Source: Terriglobia bacterium (GTDB lineage: Bacteria; Acidobacteriota; Terriglobia; Terriglobales; Acidobacteriaceae). From it: a DNA stretch of 64,000 nt. The notes under the pieces are model-generated. The model was given only the letters and a program-made list of their open reading frames with translations, did not search any database and was not told the origin of the DNA. Of this stretch, positions 1 through 64,000 are shown in pieces. The stretch covers positions 1-64,000 of the forward strand of contig JAIQFC010000017.1 in NCBI GenBank assembly GCA_020073465.1. The letters are read 5' to 3'. A program made the translations under genes and the position numbers. Each line of letters begins with the position of its first letter. Within the stretch, counting starts at the first letter, position 1.

Positions 1-103
1 GGATGTGTTTGTCGATCAGCCGCAGCAGATGGTTTTCAGGAACTTGATCTTCCAGACGGAAGTAGTAGAACAACGCTTCTGAGCGGTCCTGGCGCCCCAT
101 CAT
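1..103 (-). CDS. IS1182-like transposase, N-terminal fragment cut by the window edge
   Basis: The reverse complement from position 103 reads MMGRQDRSEALFYYF, then LEDQVPENHLLRLIDKH, and is still open at base 1. This opening is characteristic of IS1182/IS5-like DDE transposases. Only about 34 residues are inside the window, so the catalytic domain, terminal inverted repeats and target duplication cannot be seen. The next gene, thiL, is on the same strand 161 bp away, and that spacer holds no recognisable gene. The family assignment rests on recognising the N-terminal motif. Whether the element is intact is unknown. Confidence 0.7.
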   Translation of the reverse strand, partial: MMGRQDRSEALFYYFRLEDQVPENHLLRLIDKHI

Positions 104-264
104 GATCAGCAGGCCTCCGAACATTGAAATCCAGCGCAACATGAGAAGGAACTTTTCCTTCTACCATGCTTTCGCTAATTCTCACCTGCCAATCTCAGTG
201 ACTTTTTCAACACCCACAGGCGTTTACACCAACTACCGCCCGGCGACGCTCCCTGGGGCTCTCT

Positions 265-1278
265 CTACCGCCGGAAATGCTCCCACCCCCGAGGCTCGAG
301 TTCGTAGCCGATCTGATTTCGGTTCATCAGGAAGATCTTCTTCTCGCGCGTGATGTGCCCGATGTACGTAATGGGTATTCCCGCGATGCGCGAAGGCACA
401 CGCTTCTTGGGCGCTGCCGTGAACAGCAGTTCGTAATCTTCCCCGCCATGGAGCGCGAATTTGAGATCTACTTCCCGCGCTGGCTTTCCCACGCTTGCCC
501 GGGGAATGAGTTCCGCTTCAATCTCCGCCCCGACGCCGCTCTCTTCGCAAATATGCGCCAGATCGGTCGAAAGCCCGTCGCTGGTATCGATCATGGCGGA
601 GGCCAGGCCTTTTTCGCGCAAAATGCGGCCGAGCTCGATCCGTGGCTCCGGGAAAAAATGACGCCGGTAGTCGCGCGGATTCAGCTTGCGCTTCGGCTTC
701 TTCCTCATCTGCCACACGGCGGCAGCCGAGCCGCCCAGCTCTCCACTGATATAGATTCGATCTCCCGGCCGCGCCCCCGAACGCAAAACGCTTTTCCCCT
801 TGGGCACGGTCCCCACCACGATAATGTCCGCCAGGATTCCGTTGGGTGATTCTGCCGTGTCCCCACCGGCCAAAGTCACACCGAACTGCTCCGCCAGGCT
901 GATCAGGCTGCGGACAAAGCGTCCTACCCAGCTCTGCGGCAGGTCGCGCGGAAGGGCCAGCGACAAAAACGCGGCAATCGGCTCGCCACCCATGGCAGCA
1001 ATGTCACTGAGGCCCCGGGTCAGGCAACGGTGACCGACAGATTCCGCCGGATGCCAGTCCCGGCGGAAGTGAATCCCTTCGAGGGTGAAGTCGGTTGTGA
1101 CCAGCGTGTCTTGTCCTTGACCTCGGCCCGGCAACAGTCGCAGCACGGCGCAGTCATCTCCAATGCCGGTAAGAATCCGTGTGGGGCGGACACTCTTGTC
1201 CGCCAGCCCGCGACGACGCGGGTGGCTAGTCGCCATCCAGCGGACTTGAGCGATCAAGGCTTTTTCGGCAAGAGGCAC
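265..1278 (-). CDS. thiL: Thiamine-monophosphate kinase ThiL
   Basis: ThiL phosphorylates thiamine monophosphate with ATP to thiamine diphosphate, the last step of the cofactor pathway, in the cytoplasm. The 337-residue product has the family's metal- and ATP-binding motifs in order: GIGDDCAVL near residue 40, TTDFTLEGIHF, the MGGEP turn, LAGGDTAES, GARPGDRIYISGELG, and IDTSDGLSTDL in the C-terminal half. The length is normal for the AIR-synthase-like superfamily. Between the two halves lies a basic insertion (RKKPKRKLNPRDY). No other thiamine gene is adjacent and no TPP riboswitch was recognised upstream. Confidence 0.93.
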   Translation of the reverse strand: MPLAEKALIAQVRWMATSHPRRRGLADKSVRPTRILTGIGDDCAVLRLLPGRGQGQDTLVTTDFTLEGIHFRRDWHPAESVGHRCLTRGLSDIAAMGGEPIAAFLSLALPRDLPQSWVGRFVRSLISLAEQFGVTLAGGDTAESPNGILADIIVVGTVPKGKSVLRSGARPGDRIYISGELGGSAAAVWQMRKKPKRKLNPRDYRRHFFPEPRIELGRILREKGLASAMIDTSDGLSTDLAHICEESGVGAEIEAELIPRASVGKPAREVDLKFALHGGEDYELLFTAAPKKRVPSRIAGIPITYIGHITREKKIFLMNRNQIGYELEPRGWEHFRR

Positions 1279-1428
1279 AACGCGACCACTATAGCGGACG
1301 CAGCCTGACTGATGCTGGATTCCCCGGCGGGATTCACGAAACCACGAGCCGTTGACGCCAATGGCTACCGGAGTCGCAGAATGGCCCGATCCGGGCTACA
1401 CTGCCGTGCGGTAGTACGGAGTCCTCCC

Positions 1429-2283
1429 ATGAGAGCACGTGTCGTTTTGGTGCTTGTCTCCCTGATTGCCTCCGCAGCGGTTGCCCAGTCGCCTCCGCCC
1501 GCTTCTCCTGAGACGGTCGTGGTGCCCAGCGGCAATCTGCGACTCAAAGGCTTCCTCTGGAGACCTGTCGGCTCCACTCCTTCTCCAGCCGTGTTGTTCG
1601 TTCACGGGTCGGGTAGTACCGATGGCGCGCATACAGGCGAGCTCGCGATTACCGACGCCGCCGCGAGGCTCGGCCCAGTTTTCGTCAAGCACGGCTACAC
1701 ATTCTTGTATCTCTTCCGCCGAGGTCAGGGCCTCTCCGCTGACCAGGGGCCCTTCATGCAGGATGTCCTGCACCGCGAGCAGGCGGAAAAGGGTGATGAG
1801 GCTCGAAAGCGGCTGCAAATGATCCTGCTGACGACGGACCACCTCGACGATGTCATGGCAGGCTTGTGGTTCCTGAAACACCTGGCGGGAGTTGACGTCC
1901 ACCGCATCGCGATTGCAGGGCACTCATTCGGTGGTCAACTCACTCTGCTGGCGGCCGAGCGTGACAACAGCCTGCGTGCCGCGGTTACGTTTGGCGTTTC
2001 TGCAGCTTCCTGGGAAGGCTCGTCCGCAATACGTGACCGCATGCTGACCGCAGTGCGTACAACGACCGTTCCCATCATGCTGCTCCACGCGGCGAACGAC
2101 TATTCCACCGCACCCGGCAAAGCCCTGGATGCCGAACTGGCGCTGCTCAACAAGCCGCACGGTCTGAAGATCTATCCGCCATTCGGAAAAACCCCGGACG
2201 ATGGCCACATGTTTGTCTACACGGATATCGCAGAGTGGGAGGCAGACGTGTTCGCTTTTCTCGACAAGTATTGCAGGCCCTAA
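1429..2283 (+). CDS. Secreted alpha/beta hydrolase (dienelactone-hydrolase/esterase type)
   Basis: The protein is predicted to be exported: from the ATG at 1429 it begins MRARVVLVLVSLIASAAVAQ, a clean signal peptide. An in-frame ATG at 1312 would add 39 residues with no signal character, so 1429 is preferred. The hydrolase core is visible as VLFVHGSGSTDGAH (oxyanion region), the nucleophile elbow IAGHSFGGQ (Ser in GHSFGG), an acid candidate in LLHAANDYST and a late histidine in DDGHMFVY. It therefore has a complete Ser-Asp-His set. The substrate cannot be told; the family includes carboxylesterases, dienelactone hydrolases and peptidases. It is a single gene with no obvious operon partner. 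Confidence 0.82.
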   Translation: MRARVVLVLVSLIASAAVAQSPPPASPETVVVPSGNLRLKGFLWRPVGSTPSPAVLFVHGSGSTDGAHTGELAITDAAARLGPVFVKHGYTFLYLFRRGQGLSADQGPFMQDVLHREQAEKGDEARKRLQMILLTTDHLDDVMAGLWFLKHLAGVDVHRIAIAGHSFGGQLTLLAAERDNSLRAAVTFGVSAASWEGSSAIRDRMLTAVRTTTVPIMLLHAANDYSTAPGKALDAELALLNKPHGLKIYPPFGKTPDDGHMFVYTDIAEWEADVFAFLDKYCRP

Positions 2284-2656
2284 TGCCCGCCCCGCAGGTC
2301 AACTCTGAGGTTGGCCTCTCGACCTGCCGGTAACCCGTCCCTGATGACCTCCGATTACCCGGTCTTCGGTAACCGCGGAGGGGCCTCCTGGGTCGTTGAC
2401 ACGGGGAACCCAGTTTGTTACCGTTAGCCAGTCATTCACTTAACCTTTGGCCGAGCTAAGTTCCGCATCCGGTTCGGATTGCGGACGAGCTGAGTTCTTT
2501 TGGCGTTGGCCCCTGGTTCCGGTAGGCAAACGGGCGCGGCAATTTCCATTTCCCAATTGGGAACGCAGCCCGAAATCAGGATGACCGCACAGGGTTTCTG
2601 CAACCACAGAGCCGCCCTGAATTTCCGGACCTGATTTCAAGCTATAAGAGGCATAC
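2284..2656. other. Intergenic stretch with one strong hairpin
   Basis: These 373 bases hold no credible gene. A hairpin lies at 2348-2381: CCTCCG pairs with CGGAGG and TACC with GGTA around a short loop. It has no T-tract, so it is at best an imperfect terminator for the hydrolase gene or a structured leader. TATAAG at 2643-2648 lies just upstream of the TTG start of the next gene and could be a -10 element giving an almost leaderless transcript. Confidence 0.4.
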
Positions 2657-3568
2657 TTGCGAAAACGCTTTTACATCCTATTTGTGGCCCGCGGGGACGA
2701 CGGCCAGCTGCGTAAAATCTCCATCCCCGTGCATTACCTGTACGTGTTCGTAGTCGGCGCCGCAATAGGGTTCCTGAGCCTCACCGGTATCGCCAGCTCC
2801 TACACCCGCATGCTGCTGAAGGTTTCCCGCTACAACCAGCTGCGCACGGAAAAGGAACAGTTGAAAGACAGCTACTCCCGGCTGGAACAGGTCGCCAAGG
2901 AACGCGATGTTCAGGTTGCGTCCCTGGGCTCGATCGCCAGCGAAGTTTCGGCGCTCTATGGCCTTAAGTCACAGCCGACGCTGGTGACAGCCACGGCTGA
3001 ACAGATTCAGGACGCCGAGGTGACTTCCTCCCTCGACCAGCTTCATGCCTTGCGTACATCAGCGCTCACCGGGGCCACGATGGTCGGCCTCACCATGGGC
3101 CTTACCCGCAATGCCACCACCGCTGACTGGATTCGCGCCAACGCTGCCCCCAATCTCTGGCCGGTGGAAGGCCAGGTCACCGGCAGCTTCGGTGAGCGCA
3201 TCGACCCGTTCAACGGGGAAGGCGCATTCCACAGCGGCGTAGATATCGGCGGCACTTACGGACAGCAGGTGATTGCACCCGCCGATGGCGTGGTCACATT
3301 CGTGGACTTTCAGGGCGGATACGGCAAGGCCATCATGCTCGATCACGGCCACGGCATCAGCACCCGCTACGGCCACCTGTCCGGTTATGCCGTCACCCCA
3401 GGGCAGCATGTCCATCGCGGGGACGTGATTGGCTACGTCGGCCTCAGCGGACGCTCCACCGGCCCGCACCTTCACTATGAAGTTCGCATCAACGACACCC
3501 CAGTCAACCCCTACAAGTATCTCCGCTTGACTGTGGCCCACAGTGGCGGCTTCAGCACCGGAAGCTAG
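2657..3568 (+). CDS. Membrane-anchored M23 family metallopeptidase
   Basis: A LytM/M23-type zinc endopeptidase, predicted to cut or sense peptidoglycan cross-links in the periplasm. It starts at a TTG (MRKRFYILFVARGDDGQ). A transmembrane helix lies near residues 27-48, a coiled-coil-like stretch (YNQLRTEKEQLKDSYSRLEQ) near 57-76, and the M23 domain fills the C-terminal third. The zinc ligands are visible: HSGVDIGG (His and Asp) and GPHLHYEVR (the HxH motif). An additional His occurs in YGHLSGY. Because the full ligand set is present it is probably active, unlike EnvC/NlpD-type homologues. The 303-residue length and architecture match acidobacterial M23 proteins encoded next to cell-envelope genes. 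Confidence 0.9.
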   Translation: MRKRFYILFVARGDDGQLRKISIPVHYLYVFVVGAAIGFLSLTGIASSYTRMLLKVSRYNQLRTEKEQLKDSYSRLEQVAKERDVQVASLGSIASEVSALYGLKSQPTLVTATAEQIQDAEVTSSLDQLHALRTSALTGATMVGLTMGLTRNATTADWIRANAAPNLWPVEGQVTGSFGERIDPFNGEGAFHSGVDIGGTYGQQVIAPADGVVTFVDFQGGYGKAIMLDHGHGISTRYGHLSGYAVTPGQHVHRGDVIGYVGLSGRSTGPHLHYEVRINDTPVNPYKYLRLTVAHSGGFSTGS

Positions 3569-3592
3569 TTTCTCTTCAGCCTTTCCCTTTCA

Positions 3593-3598
3593 TATACT
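3593..3598 (+). promoter_or_regulatory. Putative -10 element (TATACT) before the kinase gene
   Basis: TATACT lies 19 bases before the ATG at 3618. No convincing -35 box is seen at the right spacing. It matches the -10-like hexamers placed close to start codons at several other genes in this window. Confidence 0.35.
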
Positions 3599-3617
3599 TG
3601 CCGGCATTACCGACGTA

Positions 3618-5378
3618 ATGGCAAAACTGCACCGTCTCGTCGAACCCCACCTTCAACAGCGCTACCATGAAACCATTCCTCCTCTGCACGCCACGCGTGT
3701 GCGCGCACACATCCACTCTGGAGTCGCCCGCTTGTCCACGGAGAATCAACAGAGAAGGCAGTTTGGCCGCTACGAGATCGTTGCCGAACTTGGCCGTGGC
3801 GCCATGGGTGTCGTTTACAAGGCGCGAGACCCCCAGATCGATCGCCTGGTCGCGCTGAAGACATTTTCCATGCCGGGGCAGGGGGCGGAGCAGGAAGAGG
3901 AATATCGCCGAAGGTTTCTATTTGAAGCACGGGCTGCCGGACGCCTGAACCATCCCGGCATCGTGACCATATTCGATGTCGGTGAAAGCCCGGAAGACCA
4001 CAATCCCTATATTGTTCTCGAGTTCGTTGCCGGGGAAACCCTGAACAAAATCCTCCTCCGCCAGAAGAGGCTGCCATTCGCCACTGCGCTCCGGCTGGCC
4101 GAAGGACTGGCGGATGCGCTCGACTATGCTCACGCCCAAGGCGTCGTGCACCGCGACATCAAGCCCGCGAACATCCTGGTCACCGAGAATGGACATGCCA
4201 AGATCGCCGATTTTGGCATCGCCAAGTTAAATCTGAGCCACTTGACCGTCCCTGGCAACGTGCTCGGCACGCCTGCCTACATGGCTCCGGAACAGCTCTG
4301 CGGCGAGGGCGTCGACGGCCGTTCAGACATTTTCTCTCTCGGCGTGGTGCTTTATGCCATGGTGACCGGCCACTCGCCGTTCCACGGCGACAGTGCGACT
4401 ACGGTTTGCTTCAAAGTTGCAAATCGTGAACCGGTGCCGGCGAGCGCCTTTGATCTCGATCTGCCTCGCACCTTGGACGCGGTCATCTCCCGGGCCATGG
4501 CCAAAGATCCCGCCGACCGGTACCAGCGCGGGGAAGAATTTGCCAACGACCTCCGTGAACTGCGGATCCAGTACAAGCCAGGGTCAACCACTGCGTCGAT
4601 GGGAACTCTTTCCCGGGCCACGACCGGTTCATTCAAGGTTTCTTCATCAACCGGCGCGCGCCCGGCAGCAGCCAGCAAAGCGAACCGAGTTTTTGACGCC
4701 GCACTGCCGAAGGCGGCGTTAAGGGACATTGTTGTTGGCGCAGCTCTGACGGTCCTGATCATCGCCATCGGTATCCCGGCAAGGCAGGTCTTCCTTTCGC
4801 ACAAGACGGCGGCGGTTTCCACGGGGAGCAGCGTCGATCAGAGCAGCATGCAGGGTCCGGTTGCCCCCGTCAGCAGGGATGCGCCGGCTCCGGTTTCACA
4901 ACCTTCAAGAAATGAACCCGAACCCGCGGCGTCACCATCGCGCAATTCGTCCCCTGACGGCACGGCGCCCAAGACCGCTTCCACCAATTCTCGAGCGCCG
5001 CGGACTGCGAGCCATCCGGCGGGCAGCTCACATGCAAAACCTGTGATCGTGCCGACCGCGACACTGGACCTTGCGGTGCAACATCAGTTCAAGGAAGCCA
5101 CGCTCTCCATCTGGATCGATAACCATCTGGTTCTGACGCGCTCCTTGCACGGGGGCGCTCAGAAACGCCTGGTGGTCTTCAGCGGCGTTCGCGGCGTCGA
5201 CTCGGAAAGCATTCAGGTCCCCGCCGGGGCGCACACCGTCCGGCTGCGCGCACAAACCCCCGACAAGTCCATCGACATCTCGAAGACGGTCTCAGCTGAG
5301 TTCGTCGGCGGCGGCGTGAAGAACTTGCACGTCACCTTCGATCGCCACAACTCCGCGATGCACCTGGACTGGCAGTGA
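3618..5378 (+). CDS. Transmembrane serine/threonine protein kinase (PknB type)
   Basis: A Hanks-type kinase that phosphorylates Ser/Thr on partner proteins. The catalytic domain is complete: the glycine loop GRGAMGVVYKARD, VAIK-type lysine in VALKTF, catalytic loop HRDIKPANIL, DFGIAK, and the APE-type GTPAYMAPEQ. After the kinase domain comes a linker, one transmembrane helix (DIVVGAALTVLIIAIGIPA), a Pro/Ser/Ala-rich spacer and an external domain ending LHVTFDRHNSAMHLDWQ, whose ligand is unknown. The start is uncertain. The ATG at 3618 follows a TATACT box, while a TTG at 3732 would begin LSTENQQRRQFGRYE, much closer to the kinase domain and common in homologues. An upstream in-frame start at 3543 would overlap the previous gene. 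Confidence 0.9.
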   Translation: MAKLHRLVEPHLQQRYHETIPPLHATRVRAHIHSGVARLSTENQQRRQFGRYEIVAELGRGAMGVVYKARDPQIDRLVALKTFSMPGQGAEQEEEYRRRFLFEARAAGRLNHPGIVTIFDVGESPEDHNPYIVLEFVAGETLNKILLRQKRLPFATALRLAEGLADALDYAHAQGVVHRDIKPANILVTENGHAKIADFGIAKLNLSHLTVPGNVLGTPAYMAPEQLCGEGVDGRSDIFSLGVVLYAMVTGHSPFHGDSATTVCFKVANREPVPASAFDLDLPRTLDAVISRAMAKDPADRYQRGEEFANDLRELRIQYKPGSTTASMGTLSRATTGSFKVSSSTGARPAAASKANRVFDAALPKAALRDIVVGAALTVLIIAIGIPARQVFLSHKTAAVSTGSSVDQSSMQGPVAPVSRDAPAPVSQPSRNEPEPAASPSRNSSPDGTAPKTASTNSRAPRTASHPAGSSHAKPVIVPTATLDLAVQHQFKEATLSIWIDNHLVLTRSLHGGAQKRLVVFSGVRGVDSESIQVPAGAHTVRLRAQTPDKSIDISKTVSAEFVGGGVKNLHVTFDRHNSAMHLDWQ

Positions 5379-5385
5379 AAAAGCA

Positions 5386-5520
5386 GTTGCCAGTTGCCAG
5401 TACCCAGTTGCCAGTCGTTCCGTGCCGCGGTTAGCGTTTGTCTGAGAACTGAGAACTGAGAACTGAGAACTGAGAACTGAGAACTGAGAACTGAGAACTG
5501 AGAACTGAGAACTGGCAACT
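5386..5520. repeat. Two 7-bp tandem repeat tracts (GTTGCCA and GAGAACT)
   Basis: Immediately after the kinase stop codon, GTTGCCA occurs at 5386, 5393 and 5407, with a variant GTACCCA at 5400. Further on, ten perfect copies of GAGAACT run from 5444 to 5513, followed by GGCAACT at 5514-5520. Both tracts have the same 7-base period with different sequence. The tract fills the gap between convergent genes. A 7-base unit is not a codon multiple and the tract lies outside coding sequence. Confidence 0.95.
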
Positions 5521-5522
5521 GG

Positions 5523-5915
5523 CTACTGCCGTAAACCCATCCAGCTCTCCGAAATCACCAGAGAGTTTCCGGGATTCTGCGGATCATACTTCACCGAAGT
5601 GTGCAGTCCGAGCCGGCAAGAATGCAGATTAATCCAGTGGCGAAGATGCGTGACGTCCTGCGAGCACTCATACGAGACTCCGGCCACGTCGTACTTGTAA
5701 ATCAGCAGCGTCGCCGCGCGGCGGCCATTCTCCGGAGCAAGTTCCTGGACATCAATGACCGTGCCGTCGGTGATTCGGCCCACTCCGTTGAGCCACATCC
5801 TTCGTTCGCGTTCCAGCTCGTCCGGAGTCCTTGGCCTGCGCCGCAGCAGCGCATAAGCGCTGAGCGCCACGGCGCTTCCCGCCGCAATCAGCCAATAAGC
5901 TCGCAGTGAATCCAT
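5523..5915 (-). CDS. Hypothetical DUF3592-like membrane protein
   Basis: A 130-residue protein with one N-terminal transmembrane helix (YWLIAAGSAVALSAYALL), a basic/acidic linker, and a soluble beta-rich domain. The features TDGTVIDVQE, IYKYDVAGVSYECSQD and VKYDPQNPGNSLV resemble DUF3592, where the motif VxYDPxNPxxS is typical. The function of that family is not established. It starts at the ATG at 5915. The gene is convergent with the kinase gene and its stop codon lies just beyond the heptamer repeat. Confidence 0.65.
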   Translation of the reverse strand: MDSLRAYWLIAAGSAVALSAYALLRRRPRTPDELERERRMWLNGVGRITDGTVIDVQELAPENGRRAATLLIYKYDVAGVSYECSQDVTHLRHWINLHSCRLGLHTSVKYDPQNPGNSLVISESWMGLRQ

Positions 5916-6135
5916 ACCTGGGTGGGGAAAAAGTCCGCCGCCGTCTCTACATCAGCATAAGCCGAAAGCCAGTTGGTTGGAAATAGTCGCGAGGGTTACT
6001 GAGGTGCCATGCGTGGAATTGCAGGGCATGCAACGCCGATCAGGATTCGAGGATTGCCAGGAACAACGAAGCGGACAAACCGGACTGCGCAGAATCAACC
6101 TGTGTTTTTCTGCGAAATCCGCGGCCTTGCTGGGC

Positions 6136-6564
6136 TCACTTCTTCTGCTGGCAAACGTACTTGCTGACCATCTCCCCAAACCCGCCTTCGGATTCTTTTC
6201 CAAAGTCGTCGTCGCGTTTGGACTTCTTGCTGACTACAAGCCTTCCACTGCGGTCGCGGGAATAGAACCATTCCGTGCTGGGAGTAGCTGTGCCATTGGC
6301 GCAATTGAATCGCACGCGTGCGCGCATCTCCACAAACGGTCCACCCTGTGGGAGATTGGCCGGTTCCTTGTACTCAATGCGTACCAGGGCGGTGCGCATG
6401 TTGTTCTTCAGGATTCGCAGCGTACTGACCGAGACCTTGTCGCCCTTGCTGGTCTCGCCGACGGAATGCCAGTCCCCGGCGGCCAGTGCCACCAGGCCGA
6501 TCAACAGGACAGGCCCCAGCACAATGGCGCCAAGAACCAGCAACGTCTTCTTTAAGTTCGACAT
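6136..6564 (-). CDS. Exported protein resembling surface-adhesin protein E domain
   Basis: From the ATG at 6564 the protein begins MSNLKKTLLVLGAIVLGPVL, a signal peptide or N-terminal anchor. An in-frame upstream ATG at 6633 would add 23 residues that spoil the signal, so the shorter start is preferred. The mature part has the pattern of the adhesin-E-like domain: a short strand region GDKVSVSTLRI, VRIEYKEP, VRFNCANGTATPSTEWFYS and a Lys-rich C-terminus ending in a Cys. Two cysteines (NCAN and YVCQQKK) may form a disulphide. The role is unknown and the family name should not be read as proof of adhesion. Confidence 0.55.
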   Translation of the reverse strand: MSNLKKTLLVLGAIVLGPVLLIGLVALAAGDWHSVGETSKGDKVSVSTLRILKNNMRTALVRIEYKEPANLPQGGPFVEMRARVRFNCANGTATPSTEWFYSRDRSGRLVVSKKSKRDDDFGKESEGGFGEMVSKYVCQQKK

Positions 6565-6695
6565 ACCCCTCGCCAACGAGCAGCAGACACTCTGGCCAAA
6601 AAAATCGATTCTGTCAAATGCCCACCCCTCCACCCGTGGCCAAACCCGTGGTATGGTGGTCGGGCGCCGGAGTTTGCGTCGTGGTGGGGATTTCT

Positions 6696-7232
6696 ATGGA
6701 AACGCTTTATTCCACAACACTTGACTCTACTGTGGGAGCATTGTTTCTTGCTGCTTCCGACCGCGGGTTGGTGGCCCTCGAGTTTGATGCAAGGGTTCCT
6801 GGCCAGCAGTCGATTCGTCCCAACCCCCGCGACCTGCGCCAGGAGCAGAAGCAGGTTGCGTTCGAGCAGTCGGAGAAACCTCTGCGCCCTTACCTGCGTG
6901 AACTCAAGGAATACCTTGCCGGCCGGCGCCGCAAGTTCACTTTCCCTCTCGATCTTCGAGGCACGGATTTCCAGCTTGCCTGCTGGCGTGCGCTCCTGGC
7001 GATTCCCTACGGCGAGACTCGTACCTACGCCGATATCGCACGCGCGGTCGGCAAGCCGAACGCCTTCCGCGCCGTCGGGATGGCGAACAATCGTAACCCG
7101 ATCGCGATCGTCGTCCCCTGCCATCGCGTGATAGCGTCCGACGGCACGCTCTGCGGTTACGGCGGAGGCCTCGAAATCAAGCGCCGCCTGCTGGAGTTGG
7201 AGGGAGCCCTGACAGGGATTCTGGCTGCGTAG
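6696..7232 (+). CDS. ogt: Methylated-DNA--protein-cysteine S-methyltransferase
   Basis: A suicide DNA-repair protein that moves the alkyl group from O6-alkylguanine to its own cysteine. The active site IVVPCHRVI is intact, preceded by the helix-turn-helix and arginine-finger region (YADIARAVGKPNAFRAVGMA) and followed by YGGGLEIKRRLLELE. The N-terminal part (METLYSTTLDSTVGALFLAA) is the usual ribonuclease-H-like domain. At 178 residues it is normal for Ogt. The ATG at 6696 is preferred over an in-frame start at 6486 that would add 70 low-complexity residues. Confidence 0.93.
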   Translation: METLYSTTLDSTVGALFLAASDRGLVALEFDARVPGQQSIRPNPRDLRQEQKQVAFEQSEKPLRPYLRELKEYLAGRRRKFTFPLDLRGTDFQLACWRALLAIPYGETRTYADIARAVGKPNAFRAVGMANNRNPIAIVVPCHRVIASDGTLCGYGGGLEIKRRLLELEGALTGILAA

Positions 7233-7245
7233 CGGCTTAAACTCC

Positions 7246-7323
7246 CTGATTGCTGATTGCTGATTGTTGATTGCTGATTGAAGAGGCCCGGGTTTCAATC
7301 AGCAATCAGAAATCAACAATATC
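7246..7323. repeat. Inverted pair of 7-bp repeat tracts (CTGATTG / CAATCAG)
   Basis: Five units of CTGATTG (one reads TTGATTG) run 7246-7280. After a 15-base spacer containing GGCCCGGG, the reverse-complement units CAATCAG, CAATCAG and two degenerate copies run 7296-7323. The arms can pair into an imperfect hairpin between ogt and the permease gene. The period of seven matches the tracts at 5386-5520 and 24154-24181. Confidence 0.9.
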
Positions 7324-7335
7324 AATACACCAACC

Positions 7336-8643
7336 TTGACGAACCACGGAAAACCCTCCACTCTCCGCAAAGCCGGCCTCTTCTACCTCGTCTTCGTGAT
7401 GTTCTCGTACACGACCGGCGGCCCTTTCGGCATCGAGGACATGGTCACTACCGCCGGTCCGGGGATGACGCTGCTCTACTTGTTGGTCCTGCCGTTTTTC
7501 TGGTGCATTCCCGTTTCGCTGGTTTCGGCTGAATTGACTGCAGCCATGCCCGTCGAAGGCGGCTTCTATCGCTGGACGCGCGCCGCCTTCGGCGATTTCT
7601 GGGGATTCCTCGCGGGATGGTGGAACTGGTCCGCATCCTTCCTTCTCGGCGGAGCCTACGCGGTTCTCTTCACCGACTATCTGGTCTACTATTTCCCGCA
7701 TCTCACCGGCTGGAAGCACTACCTGGTTTCACTGGCGCTGATCGCAGTCATCACCTGGATCAACGTCCGCGGCATCCAGATGGTCGGCCAGGTCGCCACC
7801 GCGCTGGAGATTTTCATCTTCATCCCGGTGATGGTGATGGTCGTTATCGCCCTGACCAAGTGGCACCACAACCCGCTCGTGCCCGTCGTGCCTCCCCATC
7901 AGGGACTGTTCAAGATTTTCGGCGTCGGGCTGGCGTTGGGCTTGTGGTCGTACTCCGGTTACGAGCAGCTCTCGACCGTCGCCGAGGAAGTCGAAGACCC
8001 GCAACGCAGCTACCCGCGCGCTCTGGCGTTGGTCGTGCCGCTCTCGATTGCGACCTACATGCTGCCCATATTCGCCGGCCTCGCCGCACTCGGAGACTGG
8101 CAGAACTGGCACACGGGATATTTCTCGGACGCGGCGGGATTGATCGGCGGCCGGTGGCTTGGCACGTGGATGACGCTCGCCGCCATGGTTGGCAACATCG
8201 CGCTGCTCAACGGCACCGTCCTCACCACCACGCGCATGCCGTTTGCCATGGCGGAAGACGGATACCTGCCCGGCGCACTTACCAGGAAGCACCCACGGTA
8301 CGGCACGCCGTGGATTGCCATTATCGTATCGGCGATCATCTACGGCTTGCTGGCGCGTCAGAAAATGACGCAGCTGATTACCGTCTACATCTGGCTGCGC
8401 TCGGCCACGACCGTGCTGACCGTGCTCTCCGCATGGAAACTCCGTCGCACGCATCCTGAAATGCCGCGCGCATTCCGGATTCCAGGTGGACGCGCGGGAT
8501 TGCTCTACGTGGTCGGAGCGCCGGTCGTGATGGCCGTGTTAGCGCTGCTAGGCAGCGACCACTTTGCTCTGATTGGGGGCTCGATTGCGATGCTGTTGGG
8601 GCCGGTTGTGTATCTTGTCGATCTTCAATTCCGAAAGAAGTAG
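7336..8643 (+). CDS. APC-family amino acid or polyamine permease
   Basis: An inner-membrane secondary transporter with about 12 hydrophobic helices in 435 residues. The first helix region (FVMFSYTTGGPFGIEDMV) carries the APC-family substrate-binding pattern, and EGGFYRWTRAAFGDFWGFLAG is the conserved loop after helix 2. A SYSGYEQLSTVAEEVEDPQR motif in the middle is typical of the polyamine/choline-type (PHS) branch. Translation starts at a TTG at 7336. The gene converges on a PuuB-like FAD oxidase only 46 bp away, so the substrate may be an amine or amino acid that the oxidase then attacks. That link is inferred from position only. Confidence 0.85.
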   Translation: MTNHGKPSTLRKAGLFYLVFVMFSYTTGGPFGIEDMVTTAGPGMTLLYLLVLPFFWCIPVSLVSAELTAAMPVEGGFYRWTRAAFGDFWGFLAGWWNWSASFLLGGAYAVLFTDYLVYYFPHLTGWKHYLVSLALIAVITWINVRGIQMVGQVATALEIFIFIPVMVMVVIALTKWHHNPLVPVVPPHQGLFKIFGVGLALGLWSYSGYEQLSTVAEEVEDPQRSYPRALALVVPLSIATYMLPIFAGLAALGDWQNWHTGYFSDAAGLIGGRWLGTWMTLAAMVGNIALLNGTVLTTTRMPFAMAEDGYLPGALTRKHPRYGTPWIAIIVSAIIYGLLARQKMTQLITVYIWLRSATTVLTVLSAWKLRRTHPEMPRAFRIPGGRAGLLYVVGAPVVMAVLALLGSDHFALIGGSIAMLLGPVVYLVDLQFRKK

Positions 8644-8689
8644 TCCCCGGTAGCTCCTGTTTGTCATCTGACAGCACGAGAAAGACAAC

Positions 8690-9982
8690 CTAGCTGACCC
8701 AATCCAGGAACTTGTACCACGCTCCCGCAAACGGCAGGAACCACGGCTTCCCGTTGTACATGCCCAGCGGTGCCCCCGGAAACGGAATGCCTACGAATGG
8801 ATTCTCTGGTTTGTCGCCTGCGATCAACTCAGCCATCTTCTGGCCTTGATACGTGGCCATGGCGACGCCGTGTCCGGCATATCCCAGGGCGTAATACATG
8901 CCATCCATCTGCCCGGCATGGGGCATGATGTCAAAGGCGAAATCGAGCGTGCCGCCCCAGACATATTCGACCTTCGCATCGCGCAGTTGCGGGTACACAT
9001 CGATCATCCCCCGCCGCAAAAGTTCCGCACTCCGCCGCACCGTCTGATCGTTCTCCGGGAAGAATGCTGCGCGGCCGCCAAACAACATGCGGCGGTCCGG
9101 TGTGAGCCGGTAATAGTAGAGGTAGTTTTTCGAGTCGTAGATCATGCGGTTGCGCGGGCTGAGTTCCCGCGCCAGCGCTTCGGGGAGAATCTCCGTCGTA
9201 ATGATGAACGACCCGATCGGGATAATCCTTTTCTGCAGCGCGCGGGTTGCGCTCCCCGTGTAGCCGCTGGTCCCGACGAATACCTCCCGCGCCCACAGAG
9301 GACCACGCGAGGTGACGACCTTCCATCCGGCTTCACCTTCGCACGATCCGCGTTGCATGCTTTCGACACGCGCATGCTCGAAGACATCAGCGCCCGCTTT
9401 CATCGCCGCGCATCCGAGTCCCACCACGTACCGCGCCGGATTCAGCCCGGCGCTGACTTCGTCCACCATGCCCCCGTAGTAGATATTCGAGCCGATTTCC
9501 GCGCCAAGTTCCTGACGCTGCACCACGCGCAACTCGTGGTTGAACTCGCGCGCAATCACGTCCACCTGCCGCGCGTAATCGTCGAAGTGGCTCTGTTTGC
9601 AGGCCACCTCGAGGTGCCCACAGCGCGAGAAATCACAATCGATGTTCTCCTCGCGGACGATCTGTTCGACGCAATCCATCGAGGCCAGCGAGGCGGCGTA
9701 CATGCGCCGGGTCAATTCCCGTCCGTACATCGAGATCAGCTTGTTTACCCCCAGCTTCATTCCAGTGAGCACCATGCCGCCATTGCGTGAGCTCGCGCCC
9801 CAGCCCATGGTTTCGCTTTCGAGCACCGCAACTCTTGCTCCGCGCTTCGCCAGCGTCCGTGCCGCTGAGAGGCCGGTGAATCCTGCGCCGATCACTGCTA
9901 CATCTACGCGTTCCGGCAGGGGACGCGAAGCGTCTGCCGCCGGCATTTCCGCCGTTGTCAGCCAGTAGTTTTGCTCTTTCAT
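8690..9982 (-). CDS. FAD-dependent amine/amino-acid oxidoreductase (PuuB/DAO type)
   Basis: A flavoprotein oxidase of the DAO superfamily. The Rossmann FAD motif VAVIGAGFTGLSAARTLA lies near residues 28-46, followed by WGASSRNGGMVL, the pattern seen in gamma-glutamylputrescine oxidase (PuuB) and related GlyA/SarOx enzymes. The C-terminal WGGTLDFAFDIMPHAGQ and ALGYAGHGVAMATYQGQ motifs complete the fold. The ATG at 9982 gives 430 residues; the open frame extends upstream to 10465 without homologous content. It converges with an APC permease, suggesting an uptake-and-oxidation pair. The exact substrate is not determined by sequence. Confidence 0.85.
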   Translation of the reverse strand: MKEQNYWLTTAEMPAADASRPLPERVDVAVIGAGFTGLSAARTLAKRGARVAVLESETMGWGASSRNGGMVLTGMKLGVNKLISMYGRELTRRMYAASLASMDCVEQIVREENIDCDFSRCGHLEVACKQSHFDDYARQVDVIAREFNHELRVVQRQELGAEIGSNIYYGGMVDEVSAGLNPARYVVGLGCAAMKAGADVFEHARVESMQRGSCEGEAGWKVVTSRGPLWAREVFVGTSGYTGSATRALQKRIIPIGSFIITTEILPEALARELSPRNRMIYDSKNYLYYYRLTPDRRMLFGGRAAFFPENDQTVRRSAELLRRGMIDVYPQLRDAKVEYVWGGTLDFAFDIMPHAGQMDGMYYALGYAGHGVAMATYQGQKMAELIAGDKPENPFVGIPFPGAPLGMYNGKPWFLPFAGAWYKFLDWVS

Positions 9983-10214
9983 GTTTATGTTTCGTGAATG
10001 CGTAAACGTTCCAACTGCATTACCGCAGAGAACACCGAGGGCACGGGGAAAGGCCCGGGGCCTCGATTGATGCAGGGAGCGACCGAGCATTCTAACGCGG
10101 CGCGGTTCCGCAGGTACATGTACTTCCGTTCCTGCTTGGCCCCCCGGGGGCAGCGATTTCTTCCACCTCGGTAATCTTGCTCCCCGGTTACCGCTCCCCC
10201 TAGTCTGGAGATGC

Positions 10215-12134
10215 ATGGCTCTTCGCTGCCTTCTGTTCTCCTCGGATGAGGGAACGGCCCAGCCTATTTGTCGCACCCTGGCCGACCTCGGCATCGAGGC
10301 GGAACACTGCTCGGCGGCGGTGCAGGCGGTGGAGCGCGTCACCGGCCATTTCTTCCACCTGGTAATTGTCGACTGGGATAACCAGCCCGAAGCGGCATTC
10401 CTGCTCAACACGGCGCGCGAGCGAAAGGCGGCCGAGCGACCGATGTCGCTGGCCATCGTCGGCAACGACGCCAGCGTGCCTCAAGCGCTGCAGGCGGGCG
10501 CCAACTCGATTCTGCGCAAGCCGATCCAGGTTAATCAGGTGAAAGACACGCTGAGCACCGCGCAAGGACTTCTGCGCGCGAAGTACGAGCCAGCACCCGC
10601 GGCCCAGGCCGCAGCGGCCGCGGCCGCATCCGGTGGTTCTGCGGGCACCGTCCCCCACGAAACTGCGACGCTTCGCGCTGGCGAGTTTCTGCAGTCGGGG
10701 GCAACGCCGAGCACGCAGTTCGTCACCGAGTCCGAGATACCGAAGGTGCTCGATCAGGCAGCGACGGCCGAAATCGATCCGCTGAAAGACCTGGAGCCAA
10801 TGGCGGCTGCTGTCGAGACATCGGATGCCGCTCCCGCGCCGCCTCCGCCGGAGCCGGACGAGCCGCGCGGCCTGTCCTGGTACATGAAGGCGCGTGTGGC
10901 GCCGGCACCTCCAACGGAACCGGCACCCGCAAAAGCCGAGTTGCCCAGCTTCTCTGACACCCCCTCGCATAGCGAAGCCTCTGCGGAGCCTGGCGCTCCA
11001 GACGCAGCTCCCGCCGGGACCAGTTCGGAGAAAACTAGTGAACGCGAGCAGCGAGCCGAGGCCGTGCTCTTTGCATACATCACTGGGGAGGGCTCTGAGG
11101 AGACTGAACCCAAGCCGCTCCGCAAGTTCGGCAAGCTGGCAGTCGCCGGTGTAGTCGCGGTGGCTTTGGTGATCGCGTACGTCACCGTCCCGCAATCTCT
11201 GTGGCGCCCAAGAGTGAAATCGCTGATCGCTCGCACAGCCCGCGCTGGACACAACTGGCTCAACCCGCAGCCCGTGACTACTCCCCAGGCGCCTCCGTCC
11301 CATGAAAACTTTGGCCGGGCCGGCGATGAGTACAAACTCCCGGTTGCTGAAAACATTCCCGATGCGACCACGGATCCCTCGCAAATCCGCGTGCTGCCCG
11401 TCATTGATCCGACCGCGAAGCAGCCGAATGGAGCCAACGCCGGCGCTGGTCAGAATGCCGTGCCAGTCAATACGGCAGCCAAGGATGTCCCCGACCCATC
11501 TCAGCCCGATCCGATTCAGGTGCAAGAAAATCAGAACCCCGGAGATCAGACTTCTCAGCCTCCGCAGCCGGGATCCGCAGACCAGGCAACGGAAAGCCAG
11601 CCCGCAGGCGGCGCCGTCCAGACCCCTGCGCAAAGCGTCCCGGCACAGGTTCATGTGGAGACGACGCCAGCTCCTGCTGTGACTACGCCGCCGACGACAG
11701 TGCCGCCAGCCGCGCAGCGAAATCCGCAGCCGCGCACTTTACCCGCGTCGACCAGTACATCGATTCCCTCGAGCCTGAAGTCCCAGATGGCATCGACAAC
11801 TCCGGAAGCCAGCGGGAACAAGCCGGTGGAAGCCGCCTTGCCCTCGATTGAGCCGGTCGAACTGCCCGAGGCCGCAGCGCGCAGCCTGCTTTTGCAGCAA
11901 CCGGATCCTGTTTACCCTGAAAACGCGAAGGGCCAGCAGGGTACTGTCGTGCTGGAGTTGCTCATAGGCCGTGATGGTTCCGTGCAGGACGCCAAGTTCC
12001 TGCAGGGTTCGCTCGCCTTTGCCCGCGCTGCCACCGATGCCGTAAGGCAGTGGCGGTTCAAGCCTTACACACTCAACACTCATCCCGCATCGGTGCGGAC
12101 CGTCATCACCCTGAACTTCAGACCCGCTTCCTAG
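10215..12134 (+). CDS. Receiver-like domain fused to TonB C-terminal domain
   Basis: This 639-residue protein joins two normally separate functions. Residues 1-120 look like a degenerate response-regulator receiver: the phospho-acceptor region LVIVDWDNQPEA and the conserved lysine in ILRKPIQ are present, but the acidic pair at strand 1 is reduced to SSDEG. A long Pro/Ala/Glu-rich region follows, then one transmembrane helix (LAVAGVVAVALVIAYVTV) around residue 310, then a second Pro/Gln-rich spacer. The last 80 residues are a TonB-family C-terminal domain (PVYPENAKGQQGTVVLELL, then DAVRQWRFKPYTLN). By topology the receiver is cytoplasmic and the TonB domain periplasmic. TonB domains energise outer-membrane transporters; no ExbBD or TonB-dependent receptor is adjacent. 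Confidence 0.83.
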   Translation: MALRCLLFSSDEGTAQPICRTLADLGIEAEHCSAAVQAVERVTGHFFHLVIVDWDNQPEAAFLLNTARERKAAERPMSLAIVGNDASVPQALQAGANSILRKPIQVNQVKDTLSTAQGLLRAKYEPAPAAQAAAAAAASGGSAGTVPHETATLRAGEFLQSGATPSTQFVTESEIPKVLDQAATAEIDPLKDLEPMAAAVETSDAAPAPPPPEPDEPRGLSWYMKARVAPAPPTEPAPAKAELPSFSDTPSHSEASAEPGAPDAAPAGTSSEKTSEREQRAEAVLFAYITGEGSEETEPKPLRKFGKLAVAGVVAVALVIAYVTVPQSLWRPRVKSLIARTARAGHNWLNPQPVTTPQAPPSHENFGRAGDEYKLPVAENIPDATTDPSQIRVLPVIDPTAKQPNGANAGAGQNAVPVNTAAKDVPDPSQPDPIQVQENQNPGDQTSQPPQPGSADQATESQPAGGAVQTPAQSVPAQVHVETTPAPAVTTPPTTVPPAAQRNPQPRTLPASTSTSIPSSLKSQMASTTPEASGNKPVEAALPSIEPVELPEAAARSLLLQQPDPVYPENAKGQQGTVVLELLIGRDGSVQDAKFLQGSLAFARAATDAVRQWRFKPYTLNTHPASVRTVITLNFRPAS

Positions 12135-12332
12135 ACCTCGAAGGAACGATTGCGCGATGCTGACTCCGCAAACCGTAACCCCTTTGTTTTCTTTGGCACT
12201 CTGTGCACCCAGGCCCAGCTCTCGATGACAGAACTGTTCCTGATCCGTCTGTTGAGAAGCGGGGGGCCGCGCCCAGTTACCGACGAGGCGCAATTTGAGC
12301 AGCTAAGGGGCGAAAAGCCGCATCTAGAGAGA

Positions 12333-12338
12333 TATAAT
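12333..12338 (+). promoter_or_regulatory. Consensus -10 element TATAAT before the S41-like gene
   Basis: TATAAT lies 55 bases before the ATG at 12393. No good -35 hexamer is visible 17 bases upstream. A GGAAGTAGTTCCTTCC inverted repeat at about 12354-12369 lies in the predicted leader. Confidence 0.45.
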
Positions 12339-12392
12339 GAGAACACTTCCTTAGGAAGTAGTTCCTTCCCGAAGACAAAGAAGACAAATCGG

Positions 12393-13604
12393 ATGTCGAT
12401 GAAAACCAAAGCAGCGATTCTTGTTTCGTCCTTCGCCGTACTACTGTTCGTGGTTGTAGGTTCGATGGGTGGCGTGCACGCCTCCTCGAACGACGGCGCC
12501 TACCGGCAACTGCAGGTCTACAGCGAAGTTCTCTCGCGCGTGCGCAGCGAATACGTCGAGGAGCCGAACATCCCGAAAGTGACCGATGGCGCCTTGCATG
12601 GCCTGCTGGAGTCGCTCGATTCGAACTCCAGCTACATGACCGCCGACGCTTACAAGCAGTACAAGGCGCACAAGAAGGAATCCAAGGGCGAGATCGGAGC
12701 AACGGTTTCCAAGCGCTTCGGTTATGCCGCGGTAGTTTCTGTCCTTCCAGGATCGCCAGCGGAAAAGGCCGGCATTGAAGCCACTGACATTTTTGAGTCC
12801 ATTGAAGGCCAGAGCACGCGTGACATGTCGCTGCCCGAGATTCACAACGTGCTCGCCGGGACTCCCGGCTCGACCGTGAACGTGTCCGTCGTACGCGCTC
12901 GCCGCGCCGAGCCGCAGAAGGTCGTGATCACGCGTGATGTCGTCACCATCCCGCCAGTCTCTGAAAAGATGATGGAAGACGGCATCGGCTACATCAAAGT
13001 GGACGCGCTTACCAAGGGCAAGGCGCAGGAGATCGCCGGCAAGATCAAGTCACTGGAAAAGTCCGGGGCGAAGAAACTCGTTCTTGACCTCCGCAACGTG
13101 TCCGATGGCGACCAGGGTGAAGGCGTCGCGGTTGCGAACCTGTTCCTGAATCACGGGACGATCACCTATCTGCAGGGACAGAAGTATCCCCGCGAGGCTT
13201 TCAACGCCGACGCGGCGAAAGCCGTTACCACGCTTCCTCTTGCTGTGCTGGTGAACCGAGGCTCGGCAGGTCCGGCTGAGATCGCGGCAGCCGCGATCCT
13301 GGAGAACGCTCGCGGCGACGTGGTGGGCGATAAGACCTTTGGCGACGGTACGGTGCAGAAGACCATCGATCTGCCCGATGGCGGGGCGTTGATTCTCTCC
13401 GTGGCCAAGTACTACTCACCCAGCGGCAAGGCCATTCAGGATGCGGCCGTCACGCCGAATGTGGTCATCGCAGACGAAGCCGACAGCGTGGTTCCAGATG
13501 ACGACGAACAGCCCAGCGCACCCGATCAGGACACCAAGCCCAAGAACACGGTGGATGATCAGTTGAAGAAGGCCGTGGAAGTCCTGAAGAGCCGCGCCAG
13601 CTAG
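12393..13604 (+). CDS. S41 (CtpA-like) protease homologue lacking the catalytic Ser and Lys
   Basis: The fold is that of C-terminal processing proteases: a signal anchor (MSMKTKAAILVSSFAVLLFVV), an N-terminal helical domain with the DGALHGLLESLD pattern, a PDZ domain (IGATVSKR, then LPGSPAEKAGIEATDIFESI), then the S41 core. Catalytically active family members have GSASASE and TFGKG with Ser and Lys exactly 25 residues apart. Here the aligned motifs read GSAGPAE (Gly293 in the Ser position) and TFGDG (Asp318 in the Lys position), again 25 apart. It is therefore probably a pseudoprotease that binds unfolded C-termini without cutting. Ser291 and Lys314 are nearby but out of register. The start at 12393 is chosen because the longer frame (12150) lacks signal-like residues. 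Confidence 0.87.
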   Translation: MSMKTKAAILVSSFAVLLFVVVGSMGGVHASSNDGAYRQLQVYSEVLSRVRSEYVEEPNIPKVTDGALHGLLESLDSNSSYMTADAYKQYKAHKKESKGEIGATVSKRFGYAAVVSVLPGSPAEKAGIEATDIFESIEGQSTRDMSLPEIHNVLAGTPGSTVNVSVVRARRAEPQKVVITRDVVTIPPVSEKMMEDGIGYIKVDALTKGKAQEIAGKIKSLEKSGAKKLVLDLRNVSDGDQGEGVAVANLFLNHGTITYLQGQKYPREAFNADAAKAVTTLPLAVLVNRGSAGPAEIAAAAILENARGDVVGDKTFGDGTVQKTIDLPDGGALILSVAKYYSPSGKAIQDAAVTPNVVIADEADSVVPDDDEQPSAPDQDTKPKNTVDDQLKKAVEVLKSRAS

Positions 13605-13630
13605 CTCTAGTATCTGAAACACACCACACG

Positions 13631-13658
13631 CGCGCGCCGCAAGGCGCGCGTTTTGTTT
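13631..13658 (+). terminator. Rho-independent terminator after the S41-like gene
   Basis: CGCGCGCC pairs perfectly with GGCGCGCG around a GCAA tetraloop, followed immediately by TTTTGTTT. It lies 27 bases after the stop codon. Confidence 0.9.
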
Positions 13659-13660
13659 GT

Positions 13661-13870
13661 AGCTTCAGCGTCCCGGCAGGGACGCCCGACAATAGCCCGG
13701 CGTTTCCAACGCCGGGGGATTTGCAGAAAATGTGAATACCGCCCCGTTAGGGACGGCTGAAACATCTCGTGAGTCATTTCAGCCGTGGCCTACGGCACGG
13801 ATTCCGCTCGCGCGATTACCCGCCGCTGAAGCGGCGGGCTACTAAGCGGCGGGCTACTATCGGAGGTCCC
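13661..13870. repeat. Cluster of small palindromic dispersed repeats
   Basis: The gap between the S41-like gene and PBP1A (13605-13964) holds no gene but several short palindromes after the terminator: GCGTCCCGGCAGGGACGC, CCCGGCGTTTCCAACGCCGGG, CAGCCGTGGCCTACGGCACGG, and GCCGCTGAAGCGGCGGGC followed by the partial tandem copy CTAAGCGGCGGGCTACT. These GC-rich hairpins are the common intergenic repeats of this genome type. The function is unknown. Confidence 0.7.
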
Positions 13871-13964
13871 TCCGGGACCTTCCTTGTGCTGACGATCGTA
13901 CCCATTTGCTCGACGCTACTGCCATGCGGTCCATTGCTAAGTGCTATCCTGACCTTTCCTGAGC

Positions 13965-16187
13965 ATGAAGTCTCTCTACGAACATCTTCCCCCGGTTGAA
14001 ATCGCGGGCCGCAAACTCGTGGGCCGCGTGCTCTTCGGCTTGCTCGTCCTGATTTCTGCGCTGGTCGGAGCGACCGCCGGACTTCTCCTCGTCTACACAA
14101 CCGACCTGCCCCAAGTCGACGCACTCGAGGCCTATCGTCCCAGCTCGATCACCGAGCTCTACGACGATCAAGGACGCGTCATCGGATCCTTCGCCCTGCA
14201 GCGTCGCGTGGTGGCCAGCTACGACGACTTCCCGCCCGTGCTGCGCGATGCTCTCGTCTCCATCGAAGACAAGGATTTCTACCGCCACTCCGGAATCAAC
14301 TTCTGGCGTATCATCGGCGCCGCCTATCGCGATATCGAATCTGGCGGCAAAGTTCAGGGCGCATCCACGCTGACCATGCAGCTCGCCCGCAATCTTTTCC
14401 TTTCGCCGGACCGCTCCTTCCATCGCAAAGTGCAGGAGACGATGCTCGCCATCCAGATCGAGCGCCGCTTCACCAAGCCGCAAATCTTTACTCTCTACGC
14501 CAACCAGATCTTCCTCGGCCACGGCGTCTACGGCTTCGAGGCTGCCTCCGAGTTCTACTTCAGCAAGCCCGCGAAAAAGCTTACGCTCGACGAAGCCGCG
14601 CTGCTCGCCGGACTTCCCAAGGGACCGGGAGTCTACACTCCGATCTATCACCCCGACCGCGCTCAGAAGCGCCGCAATCTGGTCATCAATGCCATGCTCG
14701 AAGACGGCAAGATCACCGCTGCACAGGCCGCCGACGCCCGCTCCGCCCCTCTAGTCCTCCGTCTGGCGCACGATACCAACTCGCTCGCCCCGTATTTTGT
14801 CGAAGAAATCCGCCGCTACCTCGAAGGCAAATACGGTTCTGACCAGGTCCACGAAGGCGGTCTCAAGGTTTACACCACGCTCGACGTTGACCTGCAAAAA
14901 GCCGCGAACCAGGCTGTGCTCGACGGGCTTGCTGCCTACGAGCGCCGCCACGGCTGGAAGGCTCACCTCGAAAACGTCCTCGCCCAGGGGCTTACCATTG
15001 AGAAATATTCTGATCCTGATTGGGACGACGAGCCTGAAGTCGGTGGATACATTCACGCTCTGGTCACGTCGGCGGGCACAGGAATTGCCACGCTGAAGTT
15101 TGGCCACTACACCGCCGCGCTGGCGCAATCCGACGTGGCCTGGACTCAGCAGAAGCTGCAAGCCATACTCAAGACCGGCGACATCTGCTACGTGAAAGTC
15201 CTTGCTCTCGCGCCCAACGGCGCTGCCAAGGTCAGCCTTGAGCAGGACTCCGGCTCGCAGGGAGCGCTATTGGCCATCGACAACACTACCGGCGGCATCA
15301 AGGCCATGGTGGGCGGGCGCGACTTCAACGAATCCAAGTTCAACCGCGCCACGCAAGCTCTCCGCCAGGTCGGCTCATCTTTCAAACCCTACGTTTACAC
15401 GACTGTGATCGATCAAGGCGCCAGCCCTGACGACACCATCCTCGACGAACCCATCAGCTTCGACACTCCCTCTGGCCCCTACTCGCCGCACAACTATGAC
15501 GAGAAGTTCGAAGGCATCATCACTTTGCGCCGCGCGCTGGCGCAGTCCCGCAACATCCCCGCACTGAAGCTCGCGAGCAAGGTGGGGATCAAGACTGTGA
15601 TCGATTACACCGGACGCTTTGGCGTCACCGCCAAGCTGCCTCCGTACCTGCCGGTCGCACTCGGTTCGGCCGAGATCACGCTGATCGAGCAAACCTCAGC
15701 CTACAGCGTGTTTCCAAACGATGGTGTGCGTGTGACGCCTCACTACATCACGCGTGTCACCGACTATGATGGGCGCGTGCTGGAGGAAGATTTCCCTGAG
15801 GTCAAGGATGTGATCAGCACGCGCACTGCACGCATCCTGACGGCGATGCTGCGGGAAGTCGTTCTCCACGGTACAGGAGTCGCAGCCGCGAAGCTGCCCT
15901 TTCCCGTCGCCGGCAAAACCGGCACGACGAACGACTTTACCGACGCCTGGTTCGTCGGCTTCTCTCCCGGCATGACCTGCGGCGTCTGGGTCGGCTATGA
16001 CGAGAGGAAGTCGCTGGGGGCAAAAGAAACGGGAGCGCATGCCGCGCTCCCGATCTGGATGAACTTCATGACTACAGCTATGGCCGGCAAAGATCCTGGC
16101 GACTTTCAACCGCCTCCGAGCATGCCGCACGTCGCCCAGAAGCTGGACACCCCCGACACCGCCCCCGCAACAGAAGAATCCCACTGA
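13965..16187 (+). CDS. mrcA: Penicillin-binding protein 1A (bifunctional glycosyltransferase/transpeptidase)
   Basis: A class A PBP that polymerises lipid II and cross-links peptides at the outer face of the inner membrane. An N-terminal transmembrane helix (VLFGLLVLISALVGATAGLL) precedes the GT51 domain with EDKDFYRHSGIN (catalytic Glu), QGASTLTMQLARNLFL, and KPQIFTLYANQIFLG. The transpeptidase has the SxxK box GSSFKP, the SxN box SRN (AQSRNIPALK) and KTGTT (GKTGTTNDFTDAWF). All catalytic residues are present and the 740-residue length is normal. The ATG at 13965 follows a TATCCT box by 14 bases. It is a single gene, ending just before a repeat cluster. Confidence 0.95.
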   Translation: MKSLYEHLPPVEIAGRKLVGRVLFGLLVLISALVGATAGLLLVYTTDLPQVDALEAYRPSSITELYDDQGRVIGSFALQRRVVASYDDFPPVLRDALVSIEDKDFYRHSGINFWRIIGAAYRDIESGGKVQGASTLTMQLARNLFLSPDRSFHRKVQETMLAIQIERRFTKPQIFTLYANQIFLGHGVYGFEAASEFYFSKPAKKLTLDEAALLAGLPKGPGVYTPIYHPDRAQKRRNLVINAMLEDGKITAAQAADARSAPLVLRLAHDTNSLAPYFVEEIRRYLEGKYGSDQVHEGGLKVYTTLDVDLQKAANQAVLDGLAAYERRHGWKAHLENVLAQGLTIEKYSDPDWDDEPEVGGYIHALVTSAGTGIATLKFGHYTAALAQSDVAWTQQKLQAILKTGDICYVKVLALAPNGAAKVSLEQDSGSQGALLAIDNTTGGIKAMVGGRDFNESKFNRATQALRQVGSSFKPYVYTTVIDQGASPDDTILDEPISFDTPSGPYSPHNYDEKFEGIITLRRALAQSRNIPALKLASKVGIKTVIDYTGRFGVTAKLPPYLPVALGSAEITLIEQTSAYSVFPNDGVRVTPHYITRVTDYDGRVLEEDFPEVKDVISTRTARILTAMLREVVLHGTGVAAAKLPFPVAGKTGTTNDFTDAWFVGFSPGMTCGVWVGYDERKSLGAKETGAHAALPIWMNFMTTAMAGKDPGDFQPPPSMPHVAQKLDTPDTAPATEESH

Positions 16188-16200
16188 AAAAGTCCACGTA

Positions 16201-16265
16201 GGGACAGCCGCCCTTCGACTTCGCTCAGGGCAGGCCGTCGGCTGTCCGGCCGAGCAAGGCTCGGC
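16201..16265. repeat. GACAGCCG palindrome interrupted by the 25-bp element
   Basis: GACAGCCG and CGGCTGTC form the arms of a short palindrome. A close relative at 56322-56342 is uninterrupted (GATAGCCG, CCCT, CGGCTATC). Here the loop contains an extra segment, 16212-16235, which is the reverse complement of the dispersed element AGCCTGCC...GTCGAAGG. The two copies also share the flank CCGGCCG. Confidence 0.8.
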
Positions 16266-16337
16266 GGTGCGTGTGCCCAAACCCAGGCTGTTGCGATTCA
16301 AACGACCACGCGGGCGGGGGGCGCCCGCGCCACACGG

Positions 16338-17609
16338 TCAGCCCTGCGGTACCTTGGCCAGCTGCAGCACATTCCACACCGCATACGCAACCAGCATGCC
16401 GAATACGCACGCCGTCATCAGGGAGCGATGGCGTGTTTCCATCAGGTCGGCGAGAACACCCGACACGAAGATGAACAGAAACGGAACCGCACTGAGAAGA
16501 AAACCCGTGCCCGCCTCGTGCGGATGCGCCATCCCGAGAATGATGAACAGCACCGCCAGCAGCAGCGGCGCGGTGTTGCCGAAGTAGCGGGTGCGGGGCC
16601 AGATCGCGTAAGCCACAACTGTTGCTGGCAGTGCCAGCACGAGTGCCGGACAGGCGCGTCCTATCTGTGCTGCAACCTGCTTGTAGACTCCCAGTACCGA
16701 GAAGCCCCGCCAGGTCGCTCCCCAGAAGGTGGCGTGACGCATGCCTTCGGCGAAGACGCGTGGGTTGAGAAAGTACACTGCAAGCAACAGCAGGAATCCC
16801 AAGGTGCACGCCGCTCCCCAGATGACGAGTCCTGCCTGGCGCCGCACCGGCGCGACGTAAAGCAGAAACGCCAGCGCCATCGGCACCACCACAATCATCG
16901 AGAACTGTGAACCCACAGCGATCGCCAGCGAAATTCCCAGCAGGACGATGCGGCGCCAGTTCCACAGTACGACTTCACGCGGGGCGTACAGCGTGTGGGC
17001 GACAGCGATCGCCGTGAAGATGGTCCCGAAGGCTCCCCATGCCGCAACGATTTCCGGATCGGTGTGCCATACGGCGCTGGCCTGGATCATGGCAGGCGAG
17101 AAGCAGTAGAACGTGAGCGCGACGAATCCACCGGTATTGCCACACAGTCGCCGCGCGACATACCACAACGACGCGCCCAGAAATACTCCGCACGCCAGAA
17201 ATGGCAGCCGGGGAAGCCATCCCCAGTAGCCGGCACCTTCGCTTTCCAGCGCACGCTGCGGCCACGCCAGCAGAGGCCCGGCGGATGCCAGGTAGAGCAG
17301 CGGCGAGTGCTCCGAGTCGAATCCACCCTGGTCCCGGTCTGAAATCATCTCCTGCTGCAGAGTTGGAGCGCCGTTCCCGCTGAAACCAACGTTCGTCACC
17401 ACATCGGCGAATGGAGCTCCCGCAATGCCGCGCCCGTGCCACTGTTTCCAGCCCTCGCGAATGCGAATCGCTTCCAGCGCGTCGGGTCCGTTCGGCAGGC
17501 GCAACTCCGCGTGCACCAGCCAAATCACCTGCGCCAGAAACGCCAACAGCAGCAGTCCCGCAAGAAATTGCGGACGTCCAAAGCGGTCGCGTGTGAAATA
17601 TCCGCCCAT
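16338..17609 (-). CDS. Polytopic membrane protein of GT-C glycosyltransferase type
   Basis: A 423-residue inner-membrane protein with about ten hydrophobic segments. The layout, with a first helix (FLAGLLLLAFLAQVIWLVHA), a large polar loop bearing RIREGWKQWHGRG, and a series of helices, resembles GT-C enzymes (ArnT/PMT-like) that use polyprenyl-phosphate sugars. A clear catalytic DD or DE pair in the first loop is not seen; the closest is NGPDALEA, so the assignment is weak. It is divergent from a CPBP protease gene with only 56 bp between starts, so the two may share a control region. A palindrome CCCCTTAAGGGG lies in that gap. Confidence 0.5.
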   Translation of the reverse strand: MGGYFTRDRFGRPQFLAGLLLLAFLAQVIWLVHAELRLPNGPDALEAIRIREGWKQWHGRGIAGAPFADVVTNVGFSGNGAPTLQQEMISDRDQGGFDSEHSPLLYLASAGPLLAWPQRALESEGAGYWGWLPRLPFLACGVFLGASLWYVARRLCGNTGGFVALTFYCFSPAMIQASAVWHTDPEIVAAWGAFGTIFTAIAVAHTLYAPREVVLWNWRRIVLLGISLAIAVGSQFSMIVVVPMALAFLLYVAPVRRQAGLVIWGAACTLGFLLLLAVYFLNPRVFAEGMRHATFWGATWRGFSVLGVYKQVAAQIGRACPALVLALPATVVAYAIWPRTRYFGNTAPLLLAVLFIILGMAHPHEAGTGFLLSAVPFLFIFVSGVLADLMETRHRSLMTACVFGMLVAYAVWNVLQLAKVPQG

Positions 17610-17665
17610 AAGGGTGAGCCGAGTGTTTTACCATGTCGCAGTCCCCTTAAGGGGAAACTTCTGCA

Positions 17666-18613
17666 ATGGTCGAACTTCAGAAAGACGCTGGCAGCGGATC
17701 GCCGCCCGAGTCGCCTCCGGCTCCGAACTTCGCTGTCGCCGCTCAGCCATCCTACGCCCGCACCCTATTCTTTGGTCCGGGCGGCTTGCGTCCCGGCTGG
17801 GGATTCGCGTTCTACGTGGCCATGTTCTACCCGCTGTGGGGGCTTGCCGGCGTATGGGCAGACTGGTGGCACTTCGGCTCGACGAGCGGCCTATGGTCGA
17901 TGATGGTGGAGGAACTGGGCGATTTTCTGACGGCGCTGATTCCCGCACTCGTACTATCGCGCGTCGAGCATCGCCCGTGGGGGGCATACGGGTTTCCCCT
18001 GCGCCGCGCCTTTGGCAAGCTCTTCTGGGTAGGCGCGGTCTGGGGGTTCTCTGGGATCAGCCTGCTGCTGGCCGTCTTGTACGGCCTGCACGCTTTCAGC
18101 CTCGGTCACCTTGCGCTGCATGGAGTGCGGATTGTGAAATTCGCCGCATTCTGGGCCGTGATGTTTCTCCTGGTCGGACTGTTTGAAGAGTTTCTGCTGC
18201 GCGGTTACACGCAGTTCACGCTCACGCGAGGGATGGGTTTCTGGCCGGCCGCGTTCGCGCTGTCGTGCGTGTTCGGACTAATCCATCTCCGCAACGAAGG
18301 GGAATCATGGCCTGGGCTGCTGGCCGTAGTCTTTATCGGTCTGTTCTTCTGCCTCACGCTGCGGCGCACGGGGAATCTCTGGTTCGCGCTTGGCTTCCAC
18401 GCTGCCTGGGACTGGGGGGAGACGTTCTTCTATTCCGTGCCCGACAGCGGCATGGTTTCTCCTGGCCATTTACTGCAATCATCTTTCTCCGGTCCGAATT
18501 GGCTGACCGGCGGAACCGTCGGGCCGGAAGGCAGCGTCTTGTGCTTCGTAGTGATCGCGGCGGCAGCACTCCTGTTTGAGCGGACCTATCGGGAAGCAAA
18601 ATACAAAATTTGA
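17666..18613 (+). CDS. CPBP-family intramembrane metalloprotease
   Basis: An integral-membrane protease homologue of the CAAX/bacteriocin-processing (Rce1-like) family. The three family motifs are visible: EEFLLRGY (motif 1, EExxxR), FGLIHLRNEG (motif 2 His) and FHAAWDWGE (motif 3, HxxxD-like). About eight hydrophobic segments fill the 315 residues, with a polar N-terminal tail (MVELQKDAGSGSPPESPPAP). Substrates of such proteins in bacteria are mostly unknown. The gene ends just before a copy of the 57-bp dispersed repeat. Confidence 0.85.
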   Translation: MVELQKDAGSGSPPESPPAPNFAVAAQPSYARTLFFGPGGLRPGWGFAFYVAMFYPLWGLAGVWADWWHFGSTSGLWSMMVEELGDFLTALIPALVLSRVEHRPWGAYGFPLRRAFGKLFWVGAVWGFSGISLLLAVLYGLHAFSLGHLALHGVRIVKFAAFWAVMFLLVGLFEEFLLRGYTQFTLTRGMGFWPAAFALSCVFGLIHLRNEGESWPGLLAVVFIGLFFCLTLRRTGNLWFALGFHAAWDWGETFFYSVPDSGMVSPGHLLQSSFSGPNWLTGGTVGPEGSVLCFVVIAAAALLFERTYREAKYKI

Positions 18614-18625
18614 TTCCTCTTTTGC

Positions 18626-18686
18626 CGGCGTCATCCTGAGCGGAGCCGCTCTTCAGGCGGAGCGAAGGATCTCGCGCGCATCGCCA
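18626..18686. repeat. 57-bp dispersed repeat, copy 1
   Basis: GGCGTCATCCTGAGCGGAGC, then TCTTCAGGCGGAGCGAAGGA, then CTCGCGCGCATC. Related copies are at 25306, 38527, 46155 and 56430. The similarity to the 25306 copy extends downstream: both are followed 20-30 bases later by TGCACCACGACC. Confidence 0.9.
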
Positions 18687-18832
18687 CAGCAATTAGAACC
18701 AGACTGCACCACGACCCAAGTTTGCAAACTAACTAGCGCGCATCACACGACAGGGACGCCGCAGTGTCCCAGTTCGGGAGCCGAAATTCGCAACTGCTGC
18801 CTCGCCCCAATCTCGTCCGTTTCCCCGTCCCT

Positions 18833-18838
18833 TATACT
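18833..18838 (+). promoter_or_regulatory. -10 element TATACT giving a nearly leaderless recQ transcript
   Basis: TATACT ends six bases before the ATG of recQ, so transcription from it would start at or next to the initiation codon. The gene at 25479 has the same geometry. No Shine-Dalgarno sequence is present. Confidence 0.5.
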
Positions 18839-18844
18839 GCCTTC

Positions 18845-20758
18845 ATGCCCCCCGCACCGGACTTGCTCACCCCACTTCGCCGCTACTGGGGATACAGCAC
18901 GTTCCGTCCCTTGCAGGAGAAGATCGTCGGCAGCCTGCTTGCCGGCCGCGATACCTGCGTCGTAATGCCCACCGGCGGCGGCAAGTCTCTTTGCTACCAG
19001 CTCCCCGCGGTCATTTCCGGCCGCACCGCGGTGGTGATCTCTCCGCTGATTGCGCTCATGCAGGATCAAGCCGCACAACTCGCCCAGATGGGAATTCCCG
19101 CGGCCGTGCTCAACAGTTCGCTCAGCGACGAGCAGCAATCGAAAGTCATGCGCCAGGCCCGCGACGGCGCATACCGATTGCTTTATCTATCCCCCGAGCG
19201 CTTGGCTCGCGGGGAAACGCTGGGATGGCTTCTGCACGTTCCCATCGCATTTTTCGCCATCGATGAAGCGCACTGTATCTCCGAGTGGGGACACGAATTC
19301 CGCCCCGAATACCGCCAGCTGAGCTGCCTGCGCACCAAGTTCCCCGGTCACCCGATCGCTGCGTTCACGGCCAGTGCGACCCGACACGTGCGCCATGACA
19401 TCCTCGCCCAACTCCAGTTGCGCGATGCCGACAAATACATTGCCAGCTTTCACCGTGCGAACCTGCACTATCTCGTCCGCGAATGCGACGCGTGGGAACA
19501 GCCCGCCCTGCTGGTGAATGCTCTGCGCAACTATAGCGACGGCAATGTCATCGTCTACGCGCCCACTATCAACAAGGTTGAAGAGACGGTCGATTTCCTC
19601 GAGGACCAGGGCATTCCCGCCGTGGGCTACCACGCCAAAATGGACAACGCCGACCGCCGCCGCAACCAGGAACGTTGGATGTCCGACGAAGTGCGCGTGC
19701 TGGTTGGCACCATCGCCTTCGGCCTGGGCATCAACAAAGCCACCGTGCGCGCCGTGATCCACCTGGCGCTGCCCAAATCGATCGAGCAGTACTACCAGGA
19801 GGCCGGACGCGCGGGCCGCGACGGCAATCCCGCGGACTGCATCCTGCTCTGGCAAAAGCGCGACGCGGGACTGCTCGGCTTTTTCGCCAACCAGATTACC
19901 GACGCCGCCGAGCGCGACCGCGCCTGGCAGCGCTATCACAAGATTCGCGCGTTCGTGGATTCCCGCCGCTGCCGCCATCTTCAGATATGTACCCACTTTG
20001 GAGAAACCCCGAAGTGGACTTCGTGCGACGCATGCGACGTGTGCGGGAACATTCCTGAATGGTTAGTGGCACCCGCTGTGGCTGCCCAGCGCGTGTCACG
20101 CAAGTCCGCACCCGGCAAGGCCGCAGCCGATGCGCCGTCGCGACCTCGCCCGGTGCCGGCGGCCAGCGCCGTCGGCGATGTCGATCTAGATTTGCGCGAA
20201 TACCTTCGCGAGTGGCGCCGGATAACGGCCAAAGAGCAGGGCATGCCCGCCTACCTCGTGCTCCACGACACAGCCCTGGAGGAGATTTGCCACGCTCAGC
20301 CATCATCGATTGCAGAGCTGCTGAACATCACCGGCATCGGCGAACGTAAGGCGGATATGTACGGCAACCAAATTCTCGCCGCTCTGCAGCGCTATCGCGA
20401 AGGGGCCCGTGCCGGCGCCCAGCCGGAGCGCAAGACGGCTCCTGCCCTGGAAACTCTGCGCCTAATCGCCGAGGGCCGCACCTTCGATGAGATTGCGAAG
20501 CTTCGCGGGCGCCAGATCAGAACCGTCGTGAACGCTGTCGCCAACCTCGTCGAAAGCGGCTCTCTCGAATTCAATCCAGAGTGGATCGACAGAAACAAGC
20601 TGGCGGTCATCGAAGCGGCCTGCGCCCAGCTTGGCCTGGAACGGCTCAAGCCCCTGAAAGACTCTCTCCCGCCTGAAGTCACCTATGAAGAGATCCGGCT
20701 GGTGGTTGCCCGCCTGCGGCGAGAGCAAAAGGAGAAGTCTGCCGCGATTCCAGCGTGA
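18845..20758 (+). CDS. recQ: ATP-dependent DNA helicase RecQ
   Basis: A superfamily 2 3'-5' helicase for recombination repair. Domains in order in 637 residues: DEAD-like helicase with the Q-motif region, Walker A PTGGGKS (42-48) and DEAH (140-143, in DEAHCISEWGHEFRPEY); helicase C with AFGLGINKATVRAVIH and the arginine finger QEAGRAGRDG; the RecQ zinc-binding Cys4 set (RCRHLQIC and SCDACDVC); and an HRDC domain (LVLHDTALEEI and ITGIGERKADMYG). A further C-terminal segment (LRLIAEGRTFDEIAKLRG) resembles the HTH_40 module of long RecQ proteins. The start at 18845 is supported by a close -10 box and by homologous start position. Confidence 0.95.
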   Translation: MPPAPDLLTPLRRYWGYSTFRPLQEKIVGSLLAGRDTCVVMPTGGGKSLCYQLPAVISGRTAVVISPLIALMQDQAAQLAQMGIPAAVLNSSLSDEQQSKVMRQARDGAYRLLYLSPERLARGETLGWLLHVPIAFFAIDEAHCISEWGHEFRPEYRQLSCLRTKFPGHPIAAFTASATRHVRHDILAQLQLRDADKYIASFHRANLHYLVRECDAWEQPALLVNALRNYSDGNVIVYAPTINKVEETVDFLEDQGIPAVGYHAKMDNADRRRNQERWMSDEVRVLVGTIAFGLGINKATVRAVIHLALPKSIEQYYQEAGRAGRDGNPADCILLWQKRDAGLLGFFANQITDAAERDRAWQRYHKIRAFVDSRRCRHLQICTHFGETPKWTSCDACDVCGNIPEWLVAPAVAAQRVSRKSAPGKAAADAPSRPRPVPAASAVGDVDLDLREYLREWRRITAKEQGMPAYLVLHDTALEEICHAQPSSIAELLNITGIGERKADMYGNQILAALQRYREGARAGAQPERKTAPALETLRLIAEGRTFDEIAKLRGRQIRTVVNAVANLVESGSLEFNPEWIDRNKLAVIEAACAQLGLERLKPLKDSLPPEVTYEEIRLVVARLRREQKEKSAAIPA

Positions 20759-20964
20759 TTTGGGCAAAGAGGCTGTCCCCTAAGGACCCGGGAATTCGCT
20801 CTGGATTCGATCAGTGGTATAAACGCCCGATTGCAACACCCTACCCGCAAGCTGGGTAAAATGGCGGCCTGCGAGTTCGTCCGCGCTGGGCGAATCGCCA
20901 AATCAAAGGCAATCCGCACGCTTGTGGTGGAAGGTCGGCCTGAAGTTAGAAACGGAAATAACCA

Positions 20965-22608
20965 ATGAAAGTCTGGCGGATGGTGCTTCTCCTGCTTCTC
21001 GTGGTTGCGATAGTTGCGGCGGTCAGCGCTGGCGTATTGATCCGGCAGGGCTTCAGCGCCAAGTCCGAGCCGTCCTCCTTCGAGAAAGTGCTGGCTAGAA
21101 CCGTGAGAAATCTGGCGATCCCGAGTCGTGACCGTCACCTGAAGAACCCCTGGAAAGCCACACCGGAGGCGTTGAAGGAAGCCCGCGAGCATTTCACGGC
21201 TCGCTGTGCGATTTGTCATGGCCTCGATGGCAGAGGACAGACGCAACTTGGGCAGAACTTATATCCCAGAGTGCCTGACCTGCTGTCGCCACAAACGCAG
21301 GGACTCACAGATGGCGAAATCCATTACATCATCGCAAACGGAGTTCAGCTGACCGGAATGCCTGGCTGGAGCAATCCGCATGAAGAGACCGAAGACGACA
21401 GTTGGAAACTCGTTCTCTTCGTCCGCGATCTACGGCCACTGACCACCCAGGAAGAATCTCAACAGAATGAGATCTCGCATTCCGCCCGGTACGTAGGCTC
21501 ACAGGCTTGTGAAAGATGCCACACCCAGATCTATGCACGCTGGAAGAAGACCCCGATGGCAAACGTAGTGCGCGATCCTAGCGAACATCCCGACGCCATC
21601 ATCCCAGACCTCGCTACCGACCCCGTGGCCAAGTTTACGAAGGATCAGGTTGGGCTTGTGTACGGCAGCATCTGGAAGCAGCGCTACTTCACGAAGATTG
21701 GTGACGACTATTTCCCTGAGCCCGCTCAGTGGGACATCATCCATCGTGTGTGGCGTCCGTATTTTGTTGCCAAAGGAGCTGACTGGTGGGAACCCTTCTA
21801 TCCTCCTGACAACATGAAACGGCCCACCGGGCCCACGTGTGATGGCTGCCATTCCGTGGACTATAACATTCGCACCAAGCAGGTGGTGGAATGGAATGTA
21901 GGCTGCGAGCGCTGCCACGGGCCGGGCAGCGAGCATGTGGAGCAGCCGGAGCGCGGCAACATCCTGAATCCGGCGCGCAAGGATTACGTTGCAGCCAGCG
22001 ATAGCTGTATCCAGTGCCACTCGCAGGGACGCCCTCGGACCAATCCCATCGAGGGGAAGTACTACGACTGGCCCGTTGGCTACCGTGTTGGGCTCAGGCT
22101 GCAGGACTTCTGGACCCTGGAAGACCACACGCTCGGTCAATCCAGTTTCACGCATTTTCCGGATGGCACCGCACACAAGAACCGGATGCAAGGGAACGAC
22201 TTCGTGCAGAGTGTCATGTACCGCCGTGGCATCACGTGTTTCAGCTGCCACGACGTGCATGGCACGGACAACTATGCCCAACTAAGAAAGCCAGCCGACA
22301 AGATATGTTTGGACTGCCACGGTCCCTTGTCACTCAATGGACCTCGTACTGCCACACTCGAAGAGCACACTCATCACAAAGATGGCAGCCCGGGAAGCCA
22401 ATGCGTCGCATGCCACATGCCACAGATTGAGGCGACTCTAGCAGACTTGAAAGTTCACGCTCACACCTTCAGGTTCATCACGCCAGACATGTCGGACAAA
22501 TACAAGATTCCCAACCCGTGCACTTCATGTCACACCGATAAGTCCAATGCATGGGCGACAGAGGCATTGCGCCATTGGTCTGAGCGATCTCCCTGGAGAG
22601 CTGAGTAG
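20965..22608 (+). CDS. Nine-haem c-type cytochrome (mono-haem domain plus multihaem domain)
   Basis: An exported electron-transfer protein with an N-terminal anchor (MVLLLLLVVAIVAAVSAGVL). Nine CxxCH haem-c sites are visible: CAICH 81-85, CERCH 182-186, CDGCH 292-296, CERCH 314-318, CIQCH 348-352, CFSCH 425-429, CLDCH 448-452, CVACH 480-484 and CTSCH 519-523. The first belongs to a cytochrome-c6-like domain (HFTARCAICHGLDGRGQ with a GMPGW methionine). The remaining eight form a multihaem domain of the cytochrome c554/DmsE-like type. It lies next to haem-biosynthesis genes hemG and hemE. The redox partner is unknown. No anaerobic reductase catalytic subunit is adjacent. Confidence 0.88.
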   Translation: MKVWRMVLLLLLVVAIVAAVSAGVLIRQGFSAKSEPSSFEKVLARTVRNLAIPSRDRHLKNPWKATPEALKEAREHFTARCAICHGLDGRGQTQLGQNLYPRVPDLLSPQTQGLTDGEIHYIIANGVQLTGMPGWSNPHEETEDDSWKLVLFVRDLRPLTTQEESQQNEISHSARYVGSQACERCHTQIYARWKKTPMANVVRDPSEHPDAIIPDLATDPVAKFTKDQVGLVYGSIWKQRYFTKIGDDYFPEPAQWDIIHRVWRPYFVAKGADWWEPFYPPDNMKRPTGPTCDGCHSVDYNIRTKQVVEWNVGCERCHGPGSEHVEQPERGNILNPARKDYVAASDSCIQCHSQGRPRTNPIEGKYYDWPVGYRVGLRLQDFWTLEDHTLGQSSFTHFPDGTAHKNRMQGNDFVQSVMYRRGITCFSCHDVHGTDNYAQLRKPADKICLDCHGPLSLNGPRTATLEEHTHHKDGSPGSQCVACHMPQIEATLADLKVHAHTFRFITPDMSDKYKIPNPCTSCHTDKSNAWATEALRHWSERSPWRAE

Positions 22609-22720
22609 AACGTTCTCGTACGCCAAGAAGCGCCCACGGCCGGGATGTCCATGAATGATGCTGGGCCCGGAAAATACCTGTCGCACAATCACCACCTCTT
22701 CAACCACGAATGGGCACACA

Positions 22721-24118
22721 TCATGCGATGGGCGTCAGCTCTTTGGCTGCATCGCGCCCGGACCGTACGCAGTCCGGCACTCCGATGCCCCGATACCCGT
22801 TTCCAGCCAGTGCAAGTCCCGGCAATTTCTGACGCAGGCGCTCGATGCGATCCAGCCGATCGAGGTGGCCCACGCCGTATTGCGCCATCGCCGACTTCCA
22901 CCTGTAGACACGAGCGAAAAGTGGCGCGGCGCGAAGGCCGAGGATCTGCTGCAGTTCGTTGCGAATGATCCCGACAATCTGCTCGTCGGAGAGCCCCCAA
23001 ACGCTCTCGGCACTCTTCCCCGCAAAGAAGCAACGCAGCAGCGCGCGATCTTCCGGCGCACGATACGGAAACTTGTTGTGGACGAAGGTTGCCGCCAGCA
23101 TCTGCTTGCCCTCGCTTCGGGGCACGAGAAATCCGAATCCGGGAGGCAGCGATTGGCGCACCTCGCGATCAAATCCCAAAACAACGGTAATCGACGAACT
23201 GTACGGAATGCCCGCGAGCTCCGCCGCAAGCTCCGGGCTGCAGATCGAAAGCAGCCGCGCCGCGCTGTGCGTGGGCACGGCCAGAACGACCGCATCGAAG
23301 TGGTCAGACTGCATCTCCGCCGAGACCACCCAACCGCCAGCTTCGGGTTGGACGGCCTGCACCAGCGCGTTGGTCACCAGCGAAGCCGGCGACAAGCGCG
23401 AAACGACGGCCTCCGCCAAATGCTGCATCCCATTCTTCAGCGAAGTGAACAGCGGAGGCGCCGGACGCTTCGCCGCCTGCGACATTTTCTTGCGCGCAGC
23501 CAGCATCGCCCGCCCCAGGCTGCCGTGGCTCTGCTCCATCTCGGCAAACCGCGGAAGCACGGCACGCACACTCAGCGATGCGGCTTCGCCGCCATACACA
23601 CCGGAGAGCAGCGGGTCCGCCAGGCAATCAACCATCTCCGCGCCGTAATGTCGCTCGACGAACGAAGCCACGGTCTCATCGCCCTCGACCGCACGCGGCG
23701 GATGAAACAATTCGCTTCCCATGCGCAGCTTTGTCTTCCACGAGAAAAGTGGCGAGAACCCGGTCGCCAGGATTTTCGTCGGCACCATGAACATCAGCCC
23801 GTCGGGCATCGCGATCAGCCGCCCGCGAACCAGAATGTAAGTCTTGCGATCCGCGTCGTTCGAGCCGATGAGTTGGTCGCCCAGTCCCAGATTCCTGCAC
23901 AAGTCAGCCGCCCACGGCTTCTCAGTGATGAAGGAATCGGGACCGGCCTCGACGATGCAGCCATCGATCTGTTCAGTGCGGAGAACTCCGCCCAGCTGCG
24001 AAGAGGATTCGTAGAGGGTGTATTCGAGCGCAGCGCCCGTCTGGCGCCGCTGTTCCTCGAGGGCGTGGGCAGCGGAGAGTCCCGAGATCCCACCGCCGAT
24101 GATCGCGATCCGTTTCAT
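22721..24118 (-). CDS. hemY: Protoporphyrinogen oxidase (HemY-type flavoenzyme)
   Basis: The enzyme oxidises protoporphyrinogen IX (or coproporphyrinogen III in the coproporphyrin branch) in haem synthesis. The FAD site is IAIIGGGISGLSAAHALE at the N-terminus, with the family's EAGPDSFI motif following. GVYGGEAASLSVRAVLPRF and LALAGNGYRGIGVPDCVRSG are the family's C-terminal landmarks. At 465 residues it is normal. The ATG overlaps the hemE stop by four bases (ATGA), so the two are translated together. It is the distal gene of a hemE-hemY operon; hemH and hemN are not present here. Confidence 0.92.
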   Translation of the reverse strand: MKRIAIIGGGISGLSAAHALEEQRRQTGAALEYTLYESSSQLGGVLRTEQIDGCIVEAGPDSFITEKPWAADLCRNLGLGDQLIGSNDADRKTYILVRGRLIAMPDGLMFMVPTKILATGFSPLFSWKTKLRMGSELFHPPRAVEGDETVASFVERHYGAEMVDCLADPLLSGVYGGEAASLSVRAVLPRFAEMEQSHGSLGRAMLAARKKMSQAAKRPAPPLFTSLKNGMQHLAEAVVSRLSPASLVTNALVQAVQPEAGGWVVSAEMQSDHFDAVVLAVPTHSAARLLSICSPELAAELAGIPYSSSITVVLGFDREVRQSLPPGFGFLVPRSEGKQMLAATFVHNKFPYRAPEDRALLRCFFAGKSAESVWGLSDEQIVGIIRNELQQILGLRAAPLFARVYRWKSAMAQYGVGHLDRLDRIERLRQKLPGLALAGNGYRGIGVPDCVRSGRDAAKELTPIA

Positions 24119-25218
24119 GAGCGACGGCTGCCAGCCTTGGGTTTTGGGTTCGCCGAAGCCCGAAGCCCGGAGCCCGAAGCCGAATCTCCCGCGGAATATT
24201 CCCGCACCAACCGCGCAAGATTCTTGACGTTTTCAACGGGAGTCTCCGGCAGAATGCCGTGTCCCAAATTGAAGATGTGTCCCGCTCGTCCGCCAGCGCG
24301 TTGCAAAATATCCTCAGCGCGCGATTTTAGTTCCTTCCACTCAGCGAACAGCAACACCGGATCAAGATTCCCTTGCACCGCGCAACCATGTTCAAGGCTG
24401 CGCCAGCCCTCATCGAGCGGAATACGCCAGTCGAGCCCGATCACTTCCGCTCCGGTTTCTTTCATCGCAGGCAGGAGCGTGGCGCTGTCGGTCCCGAAAT
24501 AAATGACCGGCACTTTGCTCTTCTGCAAACGCTTCACCAGGTCGGTGACGTGCGCCAGAACATATTTTCGATAATCTTCCACGCTCAGGCATCCCACCCA
24601 GCTATCGAAAACCTGAATCACATCAGCACCCGCACGCACCTGCGACGTCGAATACTCCGCCGTCACCGTGACCAGCTTGCGCATCAACTCGTCCCACTCC
24701 GCTGGCGAGTTGTACATCATCTTCTTGGCATGAACGTAATTGCGCGATCCGCCGCCTTCGATCATGTAGCTGGCCAGCGTGAAGGGCGCACCGCAGAATC
24801 CGATGACTGGCAGCCGTTCGCCAAAGTGCTTCGCCACCAGGCCCACGGCTTCGGACACATATCCAAGTTCGCCAGCGCGGTCGGTGCGCAAATTCGCGAT
24901 GTCTTCCTTCGTGCGAACCGGCTTCTCAATCACCGGACCCTCTCCCGCCGAGAAGTGAAACGGCAACCCCATCACTTCAAGCGGCAGCAGCAGATCAGCG
25001 AAGATGATGGCGGCATCGACACCCAGCGCTTCGGCCGCGGTAATCGTGACCTCGGCGGCAAGCGATGGTTTCTTGCAGATTTCGAGCAGCGAATGCTGCT
25101 TGCGCACCGCGCGGTACTCGGCCATGTAACGTCCCGCCTGCCGCATGAACCAGACCGGAGTCCGCTCCACCGGCAGCGATTTGCAGGCCCGCACGAAGAT
25201 GGAATTTGTCGCAGACAT
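24115..25218 (-). CDS. hemE: Uroporphyrinogen decarboxylase HemE
   Basis: HemE removes four carboxyl groups from uroporphyrinogen III to make coproporphyrinogen III, a cofactor-free cytoplasmic step of haem synthesis. The signature RTPVWFMRQAGRYM lies near residue 20, GFCGAPFTLASYMIEG in the middle, and FNLGHGILPETP near the C-terminus; all are intact. The ATG at 25218 is preferred, and the frame upstream to 25314 is repeat-derived. The last 20 or so residues (SASGSGLRASANPKPKAG) are unusual: they are encoded by a 7-bp repeat tract, described separately, and lie beyond the normal C-terminus. Confidence 0.95.
   Translation of the reverse strand: MSATNSIFVRACKSLPVERTPVWFMRQAGRYMAEYRAVRKQHSLLEICKKPSLAAEVTITAAEALGVDAAIIFADLLLPLEVMGLPFHFSAGEGPVIEKPVRTKEDIANLRTDRAGELGYVSEAVGLVAKHFGERLPVIGFCGAPFTLASYMIEGGGSRNYVHAKKMMYNSPAEWDELMRKLVTVTAEYSTSQVRAGADVIQVFDSWVGCLSVEDYRKYVLAHVTDLVKRLQKSKVPVIYFGTDSATLLPAMKETGAEVIGLDWRIPLDEGWRSLEHGCAVQGNLDPVLLFAEWKELKSRAEDILQRAGGRAGHIFNLGHGILPETPVENVKNLARLVREYSAGDSASGSGLRASANPKPKAGSRRS
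24154..24181. repeat. 7-bp tandem repeat (CGAAGCC) inside the 3' end of hemE
   Basis: Four units, CGAAGCC, CGAAGCC, CGGAGCC and CGAAGCC, read on the plus strand, lie inside the reverse-strand hemE coding sequence. They encode part of an extra C-terminal tail. The period is the same as at 5386-5520 and 7246-7323 but the unit sequence differs. Confidence 0.9.
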
Positions 25219-25264
25219 GAACTTGCCACTGTAGCATTTTTGGAATGCCCAGTGTGTGGCGTGG

Positions 25265-25362
25265 ACCTGCCCTGAGCGAAGCCGAAGGGGCCCCGCCTTC
25301 GTGTCCGGCGTCATCCTGAGCGGAGCCGGTTTTCAGGCGGAGCGAAGGATCTCGCGCGCATC
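25265..25362. repeat. 25-bp element followed by 57-bp dispersed repeat, copy 2
   Basis: The gap between hemE and the haem/copper gene (25219-25478) holds ACCTGCCCTGAGCGAAGCCG at 25265 onward, a copy of the 25-bp element. It is followed at 25306-25362 by GGCGTCATCCTGAGCGGAGC and the rest of the 57-bp repeat. A degenerate 25-bp-like segment follows around 25410-25432. Confidence 0.85.
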
Positions 25363-25466
25363 AACGGTGCACTCAAAGGGCAAATTGCACCACGACCGGC
25401 GCGGACTTGCCCTGTGCAAAGCCGGAGGGCCCGCCCGCGCAAGGTCTGGCGGTGGATCGGAACCTG

Positions 25467-25472
25467 TAGAAT
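25467..25472 (+). promoter_or_regulatory. -10-like element TAGAAT six bases before a start codon
   Basis: TAGAAT ends six bases before the ATG at 25479, the same spacing as before recQ, suggesting a leaderless message. No Shine-Dalgarno sequence is present. Confidence 0.4.
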
Positions 25473-25478
25473 TCTGAA

Positions 25479-26813
25479 ATGTGGTTGAAAGCGTTAGGGC
25501 TCGCGGTTGTGGCTGGACTGACCATCCTTCTCGCTGCCGCCTCGCAGGGGAAAAAATCACCGCCGCCCACCTTCTACAAAGACGTCCTGCCCATCCTGCA
25601 AACTCACTGTCAAAGCTGTCATCGTCCGGGCGAGATCGCTCCCATGCCGCTGGTGACGTACGAGCAGACTCGGCTCTGGGCGCCGCAGATCGCGGATGCG
25701 GTCGAAATGAAAATGATGCCGCCCTGGTTTGCCGATCCCCGCTACGGCCACTTTGCGAACGACCCGTCTCTCACCGGGCAGCAGATTGCGACGACCTCCA
25801 CATGGGCCGCGGCCGGCGCCCCCGCTGGCGATGCTCATGATTCACCTGCTCCCCCGAAATGGACCGACGGCTGGAACATTCCTGACCCCGGTCTCGTCGT
25901 GAAGATGCCCGTCCCAGTAGAGATCCCAGCGCACGGAGAGGTCGAATACACTTACGAGATCGTGCCTACACATTTCGCCGAAAACCGGTGGGTGCAGATG
26001 TCCGAACTGCGGCCATCGAGCGCGGCGCATGTGCACCATGCTGTGGTCTACATCCGGCCACCCGACTCGCAGTGGCTCCGGCACGCGCCCGTGGGCAAGC
26101 CCTTCACTGCATCCACGCTCACCGACCCGGAAGAGCGTCGCCAGGCGCACGAAACTACCAGCGACCTGCTCCTGGTCTACGCACCTGGCAGCGCTCCCGA
26201 CCAATGGCCCGACGGCATGGCAAAGTTCGTTCCGGCAGGATCCGATCTCGTCTTCCAGATGCACTACACCACCAATGGCAGTGCGGCGGAAGACCAAACC
26301 AGTATTGGACTGGTATTTGCCAAAAATCCGCCGAAGCAGCGGGTGATCACGCTCCAGCTGAACAATCATGCGCTGCTGATCCCGCCGGGCGCCGACAACT
26401 TTCGGGTCGAGGTGCAGGGGACCTTGCCCAACGATGCCACGCTGCTCAGCCTGTTTCCCCACATGCATCTGCGGGGCAAGCGCTTCGAGTACGACATCAT
26501 TCACGACGACGGCGGCGTCGAGACGCTGCTGCGCGTGAATTACCATTTTCACTGGCAATTGAGCTACAAGCTGGTCGAGCCGCGCGCGTTGAGGGCCGGC
26601 ACGAAACTCCGAGCCATCGCCTGGTACGACAATTCACGGAGCAATCCCCACAATCCCGATCCCGAGAAAACGGTGACCTGGGGTGACCAGACTTCGGACG
26701 AAATGATGGTTGGATTCTTTGATGTGGCGGTGCCCGCGGGGATGGACAAGTGGCAATTTTTCGTCCGCCATGGGGAGAAAACCGACACGAAACGGGAACC
26801 GGAGCGGCATTAG
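25479..26813 (+). CDS. Exported protein joining a haem-c domain to a copper type II monooxygenase-like domain
   Basis: A 444-residue periplasmic protein. After a signal segment (LGLAVVAGLTILLAAASQG) comes a single haem-c site, CQSCH (44-48), in the sequence LPILQTHCQSCHRPGEIAP typical of acidobacterial and planctomycetal proteins. The rest resembles the two-domain copper fold of PHM/DBM-type ascorbate-dependent monooxygenases: HVHH (184-187) could bind the first copper, and QMHY (260-263) and PHMHLRG (327-333) the second. In animal enzymes electrons come from ascorbate; here the haem domain could supply them, which is inference. The substrate is unknown. Confidence 0.75.
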   Translation: MWLKALGLAVVAGLTILLAAASQGKKSPPPTFYKDVLPILQTHCQSCHRPGEIAPMPLVTYEQTRLWAPQIADAVEMKMMPPWFADPRYGHFANDPSLTGQQIATTSTWAAAGAPAGDAHDSPAPPKWTDGWNIPDPGLVVKMPVPVEIPAHGEVEYTYEIVPTHFAENRWVQMSELRPSSAAHVHHAVVYIRPPDSQWLRHAPVGKPFTASTLTDPEERRQAHETTSDLLLVYAPGSAPDQWPDGMAKFVPAGSDLVFQMHYTTNGSAAEDQTSIGLVFAKNPPKQRVITLQLNNHALLIPPGADNFRVEVQGTLPNDATLLSLFPHMHLRGKRFEYDIIHDDGGVETLLRVNYHFHWQLSYKLVEPRALRAGTKLRAIAWYDNSRSNPHNPDPEKTVTWGDQTSDEMMVGFFDVAVPAGMDKWQFFVRHGEKTDTKREPERH

Positions 26814-26867
26814 TATCGTGACTGCGTGTATCTATCGCGGAGCAGCCGGAGATTTTTTCCGCGTGAG

Positions 26868-26985
26868 AGTAGCGCCGCCGTTCCGGCGGGCGTCCCTTCG
26901 GCAGGCTCAGGGCAAGCTCTCGCCCGCCGCTCCGGGGGCGAGACGCCCTCGAGACAGCCGGCAAGATGCCGGCGCTACCCGTTTG
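26868..26985. repeat. GTAGCGCCG-ended palindromic repeat carrying a 25-bp element
   Basis: GTAGCGCCG at the left and CGGCGCTAC at the right form terminal inverted repeats. Inside, CCGGCGGGCG and CGCCCGCCG form a second palindrome whose loop holds CCCTTCGGCAGGCTCAGGGC at about 26894-26917, a variant of the 25-bp element in reverse orientation. The inner motif GACAGCCGGCAAGATGCCGG occurs again, inverted, at about 58633. Confidence 0.7.
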
Positions 26986-27046
26986 AATCGCGCAGCCGCT
27001 TGCCCCGCCGCTTCTCCTCTGTAACACTGGACAGGGTTCATTCCCA

Positions 27047-28915
27047 TTGAGCGCCACTCCAACATCTCTCTCCAGCTCTGATTTGCAGAAATGCGCGCCG
27101 GCGCCTAGGCGCGGTCTTGCCTATTTTGTCCTCGCGGTCTTGTTCGTCGCAGTGTATTGCGGGTCACTGTTCTCCCCGGCCCTGCTCGACGATGCTGACA
27201 GCACCCACGCCGAAGCCGCGCGCGAAATGTTCGTCAGCGGCGACTACGTCACGCTGCACGTGAATGGCGTCCGCTATCTGGAGAAACCTCCACTACCGTA
27301 CTGGCTGGTGGCGTTCAGCTACCGCGTATTTGGGGTGAACGAATTCGCGACCCGCCTACCCATGGCCCTCTCCGTGCTCCTGCTGGGAATACTGGGGCTG
27401 TGCTGGGGAAGACGCGCGTTTGGAGAGCGGGCCGGAATCTACGCCGCGGCCTTTGTGTACACGTGTGCTGGAGTGTATCTGTTCACCCGTGTCTTCATCC
27501 CCGACGTCTTGCTCAGCTTGTTGATCGCGGCATCGCTCCATTTCTTCTTCACAGCCATGGAACCGGGCGAGCGACCGTGGCGCTGGTACGCAGGATATGC
27601 CTGCATGGCTCTGGGAGTACTGACAAAAGGATTGATCGCGCTGATATTCCCCGGGGCGGCAGCGTTTCTGTATCTCGTCATCACCGGTGAATGGCGGCGT
27701 TGGCGCGAGTTTCGGCTGCTGTCAGGGTTCGCTCTGTTTCTGGCCATCGCTGCGCCGTGGCACATCCTGGCAGGACTTCGCAATCACGGCTTCTTCTGGT
27801 TCTACTTCGTCAACGAACATTTTCTAAGATTCCTGGGCAGGCGGTATCCGCGAGACTATAACAAGCTGCCGTGGGCGCTTTACTGGTCACTGCATCTGGT
27901 GTGGCTGTTTCCGTGGAGCTTGTACTTGCCGGCGATGCTGCGCACGGCTATCGACGAGTATCAAACCGCGCGCGCCAATCGGATTGCAAGCATTCAGCCC
28001 GATACCCAGAGAAGTACGCAGGCCAGCTTCGCTTCTCGCGCGCGCCTGCTGTGCTGGATTCTCGCGGGCACGGTCCTCGTTTTCTTCGCGATCTCGACCA
28101 ATCAGGAGTACTACACGTTCCCAGCCTATCTGCCGCTCCTGCTCTTGATTGCCGACGGGATGGTCCGCTCGGAATGGACCGAGTGCAGCCGGAAAGTGCG
28201 TGGCGGCTGGTTGCGAACGTCGGCGGGGGTGGTCGCCGTCATCGGGCTGGCCGCAAGTGCAGTGTTGTTCGCAGTGCTGTGGCAGTCCCGAAATCTGCCC
28301 TTCGAGCCGGATATCGGAACCGTACTGGCCAAGCACAATATTGCGGAAGATACGCTCTCAACTTCCCACGTCCTGGATCTGAGCTACGCTTCGTTCGCAG
28401 CGTTGCGGTTACCGGCATTGCTGGCAGCAATCGCACTGGCGCTGGCCCCGCTGGCTTCGTTTCTACTGAGGCTGCGCCGGAAGCACTATCTGGCGACCTC
28501 AGTGCTGGCATTGGGAATGGCGATTTTTCTGATCGCCGCACACATCGCCCTGGGCAGGTTCGGACCCTATCTCGCGTCGAAGGACCTGGCGCAGCCGATT
28601 GCGGCGCGAGTGCAGCCAGCCGACCACGTCATGATTTACGGAGATCAGGCCTTCGGCTCGTCTCTTCTCTTCTATCTGCAGCGTCCCATTCAACTGGTCG
28701 AGGGGCGCACCACCTCGATGTGGTTTGGCTCCACATTCCCTGATGCTCCGAAGATTTACCTGACCGATGCGGACCTACAACGCGATTGGGCGAGCGAGGG
28801 AAGAGTTTTTCTGTTTGTGCCGCCACACCAAAAGGAGAGAGTGGACGCGCTTCTGCCGAGCAGGTTCGTCGTCGCACAGGCCTCGGGAAAATTCGTGTAC
28901 AGCAATCGGCCCTAG
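27047..28915 (+). CDS. GT39-family membrane glycosyltransferase (ArnT-like)
   Basis: A 622-residue polytopic protein of the GT-C superfamily that moves a sugar from a polyprenyl phosphate to a lipid or protein at the outer face of the inner membrane. The acidic pair after helix 1 (LLDDADSTHAEAAREM) and LEKPPLPYWLVAF are the diagnostic motifs of the ArnT/PMT branch. About 11-12 helices are followed by a C-terminal periplasmic domain (DHVMIYGDQAFGSSLLFYL). Initiation is predicted at a TTG (27047), and the first 25 residues are polar and cytoplasmic. Acceptor and donor sugars are not predictable; no lipid A modification genes are nearby. Confidence 0.85.
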   Translation: MSATPTSLSSSDLQKCAPAPRRGLAYFVLAVLFVAVYCGSLFSPALLDDADSTHAEAAREMFVSGDYVTLHVNGVRYLEKPPLPYWLVAFSYRVFGVNEFATRLPMALSVLLLGILGLCWGRRAFGERAGIYAAAFVYTCAGVYLFTRVFIPDVLLSLLIAASLHFFFTAMEPGERPWRWYAGYACMALGVLTKGLIALIFPGAAAFLYLVITGEWRRWREFRLLSGFALFLAIAAPWHILAGLRNHGFFWFYFVNEHFLRFLGRRYPRDYNKLPWALYWSLHLVWLFPWSLYLPAMLRTAIDEYQTARANRIASIQPDTQRSTQASFASRARLLCWILAGTVLVFFAISTNQEYYTFPAYLPLLLLIADGMVRSEWTECSRKVRGGWLRTSAGVVAVIGLAASAVLFAVLWQSRNLPFEPDIGTVLAKHNIAEDTLSTSHVLDLSYASFAALRLPALLAAIALALAPLASFLLRLRRKHYLATSVLALGMAIFLIAAHIALGRFGPYLASKDLAQPIAARVQPADHVMIYGDQAFGSSLLFYLQRPIQLVEGRTTSMWFGSTFPDAPKIYLTDADLQRDWASEGRVFLFVPPHQKERVDALLPSRFVVAQASGKFVYSNRP

Positions 28916-28952
28916 GTTGTGAGGTGCAGCGTCCTGCTACAATTTTGCGCTA

Positions 28953-29073
28953 GCGGTTTGCTGAAAAACTCTGATTTTGGGTGGCGCAGCGTTTTCAACG
29001 CTGCGGTAAGGTCTCTCCTGTCTGTCAGGGCTTTAGCCCCCGAGGTACCTAGACCAAGTTTTCAGCAAACTGC
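28953..29073. repeat. 121-bp element with 17-18-bp terminal inverted repeats
   Basis: The left end GCGGTTTGCTGAAAAACT (28953-28970) is the near-perfect inverse of the right end AGTTTTCAGCAAACTGC (29057-29073). Between them are TGATTTTGGGTGGCGCAGCG, the palindrome GCAGCGTTTTCAACGCTGC and GGCTTTAGCCCCCGAGGT. The interior resembles 63436-63515, which has the same TGATTTTGGGTGGCGC opening and ends in GGCTTCAGCCGCTGAGGT. It sits in the leader of the cytochrome gene at 29139, downstream of a TACAAT box (28938). Confidence 0.8.
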
Positions 29074-29138
29074 AAGAGAACTCCCGCAGAAAATGCAGAA
29101 GACTGTCGATCCATATCTCTGACCACGGTAAATATCAG

Positions 29139-30290
29139 ATGAAAGCAACGCGATCTCTGTTTGCAGGACTGTTGTTACTCCTGGCGATCTGCGGAGTTGC
29201 GATCCACGCCGCACGGGGACAGTCGGGTGCAGGTACACATGCTGGTGCGGGTGCTCCCACTCCCAAGAAGGCGGAAGAACAGTTCAAGAATATCCAGACG
29301 CTGAAAGGAATTCCCGCCGACCAGCTGATTCCTACTATGCAGTTCATCACCGCGTCGCTGGGAGTGGAATGCGATTTCTGCCATGTTCAGGGCGCTTTCG
29401 AGAAGGACGACAAGAAGCCCAAGCAGACCGCGCGGAAGATGATGGAAATGATGTTCGCCATCAACAAAGACAGCTTCGAAGGACATCGCGAGGTGACATG
29501 CTATTCCTGTCATCGCGGCAGCACGGATCCGGTTGCAACCCCGGTGGTCGCCGCTGAAGACTCAAAGGAAGCAGCGCCGGAAGCCAGGAAAGGCGAGGAC
29601 AAAGAGGTTCCCGGTCCATCAGCAAATGATCTGTTCGACAAATACGTACAGGCGCTGGGCGGTGCCGCCGCGATCGACAAGACCACCAGCCGGGTGGTAA
29701 AGGGCAGCATCGATTTTGGCGGAAAGCAGTTTCCGGTCGATGTGTATTCGCAAGATACCGGCAAGCGGGCGTCGTTCATGCACATGCCGGAGGGAGACAG
29801 CATTACGGTGTTCGATGGTCACGGGGGCTGGCTTGGCGCTCCTGGACGTCCGATTCGCGAAATGCACGGGCCCGACCTCGATGGGGCCGCGATCGACGCC
29901 GACCTTCATTTCGCCACGCACGTGAAGCAGATGTTCACCGAGACCCAGGTGCGGGGGACAGAGAAAGTCGGCGACCATAATGTCTGGCTGGTCGTCGGAC
30001 GTCGCGAAGGAAAGCCCCCCTTGCAGCTGTACTTTGACGCGCAGTCCGGACTGCTGCTGCGGCTCATCCGTTATGGCGAGACTGCGCTGGGACGCCTTCC
30101 GACCCAAGTCGACTACGCGGACTATAGAGACGTAAACGGCGTAAAGGTCCCATTTCGCTGGACGCTGGCTCGTCCCAGCGGACGGTTTACCATCCAAGCC
30201 AGCGAAGTGAAGCAGAATGTTCCGGTGGATGACACGAAGTTCGCCCGGCCTCCCGCGCCGCCGGAAGAGTCGAAGGCTCCGCCCAAGTGA
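29139..30290 (+). CDS. c-type cytochrome related to photosynthetic reaction-centre cytochrome subunit
   Basis: A secreted dihaem protein of 383 residues. The signal peptide (SLFAGLLLLLAICGVAIHAA) is followed by the conserved block GIPADQLIPTMQFITASLGV and the first haem site CDFCH, then KQTARKMMEMMFAINKDSF and the second site CYSCH. This is the reaction-centre cytochrome c fold reduced to two haems, a type common in Acidobacteriota that are not phototrophic. The C-terminal half (from about residue 165) is a separate beta-rich domain resembling outer-membrane lipoprotein-sorting (LolA-like) folds. The partner is unknown. Confidence 0.85.
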   Translation: MKATRSLFAGLLLLLAICGVAIHAARGQSGAGTHAGAGAPTPKKAEEQFKNIQTLKGIPADQLIPTMQFITASLGVECDFCHVQGAFEKDDKKPKQTARKMMEMMFAINKDSFEGHREVTCYSCHRGSTDPVATPVVAAEDSKEAAPEARKGEDKEVPGPSANDLFDKYVQALGGAAAIDKTTSRVVKGSIDFGGKQFPVDVYSQDTGKRASFMHMPEGDSITVFDGHGGWLGAPGRPIREMHGPDLDGAAIDADLHFATHVKQMFTETQVRGTEKVGDHNVWLVVGRREGKPPLQLYFDAQSGLLLRLIRYGETALGRLPTQVDYADYRDVNGVKVPFRWTLARPSGRFTIQASEVKQNVPVDDTKFARPPAPPEESKAPPK

Positions 30291-30570
30291 AGTTCAAATA
30301 ACTAAACCTGATAGCAACGATAAGTAGTTTCAATTTCCGGGAAGGTGCCGCGGAGGATAGAGTGAGGTTGGCGGAACTCCGTGGGAAACTGAATCTGCCT
30401 CACTGGAGCAATGGATCAGCGTGCATGGGGAAGAGGCTGACGGGATCTCTCCCAGCACGGCGAAGAGGGCTATGATTGGGGAGCATCGGCACAGGTCTCG
30501 TTGCCGGACGCTGGCGGCGGCCTGAACCGGTGCAAGTATCCACATGCTTAATAGCACTTGAGACAATGTT

Positions 30571-30909
30571 ATGACAAAGGTTGAGGCAGTTATTCAGAAC
30601 TCCAAGCTGGAAGCCGTGAAGAGCGCGCTGCAGGAGGTTGGAGTCGAAGGTATGACCGTGATTGAGGTCCGCGGTCACGGGCGGCAGAAAGGTCATACCG
30701 AGGTCTACCGCGGCCGCGAATACAGCGTGGACTTGATTCCCAAGACCAAGCTGGAGGTGGTTTTGCCCGATCCCATGGTGGAGAAGGCGGTGCAGGCCAT
30801 TCTCGGCGCCGCACGCACGGGGAAAATCGGTGATGGCAAGGTCTTTCTCTCCCGCGTGGATGAGGCCATTCGCATTCGTAACGACGAGCGCGGCGAAGGA
30901 GCTTTGTGA
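30571..30909 (+). CDS. glnB: Nitrogen regulatory protein P-II
   Basis: PII reports cellular nitrogen and energy status by binding 2-oxoglutarate and ATP/ADP and by uridylylation. The T-loop carries the modified Tyr51 in TEVYRGREYSVDLIPK, and the B- and C-loop segments TGKIGDGKVFL and RNDERGEGAL are intact, so this is a canonical 112-residue GlnB/GlnK. It lies 137 bp before glnD, its modifying enzyme. No amtB or glnA is adjacent. The 280-base leader (30291-30570) shows no riboswitch I can name; a GTGAGG...CCTCAC hairpin lies within it. Confidence 0.95.
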   Translation: MTKVEAVIQNSKLEAVKSALQEVGVEGMTVIEVRGHGRQKGHTEVYRGREYSVDLIPKTKLEVVLPDPMVEKAVQAILGAARTGKIGDGKVFLSRVDEAIRIRNDERGEGAL

Positions 30910-31046
30910 AATAACGTGGCCCCTTGTGGATTGCAGGAGACACGAGACGCCGCTCAAAGTTTTCTGGGCGGGACGCAACGGAAAAGCATCTGAAAGGCAG
31001 TTGTAGAGCTCGCCCCGTAGCAGCACCGGGGTACTAACGTACTTTC

Positions 31047-33638
31047 ATGACAGCGGCGTCCACCTTGATCGGCGAACTGCGAGGTTCACTCAGTCAGGAA
31101 TCGGTGCGCATCCAGCGCGACTTTGAAACCTCCGGAGACGGCTGTGCCGCGGTCGCCCAACGCACGCGGCTGATCGAAGACATCCTCAAACGGCTGTGGC
31201 AGGATGTGATCTCTCCCGAGGAAAGCGGGCCGCGGAACTTTGCGCTCGTGGCTACCGGCGGATTCGGCCGAGGCTGGCTGTTCCCTCACTCCGATATCGA
31301 CCTGCTGTTCCTGTTCGCCGACCGCGACGGCGAGCAGGCCCACAAGGACCCCGTCCGGCGCTTCTCCCAAGAATTGTGGGACCTTCGTCTAAGACTGAGT
31401 CCGGCCACGCGCACACTGGCCGAGTGCGACCGCTTCGATCCCAACAATACTGAGTTCACCATCTCTCTGCTCGATTGCCGATACCTGGCTGGAGATCGCG
31501 ATCTGTTTACGCGTTTGCACGACAAGGTTATTCCCAAGCTGGTGATGCGCGAGTCGAAGCCGCTGATCGAGGGGCTCGCGGAAGTGACGCGCGCGCGGCA
31601 TGGCAAGTTCGGCCACACCGTTTTCCACCTCGAACCCAACCTGAAGGAGACCCCCGGCGGGTTGCGCGACTACAACGTGGCCTGCTGGCTGGCGCTGATC
31701 TCGGCCATGGACAAGCTGCACGACTGGCCCGACGCCAGTTTCCTGCGCGCTCCGGTGCGCAAGCAGCTCGACGCCGCGCTCGAGTTTCTGATGGCCGCTC
31801 GCTGCTTTCTACACTTTCGCCACGGCCGCGACGATAACACCTTGAGCTGGGAAGCGCAGGACGCAGCCGCGGAGCGGAAGATCGGAGCTCCAGACTCTCC
31901 CGAACTCACGGCGGCGGACTGGATGCGCATCTATTTTCGACATGCGCGCGCCGTGCAACGCACCGCCACACAACTTCTCGAAGAAATCCCCGAGGCCTGG
32001 TCGTCCGTCTACCGCCAGTTTCAGAGCTGGCGTTCGCGGCTTTCGACTCCCGACTTCTCTGTCGTGGACGGCCTCATCTTCCTGCAGAATCCTTCGGCGC
32101 TGCAAGACCCGGAGAACCTGTTGCGGCTTTTCCACTTCATGGCCCACCACGGGTTGAAGCTGAGCACGACCACCGAGTACCGCATTGAGCAGGCCTTGCC
32201 GGCGCTGGCTGCGACTCCGCCCCGCGGCGCCGAACTCTGGCTCTATCTGCAGGAAACTCTGGTGCAGCCGCATGCCGCCGAAGCCTTGCGGGCCATGCAC
32301 TCGCTTCACCTGTTAACTCTGCTTCTGCCCGAATTGAAGCCGATCGATGCCCTGGTTGTGCGCGACTTTTATCATCGCTTCACTGTCGACGAGCATTCCA
32401 TCTTGGCCATCGAGAGCCTACACCGGCTTTCCCAGTCAAAATCGGAATGGGATCAACGTTACGCCGAACTGCTCAGGGAACTGGAAGATCCTCAACTGCT
32501 CTACCTGGCGCTCCTGTTGCACGATACGGGCAAAGGCGTGCCGGGCGACAACCACGTTGAGGGCAGCCTTGAGATCGCCAGCCGCTGCATGGACCGCCTC
32601 GATATGGATCCCAGCGAACGGGCGACAGTTCTGTTCCTGATTGGCAGTCACCTGGAAATGTCGGCGGCGATGCGACGCGACATTTTCAATCCGGAGACGG
32701 TTGCCGCCTTCGCGGAAAAGATAGGCACCCCCGAGCGCCTGAAGATGCTGTGCCTGCTCACCTACGCCGACATCAAGGCGGTGAATCCTGAAGCTTTGTC
32801 GCCGTGGAAGGCTGAAAACATCTTCCAGCTCTACATGTCTGCCGCGAACTATCTGAACCGCAGCGCCGACCAGCGCGTCCACGGCGATCTTCACGACGAA
32901 AAGCTGGCGCGGCTGCGATCGCTGGCTTCCGTCACCAGCAGCAAGTTCAAGGCGTTTCTCGAAGGCTTCCCGCAGCGCTATTTGCGCGTGCATTCAGCCG
33001 AGGAAGTGATGCAGCATCTGCGAATGGCTGACGAACTCGCCGGGGATCCAGTCCAGGTTGATCTCAAACGCGGCCGCCACTGGTACGAGTTGACCCTGGT
33101 TACCCGCGACCGTCCCGCGCTCTTCGCGACTTTGGCAGGAGTGCTGGCCGCCTGGGGAATGAACATCGTGAAGGCCAACGCGTTCTCGAACCAGGCGGGA
33201 GTCGTCGTCGATACGCTCTATTTCACCGACCGCTTCCGCACGCTGGAATTGAATCTGTCGGAGTGGGAGCGGTTCAAGCGCAGCGTCACCGATGTCTTGC
33301 TCGGCGAAGCCGACCTCGATCGCATGCTGCGCGACCGCCAGCGCGGGGAGAACGGCCCGGCAGCCAAGGTAAAGGTGGAAATGAAAATCGATTTCGATGA
33401 CTCCTGCTCTTCCACGAGCACTCTGGTGCAGGTCATCGCCCAGGACCGTCCGCGTCTGTTACACCGGATCGCGTCGTGCTTCTCCGCTCAGAAGTGCAAT
33501 ATTGAAATCGCTCTGATCGACACCGAAGGCCAGATGGCCATCGACGCCTTCTACCTGACGTCGAAGGGCGCCAAGCTCACGCCGGAGCACTGCAAGCAAG
33601 TGGAAAAGGCGCTGGTGGAGGAGTTGAGCGGAGAGTGA
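31047..33638 (+). CDS. glnD: [Protein-PII] uridylyltransferase / uridylyl-removing enzyme
   Basis: GlnD adds and removes UMP on PII in response to glutamine. In 863 residues the nucleotidyltransferase domain is at the N-terminus (GGFGRGWLFPHSDIDLLFLF, with GG 71-72 and the metal-binding DID at 83-85). It is followed by the GlnE/UTase helical region (LKETPGGLRDYNVACWL), the HD uridylyl-removing domain (LLLHDTGKGVPGDNH) and two C-terminal ACT domains (ELTLVTRDRPALFATLAGVL and VIAQDRPRLLHRIASCFSAQ). All active-site motifs are present. Position directly after glnB supports a two-gene nitrogen-sensing unit. Confidence 0.95.
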   Translation: MTAASTLIGELRGSLSQESVRIQRDFETSGDGCAAVAQRTRLIEDILKRLWQDVISPEESGPRNFALVATGGFGRGWLFPHSDIDLLFLFADRDGEQAHKDPVRRFSQELWDLRLRLSPATRTLAECDRFDPNNTEFTISLLDCRYLAGDRDLFTRLHDKVIPKLVMRESKPLIEGLAEVTRARHGKFGHTVFHLEPNLKETPGGLRDYNVACWLALISAMDKLHDWPDASFLRAPVRKQLDAALEFLMAARCFLHFRHGRDDNTLSWEAQDAAAERKIGAPDSPELTAADWMRIYFRHARAVQRTATQLLEEIPEAWSSVYRQFQSWRSRLSTPDFSVVDGLIFLQNPSALQDPENLLRLFHFMAHHGLKLSTTTEYRIEQALPALAATPPRGAELWLYLQETLVQPHAAEALRAMHSLHLLTLLLPELKPIDALVVRDFYHRFTVDEHSILAIESLHRLSQSKSEWDQRYAELLRELEDPQLLYLALLLHDTGKGVPGDNHVEGSLEIASRCMDRLDMDPSERATVLFLIGSHLEMSAAMRRDIFNPETVAAFAEKIGTPERLKMLCLLTYADIKAVNPEALSPWKAENIFQLYMSAANYLNRSADQRVHGDLHDEKLARLRSLASVTSSKFKAFLEGFPQRYLRVHSAEEVMQHLRMADELAGDPVQVDLKRGRHWYELTLVTRDRPALFATLAGVLAAWGMNIVKANAFSNQAGVVVDTLYFTDRFRTLELNLSEWERFKRSVTDVLLGEADLDRMLRDRQRGENGPAAKVKVEMKIDFDDSCSSTSTLVQVIAQDRPRLLHRIASCFSAQKCNIEIALIDTEGQMAIDAFYLTSKGAKLTPEHCKQVEKALVEELSGE

Positions 33639-33665
33639 ACCGTAAAGGTTAAGTAGGGGAGACGA

Positions 33666-34160
33666 TCATGACGCCAAGAGAGCTTCCCAGAAACCCAACT
33701 CGACCAGCCCGTCGTTCAACGCAGCGATACGTCCTAGGAACAAATTCCGTTCGTCTTCAGTTAGCGGGTTCGCATCCCTCTCGACAGGATTACGACGGCC
33801 AGCAGCCACTTGGGCAAACTCCTCCAGCGAGGTCAGGAAGACTTTCACTGAGATCGCGATGGGCACAGGCTCCCAATCGTCCTCACCATGGATTGCAGTG
33901 AAGACGGGGAGAGCTGAGTTGTTGGTTTCGATGAATAACGGGTCGCCGCAAGCGGTCTCGCAGCCAATCACAATCCAACTTGGTCGCCACTGCCCCTCAC
34001 CCGTGCCGCACAACGATGTCCCGTCAGGCGCCACTGAATAGCCGACTTGTTTACGTTCGATTTCCGACGCCTCGAACAAACGAAGCCCACCACACCCGAA
34101 GCTAACCTCGCTACGGTTAAGCGAAGCACGCATGGCAATGTAGTGAGCTGGCGCAAGCAC
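33666..34160 (-). pseudogene. Truncated SUKH/SMI1-like protein fragment or ORF
   Basis: The 164-residue frame contains IGCETACGDPLFIETNNSAL and PVFTAIHGEDDWEPVPIAIS, the pattern of SUKH (SMI1/KNR4) proteins, several of which are immunity proteins against polymorphic toxins. The usual N-terminal helices are missing: the frame runs upstream only three codons beyond the GTG at 34160 before meeting the stop codon of galM, in the same frame. An ATG at 34133 is the only other good start. It therefore looks like the 3' remainder of a gene whose start was lost. No toxin gene is adjacent. Confidence 0.5.
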
Positions 34161-34166
34161 GGTCTT

Positions 34167-35321
34167 TTACTTCGCCGAAAACTTGAACACCGTCTTCGAC
34201 CGGAACGTCTCCCCCGGCTTCAAGATGGTCGACGGGAAGTCCGGATGATTCGGCGAGTCCGGGAAGTGCTGCGTTTCAAGGCAGAATCCGTAGCGCCGCT
34301 TGTAGACGTGCCCTTGCTTGCCGGTGACGGTGCCATCCAGAAAATTGCCGCTGTAGAACTGCACTCCCGGCTGGTCCGTCGAAACTTCCAAAACCCGCCC
34401 GCTGCCAGGCTCGTAAACGCGCGCGGCCAACTCCATCCCGCCGCCCTTGCGGCTGATCACAAAGTTGTGGTCGTACCCGTGGCCCAACGTCAACTGCTCG
34501 TAGTTGTCGTCGATGCGCGCGCCAATCTTCGTGGGCGTCGTAAAATCCATCGGCGTTCCCTTGACCGGACGAAGTTCGCCCGTCGGAATCAGGTTCTTAT
34601 CCACGGGAGTGAAGCGGTCCGCGTTCAGCATGACCTCGTGACCAAGAATGTCGCTTGTGCCCTCTCCGGCAAGATTGAAGTAACTGTGCTGGCTTACATT
34701 GAGCGGCGTGGCCTTGTCAGTCGTGGCTTCGTAGTCAATGACAAGTTCATTTGAGTCCGTAAGCGTGTACGTCACTTTGACCTTCAGATTCCCCGGGAAG
34801 CCTTCCTCGCCATCCTTGCTGAGATAGGTGAATGCCACACCGTTCTTGCCCTTGAGAGCTTCGTCTTCCCAGGTCACCTTGTCGAAGGTGCGCTTCACGC
34901 CGCCATGCAAAGTATTGGGTCCATCGTTCTTCGGCAACGTGTACGTCTTCCCATCGAAAGTGAAAGTGCCGTTGGCAATGCGGTTGGCATACCGTCCAAC
35001 CACCGCCCCGATGAACGGCGGATTGGGAATGTACCCCTCAAGCGTTTCGTGTCCCAGAACGATGTCAGCCAGCACGCCTTTGCGATCGGGGACGCGGAGC
35101 GACGTGATGATCCCGCCGTAGTTCATGGCCCGGATTTCGACACCGTGAGCATTCGTTAAGGTGTACAAGTTGACGGGCCTCCCCTCCCGCGTGCCAAAGG
35201 ATTGCTTGATGACTTGAGGTTTGTGTTTTGAAGAAGTTTCCTGTGCCGCAGAAAGTCCGCAAAGACCGAGCCACAGAAACAGAACGGTAACGTACACGGT
35301 CGCGAGGCGTCTTGGCATCAT
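34167..35321 (-). CDS. galM: Secreted aldose 1-epimerase (galactose mutarotase)
   Basis: The enzyme interconverts alpha and beta anomers of hexoses. The signal peptide (ATVYVTVLFLWLGLCGLSAA) suggests periplasmic action, unlike the cytoplasmic E. coli enzyme. Catalytic landmarks are intact: YANRIANGTF, NTLHGGVKRTFDK, NVSQHSYFNLAGEG (catalytic His) and PGVQFYSGNFLDG; the acid/base Glu is expected near the C-terminus in GFCLETQHFPDSPNHP. It is the last complete gene of a same-strand run malQ, MFS transporter, galM, fitting sugar or maltodextrin use. Confidence 0.92.
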   Translation of the reverse strand: MMPRRLATVYVTVLFLWLGLCGLSAAQETSSKHKPQVIKQSFGTREGRPVNLYTLTNAHGVEIRAMNYGGIITSLRVPDRKGVLADIVLGHETLEGYIPNPPFIGAVVGRYANRIANGTFTFDGKTYTLPKNDGPNTLHGGVKRTFDKVTWEDEALKGKNGVAFTYLSKDGEEGFPGNLKVKVTYTLTDSNELVIDYEATTDKATPLNVSQHSYFNLAGEGTSDILGHEVMLNADRFTPVDKNLIPTGELRPVKGTPMDFTTPTKIGARIDDNYEQLTLGHGYDHNFVISRKGGGMELAARVYEPGSGRVLEVSTDQPGVQFYSGNFLDGTVTGKQGHVYKRRYGFCLETQHFPDSPNHPDFPSTILKPGETFRSKTVFKFSAK

Positions 35322-35357
35322 GCCGAGCAGTTTACTACGAGAACGGGTCGCGTGGTT

Positions 35358-36716
35358 TCACTTGGCCGGAGCGGCACGAAAGTCTCCCGCCTGGACACTC
35401 CGCGCCACAAGCTCAGCCCCAGGATCGACCACCCGTTGCATCAACGCCGCGGCAATCGCCATGGAGAAGCCTCCCGCAACGACCGCGGCCATGCGGTTGT
35501 TGTGCAGGAGGTGCCCCATGATCCAGCCGAAAAATAGCGATGCCAGAATCTCGGGGATCACGATGAAGAAGTTGAAAATCCCCATGTAGACGCCGGTCTT
35601 CTCCGCAGGCAGAGAGCCCGCCAGCACCGCGTACGGCATGGACAGCGTGCTGGCCCAGGCCATTCCGACTCCCACCATGGTCAACAGCAGGAGCCACTGA
35701 TTGTGAATCACGGCCACTGAGATCAGTCCCAGAGCCCCGGACAGCAAGCAAAGGCTGTGAGTATTCTTGCGGCCCAGCGTGTGGGCGATCGCGGGAAGCA
35801 CGAACGAAAACGCAAAACAGACGGCGGAGTACACGCCAAAACAAACTCCGGCCCATTCCACTCCGGCGGTGTAGACGGGCGAGTTCTGGTCCGCCGCCCC
35901 GAAAACGTTGTGCGCGACGGCCACCGGAAAGTAAAGCCACATACAGAACAGGCCAAGCCAGGTGAAAAGCTGCACCGGGGCCAGTTGCCGCATGGTTCGC
36001 GGCATCCCGCCAATGGAATGGAATATCTCACGCGCATTGGCCAGGAGTCCTGCCTTCTCCGACTTCGCGCGGCGAAACGCCTCCATGTCCTCCGGTGGAT
36101 ATTCTTTTGTCGTCAGAATCGTCCACAGCACGGCGCCGAAGAATGCCGCCGCCCCTATGTAGAAAGAAAGTCGCACCGTGACCGGAATCGCTCCTTTGCC
36201 GCCCGCCGTTCGCGTCACATGGAACAGGTTCCCCAGAATCCACGGCAACACCGAGGCGACCACTGCCCCCAATCCAATGAAAAGGCTCTGCATGGCGAAG
36301 CCACGAGTGCGCTGGCTCTCCGGCAGCAGATCCGCCACGAACGCACGAAAGGGCTCCATGCTGATGTTGATGGACGCGTCCAGCACCCACAGCAACCCCG
36401 CGGCCATCCACAGGGCGGAGCTCTTCGGCATGACAATCAACGCCAGCGAGCTGAGAATCGCTCCCGTCAGAAAGTAGGGACGACGCCGTCCCAGCCATCC
36501 CCAGGTGCGATCGCTGGCGTGGCCGATAATCGGCTGCACAATGAGGCCCGTTAAAGGCGCGGCCAGCCACAGGATGGGAATCTGGTCGGCGCGAGCCCCC
36601 AGGTACTCGTAGATGGCGCTCATGTTGGCCATCTGCAGCCCCCAGCCAAACTGGATGCCAAGAAACCCGAAACTCATGTTCCAGATTTGCCAAAAACTGC
36701 GTTGCGGTTTGTCCAT
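35358..36716 (-). CDS. MFS sugar transporter (GPH/SLC45-like)
   Basis: An inner-membrane transporter of about 450 residues with 12 predicted helices. The segment [20 protein letters not shown] and the helix-2/3 loop [19 protein letters not shown] match bacterial maltose or sucrose carriers of the SLC45/GPH branch. The ATG at 36716 ([14 protein letters not shown]) is preferred to the ATG at 36758, which would add 14 glycine/basic residues. Position between malQ and galM makes an alpha-glucoside or maltose substrate likely, which is inference from context. Confidence 0.85.
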
Positions 36717-36885
36717 AACTCTCTTTCCGCCGCCTGCCGCCATTCGTAGGAGGCTCATCCGAAGCTGGCCCGTGAACGCCTTCGCATTCGTGAACGCTTC
36801 GTATCAGGGCACGCCTTTCAGGCGTGCCGAAAAGATCGCCGAAATCAAGCGCCTTTAGGCGCTGCTGTCGCAATGTCCCGAACTT

Positions 36886-38409
36886 CTACCGATCGTACAT
36901 CCGATTCAACTCCAGCAGCCGTCCCGCCAGTTCCTCCGTCAGCGCGTCCGGCGGACATCGCCAGCGCCAGTTTCCACTCGGTGTCCCCGGCAGGTTCATC
37001 CGGGCCTGGCTGCCGAGTCCAAGAACATCTTGCATAGGAATCATCGCCGTGTTCGCCACCGAAGCCAGAATCGCTCGGATCATCACCCAATGAATCGGTT
37101 CGTCCCTGAAGCCGAGATACGCCCGCGTGAAAGCGTGTTCCTTGACCACGTCTTCCGGCGTACGAGTACTGTCAGCCCCTCCTTTGCTGCTCCACCAGCC
37201 AACCACGGTGTCGTTATCGTGCGTCCCGGTGTATACCACCAGATCCCGCCCGTAGTTGTGCGGACGGAAGCTCGGACCTTGTGGATCGTTTCCGAAGGCG
37301 AATTGCAGGATCGCCATCCCCGGAAACTCAAACTGGTGGCGGATCGCCTCCACCTCCGGCGTGATGACGCCCAGATTCTCCGCGATGATGGGAAGGTCGC
37401 CGAGTTCTGACTTCAGCGCCCCGAACAGGTCCGCGCCCGGACCCTTGACCCACTGCCCGTGGATCGCGGTGGTTTCGTGCGCGGGAATTTCCCAGTACGC
37501 CTCGAATCCGCGAAAGTGGTCGATCCTCACGATGTCGTACAAACGCAGTGCCGCCCGAAAGCGCTCCACCCACCACCGGTAACCGGTCTCCTTCATCAGC
37601 GCCCAGTTGTAGATCGGATTCCCCCAGAGCTGTCCCGTAGCGCTGAAGTAATCAGGCGGCACCCCCGACATCCTCGCGGGATTTCCCCGCGCATCCAGCA
37701 GGAAGAATTCGCGATGGGCCCACACATCTGCGCTGTCGTGCGCGACATAGATCGGAACATCGCCGATGATCTGGATGCCGCGCCCATGCGCGTAGTCCCG
37801 AAGCTTCTGCCATTGCCGCGAGAACTCATACTGCCAGTACTTGTGGACGTCAATCTCGGTGGCGAGCCGGACACTCCACTGCCGGAGCGCATCAGGGGTT
37901 CGACTGGCAATATCAGCTGGCCACCGCGTCCAGGCGACGAGTTCATGCGCGTCTTTGCACGCCATGAACAGGGCAAAGTCATCGAGCCAGTCAGCATTGG
38001 CCTGGCAGAATTCCTCGAACTGTCGGCGCTCTGTGGTCCCGGCTGACTCCAGGAAGCGCTCCGCTGCGCGTTGCAGCAGCGGGAACTTCGACACAATCAC
38101 CCGGCCGTAGTCCACGTTCTCGGCGGGGACAGTTGGGGCAACCTTCAAATCGGTCTTGTTGAGGATTCCGCGTTCGACGAGTGCATCCAGATTGATCAGC
38201 AACGGATTGCCGGCACTCGCCGAAAAACACTGGAACGGTGAATCTCCGTATCCCGTTGGGTTCAAAGGCAGGACTTGCCAGAGCTTATGGCCGGCCGCAT
38301 GGAGGAAGTCGACAAAGCGGTGAGCCTCGCGACCCAGGTCTCCAATCCCGTGTGGACCGGGCAGCGACGTCGGGTGAAGCAGGATTCCGCTGGCCCGCGG
38401 GAATTTCAT
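36886..38409 (-). CDS. malQ: 4-alpha-glucanotransferase (amylomaltase)
   Basis: MalQ transfers alpha-1,4-glucan segments between maltodextrins, releasing glucose. The GH77 motifs are clear: SGILLHPTSLPGPHGIGDLG at the start, GDVPIYVAHDSADVW, the nucleophile region VRIDHFRGFEAYW (Asp), the acid/base region LPIIAENLGVITPEV (Glu) and YTGTHDNDTVVGW (Asp). The length of about 507 residues is usual for the bacterial short form. The ATG at 38409 (MKFPRASG) is taken as start; GTG three codons upstream is possible. It is first in the malQ-MFS-galM run. Confidence 0.94.
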   Translation of the reverse strand: MKFPRASGILLHPTSLPGPHGIGDLGREAHRFVDFLHAAGHKLWQVLPLNPTGYGDSPFQCFSASAGNPLLINLDALVERGILNKTDLKVAPTVPAENVDYGRVIVSKFPLLQRAAERFLESAGTTERRQFEEFCQANADWLDDFALFMACKDAHELVAWTRWPADIASRTPDALRQWSVRLATEIDVHKYWQYEFSRQWQKLRDYAHGRGIQIIGDVPIYVAHDSADVWAHREFFLLDARGNPARMSGVPPDYFSATGQLWGNPIYNWALMKETGYRWWVERFRAALRLYDIVRIDHFRGFEAYWEIPAHETTAIHGQWVKGPGADLFGALKSELGDLPIIAENLGVITPEVEAIRHQFEFPGMAILQFAFGNDPQGPSFRPHNYGRDLVVYTGTHDNDTVVGWWSSKGGADSTRTPEDVVKEHAFTRAYLGFRDEPIHWVMIRAILASVANTAMIPMQDVLGLGSQARMNLPGTPSGNWRWRCPPDALTEELAGRLLELNRMYDR

Positions 38410-38759
38410 GACGCCCAAGATAGAACTTCAACCCTGGAACAGCAAGCTTTGCCCTGACTTCCGCGGCGTCTAGCGCAACAAACTTGGCAGTGGAGCAACT
38501 CGGATTCCGGCGAAATTGACCATGACGGGCGTCGTCCTGAGCGAAGCCGTTTTTCAGGCGGAGCGAAGGATCTCGCGCGCATCGCCACGGTGGCCTCGAA
38601 GCCCACTGCCGCCCTGTTTCCCCTCAGGATCACAACCATGCGTGAGTTCGATCACAGTCTCCGCTGAAGACTGATGATATTTAACGCCAATCCTTTTGCT
38701 CGAAGAAGGCTGCGCCTCATCTTTCGGCGCGACCGTCCAACTCCCGGGAGGATGACTCT
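38410..38759. other. Divergent control region between malQ and the hydrogenase operon, with 57-bp repeat copy 3
   Basis: No gene is seen. A copy of the 57-bp dispersed repeat lies at 38527-38583 (TTTTCAGGCGGAGCGAAGGA central part, then CTCGCGCGCATC). A good ribosome-binding site, GGGAGGA, precedes the hydrogenase start by seven or eight bases. I found no -24/-12 sigma-54 box by eye between the repeat and 38760. Confidence 0.75.
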
Positions 38760-39881
38760 ATGTTTCCGTCAAACGAGTCGTTCGTTGGGGCCCTGCAAAA
38801 AAAAGGTGTAAACCGCCGCCGCTTCATCAAGTTCTGTGCCGCCATGACTGCGACCTTGGCCCTCCCCCCGCGTTATGTGGCCCAAGTGGCGTCGGCCCTG
38901 GAAAAGGCCAAGAAGCCCGTGCTGGTCTGGCTGCAGTTCCAGGACTGCGCCGGTAATTCCGAGTCGATCCTGCGCTCCAGCCACCCCTCGGTGCTGGAAG
39001 TCGTGCTTGATCTCCTCTCCTGGGAGTACCACGAAATCATCATGGCGGGAGCCGGCCACCAGGCCGAAGCTGCGCTCGAACGCGTGGTCAAGGAAGAGAA
39101 GGGCAAATACCTGGCAGTGGTGGAAGGCGCCATCCCCTTGGCCGATGACGGAGTGTATTGCACCGTCTCCGGCAAGACCGCACTCGACATCGCCCGGCGA
39201 GTTTGCAGCAACGCCGCAGCCACCATCGCTGCTGGCGCCTGCGCCTGGGATGGAGGCTTGGTCGCGGCGGCTCCGAATCCCACCGGAGCCGTAGGCATCT
39301 CCGAAGCCGTACCCGAAGCCAAAGTGATCAACCTCGGCGGCTGCCCCCAGAATCCTGCCAACACCGCTGCCGTGCTGGTCCACTACTTGACTTTCGGCGA
39401 ATTGCCGGCTGTCGACCAGTACAACCGCCCGCTCTTTGCCTACGGGCGCATCATCCACGACCAGTGCGAGCGCCGCGCTCATTACGATGCCGGCCGCTAC
39501 GTGCAGGAGTGGGGCGACGAAGGTCACCGCCGTGGATACTGCCTCTACAAGATGGGCTGCAAAGGGCCGCAGGCGACCTACAACTGCCCCTCGGTGCGCT
39601 GGAACGACGGCACCAGTTGGCCGGTCAAGTCCGGCCACGGCTGCATCGCCTGTGCCTCCCACCGTTTCTGGGACACCCGTTCACCTTTCTACGACCGCTT
39701 GCCTTCGGTTCCCGGATTCGGCGCCGATGTTACAGCCGGCCAGATAGGAATGGGCGTGACCGCCGCGGTCGCGGGCGCCACCATCGTGCATGGAATCGCC
39801 AGCGCCGTTCGTGACCGGATGCGAACGCCTCCCGGCGCTTCCACGCCACCGGCAACACGTGGGCCCGCAGAGAAAAATTAG
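38760..39881 (+). CDS. hyaA: [NiFe]-hydrogenase small subunit with altered proximal cluster
   Basis: The electron-transfer subunit of a group 1 uptake hydrogenase. A Tat signal (NRRRFIKF, residues 18-25) directs the folded dimer to the periplasm, and a C-terminal helix (about 327-350) anchors it. Distal-cluster ligands His233, Cys236, Cys261 and Cys267 and medial-cluster ligands Cys276, Cys295 and Cys298 are present. For the proximal cluster Cys63, Cys161 and Cys195 are found, but the fourth ligand, usually CxGC, is Asn66 (CAGNSES). Asp164 lies three residues after Cys161 where HyaA has Trp. Three-Cys/one-Asp proximal clusters are established for actinobacterial-type (group 1h) enzymes, so this may be a natural oxygen-tolerance variant. 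Confidence 0.92.
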   Translation: MFPSNESFVGALQKKGVNRRRFIKFCAAMTATLALPPRYVAQVASALEKAKKPVLVWLQFQDCAGNSESILRSSHPSVLEVVLDLLSWEYHEIIMAGAGHQAEAALERVVKEEKGKYLAVVEGAIPLADDGVYCTVSGKTALDIARRVCSNAAATIAAGACAWDGGLVAAAPNPTGAVGISEAVPEAKVINLGGCPQNPANTAAVLVHYLTFGELPAVDQYNRPLFAYGRIIHDQCERRAHYDAGRYVQEWGDEGHRRGYCLYKMGCKGPQATYNCPSVRWNDGTSWPVKSGHGCIACASHRFWDTRSPFYDRLPSVPGFGADVTAGQIGMGVTAAVAGATIVHGIASAVRDRMRTPPGASTPPATRGPAEKN

Positions 39882-39895
39882 CCCAGGAGGCGCGT

Positions 39896-41608
39896 ATGGC
39901 ACGCATCGTAGTCGATCCCGTAACCCGCATCGAAGGCCACCTCCGCATCGAAGCCGAAGTCAACGGCGGAGCAGTCACCGACGCTTGGAGTTCCGGAACC
40001 ATGTTCCGCGGAATCGAACTGATTCTCCGCGGCCGCGATCCCCGCGAGGCCTGGATCTGGACCCAGCGCATCTGCGGCGTCTGCACCACCGTTCACGCGC
40101 TGACCTCGGTGCGCGCCGTCGAAGACGCGCTTGGCATCGAGGTCCCGGCCAACGCGAACCTCATCCGCAACATCATCGCCGCCAGCCAGTACGTGCAGGA
40201 TCACGTGATCCACTTCTACCATCTGCACGCCCTGGATTGGGTCGACGTTACGCTCGCGCTCAAGGCCGATCCTGCGAAGACCTCGCAACTTGCGGAGTCG
40301 ATCTCCCCCTGGCCGAAATCCAGCCGTGCCTACTTCAAAGGCATTCAGGATCGCGTCAAAGCGCTGGTCGAAAGCAAGCAGTTGAGCCTGTTCAGCAGCG
40401 GCTATTGGGGACATCCTGCTTACCATTTGCCGCCGGAGGCCAACCTGATGGCCGTGGCGCACTACATCGAAGCGCTCGAGTTCCAGAAAGACTACATCCG
40501 TATCCACGCCGTGCTCGGAGGCAAGAACCCTCACTTGCAGACCTACCTCGTCGGCGGAATGGCCGCCTCCATGGACCCGAACGAGCCCGGTGCAACCATC
40601 AACGACGAGCGAATCACGTTCCTCGCCGAACTGGCCAGCAAGGCGCAGGCTTTCGTCGACCAGGTTTATGTCCCCGATGTGCTCGCGGTCGCGAGCTTCT
40701 ATCGTGACTGGTTCGGGCGCGGTGAAGGTCTCGGCAACTTCCTGTCGTATGGCGACTATCCGCTGGGAGGCGTCAAGGATTCCACGCGTTTCTACCTGCA
40801 GCGTGGCGCGATCTTCAACCACGATCTCTCGAAGGTCCATCCCGTCGATCCCGCCAACGTCACGGAATACGTGACCCACTCCTGGTATCAGTACGCCGAC
40901 GGAGATCAGAACGCGAAGCATCCCTACCAGGGCGAGACCAGCCCGAAGTACACCGGGCCCAAGCCCCCCTTCGAGCATCTGGAGGTCGACCAGAAATATT
41001 CCTGGCTCAAGGCCCCGCGCTACCAGGATCACCCGATGGAGGTCGGTCCACTGTCGCGCATGCTGGTCGCCTATGCCTCCGGCCATTCGGAAGTGAAGGC
41101 TGCCGTCGACGGTGTTCTGGCCAAGCTCAACGCGCCCGCAACAGCTCTGTTCTCAACCCTGGGACGCATTGCCGCTCGCGCCATCGAAGCCCACGTGATG
41201 GCTGGACAAGTCAGCAAGTGGGTGGCGGAACTCGGCGAGAAGCTGGGCCACGGAGACCTGCGCATTCACAACGGCGACAAATGGGATCCCGACACCTGGC
41301 CCAAGGAAGCCCAAGGCTTCGGCTTCCACGAAGCGCCTCGCGGCTCTCTCGGCCACTGGGTCCACATCGAAGACAAGAAGATCAAGAACTATCAATGTGT
41401 GGTACCCACGACCTGGAACGCCGGACCGCGCGACGCCAAGGGACAACGCGGCGCCTATGAAGCATCGCTGCTCAAGACTCCGATCGCCGATCCCGAACGT
41501 CCGGTGGAGATCCTGCGCACCGTGCATTCGTTCGATCCCTGCCTGGCCTGTGCGGTGCACGTCGTCGACGCTCAAGGACGCCGTTACGCGCAACTCAAAG
41601 CAAGTTGA
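39896..41608 (+). CDS. hyaB: [NiFe]-hydrogenase large subunit
   Basis: The catalytic subunit that splits H2 at the NiFe(CN)2CO centre. The N-terminal L1 motif RICGVCTTVHA supplies Cys60 and Cys63, and the C-terminal L2 motif DPCLACAVH supplies Cys549 and Cys552. The 15 residues after His555 (VVDAQGRRYAQLKAS) are the extension removed by the maturation endopeptidase encoded downstream. Other group 1 landmarks: DPVTRIEGHLRIE at the start and HAVLGGKNPHLQTYLVGG in the middle. It starts 14 bases after hyaA with a GGAGG site. At 570 residues it is of normal length. Confidence 0.96.
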   Translation: MARIVVDPVTRIEGHLRIEAEVNGGAVTDAWSSGTMFRGIELILRGRDPREAWIWTQRICGVCTTVHALTSVRAVEDALGIEVPANANLIRNIIAASQYVQDHVIHFYHLHALDWVDVTLALKADPAKTSQLAESISPWPKSSRAYFKGIQDRVKALVESKQLSLFSSGYWGHPAYHLPPEANLMAVAHYIEALEFQKDYIRIHAVLGGKNPHLQTYLVGGMAASMDPNEPGATINDERITFLAELASKAQAFVDQVYVPDVLAVASFYRDWFGRGEGLGNFLSYGDYPLGGVKDSTRFYLQRGAIFNHDLSKVHPVDPANVTEYVTHSWYQYADGDQNAKHPYQGETSPKYTGPKPPFEHLEVDQKYSWLKAPRYQDHPMEVGPLSRMLVAYASGHSEVKAAVDGVLAKLNAPATALFSTLGRIAARAIEAHVMAGQVSKWVAELGEKLGHGDLRIHNGDKWDPDTWPKEAQGFGFHEAPRGSLGHWVHIEDKKIKNYQCVVPTTWNAGPRDAKGQRGAYEASLLKTPIADPERPVEILRTVHSFDPCLACAVHVVDAQGRRYAQLKAS

Positions 41609-41656
41609 GTTTCGGCATCGGTGAGCCGTTCGGAACAGCTGGAAAGGAGGCCCACA

Positions 41657-42391
41657 ATGAGTGACCTCAGAGCATACGCGTGGAGCGAGGCGCACAAGCC
41701 TGATCCCGCTTCGGCTCCGGTGCGCGTCTACGTCTGGGAGCTGCCCGTGCGTGTCTCCCATTGGTTCATTTTTCTGCCCATTGTCGTCCTCTCCTTCACT
41801 GGCTACTACATGCACAACCCCTTCATCGTAGCCAGGAGCAGCACCCAGTTTCTGATGGCGACGATGCGCTTCATTCACCTGGTCTCCGGTTCCGTCTTTA
41901 TCGCTGCGTTCATCCTGCGCATGTACTGGTTCTTCGTTGGAAATCACTGGTCGAGCTGGCGCTCATTCTGGCCCATCCGGCGCCGGCAGTGGCGAGGCAT
42001 GGGCAACATGGTCGCGTACTACAGTTTTCTGAAGAAGGACTTGGTGCACCACGTCGGCCACAACGCCCTGGCCGCCGTGACCTACCTTCTCATGTTTACG
42101 CTGATGCTGATCGAGATCATCACCGGCCTGACGCTCTACACGCACGTCCGCGGACCATGGCTGCTGGCGCCGCTCTTCAGCTGGATCCCGCGGGTCATCG
42201 ACATTCAAAACCTGCGGCTCATCCATTTCTGCATCATGTTCTCCTTCTTCGCCTTCGTCATTCATCACGTCTACAGCGCGGTGCTGGTTTCCTGGGAAGA
42301 GCGCAACGGCCTGATCGAAAGCATCTTCACGGGATACAAATTCGTCCCCCGCGACGAACTCGAAGAAGAATCGTCTTGGCAGGGCAAGTGA
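41657..42391 (+). CDS. hyaC: Hydrogenase cytochrome b subunit
   Basis: The membrane subunit that passes hydrogenase electrons to quinone through two b haems. The start LPVRVSHWFIFLPIVVLSF, with the His of helix 1, is typical of HyaC/HupC. Further helices carry MRFIHLVSGSVFIAAFILRM, HHVGHNALAAVTYLLMFTLM and LRLIHFCIMFSFFAFVIHHV, supplying the other haem-ligand histidines. The ATG at 41657 has a strong AAAGGAGG site nine bases upstream; an alternative in-frame start at 41621 lacks one. The stop overlaps the hyaD start (TGATG), so the operon is translationally coupled. Confidence 0.95.
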   Translation: MSDLRAYAWSEAHKPDPASAPVRVYVWELPVRVSHWFIFLPIVVLSFTGYYMHNPFIVARSSTQFLMATMRFIHLVSGSVFIAAFILRMYWFFVGNHWSSWRSFWPIRRRQWRGMGNMVAYYSFLKKDLVHHVGHNALAAVTYLLMFTLMLIEIITGLTLYTHVRGPWLLAPLFSWIPRVIDIQNLRLIHFCIMFSFFAFVIHHVYSAVLVSWEERNGLIESIFTGYKFVPRDELEEESSWQGK

Positions 42392-42900
42392 TGCAGACTG
42401 TGTCATCCATGAGTGAGCCAGCCAAAGTCGTCGTGCTCGGCTTGGGCAACATCCTGCACTCCGATGACGGAGTGGGCCCTCAGGCGATCGACAAATTGCG
42501 TCAGGACCCCAGAGTCCCCAAGGATGTGAGTTTGATCGAGGGCGGCACGTTAGGACTGGAATTGCTGTCCTACATCTGGGACTGCACCCACCTGCTCGTG
42601 CTCGACGCGGTGGATGTGGGAAAGCCTCCCGGGACCCTGGTCCGATTGTCGGGTGAAGAGTTGAACGGACTGCCCGGCAACAGCAGCGTTCATCAGCTGG
42701 GGGTCTCCGACTTGCTGGTTGCCTTGAGAGTTCTGGCCAAACAGCCGCCCCAGGTAGCACTGCTGGGGGTGCAGCCGGCAAGCACAGATTGGGGAACCGA
42801 TCTGTCGCCAGACGTTTCGGCCGCTATGAATTCGCTCCTCGATTTTGCAGTCGAGGAATTGCGATGCCAACTCAACAGTGACGCGGGAGCAGCTGCCTGA
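42391..42900 (+). CDS. hyaD: Hydrogenase maturation endopeptidase
   Basis: A HyaD/HupD-type protease that trims the C-terminal extension of the large subunit after nickel insertion. The signature VVLGLGNILHSDDGVGP (with the Ni-sensing acidic residue) and the second acidic region LLVLDAVDVGKPPG are present, and His in SSVHQLGVSDLL fits the third ligand. The product is 169 residues, normal for the family. It is the last gene of the hydrogenase operon. No hypA-F genes are within the window, so general maturation must be encoded elsewhere. Confidence 0.93.
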   Translation: MQTVSSMSEPAKVVVLGLGNILHSDDGVGPQAIDKLRQDPRVPKDVSLIEGGTLGLELLSYIWDCTHLLVLDAVDVGKPPGTLVRLSGEELNGLPGNSSVHQLGVSDLLVALRVLAKQPPQVALLGVQPASTDWGTDLSPDVSAAMNSLLDFAVEELRCQLNSDAGAAA

Positions 42901-42973
42901 CCGGCGAAGAACGCGCTCTCGAGTCTGCCCCTGAGGGCCTGCGACTTCTGCGCTGACACCCACGACTCTAGTT

Positions 42974-43045
42974 TTGAAAGGCCGCGGCTTCAAGCCGCGC
43001 CGTAAGTGTCACGAAATCGACCGCGGCTTTAGCCGCTGAGAAGTC
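42974..43045. repeat. GCGGCTTCAAGCCGC palindromic repeat pair
   Basis: CCGCGGCTTCAAGCCGCG and, 40 bases on, CCGCGGCTTTAGCCGC followed by TGAG. The second matches the GGCTTYAGCCGCTGAG family also seen near 13830, 29034, 45590 and 63495. It lies between the convergent hyaD and anti-sigma genes and can form hairpins on both strands, so it may act as a shared terminator. Confidence 0.7.
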
Positions 43046-43099
43046 GCTTCAGATGCTATCGCCGATCCATGCTTGGCCTCGCCCCCCTCAACAGGCTTT

Positions 43100-44710
43100 T
43101 CAAGCCGTTATTGCCGGTCGTGAAGCCTGGTAAAGCTGCCAGGCAAAAGCTCCCAAACCTAGGCAAACCATACCCAGGCGGACCAGCCCGCCAAGATACG
43201 GGATGAACCCAACGATGGTGAGGATCAACAGGCCCACCAGGAGTCCCAGCAACCAATCGCCCTTCGTGGCTCCGGCTGGCTTCAGAAGTATCCGCCCCAG
43301 GAACGCTCCGACCCAAATCTTCGCCAGGTAGATCGCAGCGAGATACGCCGCGAACAACATTAGCGAAAGCGGGATGCCAACCAGCGTGACGGCTGCCACG
43401 ATTATGGCCAATGGCACGCCCGCCAGAACGCCAACCCCCAGCCCGAGGCTGCGCCAGCCTGAGCCCACCGCCTGAGTGCAGCTCTGGAAGAAGCCGGGAA
43501 ACAGAACCAGGCCCAGCCATCCCACCAGCATGGCCGCGGCGAACCAGACAGCTTGGTGGAAGTAGAATCTGGGGCGCGTGAACTGGCTCTTCCTCACCTG
43601 CATCTGGATGTCACGTTTGCCCGCAATGGTCGCGCCGTCGGCGATGTGCACGTCTTTCAGCTGGCGCACGCGAGCGCTCAGGTTGCCGCCCACCCGGGCC
43701 GTGTTCGTCAGCGTAAGGCTACCTCCGGCCATGGTCAGTTCGCGGCCGATGCTGCCGCTCACATCGGCATTGCTAGCGAAGATGGTCGCGCTACGTTTCA
43801 CCTCGCCCTCCAGGCTGACGTCGCCGGCGCCAACCACGATGCCGTCACCCACGTGACCCCGGTTACCCACATGAAAGGACTGCGCCCAACCGTAGATGCT
43901 GTGGCCCAATTGTCCGTCCAGGTCGAGCGACTGCGAAAGGTTGTAGATGTGGCCTTCCACGCTTCCGCTCACCACCGTTCTCTTGGCAAAACTCATCAGG
44001 TCGCCCTTGACGGTGCCACGCACTTCCAGCGTCTGGCAAAAAACCAGCAGGTCCCCATTGACCACGCCTTCCACGCGCACAGTGTTGCCGGAGGCCAAAA
44101 GGGTGTCGTCCACAGTCTCACTCGCCGGTACGGTGACGAACTCCCCGTGACGCCGCTCCAGGGCAAAGCTGGGCAAAGACAACGTAAGCAACACGATCAG
44201 CAGGCGCAGGCCAGGCTGGCGTAGCCGCCCTCGGCGTCCCAGCAGCAGTGCGCCGCTGCCCAACAGCAATAGCAGAAAGAAACCCCCAACGACAGCAGCA
44301 TAGTCAGTCAGCATGGCAGTACCCCCGTGTGCAAAGTAGTCGGAAAGGTTGAACATCAGGTTCGTGAGGCCGCTTGGGCTGAAAGGATTGAACCATTCCA
44401 GCGCTTCCGGAATTTTCAGCTCATCGATCCAAACGGAAACGATCGAACCTAGCGCCAGCACGGCGGCCATCACCGCCAGGTCACCCCACACCCGGGACAA
44501 GCGTAAACGGGAGAAGGCCTTGGGGCTGGCCGCTTCTTCTGGAAGCTCGCGCAGGCTTTCGCTCAGAACGCGGTTCTCCGCGCGCAATGCGTCCACCAGA
44601 TCCCGGCAGCGCCGGCACGTGGCTAGGTGGTCTCGCAACTGCCGCGCTTCGTCCACCGCTAGTTCGCCGTCCACGAAGATGGCGCAGGTCTGTTCCGAAT
44701 AACATTCCAT
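43100..44710 (-). CDS. Anti-sigma zinc-finger protein fused to bactofilin-like and membrane domains
   Basis: A 536-residue fusion. The N-terminus is a zinc-binding anti-sigma (ZAS) domain: DHLATCRRC supplies the HxxxCxxC set and follows MECYSEQTC. Two transmembrane helices follow. A polymer-forming, bactofilin-like right-handed helix of short repeats (NTVRVEGVVNGDLLVF, VRGTVKGDLMSF, VSGSVEGHIYNL and so on) lies between about residues 215 and 375. The C-terminal 160 residues are four or more hydrophobic helices. The ATG at 44710 is supported by GGAG nine bases upstream; the GTG at 44716 overlaps the sigma stop. The operon with an ECF sigma gene supports the anti-sigma role. Confidence 0.87.
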   Translation of the reverse strand: MECYSEQTCAIFVDGELAVDEARQLRDHLATCRRCRDLVDALRAENRVLSESLRELPEEAASPKAFSRLRLSRVWGDLAVMAAVLALGSIVSVWIDELKIPEALEWFNPFSPSGLTNLMFNLSDYFAHGGTAMLTDYAAVVGGFFLLLLLGSGALLLGRRGRLRQPGLRLLIVLLTLSLPSFALERRHGEFVTVPASETVDDTLLASGNTVRVEGVVNGDLLVFCQTLEVRGTVKGDLMSFAKRTVVSGSVEGHIYNLSQSLDLDGQLGHSIYGWAQSFHVGNRGHVGDGIVVGAGDVSLEGEVKRSATIFASNADVSGSIGRELTMAGGSLTLTNTARVGGNLSARVRQLKDVHIADGATIAGKRDIQMQVRKSQFTRPRFYFHQAVWFAAAMLVGWLGLVLFPGFFQSCTQAVGSGWRSLGLGVGVLAGVPLAIIVAAVTLVGIPLSLMLFAAYLAAIYLAKIWVGAFLGRILLKPAGATKGDWLLGLLVGLLILTIVGFIPYLGGLVRLGMVCLGLGAFAWQLYQASRPAITA

Positions 44711-44712
44711 GA

Positions 44713-45336
44713 TCACTTGCTCCTGTGGGCCAGTTTCCGGCGCAATTCCTGCTTGGCACGAAATATCAGCGTAGCCACATTGTTCCTCTGCAGGCCCAAC
44801 TGCTGCCCGATTTCGTCATAACTCAGCTCGCTGTAGTAGCGCAGCACCAGCGGCACACGATGGTTCTCCGGCAGGCGTGCGATCGCAGCCTGCAGCTGCG
44901 CCTTCTCCTCCATCCTGATGACCGTACCCAGCGGCGACCGCTCCGGGCTGGTTGCCTCAATGACCGTTGCTCCGTCTTCCACTTCCACAATCACCTGCTG
45001 TCCACGCCGGCGGCGCCGCAAAACGTCAATGCACTGGTTGCCAGCCACCCGCAGCAGCCATCTGGGGAACGGAATCGATCCGTCGTAGCTCCCGATGGAG
45101 CGCTGAAGCTTGAGGAAGACTTCGCTGGTGGCATCCTCTGCGCTCTCCCGCGAGTCCAGCATGTAACGGCACAACCCGAATACGCGCTGGACATAGCGGC
45201 GATGGATTTCCCCCAGGGCCTCGGCATCGTGGCCCTGTGCGCGCTCGATTACGCTCTCCAGATCCTGCCCCTCCATCGGCTCGGTTTTTACCTCGCGGGG
45301 CTCGGGCCCTTTCGCTTTGTTCCTCTTGATGTCCAT
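44713..45336 (-). CDS. ECF RNA polymerase sigma factor (RpoE-like)
   Basis: A sigma-70 family extracytoplasmic-function factor of 207 residues. Region 2 is seen in RRYVQRVFGLCRYMLDSRES through PRWLLRVAGNQCIDVLRRRR. Region 4 is in ARLPENHRVPLVLRYYSELS and YDEIGQQLGLQRNNVATLIF, with a helix-turn-helix for the -35 element. The start at 45336 (MDIKRNKAKG) is preferred; upstream in-frame codons back to 45396 have no homologous content. It overlaps or abuts its anti-sigma partner gene, the usual arrangement. The regulon cannot be predicted. Confidence 0.92.
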   Translation of the reverse strand: MDIKRNKAKGPEPREVKTEPMEGQDLESVIERAQGHDAEALGEIHRRYVQRVFGLCRYMLDSRESAEDATSEVFLKLQRSIGSYDGSIPFPRWLLRVAGNQCIDVLRRRRRGQQVIVEVEDGATVIEATSPERSPLGTVIRMEEKAQLQAAIARLPENHRVPLVLRYYSELSYDEIGQQLGLQRNNVATLIFRAKQELRRKLAHRSK

Positions 45337-45643
45337 AAAGCAGTACGCTGCAGATCGAACAAAATTACACAGAATTTGGGGACGAAGGGACCCCAAGACT
45401 AGAGGCCTAGCCGGAGCTCGTGCAGGGCTCGAGTTGCTGAGTCCTAGTGATGCGACATCAACGGCATGGGAATCGTTCAGGAGTGGATAGTTGACATTAA
45501 CAGGCCACTTTACTCAGTGAGGATTGACCAACCCGGGGTGTTCGACCTTGAATCCAGCCGGATCGCTGTGTGTAGCGTCAGTTCTTAACGGGTTTAGCCG
45601 CTGAGGTGGCCTCCGTCCTGCGAATAAAATTCTCCGCAGACTA
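45337..45643. other. Intergenic region upstream of the ECF sigma gene
   Basis: No gene is seen in these 307 bases. A GGGTTTAGCCGCTGAGGTGG copy of the GGCTTYAGCCGC repeat lies at about 45589-45608, next to the end of the membrane-protein gene. ECF genes are often autoregulated, so the sigma target promoter may be here, but I cannot pick a -35/-10 pair with confidence. Confidence 0.4.
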
Positions 45644-46117
45644 CTAGAGACACCCATCCGGAACGCTCTCCTGCTCCGCCACCATCTGCTCCGGATGCGA
45701 GCGCAGAATCCAAGCTCCGATCAATGCCGCGTACGTCAGCAGGAACACGCGTAGATACTGCGCCTCTGGCAACCCGGCATCTCCAAACCAGGTGCGAAGC
45801 AGTCCAAAGCTCGCGCTGCCGGCGCACAGCGCGAAGTACACGCGTTCTTTCGTGCAGCCAGCCACACAGGCCAGGCGAAGCAGCACCAACGCCACCGTCG
45901 CACAGATAAGAACGCTCGTAAGCCCGGCCGCGGCGCCGGGTCCGTGCAGCGAAAGCGCGGGCTTGGGTGCGGCAAATCCGTGCATTGCGATGCCCAGAAA
46001 CACCACCGAGTGCACCAGCGCGATCAGCACCCGCTTGCGATTAGTCAGTACGGAAAACGCGTTCACGCCCTCATCCTGCCCGATTCTGCTGGCCGGGAGT
46101 GTGATCTCTTTCCGCAT
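45644..46117 (-). CDS. Hypothetical polytopic membrane protein
   Basis: A 157-residue protein with about four transmembrane helices: LIALVHSVVFLGIAMHGFAA, GLTSVLICATVALVLLRLAC, YFALCAGSASFGLLRTWFG and YLRVFLLTYAALIGAWILRS. A polar N-terminal stretch precedes helix 1 and an acidic tail follows helix 4. No family was recognised. The reading frame has the strong third-position GC of neighbouring genes, supporting it as coding. It lies alone, upstream of the sigma operon on the same strand, and ends within a short repeat-bearing gap. Confidence 0.6.
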   Translation of the reverse strand: MRKEITLPASRIGQDEGVNAFSVLTNRKRVLIALVHSVVFLGIAMHGFAAPKPALSLHGPGAAAGLTSVLICATVALVLLRLACVAGCTKERVYFALCAGSASFGLLRTWFGDAGLPEAQYLRVFLLTYAALIGAWILRSHPEQMVAEQESVPDGCL

Positions 46118-46154
46118 TTGGTGTGATTCAAATCACAGCACCCCGCAGTAACCC

Positions 46155-46230
46155 CGGCGTCATCCTGAACGCAGCCGTTTTTCAGGCGGAGCGAAGAGCC
46201 TGCCCTAAGCGCGGCCGAAGGGATCTGGCG
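46155..46230. repeat. 57-bp dispersed repeat, copy 4, split by a 25-bp element
   Basis: The left part GGCGTCATCCTGAACGCAGC to GCGGAGCGAAG (46155-46196) matches the other copies. Then 46197-46221 reads AGCCTGCCCTAAGCG...CGAAGG, the 25-bp element, after which the repeat resumes with GATCTGGCG. All uninterrupted copies read GCGAAGGATCTCGCG at this point. Confidence 0.85.
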
Positions 46231-46325
46231 AGTACGGCCACCGCACTCCGCGAGCGAATCCATCCCCATCCAGCGAGTCGCCGCTGGCCTCCATTCCCAC
46301 CAAACTGCTACCATCGCATCCCATC

Positions 46326-47618
46326 ATGACCACTTTGCGGACGCTCTCCTCCCTGCTGCTGATCCTCCTGCCGTGGGCCTCAACGCTCCCACTGACAGCC
46401 CAGTCCCAGCCCGCGCATCCCATCGTGCTCCACGCCGCCCGCCTGCTCGACATCAAGAGCGGCCACATCGTGAAGCCCGGCGAGGTCCTGGTCCAGGGTG
46501 ACCGCATCGTTGAGGCTGGCAGTTCCGTCAAGCATCCCGCAGGCGCAGAAATCATCGATCTGGGGGACCGCACCTTGCTCCCCGGCCTGATCGATTCCCA
46601 CATCCATCTTTTCCTGCATCCCGGCGCCGAGGATCTGCAGACCGTTCAGGAATCCGTGCCCGAGCGCACGATCATCGCTACTCTGGCCGCCCGCGACGAC
46701 CTCATGGCTGGATTCACCGCCGAACGCGATATGGGTAGCGAAGGCGCCGGCTCGGCCGATAGCGCCGTCCGCAACGCGATTGATCAAGGACTTATCCCCG
46801 GCCCGCGCCTGCGCGTCAGCGGCAACGCCATCAACATTCTCGGCGGTCACGAGGACGCTCTCGGCTACAACCCCGAGCAGCACGTTCTACCCAACGCCAC
46901 GTACGCCAACAGCGCAGACGAACTGGTCACTGTCATCCGCCAGCAGTTCAAGGAAGGCGCGGACTTCATCAAGATCTACGAAACTGGCGCCGACGCCGTG
47001 CAAGACGGCAAACTCCACACCGTGTACCAGTACACCGAGCTCGAGCTCGCTGCCGCCGTAAAGGAAGCTGCGCGTCTGGGAAAACCCGTCGCGGTCCACG
47101 CCACCGGAGAGCCCGGCACTCTCTACGCCGCCCAGGCCGGAGTCGTTTCCATCGATCACGCCGACCAGCTTGGCGATGAAACCATGCGCCTGATGCGCGA
47201 AAAGCAGATCTTCGCCGTCCCCACCTTCACCATCTTCGAGTACTTCGCCGATCACGCTTCCACGCCCGAGCAGGCAGCCCGCGAGCGTCAGATGACTGCC
47301 CTGCACGTCCAGGAATTCAAGAAGCAGATTGCCGCCGGCGTCCCCATGGCGCTAGGCTCCGACGTCGGCCCCTTCCCCCACGGCACCCAAGCCCGCGAAT
47401 TTGTCCTGATGGTGAAGTTCGGCATGACCCCGCTCGCCGTGCTGCAGGCTGATCTGCTGAACGGCGCAAAGTTGCTGGGTTGGGACGGACAGATCGGCTC
47501 CCTCGAGCCTGGCTACTTCGCCGACATCGTCGCCGTCCCCGGCGACCCGCTACAGGACGTCAGCGTGCTCGGCAATGTCGCGTTCGTGATGAAGGGCGGC
47601 GTGATCTACAAGAAGTGA
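46326..47618 (+). CDS. Exported amidohydrolase (imidazolonepropionase-like)
   Basis: A metal-dependent hydrolase of the amidohydrolase superfamily with a signal peptide (MTTLRTLSSLLLILLPWAST). The metal-binding HxH is in LLPGLIDSHIHLFLH, with later ligands expected in VAVHATGEPG (His), VVSIDHADQLG (His) and MALGSDVGPFPHGT (Asp). The length of 430 residues and these motifs match the imidazolonepropionase-like/Xaa-Pro dipeptidase-related group common in Acidobacteriota. The substrate, possibly a cyclic amide or dipeptide, is not predictable. It stands alone after a repeat. Confidence 0.88.
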   Translation: MTTLRTLSSLLLILLPWASTLPLTAQSQPAHPIVLHAARLLDIKSGHIVKPGEVLVQGDRIVEAGSSVKHPAGAEIIDLGDRTLLPGLIDSHIHLFLHPGAEDLQTVQESVPERTIIATLAARDDLMAGFTAERDMGSEGAGSADSAVRNAIDQGLIPGPRLRVSGNAINILGGHEDALGYNPEQHVLPNATYANSADELVTVIRQQFKEGADFIKIYETGADAVQDGKLHTVYQYTELELAAAVKEAARLGKPVAVHATGEPGTLYAAQAGVVSIDHADQLGDETMRLMREKQIFAVPTFTIFEYFADHASTPEQAARERQMTALHVQEFKKQIAAGVPMALGSDVGPFPHGTQAREFVLMVKFGMTPLAVLQADLLNGAKLLGWDGQIGSLEPGYFADIVAVPGDPLQDVSVLGNVAFVMKGGVIYKK

Positions 47619-47629
47619 CGCGCTGGTGG

Positions 47630-47730
47630 GCACAGTCCAGCCCCGAAGGGGCGGCATTCATTAGCCCAAGGCGTAAGCCCTGGGTTAGGCAGGAGATTTG
47701 CGCGAGTCCCGTAGGGACGACACAGCTTCT
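47630..47730. repeat. Short palindromic repeats after the amidohydrolase gene
   Basis: The 223-base gap to 47841 holds AGCCCCGAAGGGGCGGCATT, AGCCCAAGGCGTAAGCCCTG and GAGTCCCGTAGGGACGACAC, three hairpin motifs of the kind dispersed through such genomes. Nothing else was recognised. Confidence 0.65.
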
Positions 47731-47841
47731 CACGATCTCATTCAGCGCTGCGTGAAGCGCCTCGTTCGTCTGCCTGGAATCGGTGTCGCCAGACCCTGTC
47801 GGTTAGGTGGATCAATGAGTGCAACGGCGATTTTGCAACAG

Positions 47842-48315
47842 TTATCGTTCAAGCACGAGCGTTTCAGCTACGAAATCGAGTGAGACTGTGAAATTCCGCA
47901 AGAAATCGGCCCCCAAAACTCCACGGCATTCGATGATTGCTTCGATGGCTGATGCTGGGTGATTGCCCAACGGATAGAGCTTATCCTCGCCTAGGTTCGC
48001 CAGAATGTCGGGCGGGATGGCCGGGCTGCCCCAGACCACAACTTCAAAATTGCTCAGAACGGCGCTGCCGACAGCGATCGATTCCAAACGTAGCAACGGA
48101 TATGCCAGCCTTTCGGAAATAGTCAATGTAGATGACGAATCATCCACCGCGAGGCCCATGGCTTCGATTGTTCTAGCCGAGACGAGTGTTCTGGAACGCG
48201 ACGGCTCTACACAGAACGGGAACGATGACCGACCGTTTATCGAAACTGGAACAAGCAAGTGTGACTGGAGTGTGTTCTGCTGTTCTCGGCGCGTGAAGTG
48301 AATCCGATGCTCCAT
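47842..48315 (-). CDS. Retropepsin-like fold protein lacking the DTG catalytic triad
   Basis: The C-terminal GVLGADFLRNFTVSLDF and the N-terminal SFPFCVEPSRSRTLVSARTI resemble the two ends of retroviral-type aspartic protease domains found in bacteria, where the first reads VDTGASRTVIS and the second GVLGxDFLxxF. Here the DTG position reads EPS, so proteolysis by the usual mechanism is unlikely. The product is 157 residues with no signal peptide. It could be a regulatory homologue or a decaying gene. Neighbours give no functional link. Confidence 0.55.
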   Translation of the reverse strand: MEHRIHFTRREQQNTLQSHLLVPVSINGRSSFPFCVEPSRSRTLVSARTIEAMGLAVDDSSSTLTISERLAYPLLRLESIAVGSAVLSNFEVVVWGSPAIPPDILANLGEDKLYPLGNHPASAIEAIIECRGVLGADFLRNFTVSLDFVAETLVLER

Positions 48316-48433
48316 TTCTATCTTCCCCCAGTGCCCGACTCCAGCATTCTAGGCGATGACGGACGTAAACAGGCGTTAGCACTCAGAACCCCCCTGTAAA
48401 TGTGCGCCCGCTCCCGCGATACTCGTCGAGGTC

Positions 48434-49342
48434 CTATGATTTTCGCGCAATCAATGCATCGAGCGCAGGGATTGAGACTGAAGCGGTCAACGAATGTTCT
48501 GGCGGTTGGATTCCCCTCTGCATCGCCGCCACCAGAATCTCCATTGCCTTTCCCGTCAGCGGTGAGATGTAGATTGTGGCCGTCAGCAGCTTTTCTCTCA
48601 CCCAGACTTGGCCCGTCGCTGGCTGGCCATCACATCCGGTAAAGGGCAGGCTTAGCCAGCGCGCTCGCTCCTTGTCACTGGCAAGTCCCTGAAATGCTTT
48701 ACGTGCACCCATGGCCATGGCGTCATCTTGCGCCCCTACCAGGTCAATCGGTGCGCTTTGTGAGGTGGCCAGACTCAGCCAGGACAACACTGCTCGTGTG
48801 GCGCCGTCTTCTGTCCAGTTTGCTTTCAGCATCGAAACGCGAATGTTCGACGGTTTCGTCTCCAGCATCCCCGCTGTGCGCTTTCCAGCAGAGGAGCTAC
48901 GCGAAGGGCCCTCGATATACAGGACCGAACCGCCTCTTGGCAGCAATGCGGCGAACTGTCTGCCCTGTATGCGGCCAATCTCATCGTGATCGGCACTGAC
49001 AGCAAAGATGGGTGCGGTTGCCTGCGCGCGAAGTGCTGCCAGGTACTCCGGTCGCCGGTTCAGGATCGCCCAACCGATCCCAGCAGCGCTGGCAGCCCGA
49101 GCCACCTGCGGTAGGGCCGTGCCCCCAACCGGTTCCAACACAATCGCATCCGGCCGCGATTCCTTCTGGCTTTGGATCGCCTTCAGCAGCTGCGTGCTTT
49201 GGTTTACGGCATCATCCTCCGCAAAAACGATCTCCACATCAATCCCCAACTTGCTCGCAGTGTCCTCTGCGCATTGGGCTTGTGCCACTTGGAAATCGTT
49301 CTCGCAGCTGTGGAGGGAAACCAGAAATCGGAGCTTCTTCAT
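48434..49342 (-). CDS. Orphan periplasmic-binding-protein-like protein without a signal peptide
   Basis: A 302-residue protein of the ribose/LacI-type binding fold (Periplasmic_binding_4). ETRPD-like features include SRPDAIVLEPVGGTALPQVA, RIQGRQFAALLPRGGSVLYI and LVGAQDDAMAMGARKAFQGL. It begins MKKLRFLVSLHSCENDFQVA, in which the fold's first strand starts at once, so there is neither an export signal nor a DNA-binding domain. No ABC transporter genes are adjacent. It may be a cytoplasmic ligand-binding protein. The next gene upstream on the same strand is the GcvH-like gene. Confidence 0.7.
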   Translation of the reverse strand: MKKLRFLVSLHSCENDFQVAQAQCAEDTASKLGIDVEIVFAEDDAVNQSTQLLKAIQSQKESRPDAIVLEPVGGTALPQVARAASAAGIGWAILNRRPEYLAALRAQATAPIFAVSADHDEIGRIQGRQFAALLPRGGSVLYIEGPSRSSSAGKRTAGMLETKPSNIRVSMLKANWTEDGATRAVLSWLSLATSQSAPIDLVGAQDDAMAMGARKAFQGLASDKERARWLSLPFTGCDGQPATGQVWVREKLLTATIYISPLTGKAMEILVAAMQRGIQPPEHSLTASVSIPALDALIARKS

Positions 49343-49440
49343 CGCGTCGCGACCAGTCCTGTCTTTCTAGCAACGATACGCCTTATCCATGCCGAATTTC
49401 CCCATTTTGGTTTCTGCTGGGACCCTGTCTCGTCTCCCCC

Positions 49441-49478
49441 AAAAAAGTGCGGCCCGCCCAGGTTCGAGCGGACCGCAC
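49441..49478 (-). terminator. Rho-independent terminator after the GcvH-like gene
   Basis: On the minus strand GTGCGGTCCGC pairs with GCGGGCCGCAC, with one mismatch, and is followed by six T residues. It lies 27 bases beyond the stop codon of the GcvH-like gene, so that gene is terminated before the binding-protein gene. Confidence 0.88.
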
Positions 49479-49504
49479 AAGGAGGAGGTCTTAACTCGAC
49501 GTAT

Positions 49505-50170
49505 CTACGAGAGGAAAAACTCCTTCGTGAGCGAAGCCCACTCTGCATCCGGCATGTGGGCCGTCAGATCGTCCACCGCCACGCCGCCGTCCTGCGCTAG
49601 CGCTCCCATCGCCAGCGGCATCCTCTTCTGCAGCCGGAGTGCCGACTCCTCCGTCCACCACCGCGCCAGTGCGCCGCCCAGCAGATTGCGGAAGTTCGTC
49701 TTCGCGTCGGGAGCCTGCACCGCCAGCAGCCAGCCTTCTCCGTAAGGATCTTTCCGCGCCAACTCCGGATCGTTGAGCACCGCTTCGTTGATGTCGCTCA
49801 CCGTGCCCTCGATCGGCGAAATCATATCTACCGACTTGCCGTCGCGGAGGATTGTCCAGATCTTCTGTCCCTGGCGAATCCATCTCCCGCGCTGCGGCAG
49901 CGCGATGCGCTCAATCTTGCCCACCAGCTTGGAAGCGAAGTCGTCGATCCCTACCCGCACCCGGTCTGGACTCTCGCTCAGAGCCCAGGTGTGTCCCGGG
50001 TGGTAGCGCAGATTCTCCGGCACCTGGAACCCGGCCACCAGGGCGGGAACCGAGCGTGCCACCATACCCTTCGCCGTTTGCACTGCCGGTTTAAGGACCT
50101 GCTTGCGGTTATGCGCGTAATCGATAAGAAGAAGAATCGCGAAAGTTAGGAGAACCATGATGACTGTCAT
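49505..50170 (-). CDS. Membrane-anchored GcvH-like (lipoyl-domain-like) protein
   Basis: A 221-residue protein. From the ATG at 50170 it begins MTVIMVLLTFAILLLIDYAH, one helix followed by NRKQ, which by the positive-inside rule leaves the rest in the cytoplasm. The body matches glycine-cleavage H protein: RYHPGHTWALSE, GIDDFASKLVGKIERIALPQ, ISPIEGTVSDINEAV and DPYGEGWLLAV. In GcvH the lipoylated Lys (ESVKAASD) lies ten residues after the conserved Gly; here that position is Gly and a Lys follows one residue later (RDGKSVDM). It may therefore not be lipoylated. It is divergent from the HybA/HybB operon. GcvH-like proteins of this sort accompany electron-transfer complexes in other bacteria. 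Confidence 0.82.
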   Translation of the reverse strand: MTVIMVLLTFAILLLIDYAHNRKQVLKPAVQTAKGMVARSVPALVAGFQVPENLRYHPGHTWALSESPDRVRVGIDDFASKLVGKIERIALPQRGRWIRQGQKIWTILRDGKSVDMISPIEGTVSDINEAVLNDPELARKDPYGEGWLLAVQAPDAKTNFRNLLGGALARWWTEESALRLQKRMPLAMGALAQDGGVAVDDLTAHMPDAEWASLTKEFFLS

Positions 50171-50774
50171 AACCCACCTCGCTCCTTGCTTTTCAGCACT
50201 TTCATAAAAGGCAATCGCAAGACCAAAGCCCGACCTCGCTCCCAAGAACTTCGCCACAGCTCTCTATGTCCCACACTCTGAAGGAGATGCCGCTACTGCC
50301 CATGCCCGGCTCGACTCAATCTGCGCGAAAGGGACCGCGTGTTCGACGATGAGAACGGCAACACACGAATTGAGGAATTCAGCAGTGAGTTGCTCCGATA
50401 TAGGCGAGTCGCTGGACTCTCAACGACTTACAGCGAGCTGGCCGCTGTTGCGTTCCACATCGCCTGCTGATGCAGAAGACAACATGCAACGGGCCATAGC
50501 CCTTCGTGGCAGAGGTATTGACCAGCATCACGACTTGAAGTGACTGCACGCACTGTCGGACTTCTGCTCATCATTGAGACTTTAAGGTGTCTGAAGCTGC
50601 TGAATTTCGCGACAACCTCCGAAAAGGAGGTATGCAGCTTGTGTCTCGGTGTGCAGATGCGCTTGGCTACACCAGTAACCGCCAGCCCCTTACCTGTTCA
50701 GTCGACCCTCAGCCGACAGGATTCTTGCCAGGCCCTTTCTTCGAGTCATCCGGCCCGGCCGGAAGGAATACTTC
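50171..50774. other. Divergent control region between the GcvH-like gene and the HybA-like operon
   Basis: These 604 bases hold the divergent start regions of both transcription units. A perfect small hairpin ACCTCC-GAAAA-GGAGGT lies at 50615-50631. I searched by eye for GG-N10-GC sigma-54 boxes and found only imperfect ones (for example TGGCAGAGGTATTGAC near 50507). A good Shine-Dalgarno (GGAAGGA) precedes the HybA-like start. Confidence 0.5.
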
Positions 50775-50778
50775 ATGA
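50587..50778 (+). CDS. Possible small ORF overlapping the HybA-like start by ATGA
   Basis: A 63-codon frame starting GTG (MSEAAEFRDNLRKGGMQLVS) ends in a TGA that overlaps the next ATG by four bases, as in translational coupling. A hairpin at 50615-50631 lies within it. Codon third positions are only moderately GC-rich, unlike neighbouring genes, and no family is recognised. It could equally be a chance frame. Confidence 0.22.
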   Translation: MSEAAEFRDNLRKGGMQLVSRCADALGYTSNRQPLTCSVDPQPTGFLPGPFFESSGPAGRNTS

Positions 50779-51551
50779 GCAAAGCACTCTTATACGATTC
50801 GACGATCTGCATTGGCTGTAAACAGTGCGAGCAAGCCTGCGCCGACCAGAACAAGCTGCCTTACAACGACACGATCGCCGCTGAGGTCCAGCAGTCAGAG
50901 CACAAGCTCACTGTCGTGCTCACACGCGGCGACAAGTTCATGCGGCGTCTGTGCATGAATTGCGAGTCCCCCTCCTGTGCTTCGGTTTGTCCTGTGGGCG
51001 CTTTGCAGAAGACCGCGCTTGGACCGGTCACCTACGACGTCTCGAAATGCATGGGATGTCGCTACTGCATGGTGGCCTGTCCCTTCAGCGTCCCGAAGTA
51101 TGAGTGGGCCAAACTGGTGCCCAAGGTGCAGAAGTGCACGATGTGCTCGGATCGTGTGGCCCAGGGCAAACCCACCGCTTGCGCGGAAATCTGTCCCACG
51201 GGCGCCACCAAGTTCGGCGAGCGCAATGACCTGATTGCCGAAGCCCGGCAGCGCATTCGCGACAATCCCGGCCAGTATGTCGACCATGTGTATGGCCTGA
51301 GTGAAGTCGGCGGGACGTCGGTCCTGTTGCTGTCGAGCGTGCCTTTCACGGATTTCGGCTACGGCACGCCGGACTTCGCCCTGCCCATGCTCACTTCTCG
51401 GGTCCTCGAGCGCATTCCCGACTTTGTGCCCCTGGGGGGAATTCTGCTCGGTGGTTTGTGGTGGATCACACACCGCCGCCAGGAAGTTGCCCTCGCCGAA
51501 GGGCGTCTCCCCGCGGCTGCGAATGAGAAGAAGAACGGGAGGAAGCCATGA
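50775..51551 (+). CDS. HybA-like four-cluster ferredoxin with a C-terminal anchor and no Tat signal
   Basis: An iron-sulphur electron carrier of 258 residues. Four 4Fe-4S sites can be drawn from CIGCKQCEQAC, CMNCESPSCASVC, CMGCRYCMVAC and the split set CTMC plus CAEIC, the HybA/DmsB/NrfC arrangement. A hydrophobic helix (PDFVPLGGILLGGLWWI) near the C-terminus anchors it. HybA normally has a Tat signal; this protein begins MSKALLYDSTICIGCKQC with none, so it probably faces the cytoplasm. Its stop overlaps the following NrfD-family gene by four bases, so the two make one complex. Confidence 0.9.
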   Translation: MSKALLYDSTICIGCKQCEQACADQNKLPYNDTIAAEVQQSEHKLTVVLTRGDKFMRRLCMNCESPSCASVCPVGALQKTALGPVTYDVSKCMGCRYCMVACPFSVPKYEWAKLVPKVQKCTMCSDRVAQGKPTACAEICPTGATKFGERNDLIAEARQRIRDNPGQYVDHVYGLSEVGGTSVLLLSSVPFTDFGYGTPDFALPMLTSRVLERIPDFVPLGGILLGGLWWITHRRQEVALAEGRLPAAANEKKNGRKP

Positions 51552-52729
51552 AGTTCAAGCTCACTTTCTGGAAGCTCGTTTTTTTCTTCTTGATGGCGGC
51601 CGGCCTGTATGCCACGTTCCTGCGCTTTACCAGGGGGCTGGGCGCGTCCACGAACCTCACCGATCAATTTCCCTGGGGCATCTGGATCAGTTTCGACGTG
51701 CTCTGCGGAGTGATGCTGGCCGCCGGCGGCTTTACCCTGACCGCCACCGTGCACATCCTCAACGTCAAGCGCATGCACTCCATCATCCGTCCCACCATCC
51801 TCACCGCTTTCCTGGGATATGTCCTGGTTTGTGTGGCGCTGATGTACGACCTGGGCAAGCCTTACAACATCTGGCATCCCCTCATCATGCGCAATCCCCG
51901 CTCGGTAATGTTCGAGGTTGCCTACTGCGTGATGCTTTACACCACCGTGCTCGCGCTCGAGTTTTCACCCATCGTGCTCGAACGGTTCAACCTGCAAAAG
52001 CCGCTCAAAGTGGTCCGTGCGATCCTCATCCCGCTGGTGATTTGCGGAGTGATTCTTTCCACTCTGCATCAGTCATCCCTGGGGACCCTCTACCTGATCG
52101 TTCCGGAGAAGTTGCATCCTTTCTGGTACAGCCCATTGCTGCCGGTCTTCTTCTTCATTTCCGCCATCGCGGTGGGCCTGGCTATGACGATTTTCGAATC
52201 CTCCATGAGTGCCCGGCACTTTGGCCTCCACCTTGAGTTGCCGGTTCTGCAGGAACTTGGACGCGTCCTTGTGGTCGTGCTCTCGGTGTATGCCGTCCTC
52301 CGCTTTGAGGACCTGCTGCATCGTGGCGCGCTCAAGTTGGCTCTGAAACCCGGGTACGAGATGTACCTCTTCTGGCTGGAGATCGCGCTGTCTGTACTGT
52401 TGCCTCTGGCCCTGCTGCTGCAGAAAAGGATTCGCAACAACCCGCATGGACTGTACTGGGCCGCCGTCCTGGTCGTGCTCGGCTTCATCACCAACCGCAT
52501 GAACGTCAGCATTACTGGCTTCGAAGGATCCACGGGTGTTCGCTACTTTCCCAAATGGAGTGAACTGGCCGTCACTGGAATGATCATCGGCGCCGGTTTC
52601 GTACTGTTCGGCCTGGCCGTGAAGTACTTGCCTATATTTCCCAGGGAAGAATCCTTGGCGGAGCAGGAGGCCAACGCTGCAGTTGTACCCGCAGCCGTAG
52701 CCCCCGTCCTTGAGCATGCCGGAGACTGA
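51548..52729 (+). CDS. NrfD/HybB-family quinone-interacting membrane subunit
   Basis: A ten-helix-type integral membrane protein of 393 residues. The opening FWKLVFFFLMAAGLYATFLR, GASTNLTDQFPWGIWISFDV and HSIIRPTILTAFLGYVLVCV are typical of HybB, which exchanges electrons and protons with menaquinone. IVPEKLHPFWYSPLLPVFF and GRVLVVVLSVYAVLRFEDLL are further family features. It is encoded between the ferredoxin and the haem kinase, overlapping both. HybB partners a hydrogenase in E. coli, but the hydrogenase here has its own HyaC. This subunit may serve a different donor. Confidence 0.92.
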   Translation: MKFKLTFWKLVFFFLMAAGLYATFLRFTRGLGASTNLTDQFPWGIWISFDVLCGVMLAAGGFTLTATVHILNVKRMHSIIRPTILTAFLGYVLVCVALMYDLGKPYNIWHPLIMRNPRSVMFEVAYCVMLYTTVLALEFSPIVLERFNLQKPLKVVRAILIPLVICGVILSTLHQSSLGTLYLIVPEKLHPFWYSPLLPVFFFISAIAVGLAMTIFESSMSARHFGLHLELPVLQELGRVLVVVLSVYAVLRFEDLLHRGALKLALKPGYEMYLFWLEIALSVLLPLALLLQKRIRNNPHGLYWAAVLVVLGFITNRMNVSITGFEGSTGVRYFPKWSELAVTGMIIGAGFVLFGLAVKYLPIFPREESLAEQEANAAVVPAAVAPVLEHAGD

Positions 52730-54398
52730 ACCAACTCGTGGCCGCTGGTTGCACCTGACGCACAGCCTGAGCGCGAAGGTGAACACGCTCCTGCTGAGCG
52801 CCATGGTGGTGATCTTCGCCCTGCTGGGCTATCTCAACATCCGCCTGCATCGCCAGCATCTGGAGCAAGCGACGCTGTTGAGCGCCGAACGCGTCAGCGA
52901 CGTCATCAAGCGCAGCACCACGGACTACATGCTGCGCAACGACCGCGAGGGTCTCCACCACGCCATCCAGACGATGGCCGCCGAGCCCGGCATGGTGAAG
53001 ATCCGCATCTTTGATCAGGAAGGACGCATCACCTACACCACCGACGCCGCGGAAGCCAATCATGTCGTCGACAAAAAAGCCGAGGCCTGCTACGGCTGCC
53101 ACGCGCAATCTCAGCCCCTGGCCCGCCTGAATCGGCCCGACCGCTTCCGCATTTACCGCAACGGCGGGGGGCACCGCGTTCTGGGAATCATCACCCCCAT
53201 CGAGAACCAGCCCTCTTGTTCCAACGCCGAGTGCCACGCTCACCCCGCGCAGCAACAGATCCTGGGCGTCCTTGATACCGACCTGTCTCTTTCCCAGGCC
53301 GACGTCCAGCTCGCAGAGAGCAGCCGCAGCATGCTTCTCTACACCGCCTGCGCCTTGTTGCTGATTGTGCTCCTCAGCGGGTTCTTCGTCTGGCGCCTGA
53401 TCGGAAAGCCGGTGCGCGCACTCAAGCGCGGGACGGAGAGTCTCGCCAAAGGTGACCTCGGCTACCAGATCGATGTGCAATCGCAGGACGAAATCGGTGA
53501 ACTAGCCCGCTCCTTTAACAGCATGAGCGTGCAATTGCAGGCCGAGCACCAGGAGAACCTCGCCTGGACACGTACCCTCGAAGACCGGGTCGAGCAAAAG
53601 ACCCGCGAGCTCAAACGCGCCCACGAGCATGCCCTGCACACCGAAAAGATGGCATCCATCGGCAAGATGGCCGCCGTGCTCGCGCACGAGATCAACAATC
53701 CCCTCTCCGGCATTCTCACCTACGCCAAGCTGCTGCGGAAGTGGATTGACCGCGACAATGCCAGCCGTCCGCACCATGAAGAAATCTGCAGCTCTCTTGA
53801 TCTGATTGCCGCCGAGAGCCGCCGTTGCGGCGACCTGGTGAAGAACCTTCTCACTTTTTCCCGCGCGACCCCCATGAACCTGCAGGCCTCCGACCTTAAT
53901 GAAGTCGTGGACCGCAGCGTGCGCCTGGTGCAGCACCAGCTCGACCTTGCCGGAATCCAGCTACAGCTGCGCCTCGACCCCGCACTGCCCAAGGTTGATT
54001 GCGATCCTTCCCAGATCGAGCAAGTTTTGCTCGCCCTGATCATGAATTCAAAAGACGCCATGCCGCAGGGCGGCAATCTCTGGCTTACGACCAGCTTCAG
54101 CCGCGAAGAAAGCCGGGTTCGCATCGTGCTGCGCGACGACGGCATGGGAATCGCTCCCGAAATCCTAGCTCATCTTTTCGAGCCTTTCGTCACCACCAAA
54201 GAGAGCGGACACGGCGTCGGCCTCGGTCTGGCCATCAGCCGCAGCATCCTGGAGCGCCACAGCGGAAGCATTGAAGCGCAATCCGAGCCCGGCCGTGGCA
54301 CGACGTTTACCGTCACGCTGCCCTGGGATCCGGACAAGGATCCGGGGAAAGAAATTCCTGACCTGGCCGGAATTGCCGGCCGCACCAATGTGAGGTGA
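52716..54398 (+). CDS. Histidine kinase with two haem-c motifs in its periplasmic sensor
   Basis: A membrane sensor kinase of 560 residues. TM1 (VNTLLLSAMVVIFALLGYLN) near 22-41 and TM2 near 207-229 enclose a periplasmic domain with CYGCH (125-129) and CSNAECH (168-174), a normal CX2CH and a CX4CH haem-c site. HAMP (KPVRALKRGTESLAKGDLGY), a coiled-coil helix, HisKA with VLAHEINNPLSG, and an HATPase with DGMGIAPEIL and GVGLGLAISRSIL follow, so the transmitter is intact. The ATG at 52716 overlaps the end of the HybB-like gene by 14 bases. It likely senses redox state or a gas at the haems and signals to the next gene's regulator. Confidence 0.93.
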   Translation: MPETEPTRGRWLHLTHSLSAKVNTLLLSAMVVIFALLGYLNIRLHRQHLEQATLLSAERVSDVIKRSTTDYMLRNDREGLHHAIQTMAAEPGMVKIRIFDQEGRITYTTDAAEANHVVDKKAEACYGCHAQSQPLARLNRPDRFRIYRNGGGHRVLGIITPIENQPSCSNAECHAHPAQQQILGVLDTDLSLSQADVQLAESSRSMLLYTACALLLIVLLSGFFVWRLIGKPVRALKRGTESLAKGDLGYQIDVQSQDEIGELARSFNSMSVQLQAEHQENLAWTRTLEDRVEQKTRELKRAHEHALHTEKMASIGKMAAVLAHEINNPLSGILTYAKLLRKWIDRDNASRPHHEEICSSLDLIAAESRRCGDLVKNLLTFSRATPMNLQASDLNEVVDRSVRLVQHQLDLAGIQLQLRLDPALPKVDCDPSQIEQVLLALIMNSKDAMPQGGNLWLTTSFSREESRVRIVLRDDGMGIAPEILAHLFEPFVTTKESGHGVGLGLAISRSILERHSGSIEAQSEPGRGTTFTVTLPWDPDKDPGKEIPDLAGIAGRTNVR

Positions 54399-54401
54399 TC
54401 C

Positions 54402-55757
54402 GTGGATACCACACCGAAATTATTGATTGTCGACGATGAACTCACTGTCCGCGATTCTCTCGGAAAGTGGTTCCGCGAGGAAGGCTACGAAATCGGCACC
54501 GCGGAGAGCGCCAGCGAGGCCCTGACCCGCATGGCCGAGAAGCGCTGGGACGTCGCCCTGCTCGACATCAAGATGCGCGGCACCGATGGCATCGAACTCC
54601 AGCGCCGCCTGCATGAGATGGATCCCAGCCTCATGGTCATCATGATGACCGGGTATGCCTCGGTCGAAACCGCCGTGACCGCCCTCAAGAACGGAGCCTA
54701 CGACTACGTCAGCAAGCCGCTCGACCCCGATGAGATCGCCCATCTGGTGAAGAAGGCCCTGGCCCACCGCCGCACTGAAGAAGAGAACGTTCGCCTCCGC
54801 GAAACCGTGGTCGAAGCAACGCGTCCCAACGAACTGGTTGGCCAAAGCGCTGCCATGCGCAAAGTGTTTGAAGCTATTGAGACGGTTGCGCCCACCGACG
54901 CGAACGTTCTGATCACCGGCGAGAGCGGAACCGGCAAGGAACTCGTCGTGCGTGCCCTTCACTCCGCCAGCATGCGCCGCTTTCATCCCCTGGTCGTCAT
55001 TCATTGTGGAGCTCTCACGGAGACGTTGCTCGAAAGCGAACTCTTTGGCCACGAAAAAGGAGCCTTTACCGGCGCGCAATACCGCAAGAAGGGGAAGTTT
55101 GAAATTGCCGAGGGCGGCACCGTGTTCCTCGACGAGATCGGAGACATCAGCCTCAAGACCCAGACCGACCTGCTGCGCGTCCTGCAGGAACGCGAGATCA
55201 CCCGCGTCGGCGGCAACCAGACCATCAAGGTCGACTTTCGTCTGGTCGCCGCCACCAACAAGAACCTGGAACGCATGATTGAGGAAGGCACGTTCCGCCC
55301 CGACCTCTTCTATCGCCTCAACGTCTTCCGCATCGAGCTGCCTCCTCTGCGCGATCGCAGAGAAGATATTCCTCCGCTGGTGGAGCATTTCGTGCGCAAG
55401 TTCTCCCTCGCCATGAACAAGCGCATGACCCGCGTCTCGCCCGTCGCCATGACTCAACTGCAGCAGCAACCGTGGCTGGGCAATGTCCGCGAGCTGGAGA
55501 ACGCGGTAGAGCGTGCGATGGTTGTCGCCCAGGAGCCTGAACTGCGCGAGCAGGATTTCCTCTTCAAGCCCCAGTCCGCCGCCACTCCCGCCGACCGGAC
55601 TCTCGACGAAATGGAGCGCGCCCACATCCTTCGGGTCTTGGAGGAATGCGGCGGAAATCAGAGCCGCGCCGCCGATGTGCTTGATATCGACCGCGTCACG
55701 CTCCACCACAAGCTCAAGAAGTACGGCTGGACCCGCACTCCGGTTGAGACGCGATGA
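54402..55757 (+). CDS. NtrC-type sigma-54-dependent response regulator
   Basis: A transcription activator of 451 residues: receiver with Asp55 in LLDIKMRGTDG, AAA+ domain with Walker A GESGTGKE, the sigma-54-contact loop GAFTGA, the Walker B region GGTVFLDEIG, and a C-terminal Fis-like helix-turn-helix (NQSRAADVLDIDRVTLHHKL). It starts with GTG, three bases after the kinase stop, so it is the cognate partner. It should activate promoters with -24/-12 boxes. The operon's own region and the hydrogenase region are candidates but no clear box was seen. Confidence 0.95.
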   Translation: MDTTPKLLIVDDELTVRDSLGKWFREEGYEIGTAESASEALTRMAEKRWDVALLDIKMRGTDGIELQRRLHEMDPSLMVIMMTGYASVETAVTALKNGAYDYVSKPLDPDEIAHLVKKALAHRRTEEENVRLRETVVEATRPNELVGQSAAMRKVFEAIETVAPTDANVLITGESGTGKELVVRALHSASMRRFHPLVVIHCGALTETLLESELFGHEKGAFTGAQYRKKGKFEIAEGGTVFLDEIGDISLKTQTDLLRVLQEREITRVGGNQTIKVDFRLVAATNKNLERMIEEGTFRPDLFYRLNVFRIELPPLRDRREDIPPLVEHFVRKFSLAMNKRMTRVSPVAMTQLQQQPWLGNVRELENAVERAMVVAQEPELREQDFLFKPQSAATPADRTLDEMERAHILRVLEECGGNQSRAADVLDIDRVTLHHKLKKYGWTRTPVETR

Positions 55758-56296
55758 AGCTGGTGCAACTGCTGCCGGTTGGAGACATGGATGGCACGTT
55801 GCTGCGGTATCTGAACGACGCCATCCCGCGCTCCCTCCACGTTTCCTGCGAGATTCTGCCGGCAGTTCTCGATCCGCAACCCAGTTACCATCCGGAACGC
55901 CAGCAGTATCACTCTTCCGAGATTCTGCAGCGCATGCAGAGTTTTCTCCATCCACAAACTTGGCGTCTGCTGGGTGTCACCAGCGTCGACCTCTACATTC
56001 CAATCCTGAAGTATGTTTTCGGCGAAGCCCAGATGGGCGGCCCCTGTGCCGTCGTTTCCTTCCACCGCCTGCGCCAGGAATTCTATGGTCTTGATCGCGA
56101 CGCCACCCTTCTTGGCCAGCGCTTGCTGAAGGAAGCCATCCACGAACTGGGCCACACTCTCGATCTCCGGCACTGCCATGATCACCAGTGCGCCATGGCA
56201 TCCGCCCACGCCGTGGAGTGGATCGACCTTCGCGAGAGTACCCTCTGCGAAAGCTGCAATGCTCGCGTTACCTCCAACGCCGCAGTCCGCGCCTGA
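55754..56296 (+). CDS. amzA: Archaemetzincin-family zinc protease
   Basis: A compact metalloprotease of 180 residues. The extended zinc motif HELGHTLDLRHC (HExxHxxGxxxC-type), followed by CAM and LCESC, gives the two zinc sites characteristic of archaemetzincins. The start MKLVQLLPVGDMDGTLLRYL and TSVDLYIPILKYVFGEAQ are family features. It overlaps the regulator gene by four bases (ATGA). Bacterial members have no settled function. Its placement at the end of a sensor/regulator operon suggests a role in clearing a protein in the same redox response, which is inference. Confidence 0.9.
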   Translation: MKLVQLLPVGDMDGTLLRYLNDAIPRSLHVSCEILPAVLDPQPSYHPERQQYHSSEILQRMQSFLHPQTWRLLGVTSVDLYIPILKYVFGEAQMGGPCAVVSFHRLRQEFYGLDRDATLLGQRLLKEAIHELGHTLDLRHCHDHQCAMASAHAVEWIDLRESTLCESCNARVTSNAAVRA

Positions 56297-56317
56297 ACTC
56301 AAAGGGATGTGCTTGTG

Positions 56318-56365
56318 TGGGGATAGCCGCCCTCGGCTATCCGGCCGGGCGGAGCCGGGCGCTCG
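56318..56365. repeat. GATAGCCG palindrome, uninterrupted relative of the copy at 16201
   Basis: GATAGCCG, CCCT, CGGCTATC, then CGGCCGGGCGGAGCCGGGCG. The loop is four bases, unlike at 16201-16265 where about 24 extra bases are present. Confidence 0.75.
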
Positions 56366-56429
56366 AGTGGCTACAGTAACATCGAATCCGTCGCTGCCTG
56401 CAACCGCATCGTCCTTTAAGCTTTCATGA

Positions 56430-56487
56430 GGCGTCATCCTGAGCGCAGCCGTTCTTCAGGCTGAGCGAAGGATCTCGCGTGCGCATC
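56430..56487. repeat. 57-bp dispersed repeat, copy 5
   Basis: GGCGTCATCCTGAGCGCAGC, then TTCTTCAGGCTGAGCGAAGG and ATCTCGCGTGCGCATC. It lies between archaemetzincin and ROK kinase genes. The rest of the gap 56297-56583 has no gene. Confidence 0.9.
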
Positions 56488-56583
56488 CACGCCCCTCGGC
56501 GAGTGCGCAACTCTTCTCACCGATGCGCGAGAGATGATAGATTCTCAGAACATTTCCTTGCATCAACGGGCACGGGAGTAGGA

Positions 56584-57504
56584 ATGACAATCGCCGCCGT
56601 CGACATCGGGGGAACAAAAATCGCCGTCGGCATGGTCGACGAGAACGGCCGCGTCTTGCACAAGACAACGTCCCCCACCAATACCGACGACTACGCCGGC
56701 GGCCTGAAGACGGTCGCGGCCATGCTGCGCCAGACGGCCCAAGACGCCGCCGTCGAAATCTCCGGCATCGGAATCGGATCCACCGGCCCCGTCAATCCCT
56801 TCACCGGCGAGTTCGGCGACGTCGACTTCCTCCCCGGATGGCGCCACAAGAATCCCGTCGAGGACCTGAACCGCCTGTTCAGGGTCAAAGTTGCCCTCGA
56901 AAACGACGGCGATGCCGCGGCCCTGGCCGAAGCCGCCTGGGGCATAGGCCAGAACAAGAGCCGGCTGATCTACGTCACCGTAGGCACCGGCATCGGGGGC
57001 GGAGTCGTCCTCGATGGAAAACTCTACCGCGGAGTGGATGGCGCGCATCCTGAGGTAGGCCACCACGTTGTGGACGCTTCGGGTCCTCCGTGCACCTGCG
57101 GTTTCCACGGCTGCTGGGAGTCGCTGGCCGCCGGTCCTGCCATGGTCGCCTGGTTCGCAGGCAAAGTGCCCGCGGACTATCCCGATCGTGACCGTCTCAG
57201 CGGCAAACACATCTGCGAGCTTGCAGTGCAGGGAGACAAACTAGCCCGCCAGGCCGTCGACCGTGAGGCCCGTTACCTTGGCCTCGGTCTAGCCAACCTG
57301 ATCAATCTCTTCACCCCCGACGCAATCGTGCTCAGCGGCAGCGTGATGAAGAGCGCCGACCTTCTCCTCCCCGGCATCCGCAAGACAATCTCCGAGGGAT
57401 GCCGCTTCGTCCCAGCCGAAAAAACCGAACTGATGCTCGCGTCGTTAGGCGAAGACACGAACCTCATCGGCGCCGCAAGAGTGTGGTACTACCGCTTCGC
57501 CTGA
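56584..57504 (+). CDS. ROK-family sugar kinase (glucokinase type)
   Basis: An ATP-dependent sugar kinase. Phosphate-1 motif IAAVDIGGTKIAVGMVDENG at the N-terminus, the sugar-binding/catalytic region ALENDGDAAALAEAAWG, VTVGTGIGGGVVLDGKLYRG, and the ROK zinc site PEVGHHVV with CTCGFHGCWES. All are intact, so it should be a kinase and not a repressor, since no DNA-binding domain is present. The ATG at 56584 follows GGGAGTAGGA and gives 306 residues; the longer frame from 56479 is repeat-derived. Glucose is the likely but unproven substrate. It may act with the malQ region products. Confidence 0.9.
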   Translation: MTIAAVDIGGTKIAVGMVDENGRVLHKTTSPTNTDDYAGGLKTVAAMLRQTAQDAAVEISGIGIGSTGPVNPFTGEFGDVDFLPGWRHKNPVEDLNRLFRVKVALENDGDAAALAEAAWGIGQNKSRLIYVTVGTGIGGGVVLDGKLYRGVDGAHPEVGHHVVDASGPPCTCGFHGCWESLAAGPAMVAWFAGKVPADYPDRDRLSGKHICELAVQGDKLARQAVDREARYLGLGLANLINLFTPDAIVLSGSVMKSADLLLPGIRKTISEGCRFVPAEKTELMLASLGEDTNLIGAARVWYYRFA

Positions 57505-57509
57505 GAAGA

Positions 57510-57600
57510 TTCAGCCGCGAAGCGGCGAAAGAATGCAGCCCACGGCGCAAGCCGTGGGTAGGGAAGAAACGAGAGCTAGCCCCAGCGGGCGAAAGAATAG
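57510..57600. repeat. AATGCAGCCCACGGCGCAAG dispersed repeat, uninterrupted copy
   Basis: TTCAGCCGCGAA, GCGGCGAAAGAATGCAGCCC, then ACGGCGCAAGCCGTGGGTAG, ending CCCCAGCGGGCGAAAGAA. A second copy at 63289-63406 is nearly identical over the whole length except for an extra 25 bases at one point. Confidence 0.9.
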
Positions 57601-57646
57601 ATCCACGACTCCTCTACTAAGCGCCGACTGATTTACGGAAGGGACG

Positions 57647-58612
57647 CTACTGTTCCAAATACGGCAAAACCCCCCGCGCCTTCATCCGCAGCCGATATAC
57701 CGACTTCGTCGCCGTGATGTACAGCGTCCGGTAATCCTTATCTCCCCACGTAAGATTTGCCGGCTGCTCCGGCAGAGCAATCGTTCCCAGATGGTGACCA
57801 CTCGAGTCCCACACCCAGATCCCCTTCGGCCCGGTCACATACAAATTTCCATTCGTGTCGACCTTGATTCCATCCGGCACGCCGTCGTCCTTGCCGCCCG
57901 GCTCTTCTCCGAAGATGCGCCCATTCACCAGCGACCCATCGCCCGCAACGTCGTACGCCCGGATGTTCCGCTGCTCGCTGTCATCCACGTAGAAGTGTTC
58001 ACCGTCCGGCGAAAATGCCAGCCCGTTCGGCTGGCTCAAATCCTTAGTGAGCAGCCGCACCGACCCTTTGCCGTCCAGCCGGTAAACTCCCTGAAAAGGA
58101 ATCTCCTGTTTTTCCCCCGCGACCAGGTCAAGCGTCGGATCGGTAAAGTACAACGCGCCATCCGGCCCCACGATCACGTCGTTCGGACTGTTGAACTTCT
58201 TCCCTTCATAGTGGTCGGCGAGAATCTTGTACTTTCCCTCTGGCGTGACTTCGATAATCGCCCGCAGCACGCTTGCGCAATCAATCAACCGGTGTTGCCG
58301 GTCAAACGTATTCCCATCCGGATCGCCCAGCGCAATGACCTCTTCTTTTCGCCCATCCGGAAAGACTTTGAAGATCTTGTTGATCTCCTCATCGCTCACA
58401 TACAAGAATCCCGCCGCATCCCACATGGGACCTTCCGTGAACCCGAATCCGCTCGCGACCGTCTCCAGCTTCGCGTTGTGATCCACGAACTCCCAGAACT
58501 GCGGAGAGATTCCTTCCAGCTCGAACCTGCGCGCTTTCTGCTGAGCGGTGGAAGAGCCAACCATGCAAAGCACAGTAACGACGCAGACGAAGAGCCTAAG
58601 AGTAATTTTCAT
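57647..58612 (-). CDS. Exported SMP-30/gluconolactonase-family protein
   Basis: A six-bladed beta-propeller hydrolase with a signal peptide (LRLFVCVVTVLCMVGSSTAQ). Family features: GFGFTEGPMWDAAGFLYVSD at the start, KFNSPNDVIVGPDGALYFTD, LTKDLSQPNGLAFSPDGEHF and GVPDGIKVDTNGNLYVTGPK. The metal ligands Glu, Asn and Asp expected in these blades are present. It likely opens sugar lactones in the periplasm, fitting the PQQ dehydrogenase encoded 3 kb further on, since such enzymes make lactones. The start at 58612 is the only one with a signal. Confidence 0.9.
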   Translation of the reverse strand: MKITLRLFVCVVTVLCMVGSSTAQQKARRFELEGISPQFWEFVDHNAKLETVASGFGFTEGPMWDAAGFLYVSDEEINKIFKVFPDGRKEEVIALGDPDGNTFDRQHRLIDCASVLRAIIEVTPEGKYKILADHYEGKKFNSPNDVIVGPDGALYFTDPTLDLVAGEKQEIPFQGVYRLDGKGSVRLLTKDLSQPNGLAFSPDGEHFYVDDSEQRNIRAYDVAGDGSLVNGRIFGEEPGGKDDGVPDGIKVDTNGNLYVTGPKGIWVWDSSGHHLGTIALPEQPANLTWGDKDYRTLYITATKSVYRLRMKARGVLPYLEQ

Positions 58613-58630
58613 CGAGCCTAGTTCCGTTCC

Positions 58631-58729
58631 TGCAGCGCCGGCATCTTGCCGGCTGTCGCGAGGGCCTCCCCTGAGCTTGTCGAAGGGGCATCCTGCCCTC
58701 GCAAAGTGAGGCGAGACAGCCGCAGCTAG
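58631..58729. repeat. GCGCCGGCATCTTGCCGGCT repeat with a 25-bp element
   Basis: The inverted relative of the element at 26868-26985: GCGCCGGCATCTTGCCGGCT, then CTCCCCTGAGCTTGTCGAAG at 58667-58689, a variant of the 25-bp element, then CCTGCCCTCGC and GAGACAGCCGCAGC. Confidence 0.65.
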
Positions 58730-59593
58730 CTATCGAAAATCTTCCTCCCGGTCCTCGTCTTCGGACGTCGAATCCGGCTGTGCTCTCCGCCCAACGCTGA
58801 CGATGTAGCTCACCAGATCGTCCAGTTCCTTCCCATCCAGTTTCTCCCCGTAGTTGGTAGGCATCGCCGGCTCACGCTGGTAGCTGAAGCTCTTCAGATC
58901 TGCCCTCGACAGAAAATGGAAAGCCCCATCCGCCGTTTGCAGCTGCACCGAAAAATTGTCCTCGTTGCGAACCACGCCGCGAAGCCGCTGACCGTCCCGC
59001 GTGGTGGCGACAGCAATCCTGTAAGCAGGATCAGGAATTCTTCCGGGATTGCTGATCACGCTGGAAATATCCTTCGCCGAACGCGTGGTGCCATAAGTCG
59101 TGAGATCCGGTCCCAGAAATCCGCCCTCTCCCCGCATCATGTGGCACGAGGAACACTCGCCCTTGCCGAAGAAGATCGTCTTGCCGCGCGCCGGATCTCC
59201 AGACAGCGGTTCCGCCTTTTCCTGTCCTTGCAGCACCCGGAGGTAGCCCACAATCGTGCGCACTCGTTCCGGACTCAGAGCGTGAAAGGCCGGCATCCCC
59301 GTATCCGGGATTCCGTTGGAAATGATCTCCGAAATCGCAGCATCTGACATGCGCTGCACCCGCGGATTCCCCACAATTCCCGGGGCCCGCTCACCTCCCC
59401 GCCCATCCAGCCCGTGGCAGCTCCCACACGAGGAAGCGAAGATTCCCTGAGCCGGCGCTGCAGACGGCGGGTTTGCCCCACTGCGGGAGGGAGTCTGCGA
59501 CTGCCGCGCCGTCAGGCTGCCTGCGCCCAGCACCGCCGCCAGGAGCACCACGAATGGAGCTCGGCGTTTTGTCTCACCCGCCAACCGCTTCAT
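58730..59593 (-). CDS. Exported dihaem cytochrome c
   Basis: A 287-residue periplasmic electron carrier. From the ATG at 59593 it begins MKRLAGETKRRAPFVVLLAA, a signal peptide; the frame extends to 59659 without signal character. Two haem-c sites are visible: CGSCH in IFASSCGSCHGLDGRGG and CSSCH in GECSSCHMMRGEGGFLGPDL. Candidate Met ligands are in GMPAF and PAMPTNYG. The segment SSVISNPGRIPDPAYRIAVA and the region after it (FSVQLQTADGAFHFLSRADL) match the haem-binding domain of secreted oxidoreductases. It may take electrons from the PQQ dehydrogenase encoded nearby. Confidence 0.87.
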   Translation of the reverse strand: MKRLAGETKRRAPFVVLLAAVLGAGSLTARQSQTPSRSGANPPSAAPAQGIFASSCGSCHGLDGRGGERAPGIVGNPRVQRMSDAAISEIISNGIPDTGMPAFHALSPERVRTIVGYLRVLQGQEKAEPLSGDPARGKTIFFGKGECSSCHMMRGEGGFLGPDLTTYGTTRSAKDISSVISNPGRIPDPAYRIAVATTRDGQRLRGVVRNEDNFSVQLQTADGAFHFLSRADLKSFSYQREPAMPTNYGEKLDGKELDDLVSYIVSVGRRAQPDSTSEDEDREEDFR

Positions 59594-59920
59594 CCTCGCA
59601 AGCTCCAGATGTATTCTTATCAGATGAAAATGTAAAAGCAGGCGTGAGAACTTTCCCATGAATGGAACGAGGGTTTATCTCAAGCCCGCCACCACTGTCA
59701 ATGATTTTCTTGCCCCCCACCGTGCGCTGGCGCTTTCGTTCTGCGCGGCGACTGAACATCGCAATGGAATTGTTACTTGCCGGAGCGACCACCGTAAAAG
59801 CCCGACTCGCAAGAGCAATGACGGAAGTACTCATTCTCGTCCGCGATGCTTTGTTCCGCTTCCCCCTATTCGAAAACAATGTTAGAGTCCCGCCTACAGT
59901 TTTGCTGCAAGGAGGATGAA
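59594..59920. other. Divergent region between the dihaem cytochrome and RraA-like genes
   Basis: No gene is supported in these 327 bases. It holds divergent start regions. A strong Shine-Dalgarno AAGGAGGATGAA precedes the RraA-like ATG. No recognisable repeat family is present. Confidence 0.5.
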
Positions 59921-60709
59921 ATGGACAGATCTCGGCTCTCTGTCACGCTGCCAGGCACGAGACTCAGCATTGTGCTTTTTCTCTCAGCACTCTGCACGAT
60001 CGCCGGCACGCGCTGGCTCCTCTGGGCGCAGTCGCCGGCGGCTACGGACAAGCCTGCAACCGACCATTCCCTCATCGAGGAATTCCGCCATGTGGAAGTA
60101 GCCTCAGTCTCCGATGCCCTCGAGCAGCTAACCGGCAAGCGCATGTACATGAGCCATCGCATGCAGCCCATCTTCACCACGAAATTCGCGGGTTTTGCCC
60201 GCACCGTGCAGTTAAAGAAAGACGAAGGCAACACGGATCCGAACGCCCTCAGTGGAATGCTGGCCGCCATCGATCAGGGCTCGCCCGACTCCGTCTACGT
60301 CATGGCAGTCGAGGACGGAGCCGACATCGCCGGCATGGGCGGACTCATGGGCACGGCCATGGCTGCGCGCGGATACACCGGTGCCGTCATCGATGGCGGC
60401 GTTCGCGATGTGGCCTACCTGCGCAAGATTGGATTTCCCGTGTTCGCCACCGGAATCGTCCCCTCCACTTCAGTCCATCACTACCGCTTTGCGGGCGCGC
60501 AGATTCCGCTGCTGTGTGACGGAGTCCCGGTGAATTTCGGCGACATCGTCGTCGCCGACAGCGATGGCGTGGCTGTAGTCCCCAGAGCGAAAGCACAGGA
60601 GGTCTTGACCCTCGCCCAGCAGATGGATTTCAAAGAGCACTCCATGTATCCCGTGATCGAGAAACTGAAATCCATCGTGGAAGCCGTCAAACAGTTCGGC
60701 CGCCTGTGA
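59921..60709 (+). CDS. Exported RraA/HMG-aldolase-like protein
   Basis: A 262-residue protein of the RraA/4-hydroxy-4-methyl-2-oxoglutarate aldolase superfamily. The core motifs VEVASVSDALEQLTG, GADIAGMGGLMGTAMAARGY, TGAVIDGGVRDVAYLRKIGF and FGDIVVADSDGVAVVPRAKA are all present, including the Gly-Gly-x-Arg-Asp metal/substrate loop. Unlike classical members it has an N-terminal signal-like helix (LSIVLFLSALCTIAGTRWLL), so it is probably exported. Its position before an IclR regulator and PQQ dehydrogenase suggests degradation of an aromatic or sugar acid. Confidence 0.85.
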   Translation: MDRSRLSVTLPGTRLSIVLFLSALCTIAGTRWLLWAQSPAATDKPATDHSLIEEFRHVEVASVSDALEQLTGKRMYMSHRMQPIFTTKFAGFARTVQLKKDEGNTDPNALSGMLAAIDQGSPDSVYVMAVEDGADIAGMGGLMGTAMAARGYTGAVIDGGVRDVAYLRKIGFPVFATGIVPSTSVHHYRFAGAQIPLLCDGVPVNFGDIVVADSDGVAVVPRAKAQEVLTLAQQMDFKEHSMYPVIEKLKSIVEAVKQFGRL

Positions 60710-60799
60710 TTCCACAATGTTGTTGCCAAACCCAGGTTTTCATCACATAATTCTCACTTTCATTTTTCAATGAGGGCGTGTCCCTCTCTGAGTTGTCCT

Positions 60800-61651
60800 A
60801 TGACGGTTCTCGGAAAGCGCAGCTATAACATCACCGCCCTGCAGCGCGGGCTTCGCCTTCTACAGCTTTTCTCGCAGTCGGAGCGCGGACTCACAGCCAA
60901 GCAAGTTACCAAGCTCTCCGGCTTGCCTTTCAGTACGGTGCACCGGTTCCTGGTGAACCTCGAGAGCGCCGGCTACCTGAACTGCAGCGGCGAGGGCGTG
61001 TACTACCTGGGCGTGGCCTGCTTTGAGATCGGCCAGGCCGCGCTCGGCCAGCTCGACATCCGCCGCCTCAGCCTGCCCTACCTCCAGGAGCTGAACCAGC
61101 AGACGCGCGAGACCATTCACCTGACCGTCCGCCACGGCCTCTTTGCCGTGTACGTCGAGAAGCTCGACTCTCCCGAGCAACTCCGCATTCACTCCCGCAT
61201 CGGCGCCTCCGTCCCGTTGTATTGCACTGCTGTCGGCAAAGTGATGCTCGCCTTCACGCCCCAGGAGGAACGCGAGAAGTTGATCCGCCAGCTGGAGTTG
61301 AAGCGCCTGACGCCCAACACCGTGGGCAGCCTGCAGGAATTGCGCACCGAACTCTACCGTGTGGCAAAAAACGGCTACGCCTGCGATCTCGAGGAGCACG
61401 AATTACACATTCGCTGCATCGCCGCTCCCATCTGGGATCACACCGGCGGCATCCACGCCAGCCTCAGCATTACTGCGCCCATGGTGCGCATGCCGGTCAG
61501 CCGCTTGCGCCAGCTGGCGCCCATGATTCAGCAAGCGGGATTACGCATCTCGCGCGAGCTGGGGTATCAAACGACGAAGTTGCCCTACGGAAGTTCGTTG
61601 TCGAGAACCTCAACCGGGGAGGCGGCAGCCCTTGCAAAACCGGCCGTCTAG
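60800..61651 (+). CDS. IclR-family transcriptional regulator
   Basis: A repressor/activator for catabolic genes. The N-terminal winged helix (GLRLLQLFSQSERGLTAKQV, then SGLPFSTVHRFLVNLESAGY) is followed by the IclR effector domain with TIHLTVRHGLFAVYVEKLDS, SVPLYCTAVGKVMLAFTP and HIRCIAAPIWDHTGGIHASL. The ATG at 60800 (MTVLGKRSYNI) is preferred, though one at 60770 is in frame. The last 20 bases overlap the PQQ dehydrogenase start, so the two are probably co-transcribed. Confidence 0.92.
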   Translation: MTVLGKRSYNITALQRGLRLLQLFSQSERGLTAKQVTKLSGLPFSTVHRFLVNLESAGYLNCSGEGVYYLGVACFEIGQAALGQLDIRRLSLPYLQELNQQTRETIHLTVRHGLFAVYVEKLDSPEQLRIHSRIGASVPLYCTAVGKVMLAFTPQEEREKLIRQLELKRLTPNTVGSLQELRTELYRVAKNGYACDLEEHELHIRCIAAPIWDHTGGIHASLSITAPMVRMPVSRLRQLAPMIQQAGLRISRELGYQTTKLPYGSSLSRTSTGEAAALAKPAV

Positions 61652-63287
61652 GCGACACGCACGCACCCTGCTCGCGATCGCATCCGTGATCTGTGGCAGT
61701 CTGCTCGCCGCCGCGGACGGCCCGGCAGAGCGGGTGTCCACGCTGCTCGATATCCGCAGCGAAGACTTGCTCGCCAGCCCACCCGCGGCCAACTGGATTT
61801 CCTACAACGGCGACTATTCCGGACGCAGGTACAGCAAACTCTCTCAGATCAACACCGGCAATGTCAGCCGCCTGCGCGCCGAATGGGTCTTCCACGCACG
61901 CAACACCAGCCGCCTTGAAGTCACCCCCGTCGTAGTCAACGGACTGATGTTCGTCACCGCCTCCAACGACGCCTTCGCCCTCGATGCCCGCACCGGCCGC
62001 GTGGTCTGGCACCACGCCGTGCCCATCAGTGAAGGCCTGATCGACGATGCCTCCAGCCACATCAATCGCGGCGTCGCCGTCTGGCACAACCGCGTCTACA
62101 TGGAGACCGACAACGCGCACCTGCTCTGCCTCGACGCGCGCTCCGGCAACCTGATCTGGGACGTTGCCTACGCCAACTGGAACAAGAACTACGGCGCCAC
62201 CAGCGCTCCCCTGATCGTCAAAGACAAAGTTCTCGTGGGCACTTCCGGAGGAGACGACGGCGTCCGCGGGTTCCTCGCCGCCTTCGATGCCAACACCGGC
62301 AAACTCGCCTGGCGTTTCTGGACCATTCCCGCTCCCGGCGAATTCGGCTCTGACAGTTGGCCCGGACAGTTGTACTTGCGCGGCGGCGGCACCACCTGGA
62401 TGCCCGGCACCTATGATCCGCAACTGAACCTGATTTTTTGGGGCACCAGCAACCCCGCCCCCGATTTTGAAGGTAGCGTCCGACCCGGCGACGATGTCTA
62501 CACCGATTGCATGGTCGCTCTCGATCCCGACACCGGCAAACTGAAGTGGTTCTTCCAGTTCACCCCGCACGACCTTTTCGACTACGACGCAACAGAGACT
62601 CCGGTTCTGATCGACGCGGTATTCAAAGGCCAACCCCGCAAACTCCTTGTCCAGGCCAATCGCAACGGCTACGTCTATGTGCTCGATCGCACCGACGGCA
62701 AGTTTCTTTTCGCGGCGCCGTTCGTGGAAAAACTGAATTGGGCAAAGGGAATCGATGCGCAAGGCCGCCCGATTCGTACTGACGTAAAGCCAACTCCCGA
62801 TGGAACCCGCATCTGCCCCGGCTACTCGGGAGCGACGAACTGGTTCTCCCCCTCGTATAACGAGTCGACTCACATGATCTACTTCGTGGCGCTGGAGGAG
62901 TGTCAAACCTACTTCTCCAAGCCTGAACCGCAAGTCTTCAAGGAAGGCGAGACATATTACTCGACCGGCGTGAAACGCATCCCCGGGGAAAACTCCGAGA
63001 AGATTCTCATCGCCTACAACCTGGACACCGGTGCGATCGCCTGGAAATATCCGCAACTCGGCCGCGGACGCTCCGCCGCCGGCACTATGACAACTGCAGG
63101 AGGAGTGGTCTTCTTTGGCGACAGCACCGAATCCTTCGAAGCCGTCGACGCGGGGACTGGAAAGCCACTCTGGCATTTCAATGTCGGACAAGGCATGACC
63201 GCCTCGCCGATGAGTTACGCCGTCGCCGGCGAACAGTACGTCGCCATCGCCGCCGGCAGCGACATTTTCAGCTTCGCGCTGCCGTGA
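61632..63287 (+). CDS. PQQ-dependent dehydrogenase (quinoprotein alcohol/sugar type)
   Basis: An eight-bladed propeller periplasmic enzyme that oxidises alcohols or sugars and passes electrons to cytochrome c or quinone. The TTG at 61632 has GGGGAGG about nine bases upstream and is followed by a signal peptide (RTLLAIASVICGSLLAAADG). Tryptophan-docking repeats include YNGDYSGRRYSKLSQINTGN, ALDARTGRVVWHH, CLDARSGNLIWDV and ALDPDTGKLKWFFQF. The catalytic Asp is expected in RPGDDVYTD. The adjacent Cys-Cys pair of methanol/ethanol dehydrogenases is absent: ASSHINRGVAVW has Ser-Ser there. No haem domain is fused. Confidence 0.9.
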   Translation: MQNRPSRRHARTLLAIASVICGSLLAAADGPAERVSTLLDIRSEDLLASPPAANWISYNGDYSGRRYSKLSQINTGNVSRLRAEWVFHARNTSRLEVTPVVVNGLMFVTASNDAFALDARTGRVVWHHAVPISEGLIDDASSHINRGVAVWHNRVYMETDNAHLLCLDARSGNLIWDVAYANWNKNYGATSAPLIVKDKVLVGTSGGDDGVRGFLAAFDANTGKLAWRFWTIPAPGEFGSDSWPGQLYLRGGGTTWMPGTYDPQLNLIFWGTSNPAPDFEGSVRPGDDVYTDCMVALDPDTGKLKWFFQFTPHDLFDYDATETPVLIDAVFKGQPRKLLVQANRNGYVYVLDRTDGKFLFAAPFVEKLNWAKGIDAQGRPIRTDVKPTPDGTRICPGYSGATNWFSPSYNESTHMIYFVALEECQTYFSKPEPQVFKEGETYYSTGVKRIPGENSEKILIAYNLDTGAIAWKYPQLGRGRSAAGTMTTAGGVVFFGDSTESFEAVDAGTGKPLWHFNVGQGMTASPMSYAVAGEQYVAIAAGSDIFSFALP

Positions 63288-63288
63288 C

Positions 63289-63406
63289 TTCAGCCGCGAA
63301 AGCCTGCCCTGAGCGAAGTCGAAGGGCGGCGCAAGAATGCAGCCCACGGCGTAAGCCGTGGGTAAGAAGCAAAACGAGAGCAAGCCCCAGCGGGGCGAAA
63401 GAAGAG
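63289..63406. repeat. AATGCAGCCCACGGCGTAAG repeat carrying a precise 25-bp insertion
   Basis: TTCAGCCGCGAA is followed at 63301-63325 by AGCCTGCC...GTCGAAGG, then GCGGCGCAAGAATGCAGCCC and the rest, as at 57510. Removal of those 25 bases restores the copy at 57510-57600. Confidence 0.88.
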
Positions 63407-63435
63407 TTGCGAGGCAAACCAGCCGCGCCGTGGCG

Positions 63436-63515
63436 TGTGATTTTGGGTGGCGCGGCGCTTTGAACGCTTCGATCACGGGCTTTCTGTGGAACGCGGCTTC
63501 AGCCGCTGAGGTAAA
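63436..63515. repeat. TGATTTTGGGTGGCGC dispersed repeat, second copy
   Basis: TGATTTTGGGTGGCGCGGCG, then CTTTGAACGCTTCG, then GGCTTCAGCCGCTGAGGT. It matches the interior of the 28953-29073 element but lacks the GTTTGCTGAAAAAC terminal repeats. Confidence 0.75.
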
Positions 63516-63529
63516 GGGAGGGACCACTT

Positions 63530-64000
63530 ATGCGACTCAACACCAACTGGAACCGCCGCAGCTTCATCGGGAGCCTGGGAGCCTTAGCCAGCGCCGTCGC
63601 CCTGCCGTTCAAAGGCGCATTCGCCGCCGCTAGCCCGCAGAAGCCCGCCCCCACCATCACCGGCTTCGGCTCAACCGGCAACCCCTATGAAGAGCTTGGA
63701 GTCCCCACCGTCATCAACGCCGAAGGCACCATGACGGTCCTCGGAGGCTCCCTCCCTCATCCCGAACTCGAAGCCGTCATGGCCAGGGCCGGACGCCACT
63801 TCGTTTCCATCGCCGACCTCGAAGTCGCCGCCGGCAACCGCATTACCCAGATGCTCAAGCTCCCCGACGGCTACACCGCGCTCGTCACCTCTGGCGCCGC
63901 CGCGGCCATGCAATCCGGCCTCGCGGGAATTCTCACCGGCGACAACGAAGCCTTCATCCGCCAGATTCCTGACCTCACCGGCATGAAGTCGGAAGTCATC
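63530..64000 (+). CDS. SelA-like PLP-dependent enzyme with Tat signal, partial
   Basis: The first 157 codons of a gene running off the window. It starts MRLNTNWNRRSFIGSLGALA, a Tat signal (NRRSFIGS), with GGGAGGG upstream. After the signal come VPTVINAEGTMTVLGGSLPH, GRHFVSIADLEVAAGNRITQ and TALVTSGAAAAMQSGLAGIL, characteristic of the SelA/D-glucosaminate-6-phosphate ammonia-lyase group of aminotransferase-fold enzymes. An exported member is unusual and fits the Tat pathway's handling of cofactor-loaded proteins. The PLP lysine lies outside the window. Confidence 0.85.
   Translation, partial: MRLNTNWNRRSFIGSLGALASAVALPFKGAFAAASPQKPAPTITGFGSTGNPYEELGVPTVINAEGTMTVLGGSLPHPELEAVMARAGRHFVSIADLEVAAGNRITQMLKLPDGYTALVTSGAAAAMQSGLAGILTGDNEAFIRQIPDLTGMKSEVI

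Follow-up and report, generated by a model that had tools for sequence, protein, structure and literature searches.

The question raised by this locus is whether a gene that carries the profile of a CtpA-type peptidase encodes a peptidase at all and, if it does not, what its product might do. The window, a stretch of 64,000 nucleotides of contig JAIQFC010000017.1 from a Terriglobia bacterium (Acidobacteriota), contains an S41-family gene whose product passes PF03572 (126.8 bits against a cut-off of 24, residues 198-358) and the NCBIfam profile TIGR00225 for prc (223.8 bits against a curated cut-off of 218.6). Because the latter threshold is exceeded, automatic annotation would label the protein as a peptidase. 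Its start codon is supported by the first two residues, M1 and S2, which do not vary in 31 of 31 aligned sequences. The gene, referred to here as pseudo-CtpA, and the features of its product are as follows.

12393..13604, + strand: pseudo-CtpA gene (S41 non-peptidase homologue), 403 residues, ATG to TAG; Pfam and NCBIfam profiles, orthologue alignment
12411..12467, + strand: N-terminal hydrophobic segment, residues 7-25, predicted signal peptide or anchor; hydropathy maximum
12624..12626, + strand: Asn78, aligned with His84 of P. aeruginosa CtpA, a helper of catalysis; alignment
12675..12902, + strand: PDZ domain, approximately residues 95-170; Pfam PDZ_6/PDZ_2/PDZ
12690..12701, + strand: EIGA, residues 100-103, aligned with the carboxylate-binding loop of CtpB (Gly113-Ala116), with Glu100 for the first Gly; alignment
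12855..12857, + strand: Ala155, aligned with Arg168, the substrate sensor of CtpB; alignment
12984..13466, + strand: Peptidase_S41 core (PF03572), residues 198-358; Pfam, E 8.2e-37
13098..13109, + strand: VSDG, residues 236-239, replacing the NPGG loop; alignment against active relatives
13269-13271, + strand: Gly293, codon GGT, in the catalytic Ser column (GSA[G]PAE); alignment to CtpB S309A PDB chains
13344-13346, + strand: Asp318, codon GAC, in the catalytic Lys column (TFG[D]G); alignment
13356..13358, + strand: Gln322, the third triad residue, kept four residues past the Lys column and matching CtpB Gln338; alignment

The original prediction held that both residues of the S41 dyad are replaced, by Gly293 and Asp318, with their spacing of 25 residues preserved, and the alignment bears this out. 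The nucleophile column was fixed independently from PDB chains of CtpB, in which SASASE reads SAAASE in the S309A variant, so that the middle Ser is marked. In Prc, the dyad is Ser430/Lys455. The spacing seen between Gly293 and Asp318 is also that between Ser309 and Lys334 of CtpB (excerpt of PMC3808539), Ser302 and Lys327 of Pseudomonas aeruginosa CtpA (excerpt of PMC11021448), and Ser300 and Lys325 of Helicobacter pylori CtpA (excerpt of PMC12749690). The P. aeruginosa substitutions S302A and K327A are each described as abolishing activity in vivo (PMC11021448). Judged by these columns, the window protein is almost certainly not a conventional serine protease.

The damage extends beyond the dyad. 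For comparison, orthologues thinned at 72% identity gave sets of 90 rows, with 14 active relatives as the reference. An intact NPGG within the LDxRxNPGG loop, which presumably sits at the oxyanion hole, was found in 0 of 90 orthologue rows as against 14 of 14 active ones, and the helper His in 2 of 90 as against 12 of 14. Erosion was also found in the PDZ domain, whose columns were positioned with the R168A and V118Y chains of CtpB in the PDB: the first Gly of the carboxylate loop (CtpB Gly113) survives in 18 of 90 rows versus 14 of 14, and Arg or Lys stands in the sensor column (CtpB Arg168) in 31 of 90 versus 14 of 14. Arg168 of the window protein was considered as the equivalent of CtpB Arg168 and rejected, the R168A variant placing the matching position at Ala155. 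Thus, the earlier description of the PDZ domain as intact holds for the fold (PDZ_6, 42.1 bits) but not for the ligand residues, with Glu100 and Ala155 in their places. This erosion argues against ordinary binding of C-terminal tails by pseudo-CtpA. A role as PDZ adaptor or chaperone, suggested at the outset, is accordingly possible but not specifically indicated, because the residues with which such domains usually capture a C-terminus are mostly replaced. As the catalytic dyad, the NPGG loop and the PDZ recognition residues tested have all been replaced, pseudo-CtpA should, on present alignments, be classed as a CtpA-type pseudoenzyme rather than as a peptidase; its annotation as one, following from the TIGR00225 score, would be misleading across acidobacterial genomes.

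By homology, the fold has been retained. Matches to the solved structures of P. aeruginosa CtpA (7rpq, 8sxe; E 1e-48) and H. pylori CtpA (9ku0, 9jr1; E 2e-56) cover 320-350 residues, that to 9ku0 (E 2.4e-56) spanning window residues 41-393, and the N-terminal helices, PDZ domain, S41 core and C-terminal region are common to all three proteins, as is the triad Gln. The window protein differs from both enzymes in the replacement of Ser, Lys, NPGG, helper His, carboxylate-loop Gly and sensor Arg. An AlphaFold model from the window protein and 30 near sequences (alignment A1, too shallow) was poor (pLDDT 54, pTM 0.39).

An alignment of acidobacterial S41 proteins had been proposed as the way to learn whether the Gly/Asp state defines a subfamily. 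Gly with a residue other than Lys was found to be conserved, and on the scale of the phylum: of 177 distinct orthologues that could be read, 168 have neither Ser nor Lys, a count that leaves out three fragments (two at L072, one at L101) and L113, a distant paralogue with near-equal scores to both profiles. The Ser column of the 177 reads Gly in 162, Ser in 8, Asn in 4, and Ala, Tyr and Gln in 1 each; Lys is kept in 5 and the triad Gln in 165. Because the same state recurs across the phylum, Gly293 and Asp318 do not reflect chance or sequencing error. Ser and Lys occur together only in L086, L200, L210 and L211, the last three belonging to family f34, and N-x-G-G is also retained in L200. Gly with Lys retained is found in L212, likewise of f34, and Ser without Lys in L078, L160, L179 and L223. 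The four f34 members (L200, L210, L211 and L212) all adjoin an EnvC-type gene and form a natural series of catalytic loss.

Identity to the window protein is 76-94% within the genus (72% for a second copy in genome G016), 35-55% in other families of the order and class, and approximately 31-43% in other classes of the phylum, and no internal stops were found in the orthologues. At a threshold of E 1e-20, 288 of 297 phylum genomes have a match, a figure that mixes the orthologue with the active paralogue. Five S41 genes were found in the window's genome, one of which, on contig C37 (L001/L102, SKQ), encodes an intact Ctp; among near genomes, 38 of 41 have a separate Ctp paralogue, as do all 19 of the good ones. 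Homologues outside Acidobacteriota were sought on plasmids only (250 records), and six of their S41 proteins were read. One of these, from a Calothrix plasmid (L208:1737-2996, + strand), has Ser but Tyr in the Lys column, a possible partial loss outside the phylum. In the open-licence literature searched, no catalytically dead bacterial S41 protein was recognised by title.

Selection on the coding sequence was estimated from 54 distinct sequences, drawn from the genus and from close relatives. All 54 carry Gly at the Ser column, encoded by GGC (20), GGA (13), GGG (12) and GGT (9), and the Lys column is Asp in 41, Glu in 5, Val in 5 and Ala in 3. The median dN/dS was 0.098 over 985 pairs, 446 of 1431 having been dropped for dS above 2 or undefined, and 0.061 when restricted to the 62 pairs whose dS is below 1. 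Purifying selection on pseudo-CtpA is strong, and Gly is also kept at the site of the old nucleophile. The view that selection keeps the fold is upheld by a median dN/dS near 0.1 and by a Gly fixed through all four of its codons.

Phylogenetic trees, built without the active-site columns, placed the orthologues in a single clade apart from active Ctp (SH-aLRT 100 with 90 rows, 99 with 56 rows). Left out of the trees were L003, L004, L113, L100 and the second L191 frame, and the 56-row tree was additionally computed without L208, L189, L199 and near duplicates. On the latter, the minimal number of changes was five in the Ser column and three in the Lys column, unpolarised in both. Constraining the 51 dead ingroup rows to a single loss cost 24.5 log-likelihood units (AU p 0.013), in a test whose group was named after the first tree had been seen, with a quick tree type and long branches on the rows that keep Ser and Lys. 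Loss of the catalytic residues in parallel, more than once, is the history we favour: it is the simpler account because the Ser/Lys-keeping rows sit inside the clade and the joint-dead tree is rejected, and it is provisional because those rows have long branches.

The genes around pseudo-CtpA point repeatedly to the cell wall. Two neighbours are of particular relevance in the window.

10215..12134, + strand: upstream neighbour, a TonB_C protein whose N-terminus is weakly receiver-like; Pfam, conserved within the genus only
13965..16187, + strand: downstream neighbour, a peptidoglycan synthase of PBP1A type; Pfam Transgly + Transpeptidase, synteny conserved in the family

The gene had been described as lying directly after a REC-TonB fusion. 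The TonB_C domain is clear (E 7.6e-16) and the gene does lie upstream, but the REC portion is sub-threshold (Response_reg, E 0.003, scoring 18.1 bits where the cut-off is 30.2) and the adjacency holds at the level of the genus only (25 of 35 loci). More is to be learned from PBP1A and, in the deeper classes, from EnvC and MltG. The TonB_C protein has a long Pro/Ala linker, and the start of its gene is overlapped by an opposite-strand ORF for an FAD oxidoreductase (8690-10465), whose true start is therefore probably further in. The PBP1A gene is found downstream on the same strand within 3 kb in 31 of 37 genus loci; for the family's other genera the count is 26 of 28 loci at a limit of 1.5 kb.

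A different set of neighbours was found in the other classes of the phylum; neighbours, there and in the family, are named by the Pfam matches of their representatives (M23, PF04748, RuvX, YceG, ThrRS, PBP1A). Across 78 loci, an EnvC-type gene lies on the same strand within 1.3 kb in 36, MltG on the opposite strand within 3.6 kb in 44, RuvX in 48, ThrRS in 37 and a divergent polysaccharide deacetylase in 6; EnvC, MltG and RuvX are all missing from 14 loci. In these counts short flanks are scored as misses, and the neighbour profiles were built from members of the same clusters. One member of the EnvC cluster, from L150, has no Pfam match. None of the 36 EnvC-type neighbours has the full M23 metal-ligand set, whereas in the same alignment both M23 genes of the window's genome (PF01551) do. 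One M23 endopeptidase-like gene with the full set lies in the window itself (2657-3568, + strand), approximately 9 kb upstream and co-directional; an upstream same-strand M23 match occurs on the S41 contig in at least 14 other genus genomes, with the opposite strand in G001.

The order envC-S41-deacetylase, seen in some deep acidobacteriotal clades, is also that of the alphaproteobacterial operon of Sinorhizobium (rlmH-envC-S41-deacetylase-rppH). Sinorhizobium CtpA (L204), situated directly after envC and before a divergent deacetylase, has Ser, Lys and Gln; the window's genome instead has PBP1A downstream and no match to PF04748. EnvC is likely absent from this genome as well: both M23 genes found there have the full ligand set, and a search with L182:1969-4557, a stop-to-stop frame with a probably non-coding front part, gave noisy output. 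Judged by its place and its sequence alike, the window gene is best read as the CtpA of an envC-ctpA-deacetylase operon by descent, which in its own family has come to adjoin PBP1A.

Wall hydrolases are among the substrates of active CtpA. Together with LbcA, the P. aeruginosa enzyme degrades M23 and NlpC/P60 wall hydrolases (excerpt of PMC6050968), and MepM of Zymomonas is degraded by active CtpA (excerpt of PMC13101528). From gene context, we infer that pseudo-CtpA is, with somewhat better than even confidence, a membrane-anchored and probably oligomeric periplasmic pseudoprotease that serves as a scaffold or regulator of peptidoglycan remodelling without proteolysis. This reading is preferred because the fold is kept while dyad, NPGG and His are lost, because selection is purifying, and because the gene is spread through the phylum with recurrent cell-wall neighbours.

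The N- and C-terminal regions of the window protein align with the domains through which solved CtpA oligomerises, and pseudo-CtpA may assemble through the same helices as the active enzyme, whose oligomer is a trimer of dimers. In H. pylori CtpA carrying S300A/K325A/Q329A, hexamers still form and a peptide is still held, as described in an excerpt of PMC12749690. The old substrate tunnel of pseudo-CtpA could similarly bind an extended segment or a partner protein without cutting it, and a partner so held or sequestered would adjust where or when wall hydrolysis and synthesis occur. In the deep clades that partner might be an EnvC-type amidase activator; in the window's family, PBP1A or an M23 endopeptidase would be more likely. 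The neighbours differ among lineages, EnvC in some and PBP1A in others, which argues against a single constant partner.

Catalytically dead proteins are not without precedent, known examples being vertebrate RBP3 and ATU2773, a dead deacetylase of the Agrobacterium tumefaciens envC operon. The latter, for which its authors suggested a regulatory role, and EnvC are both retained in that operon as inactive proteins, much as pseudo-CtpA is in deep clades, although their folds differ (deacetylase for ATU2773, LytM for EnvC and S41 here). In Escherichia coli, EnvC is an amidase activator and, with the operon deacetylase, has been linked to septal amidase control (excerpt of PMC12440217, as for ATU2773). 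Because EnvC is itself a hydrolase fold without metal ligands, the ancestral pair would consist of two dead enzymes acting as regulators. A bolder version, which we offer tentatively and think more probably wrong than right, is that an ancient, phylum-wide pseudoprotease and a degenerate EnvC form a two-pseudoenzyme switch for peptidoglycan hydrolysis, a hydrolase-degrading CtpA having been turned into a non-cutting holder, with repeated parallel loss of its catalytic residues along the phylum. Were the scaffold reading correct, a proteolytic control step would have been converted into a binding step, and a natural series for the change from protease to regulator would be provided by lineages that keep both Ser and Lys (f34, G057), one of the two or neither.

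The strongest competitor, though an unlikely one, is that pseudo-CtpA combines with the intact Ctp paralogue of its genome into mixed dimers or hexamers, as a permanently resting subunit that lends loops in trans. Solved CtpA dimers have a single active subunit, with a loop working in trans from dimer to dimer (excerpts of PMC11021448 and PMC12749690); the paralogue is widely present (38 of 41 near genomes, all 19 good ones), and residues 41 to 393 align to solved CtpA. The two genes, however, lie on separate contigs (C16 and C37) and their products share approximately 32% identity, and since the f34 orthologue still has Ser and Lys, such a role would not be ancestral.

Less probable again is a decoy that would bind the segments on which active Ctp acts and delay their degradation. 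Common ancestry with active Ctp and the retained core would suit it, as would the fact that wall hydrolases are targets of the active enzyme (PMC6050968), but the carboxylate loop and sensor Arg through which CtpB recognises its substrates are mostly replaced. A further, distinctly improbable reading draws on vertebrate RBP3/IRBP, an extracellular retinoid carrier made of tandem modules, and would make pseudo-CtpA a binder of small or lipidic ligands. RBP3 has an S41-like fold without protease residues, as does the window protein, and is described as having a bacterial protease origin followed by loss of its catalytic residues (excerpt of PMC11750400). The gene contexts of the two are unrelated, and around pseudo-CtpA cell-wall genes dominate, with no sign of lipid transport. 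Under the scaffold reading, a bacterial S41 protein with fold kept and cutting lost would be the prokaryotic counterpart of RBP3.

Very little weight can be given to the proposal that the protein is still a protease, acting through displaced residues such as Ser/Thr291 with Lys314 or through other chemistry. Column 291 is indeed Thr in 80 and Ser in 10 of the 90 orthologue rows, and Lys314 is invariant in 31 aligned near sequences. A displaced Ser291/Lys314 dyad is nonetheless unlikely: column 291 is equally Ser or Thr in all 14 active rows, column 314 is Lys in 34 and Arg in 39 of the 90, NPGG is gone, and the S302A and K327A results above stand against it. That this is a decaying, functionless gene, as loss of the active site alone might suggest, can be dismissed almost outright given a dN/dS of about 0.1, a Gly fixed over four codons, wide presence and the lack of internal stops.

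A last observation comes from sister-family loci. At L082, L081, L088 and L100, pseudo-CtpA is followed by a weak match to SpoIVB peptidase S55 (27.5 bits against a cut-off of 25 at L082:2908-4752, - strand) and then by a second conserved gene. CtpB and SpoIVB share one pathway in Bacillus, and the pairing of a SpoIVB-like gene with pseudo-CtpA is curious in that light.
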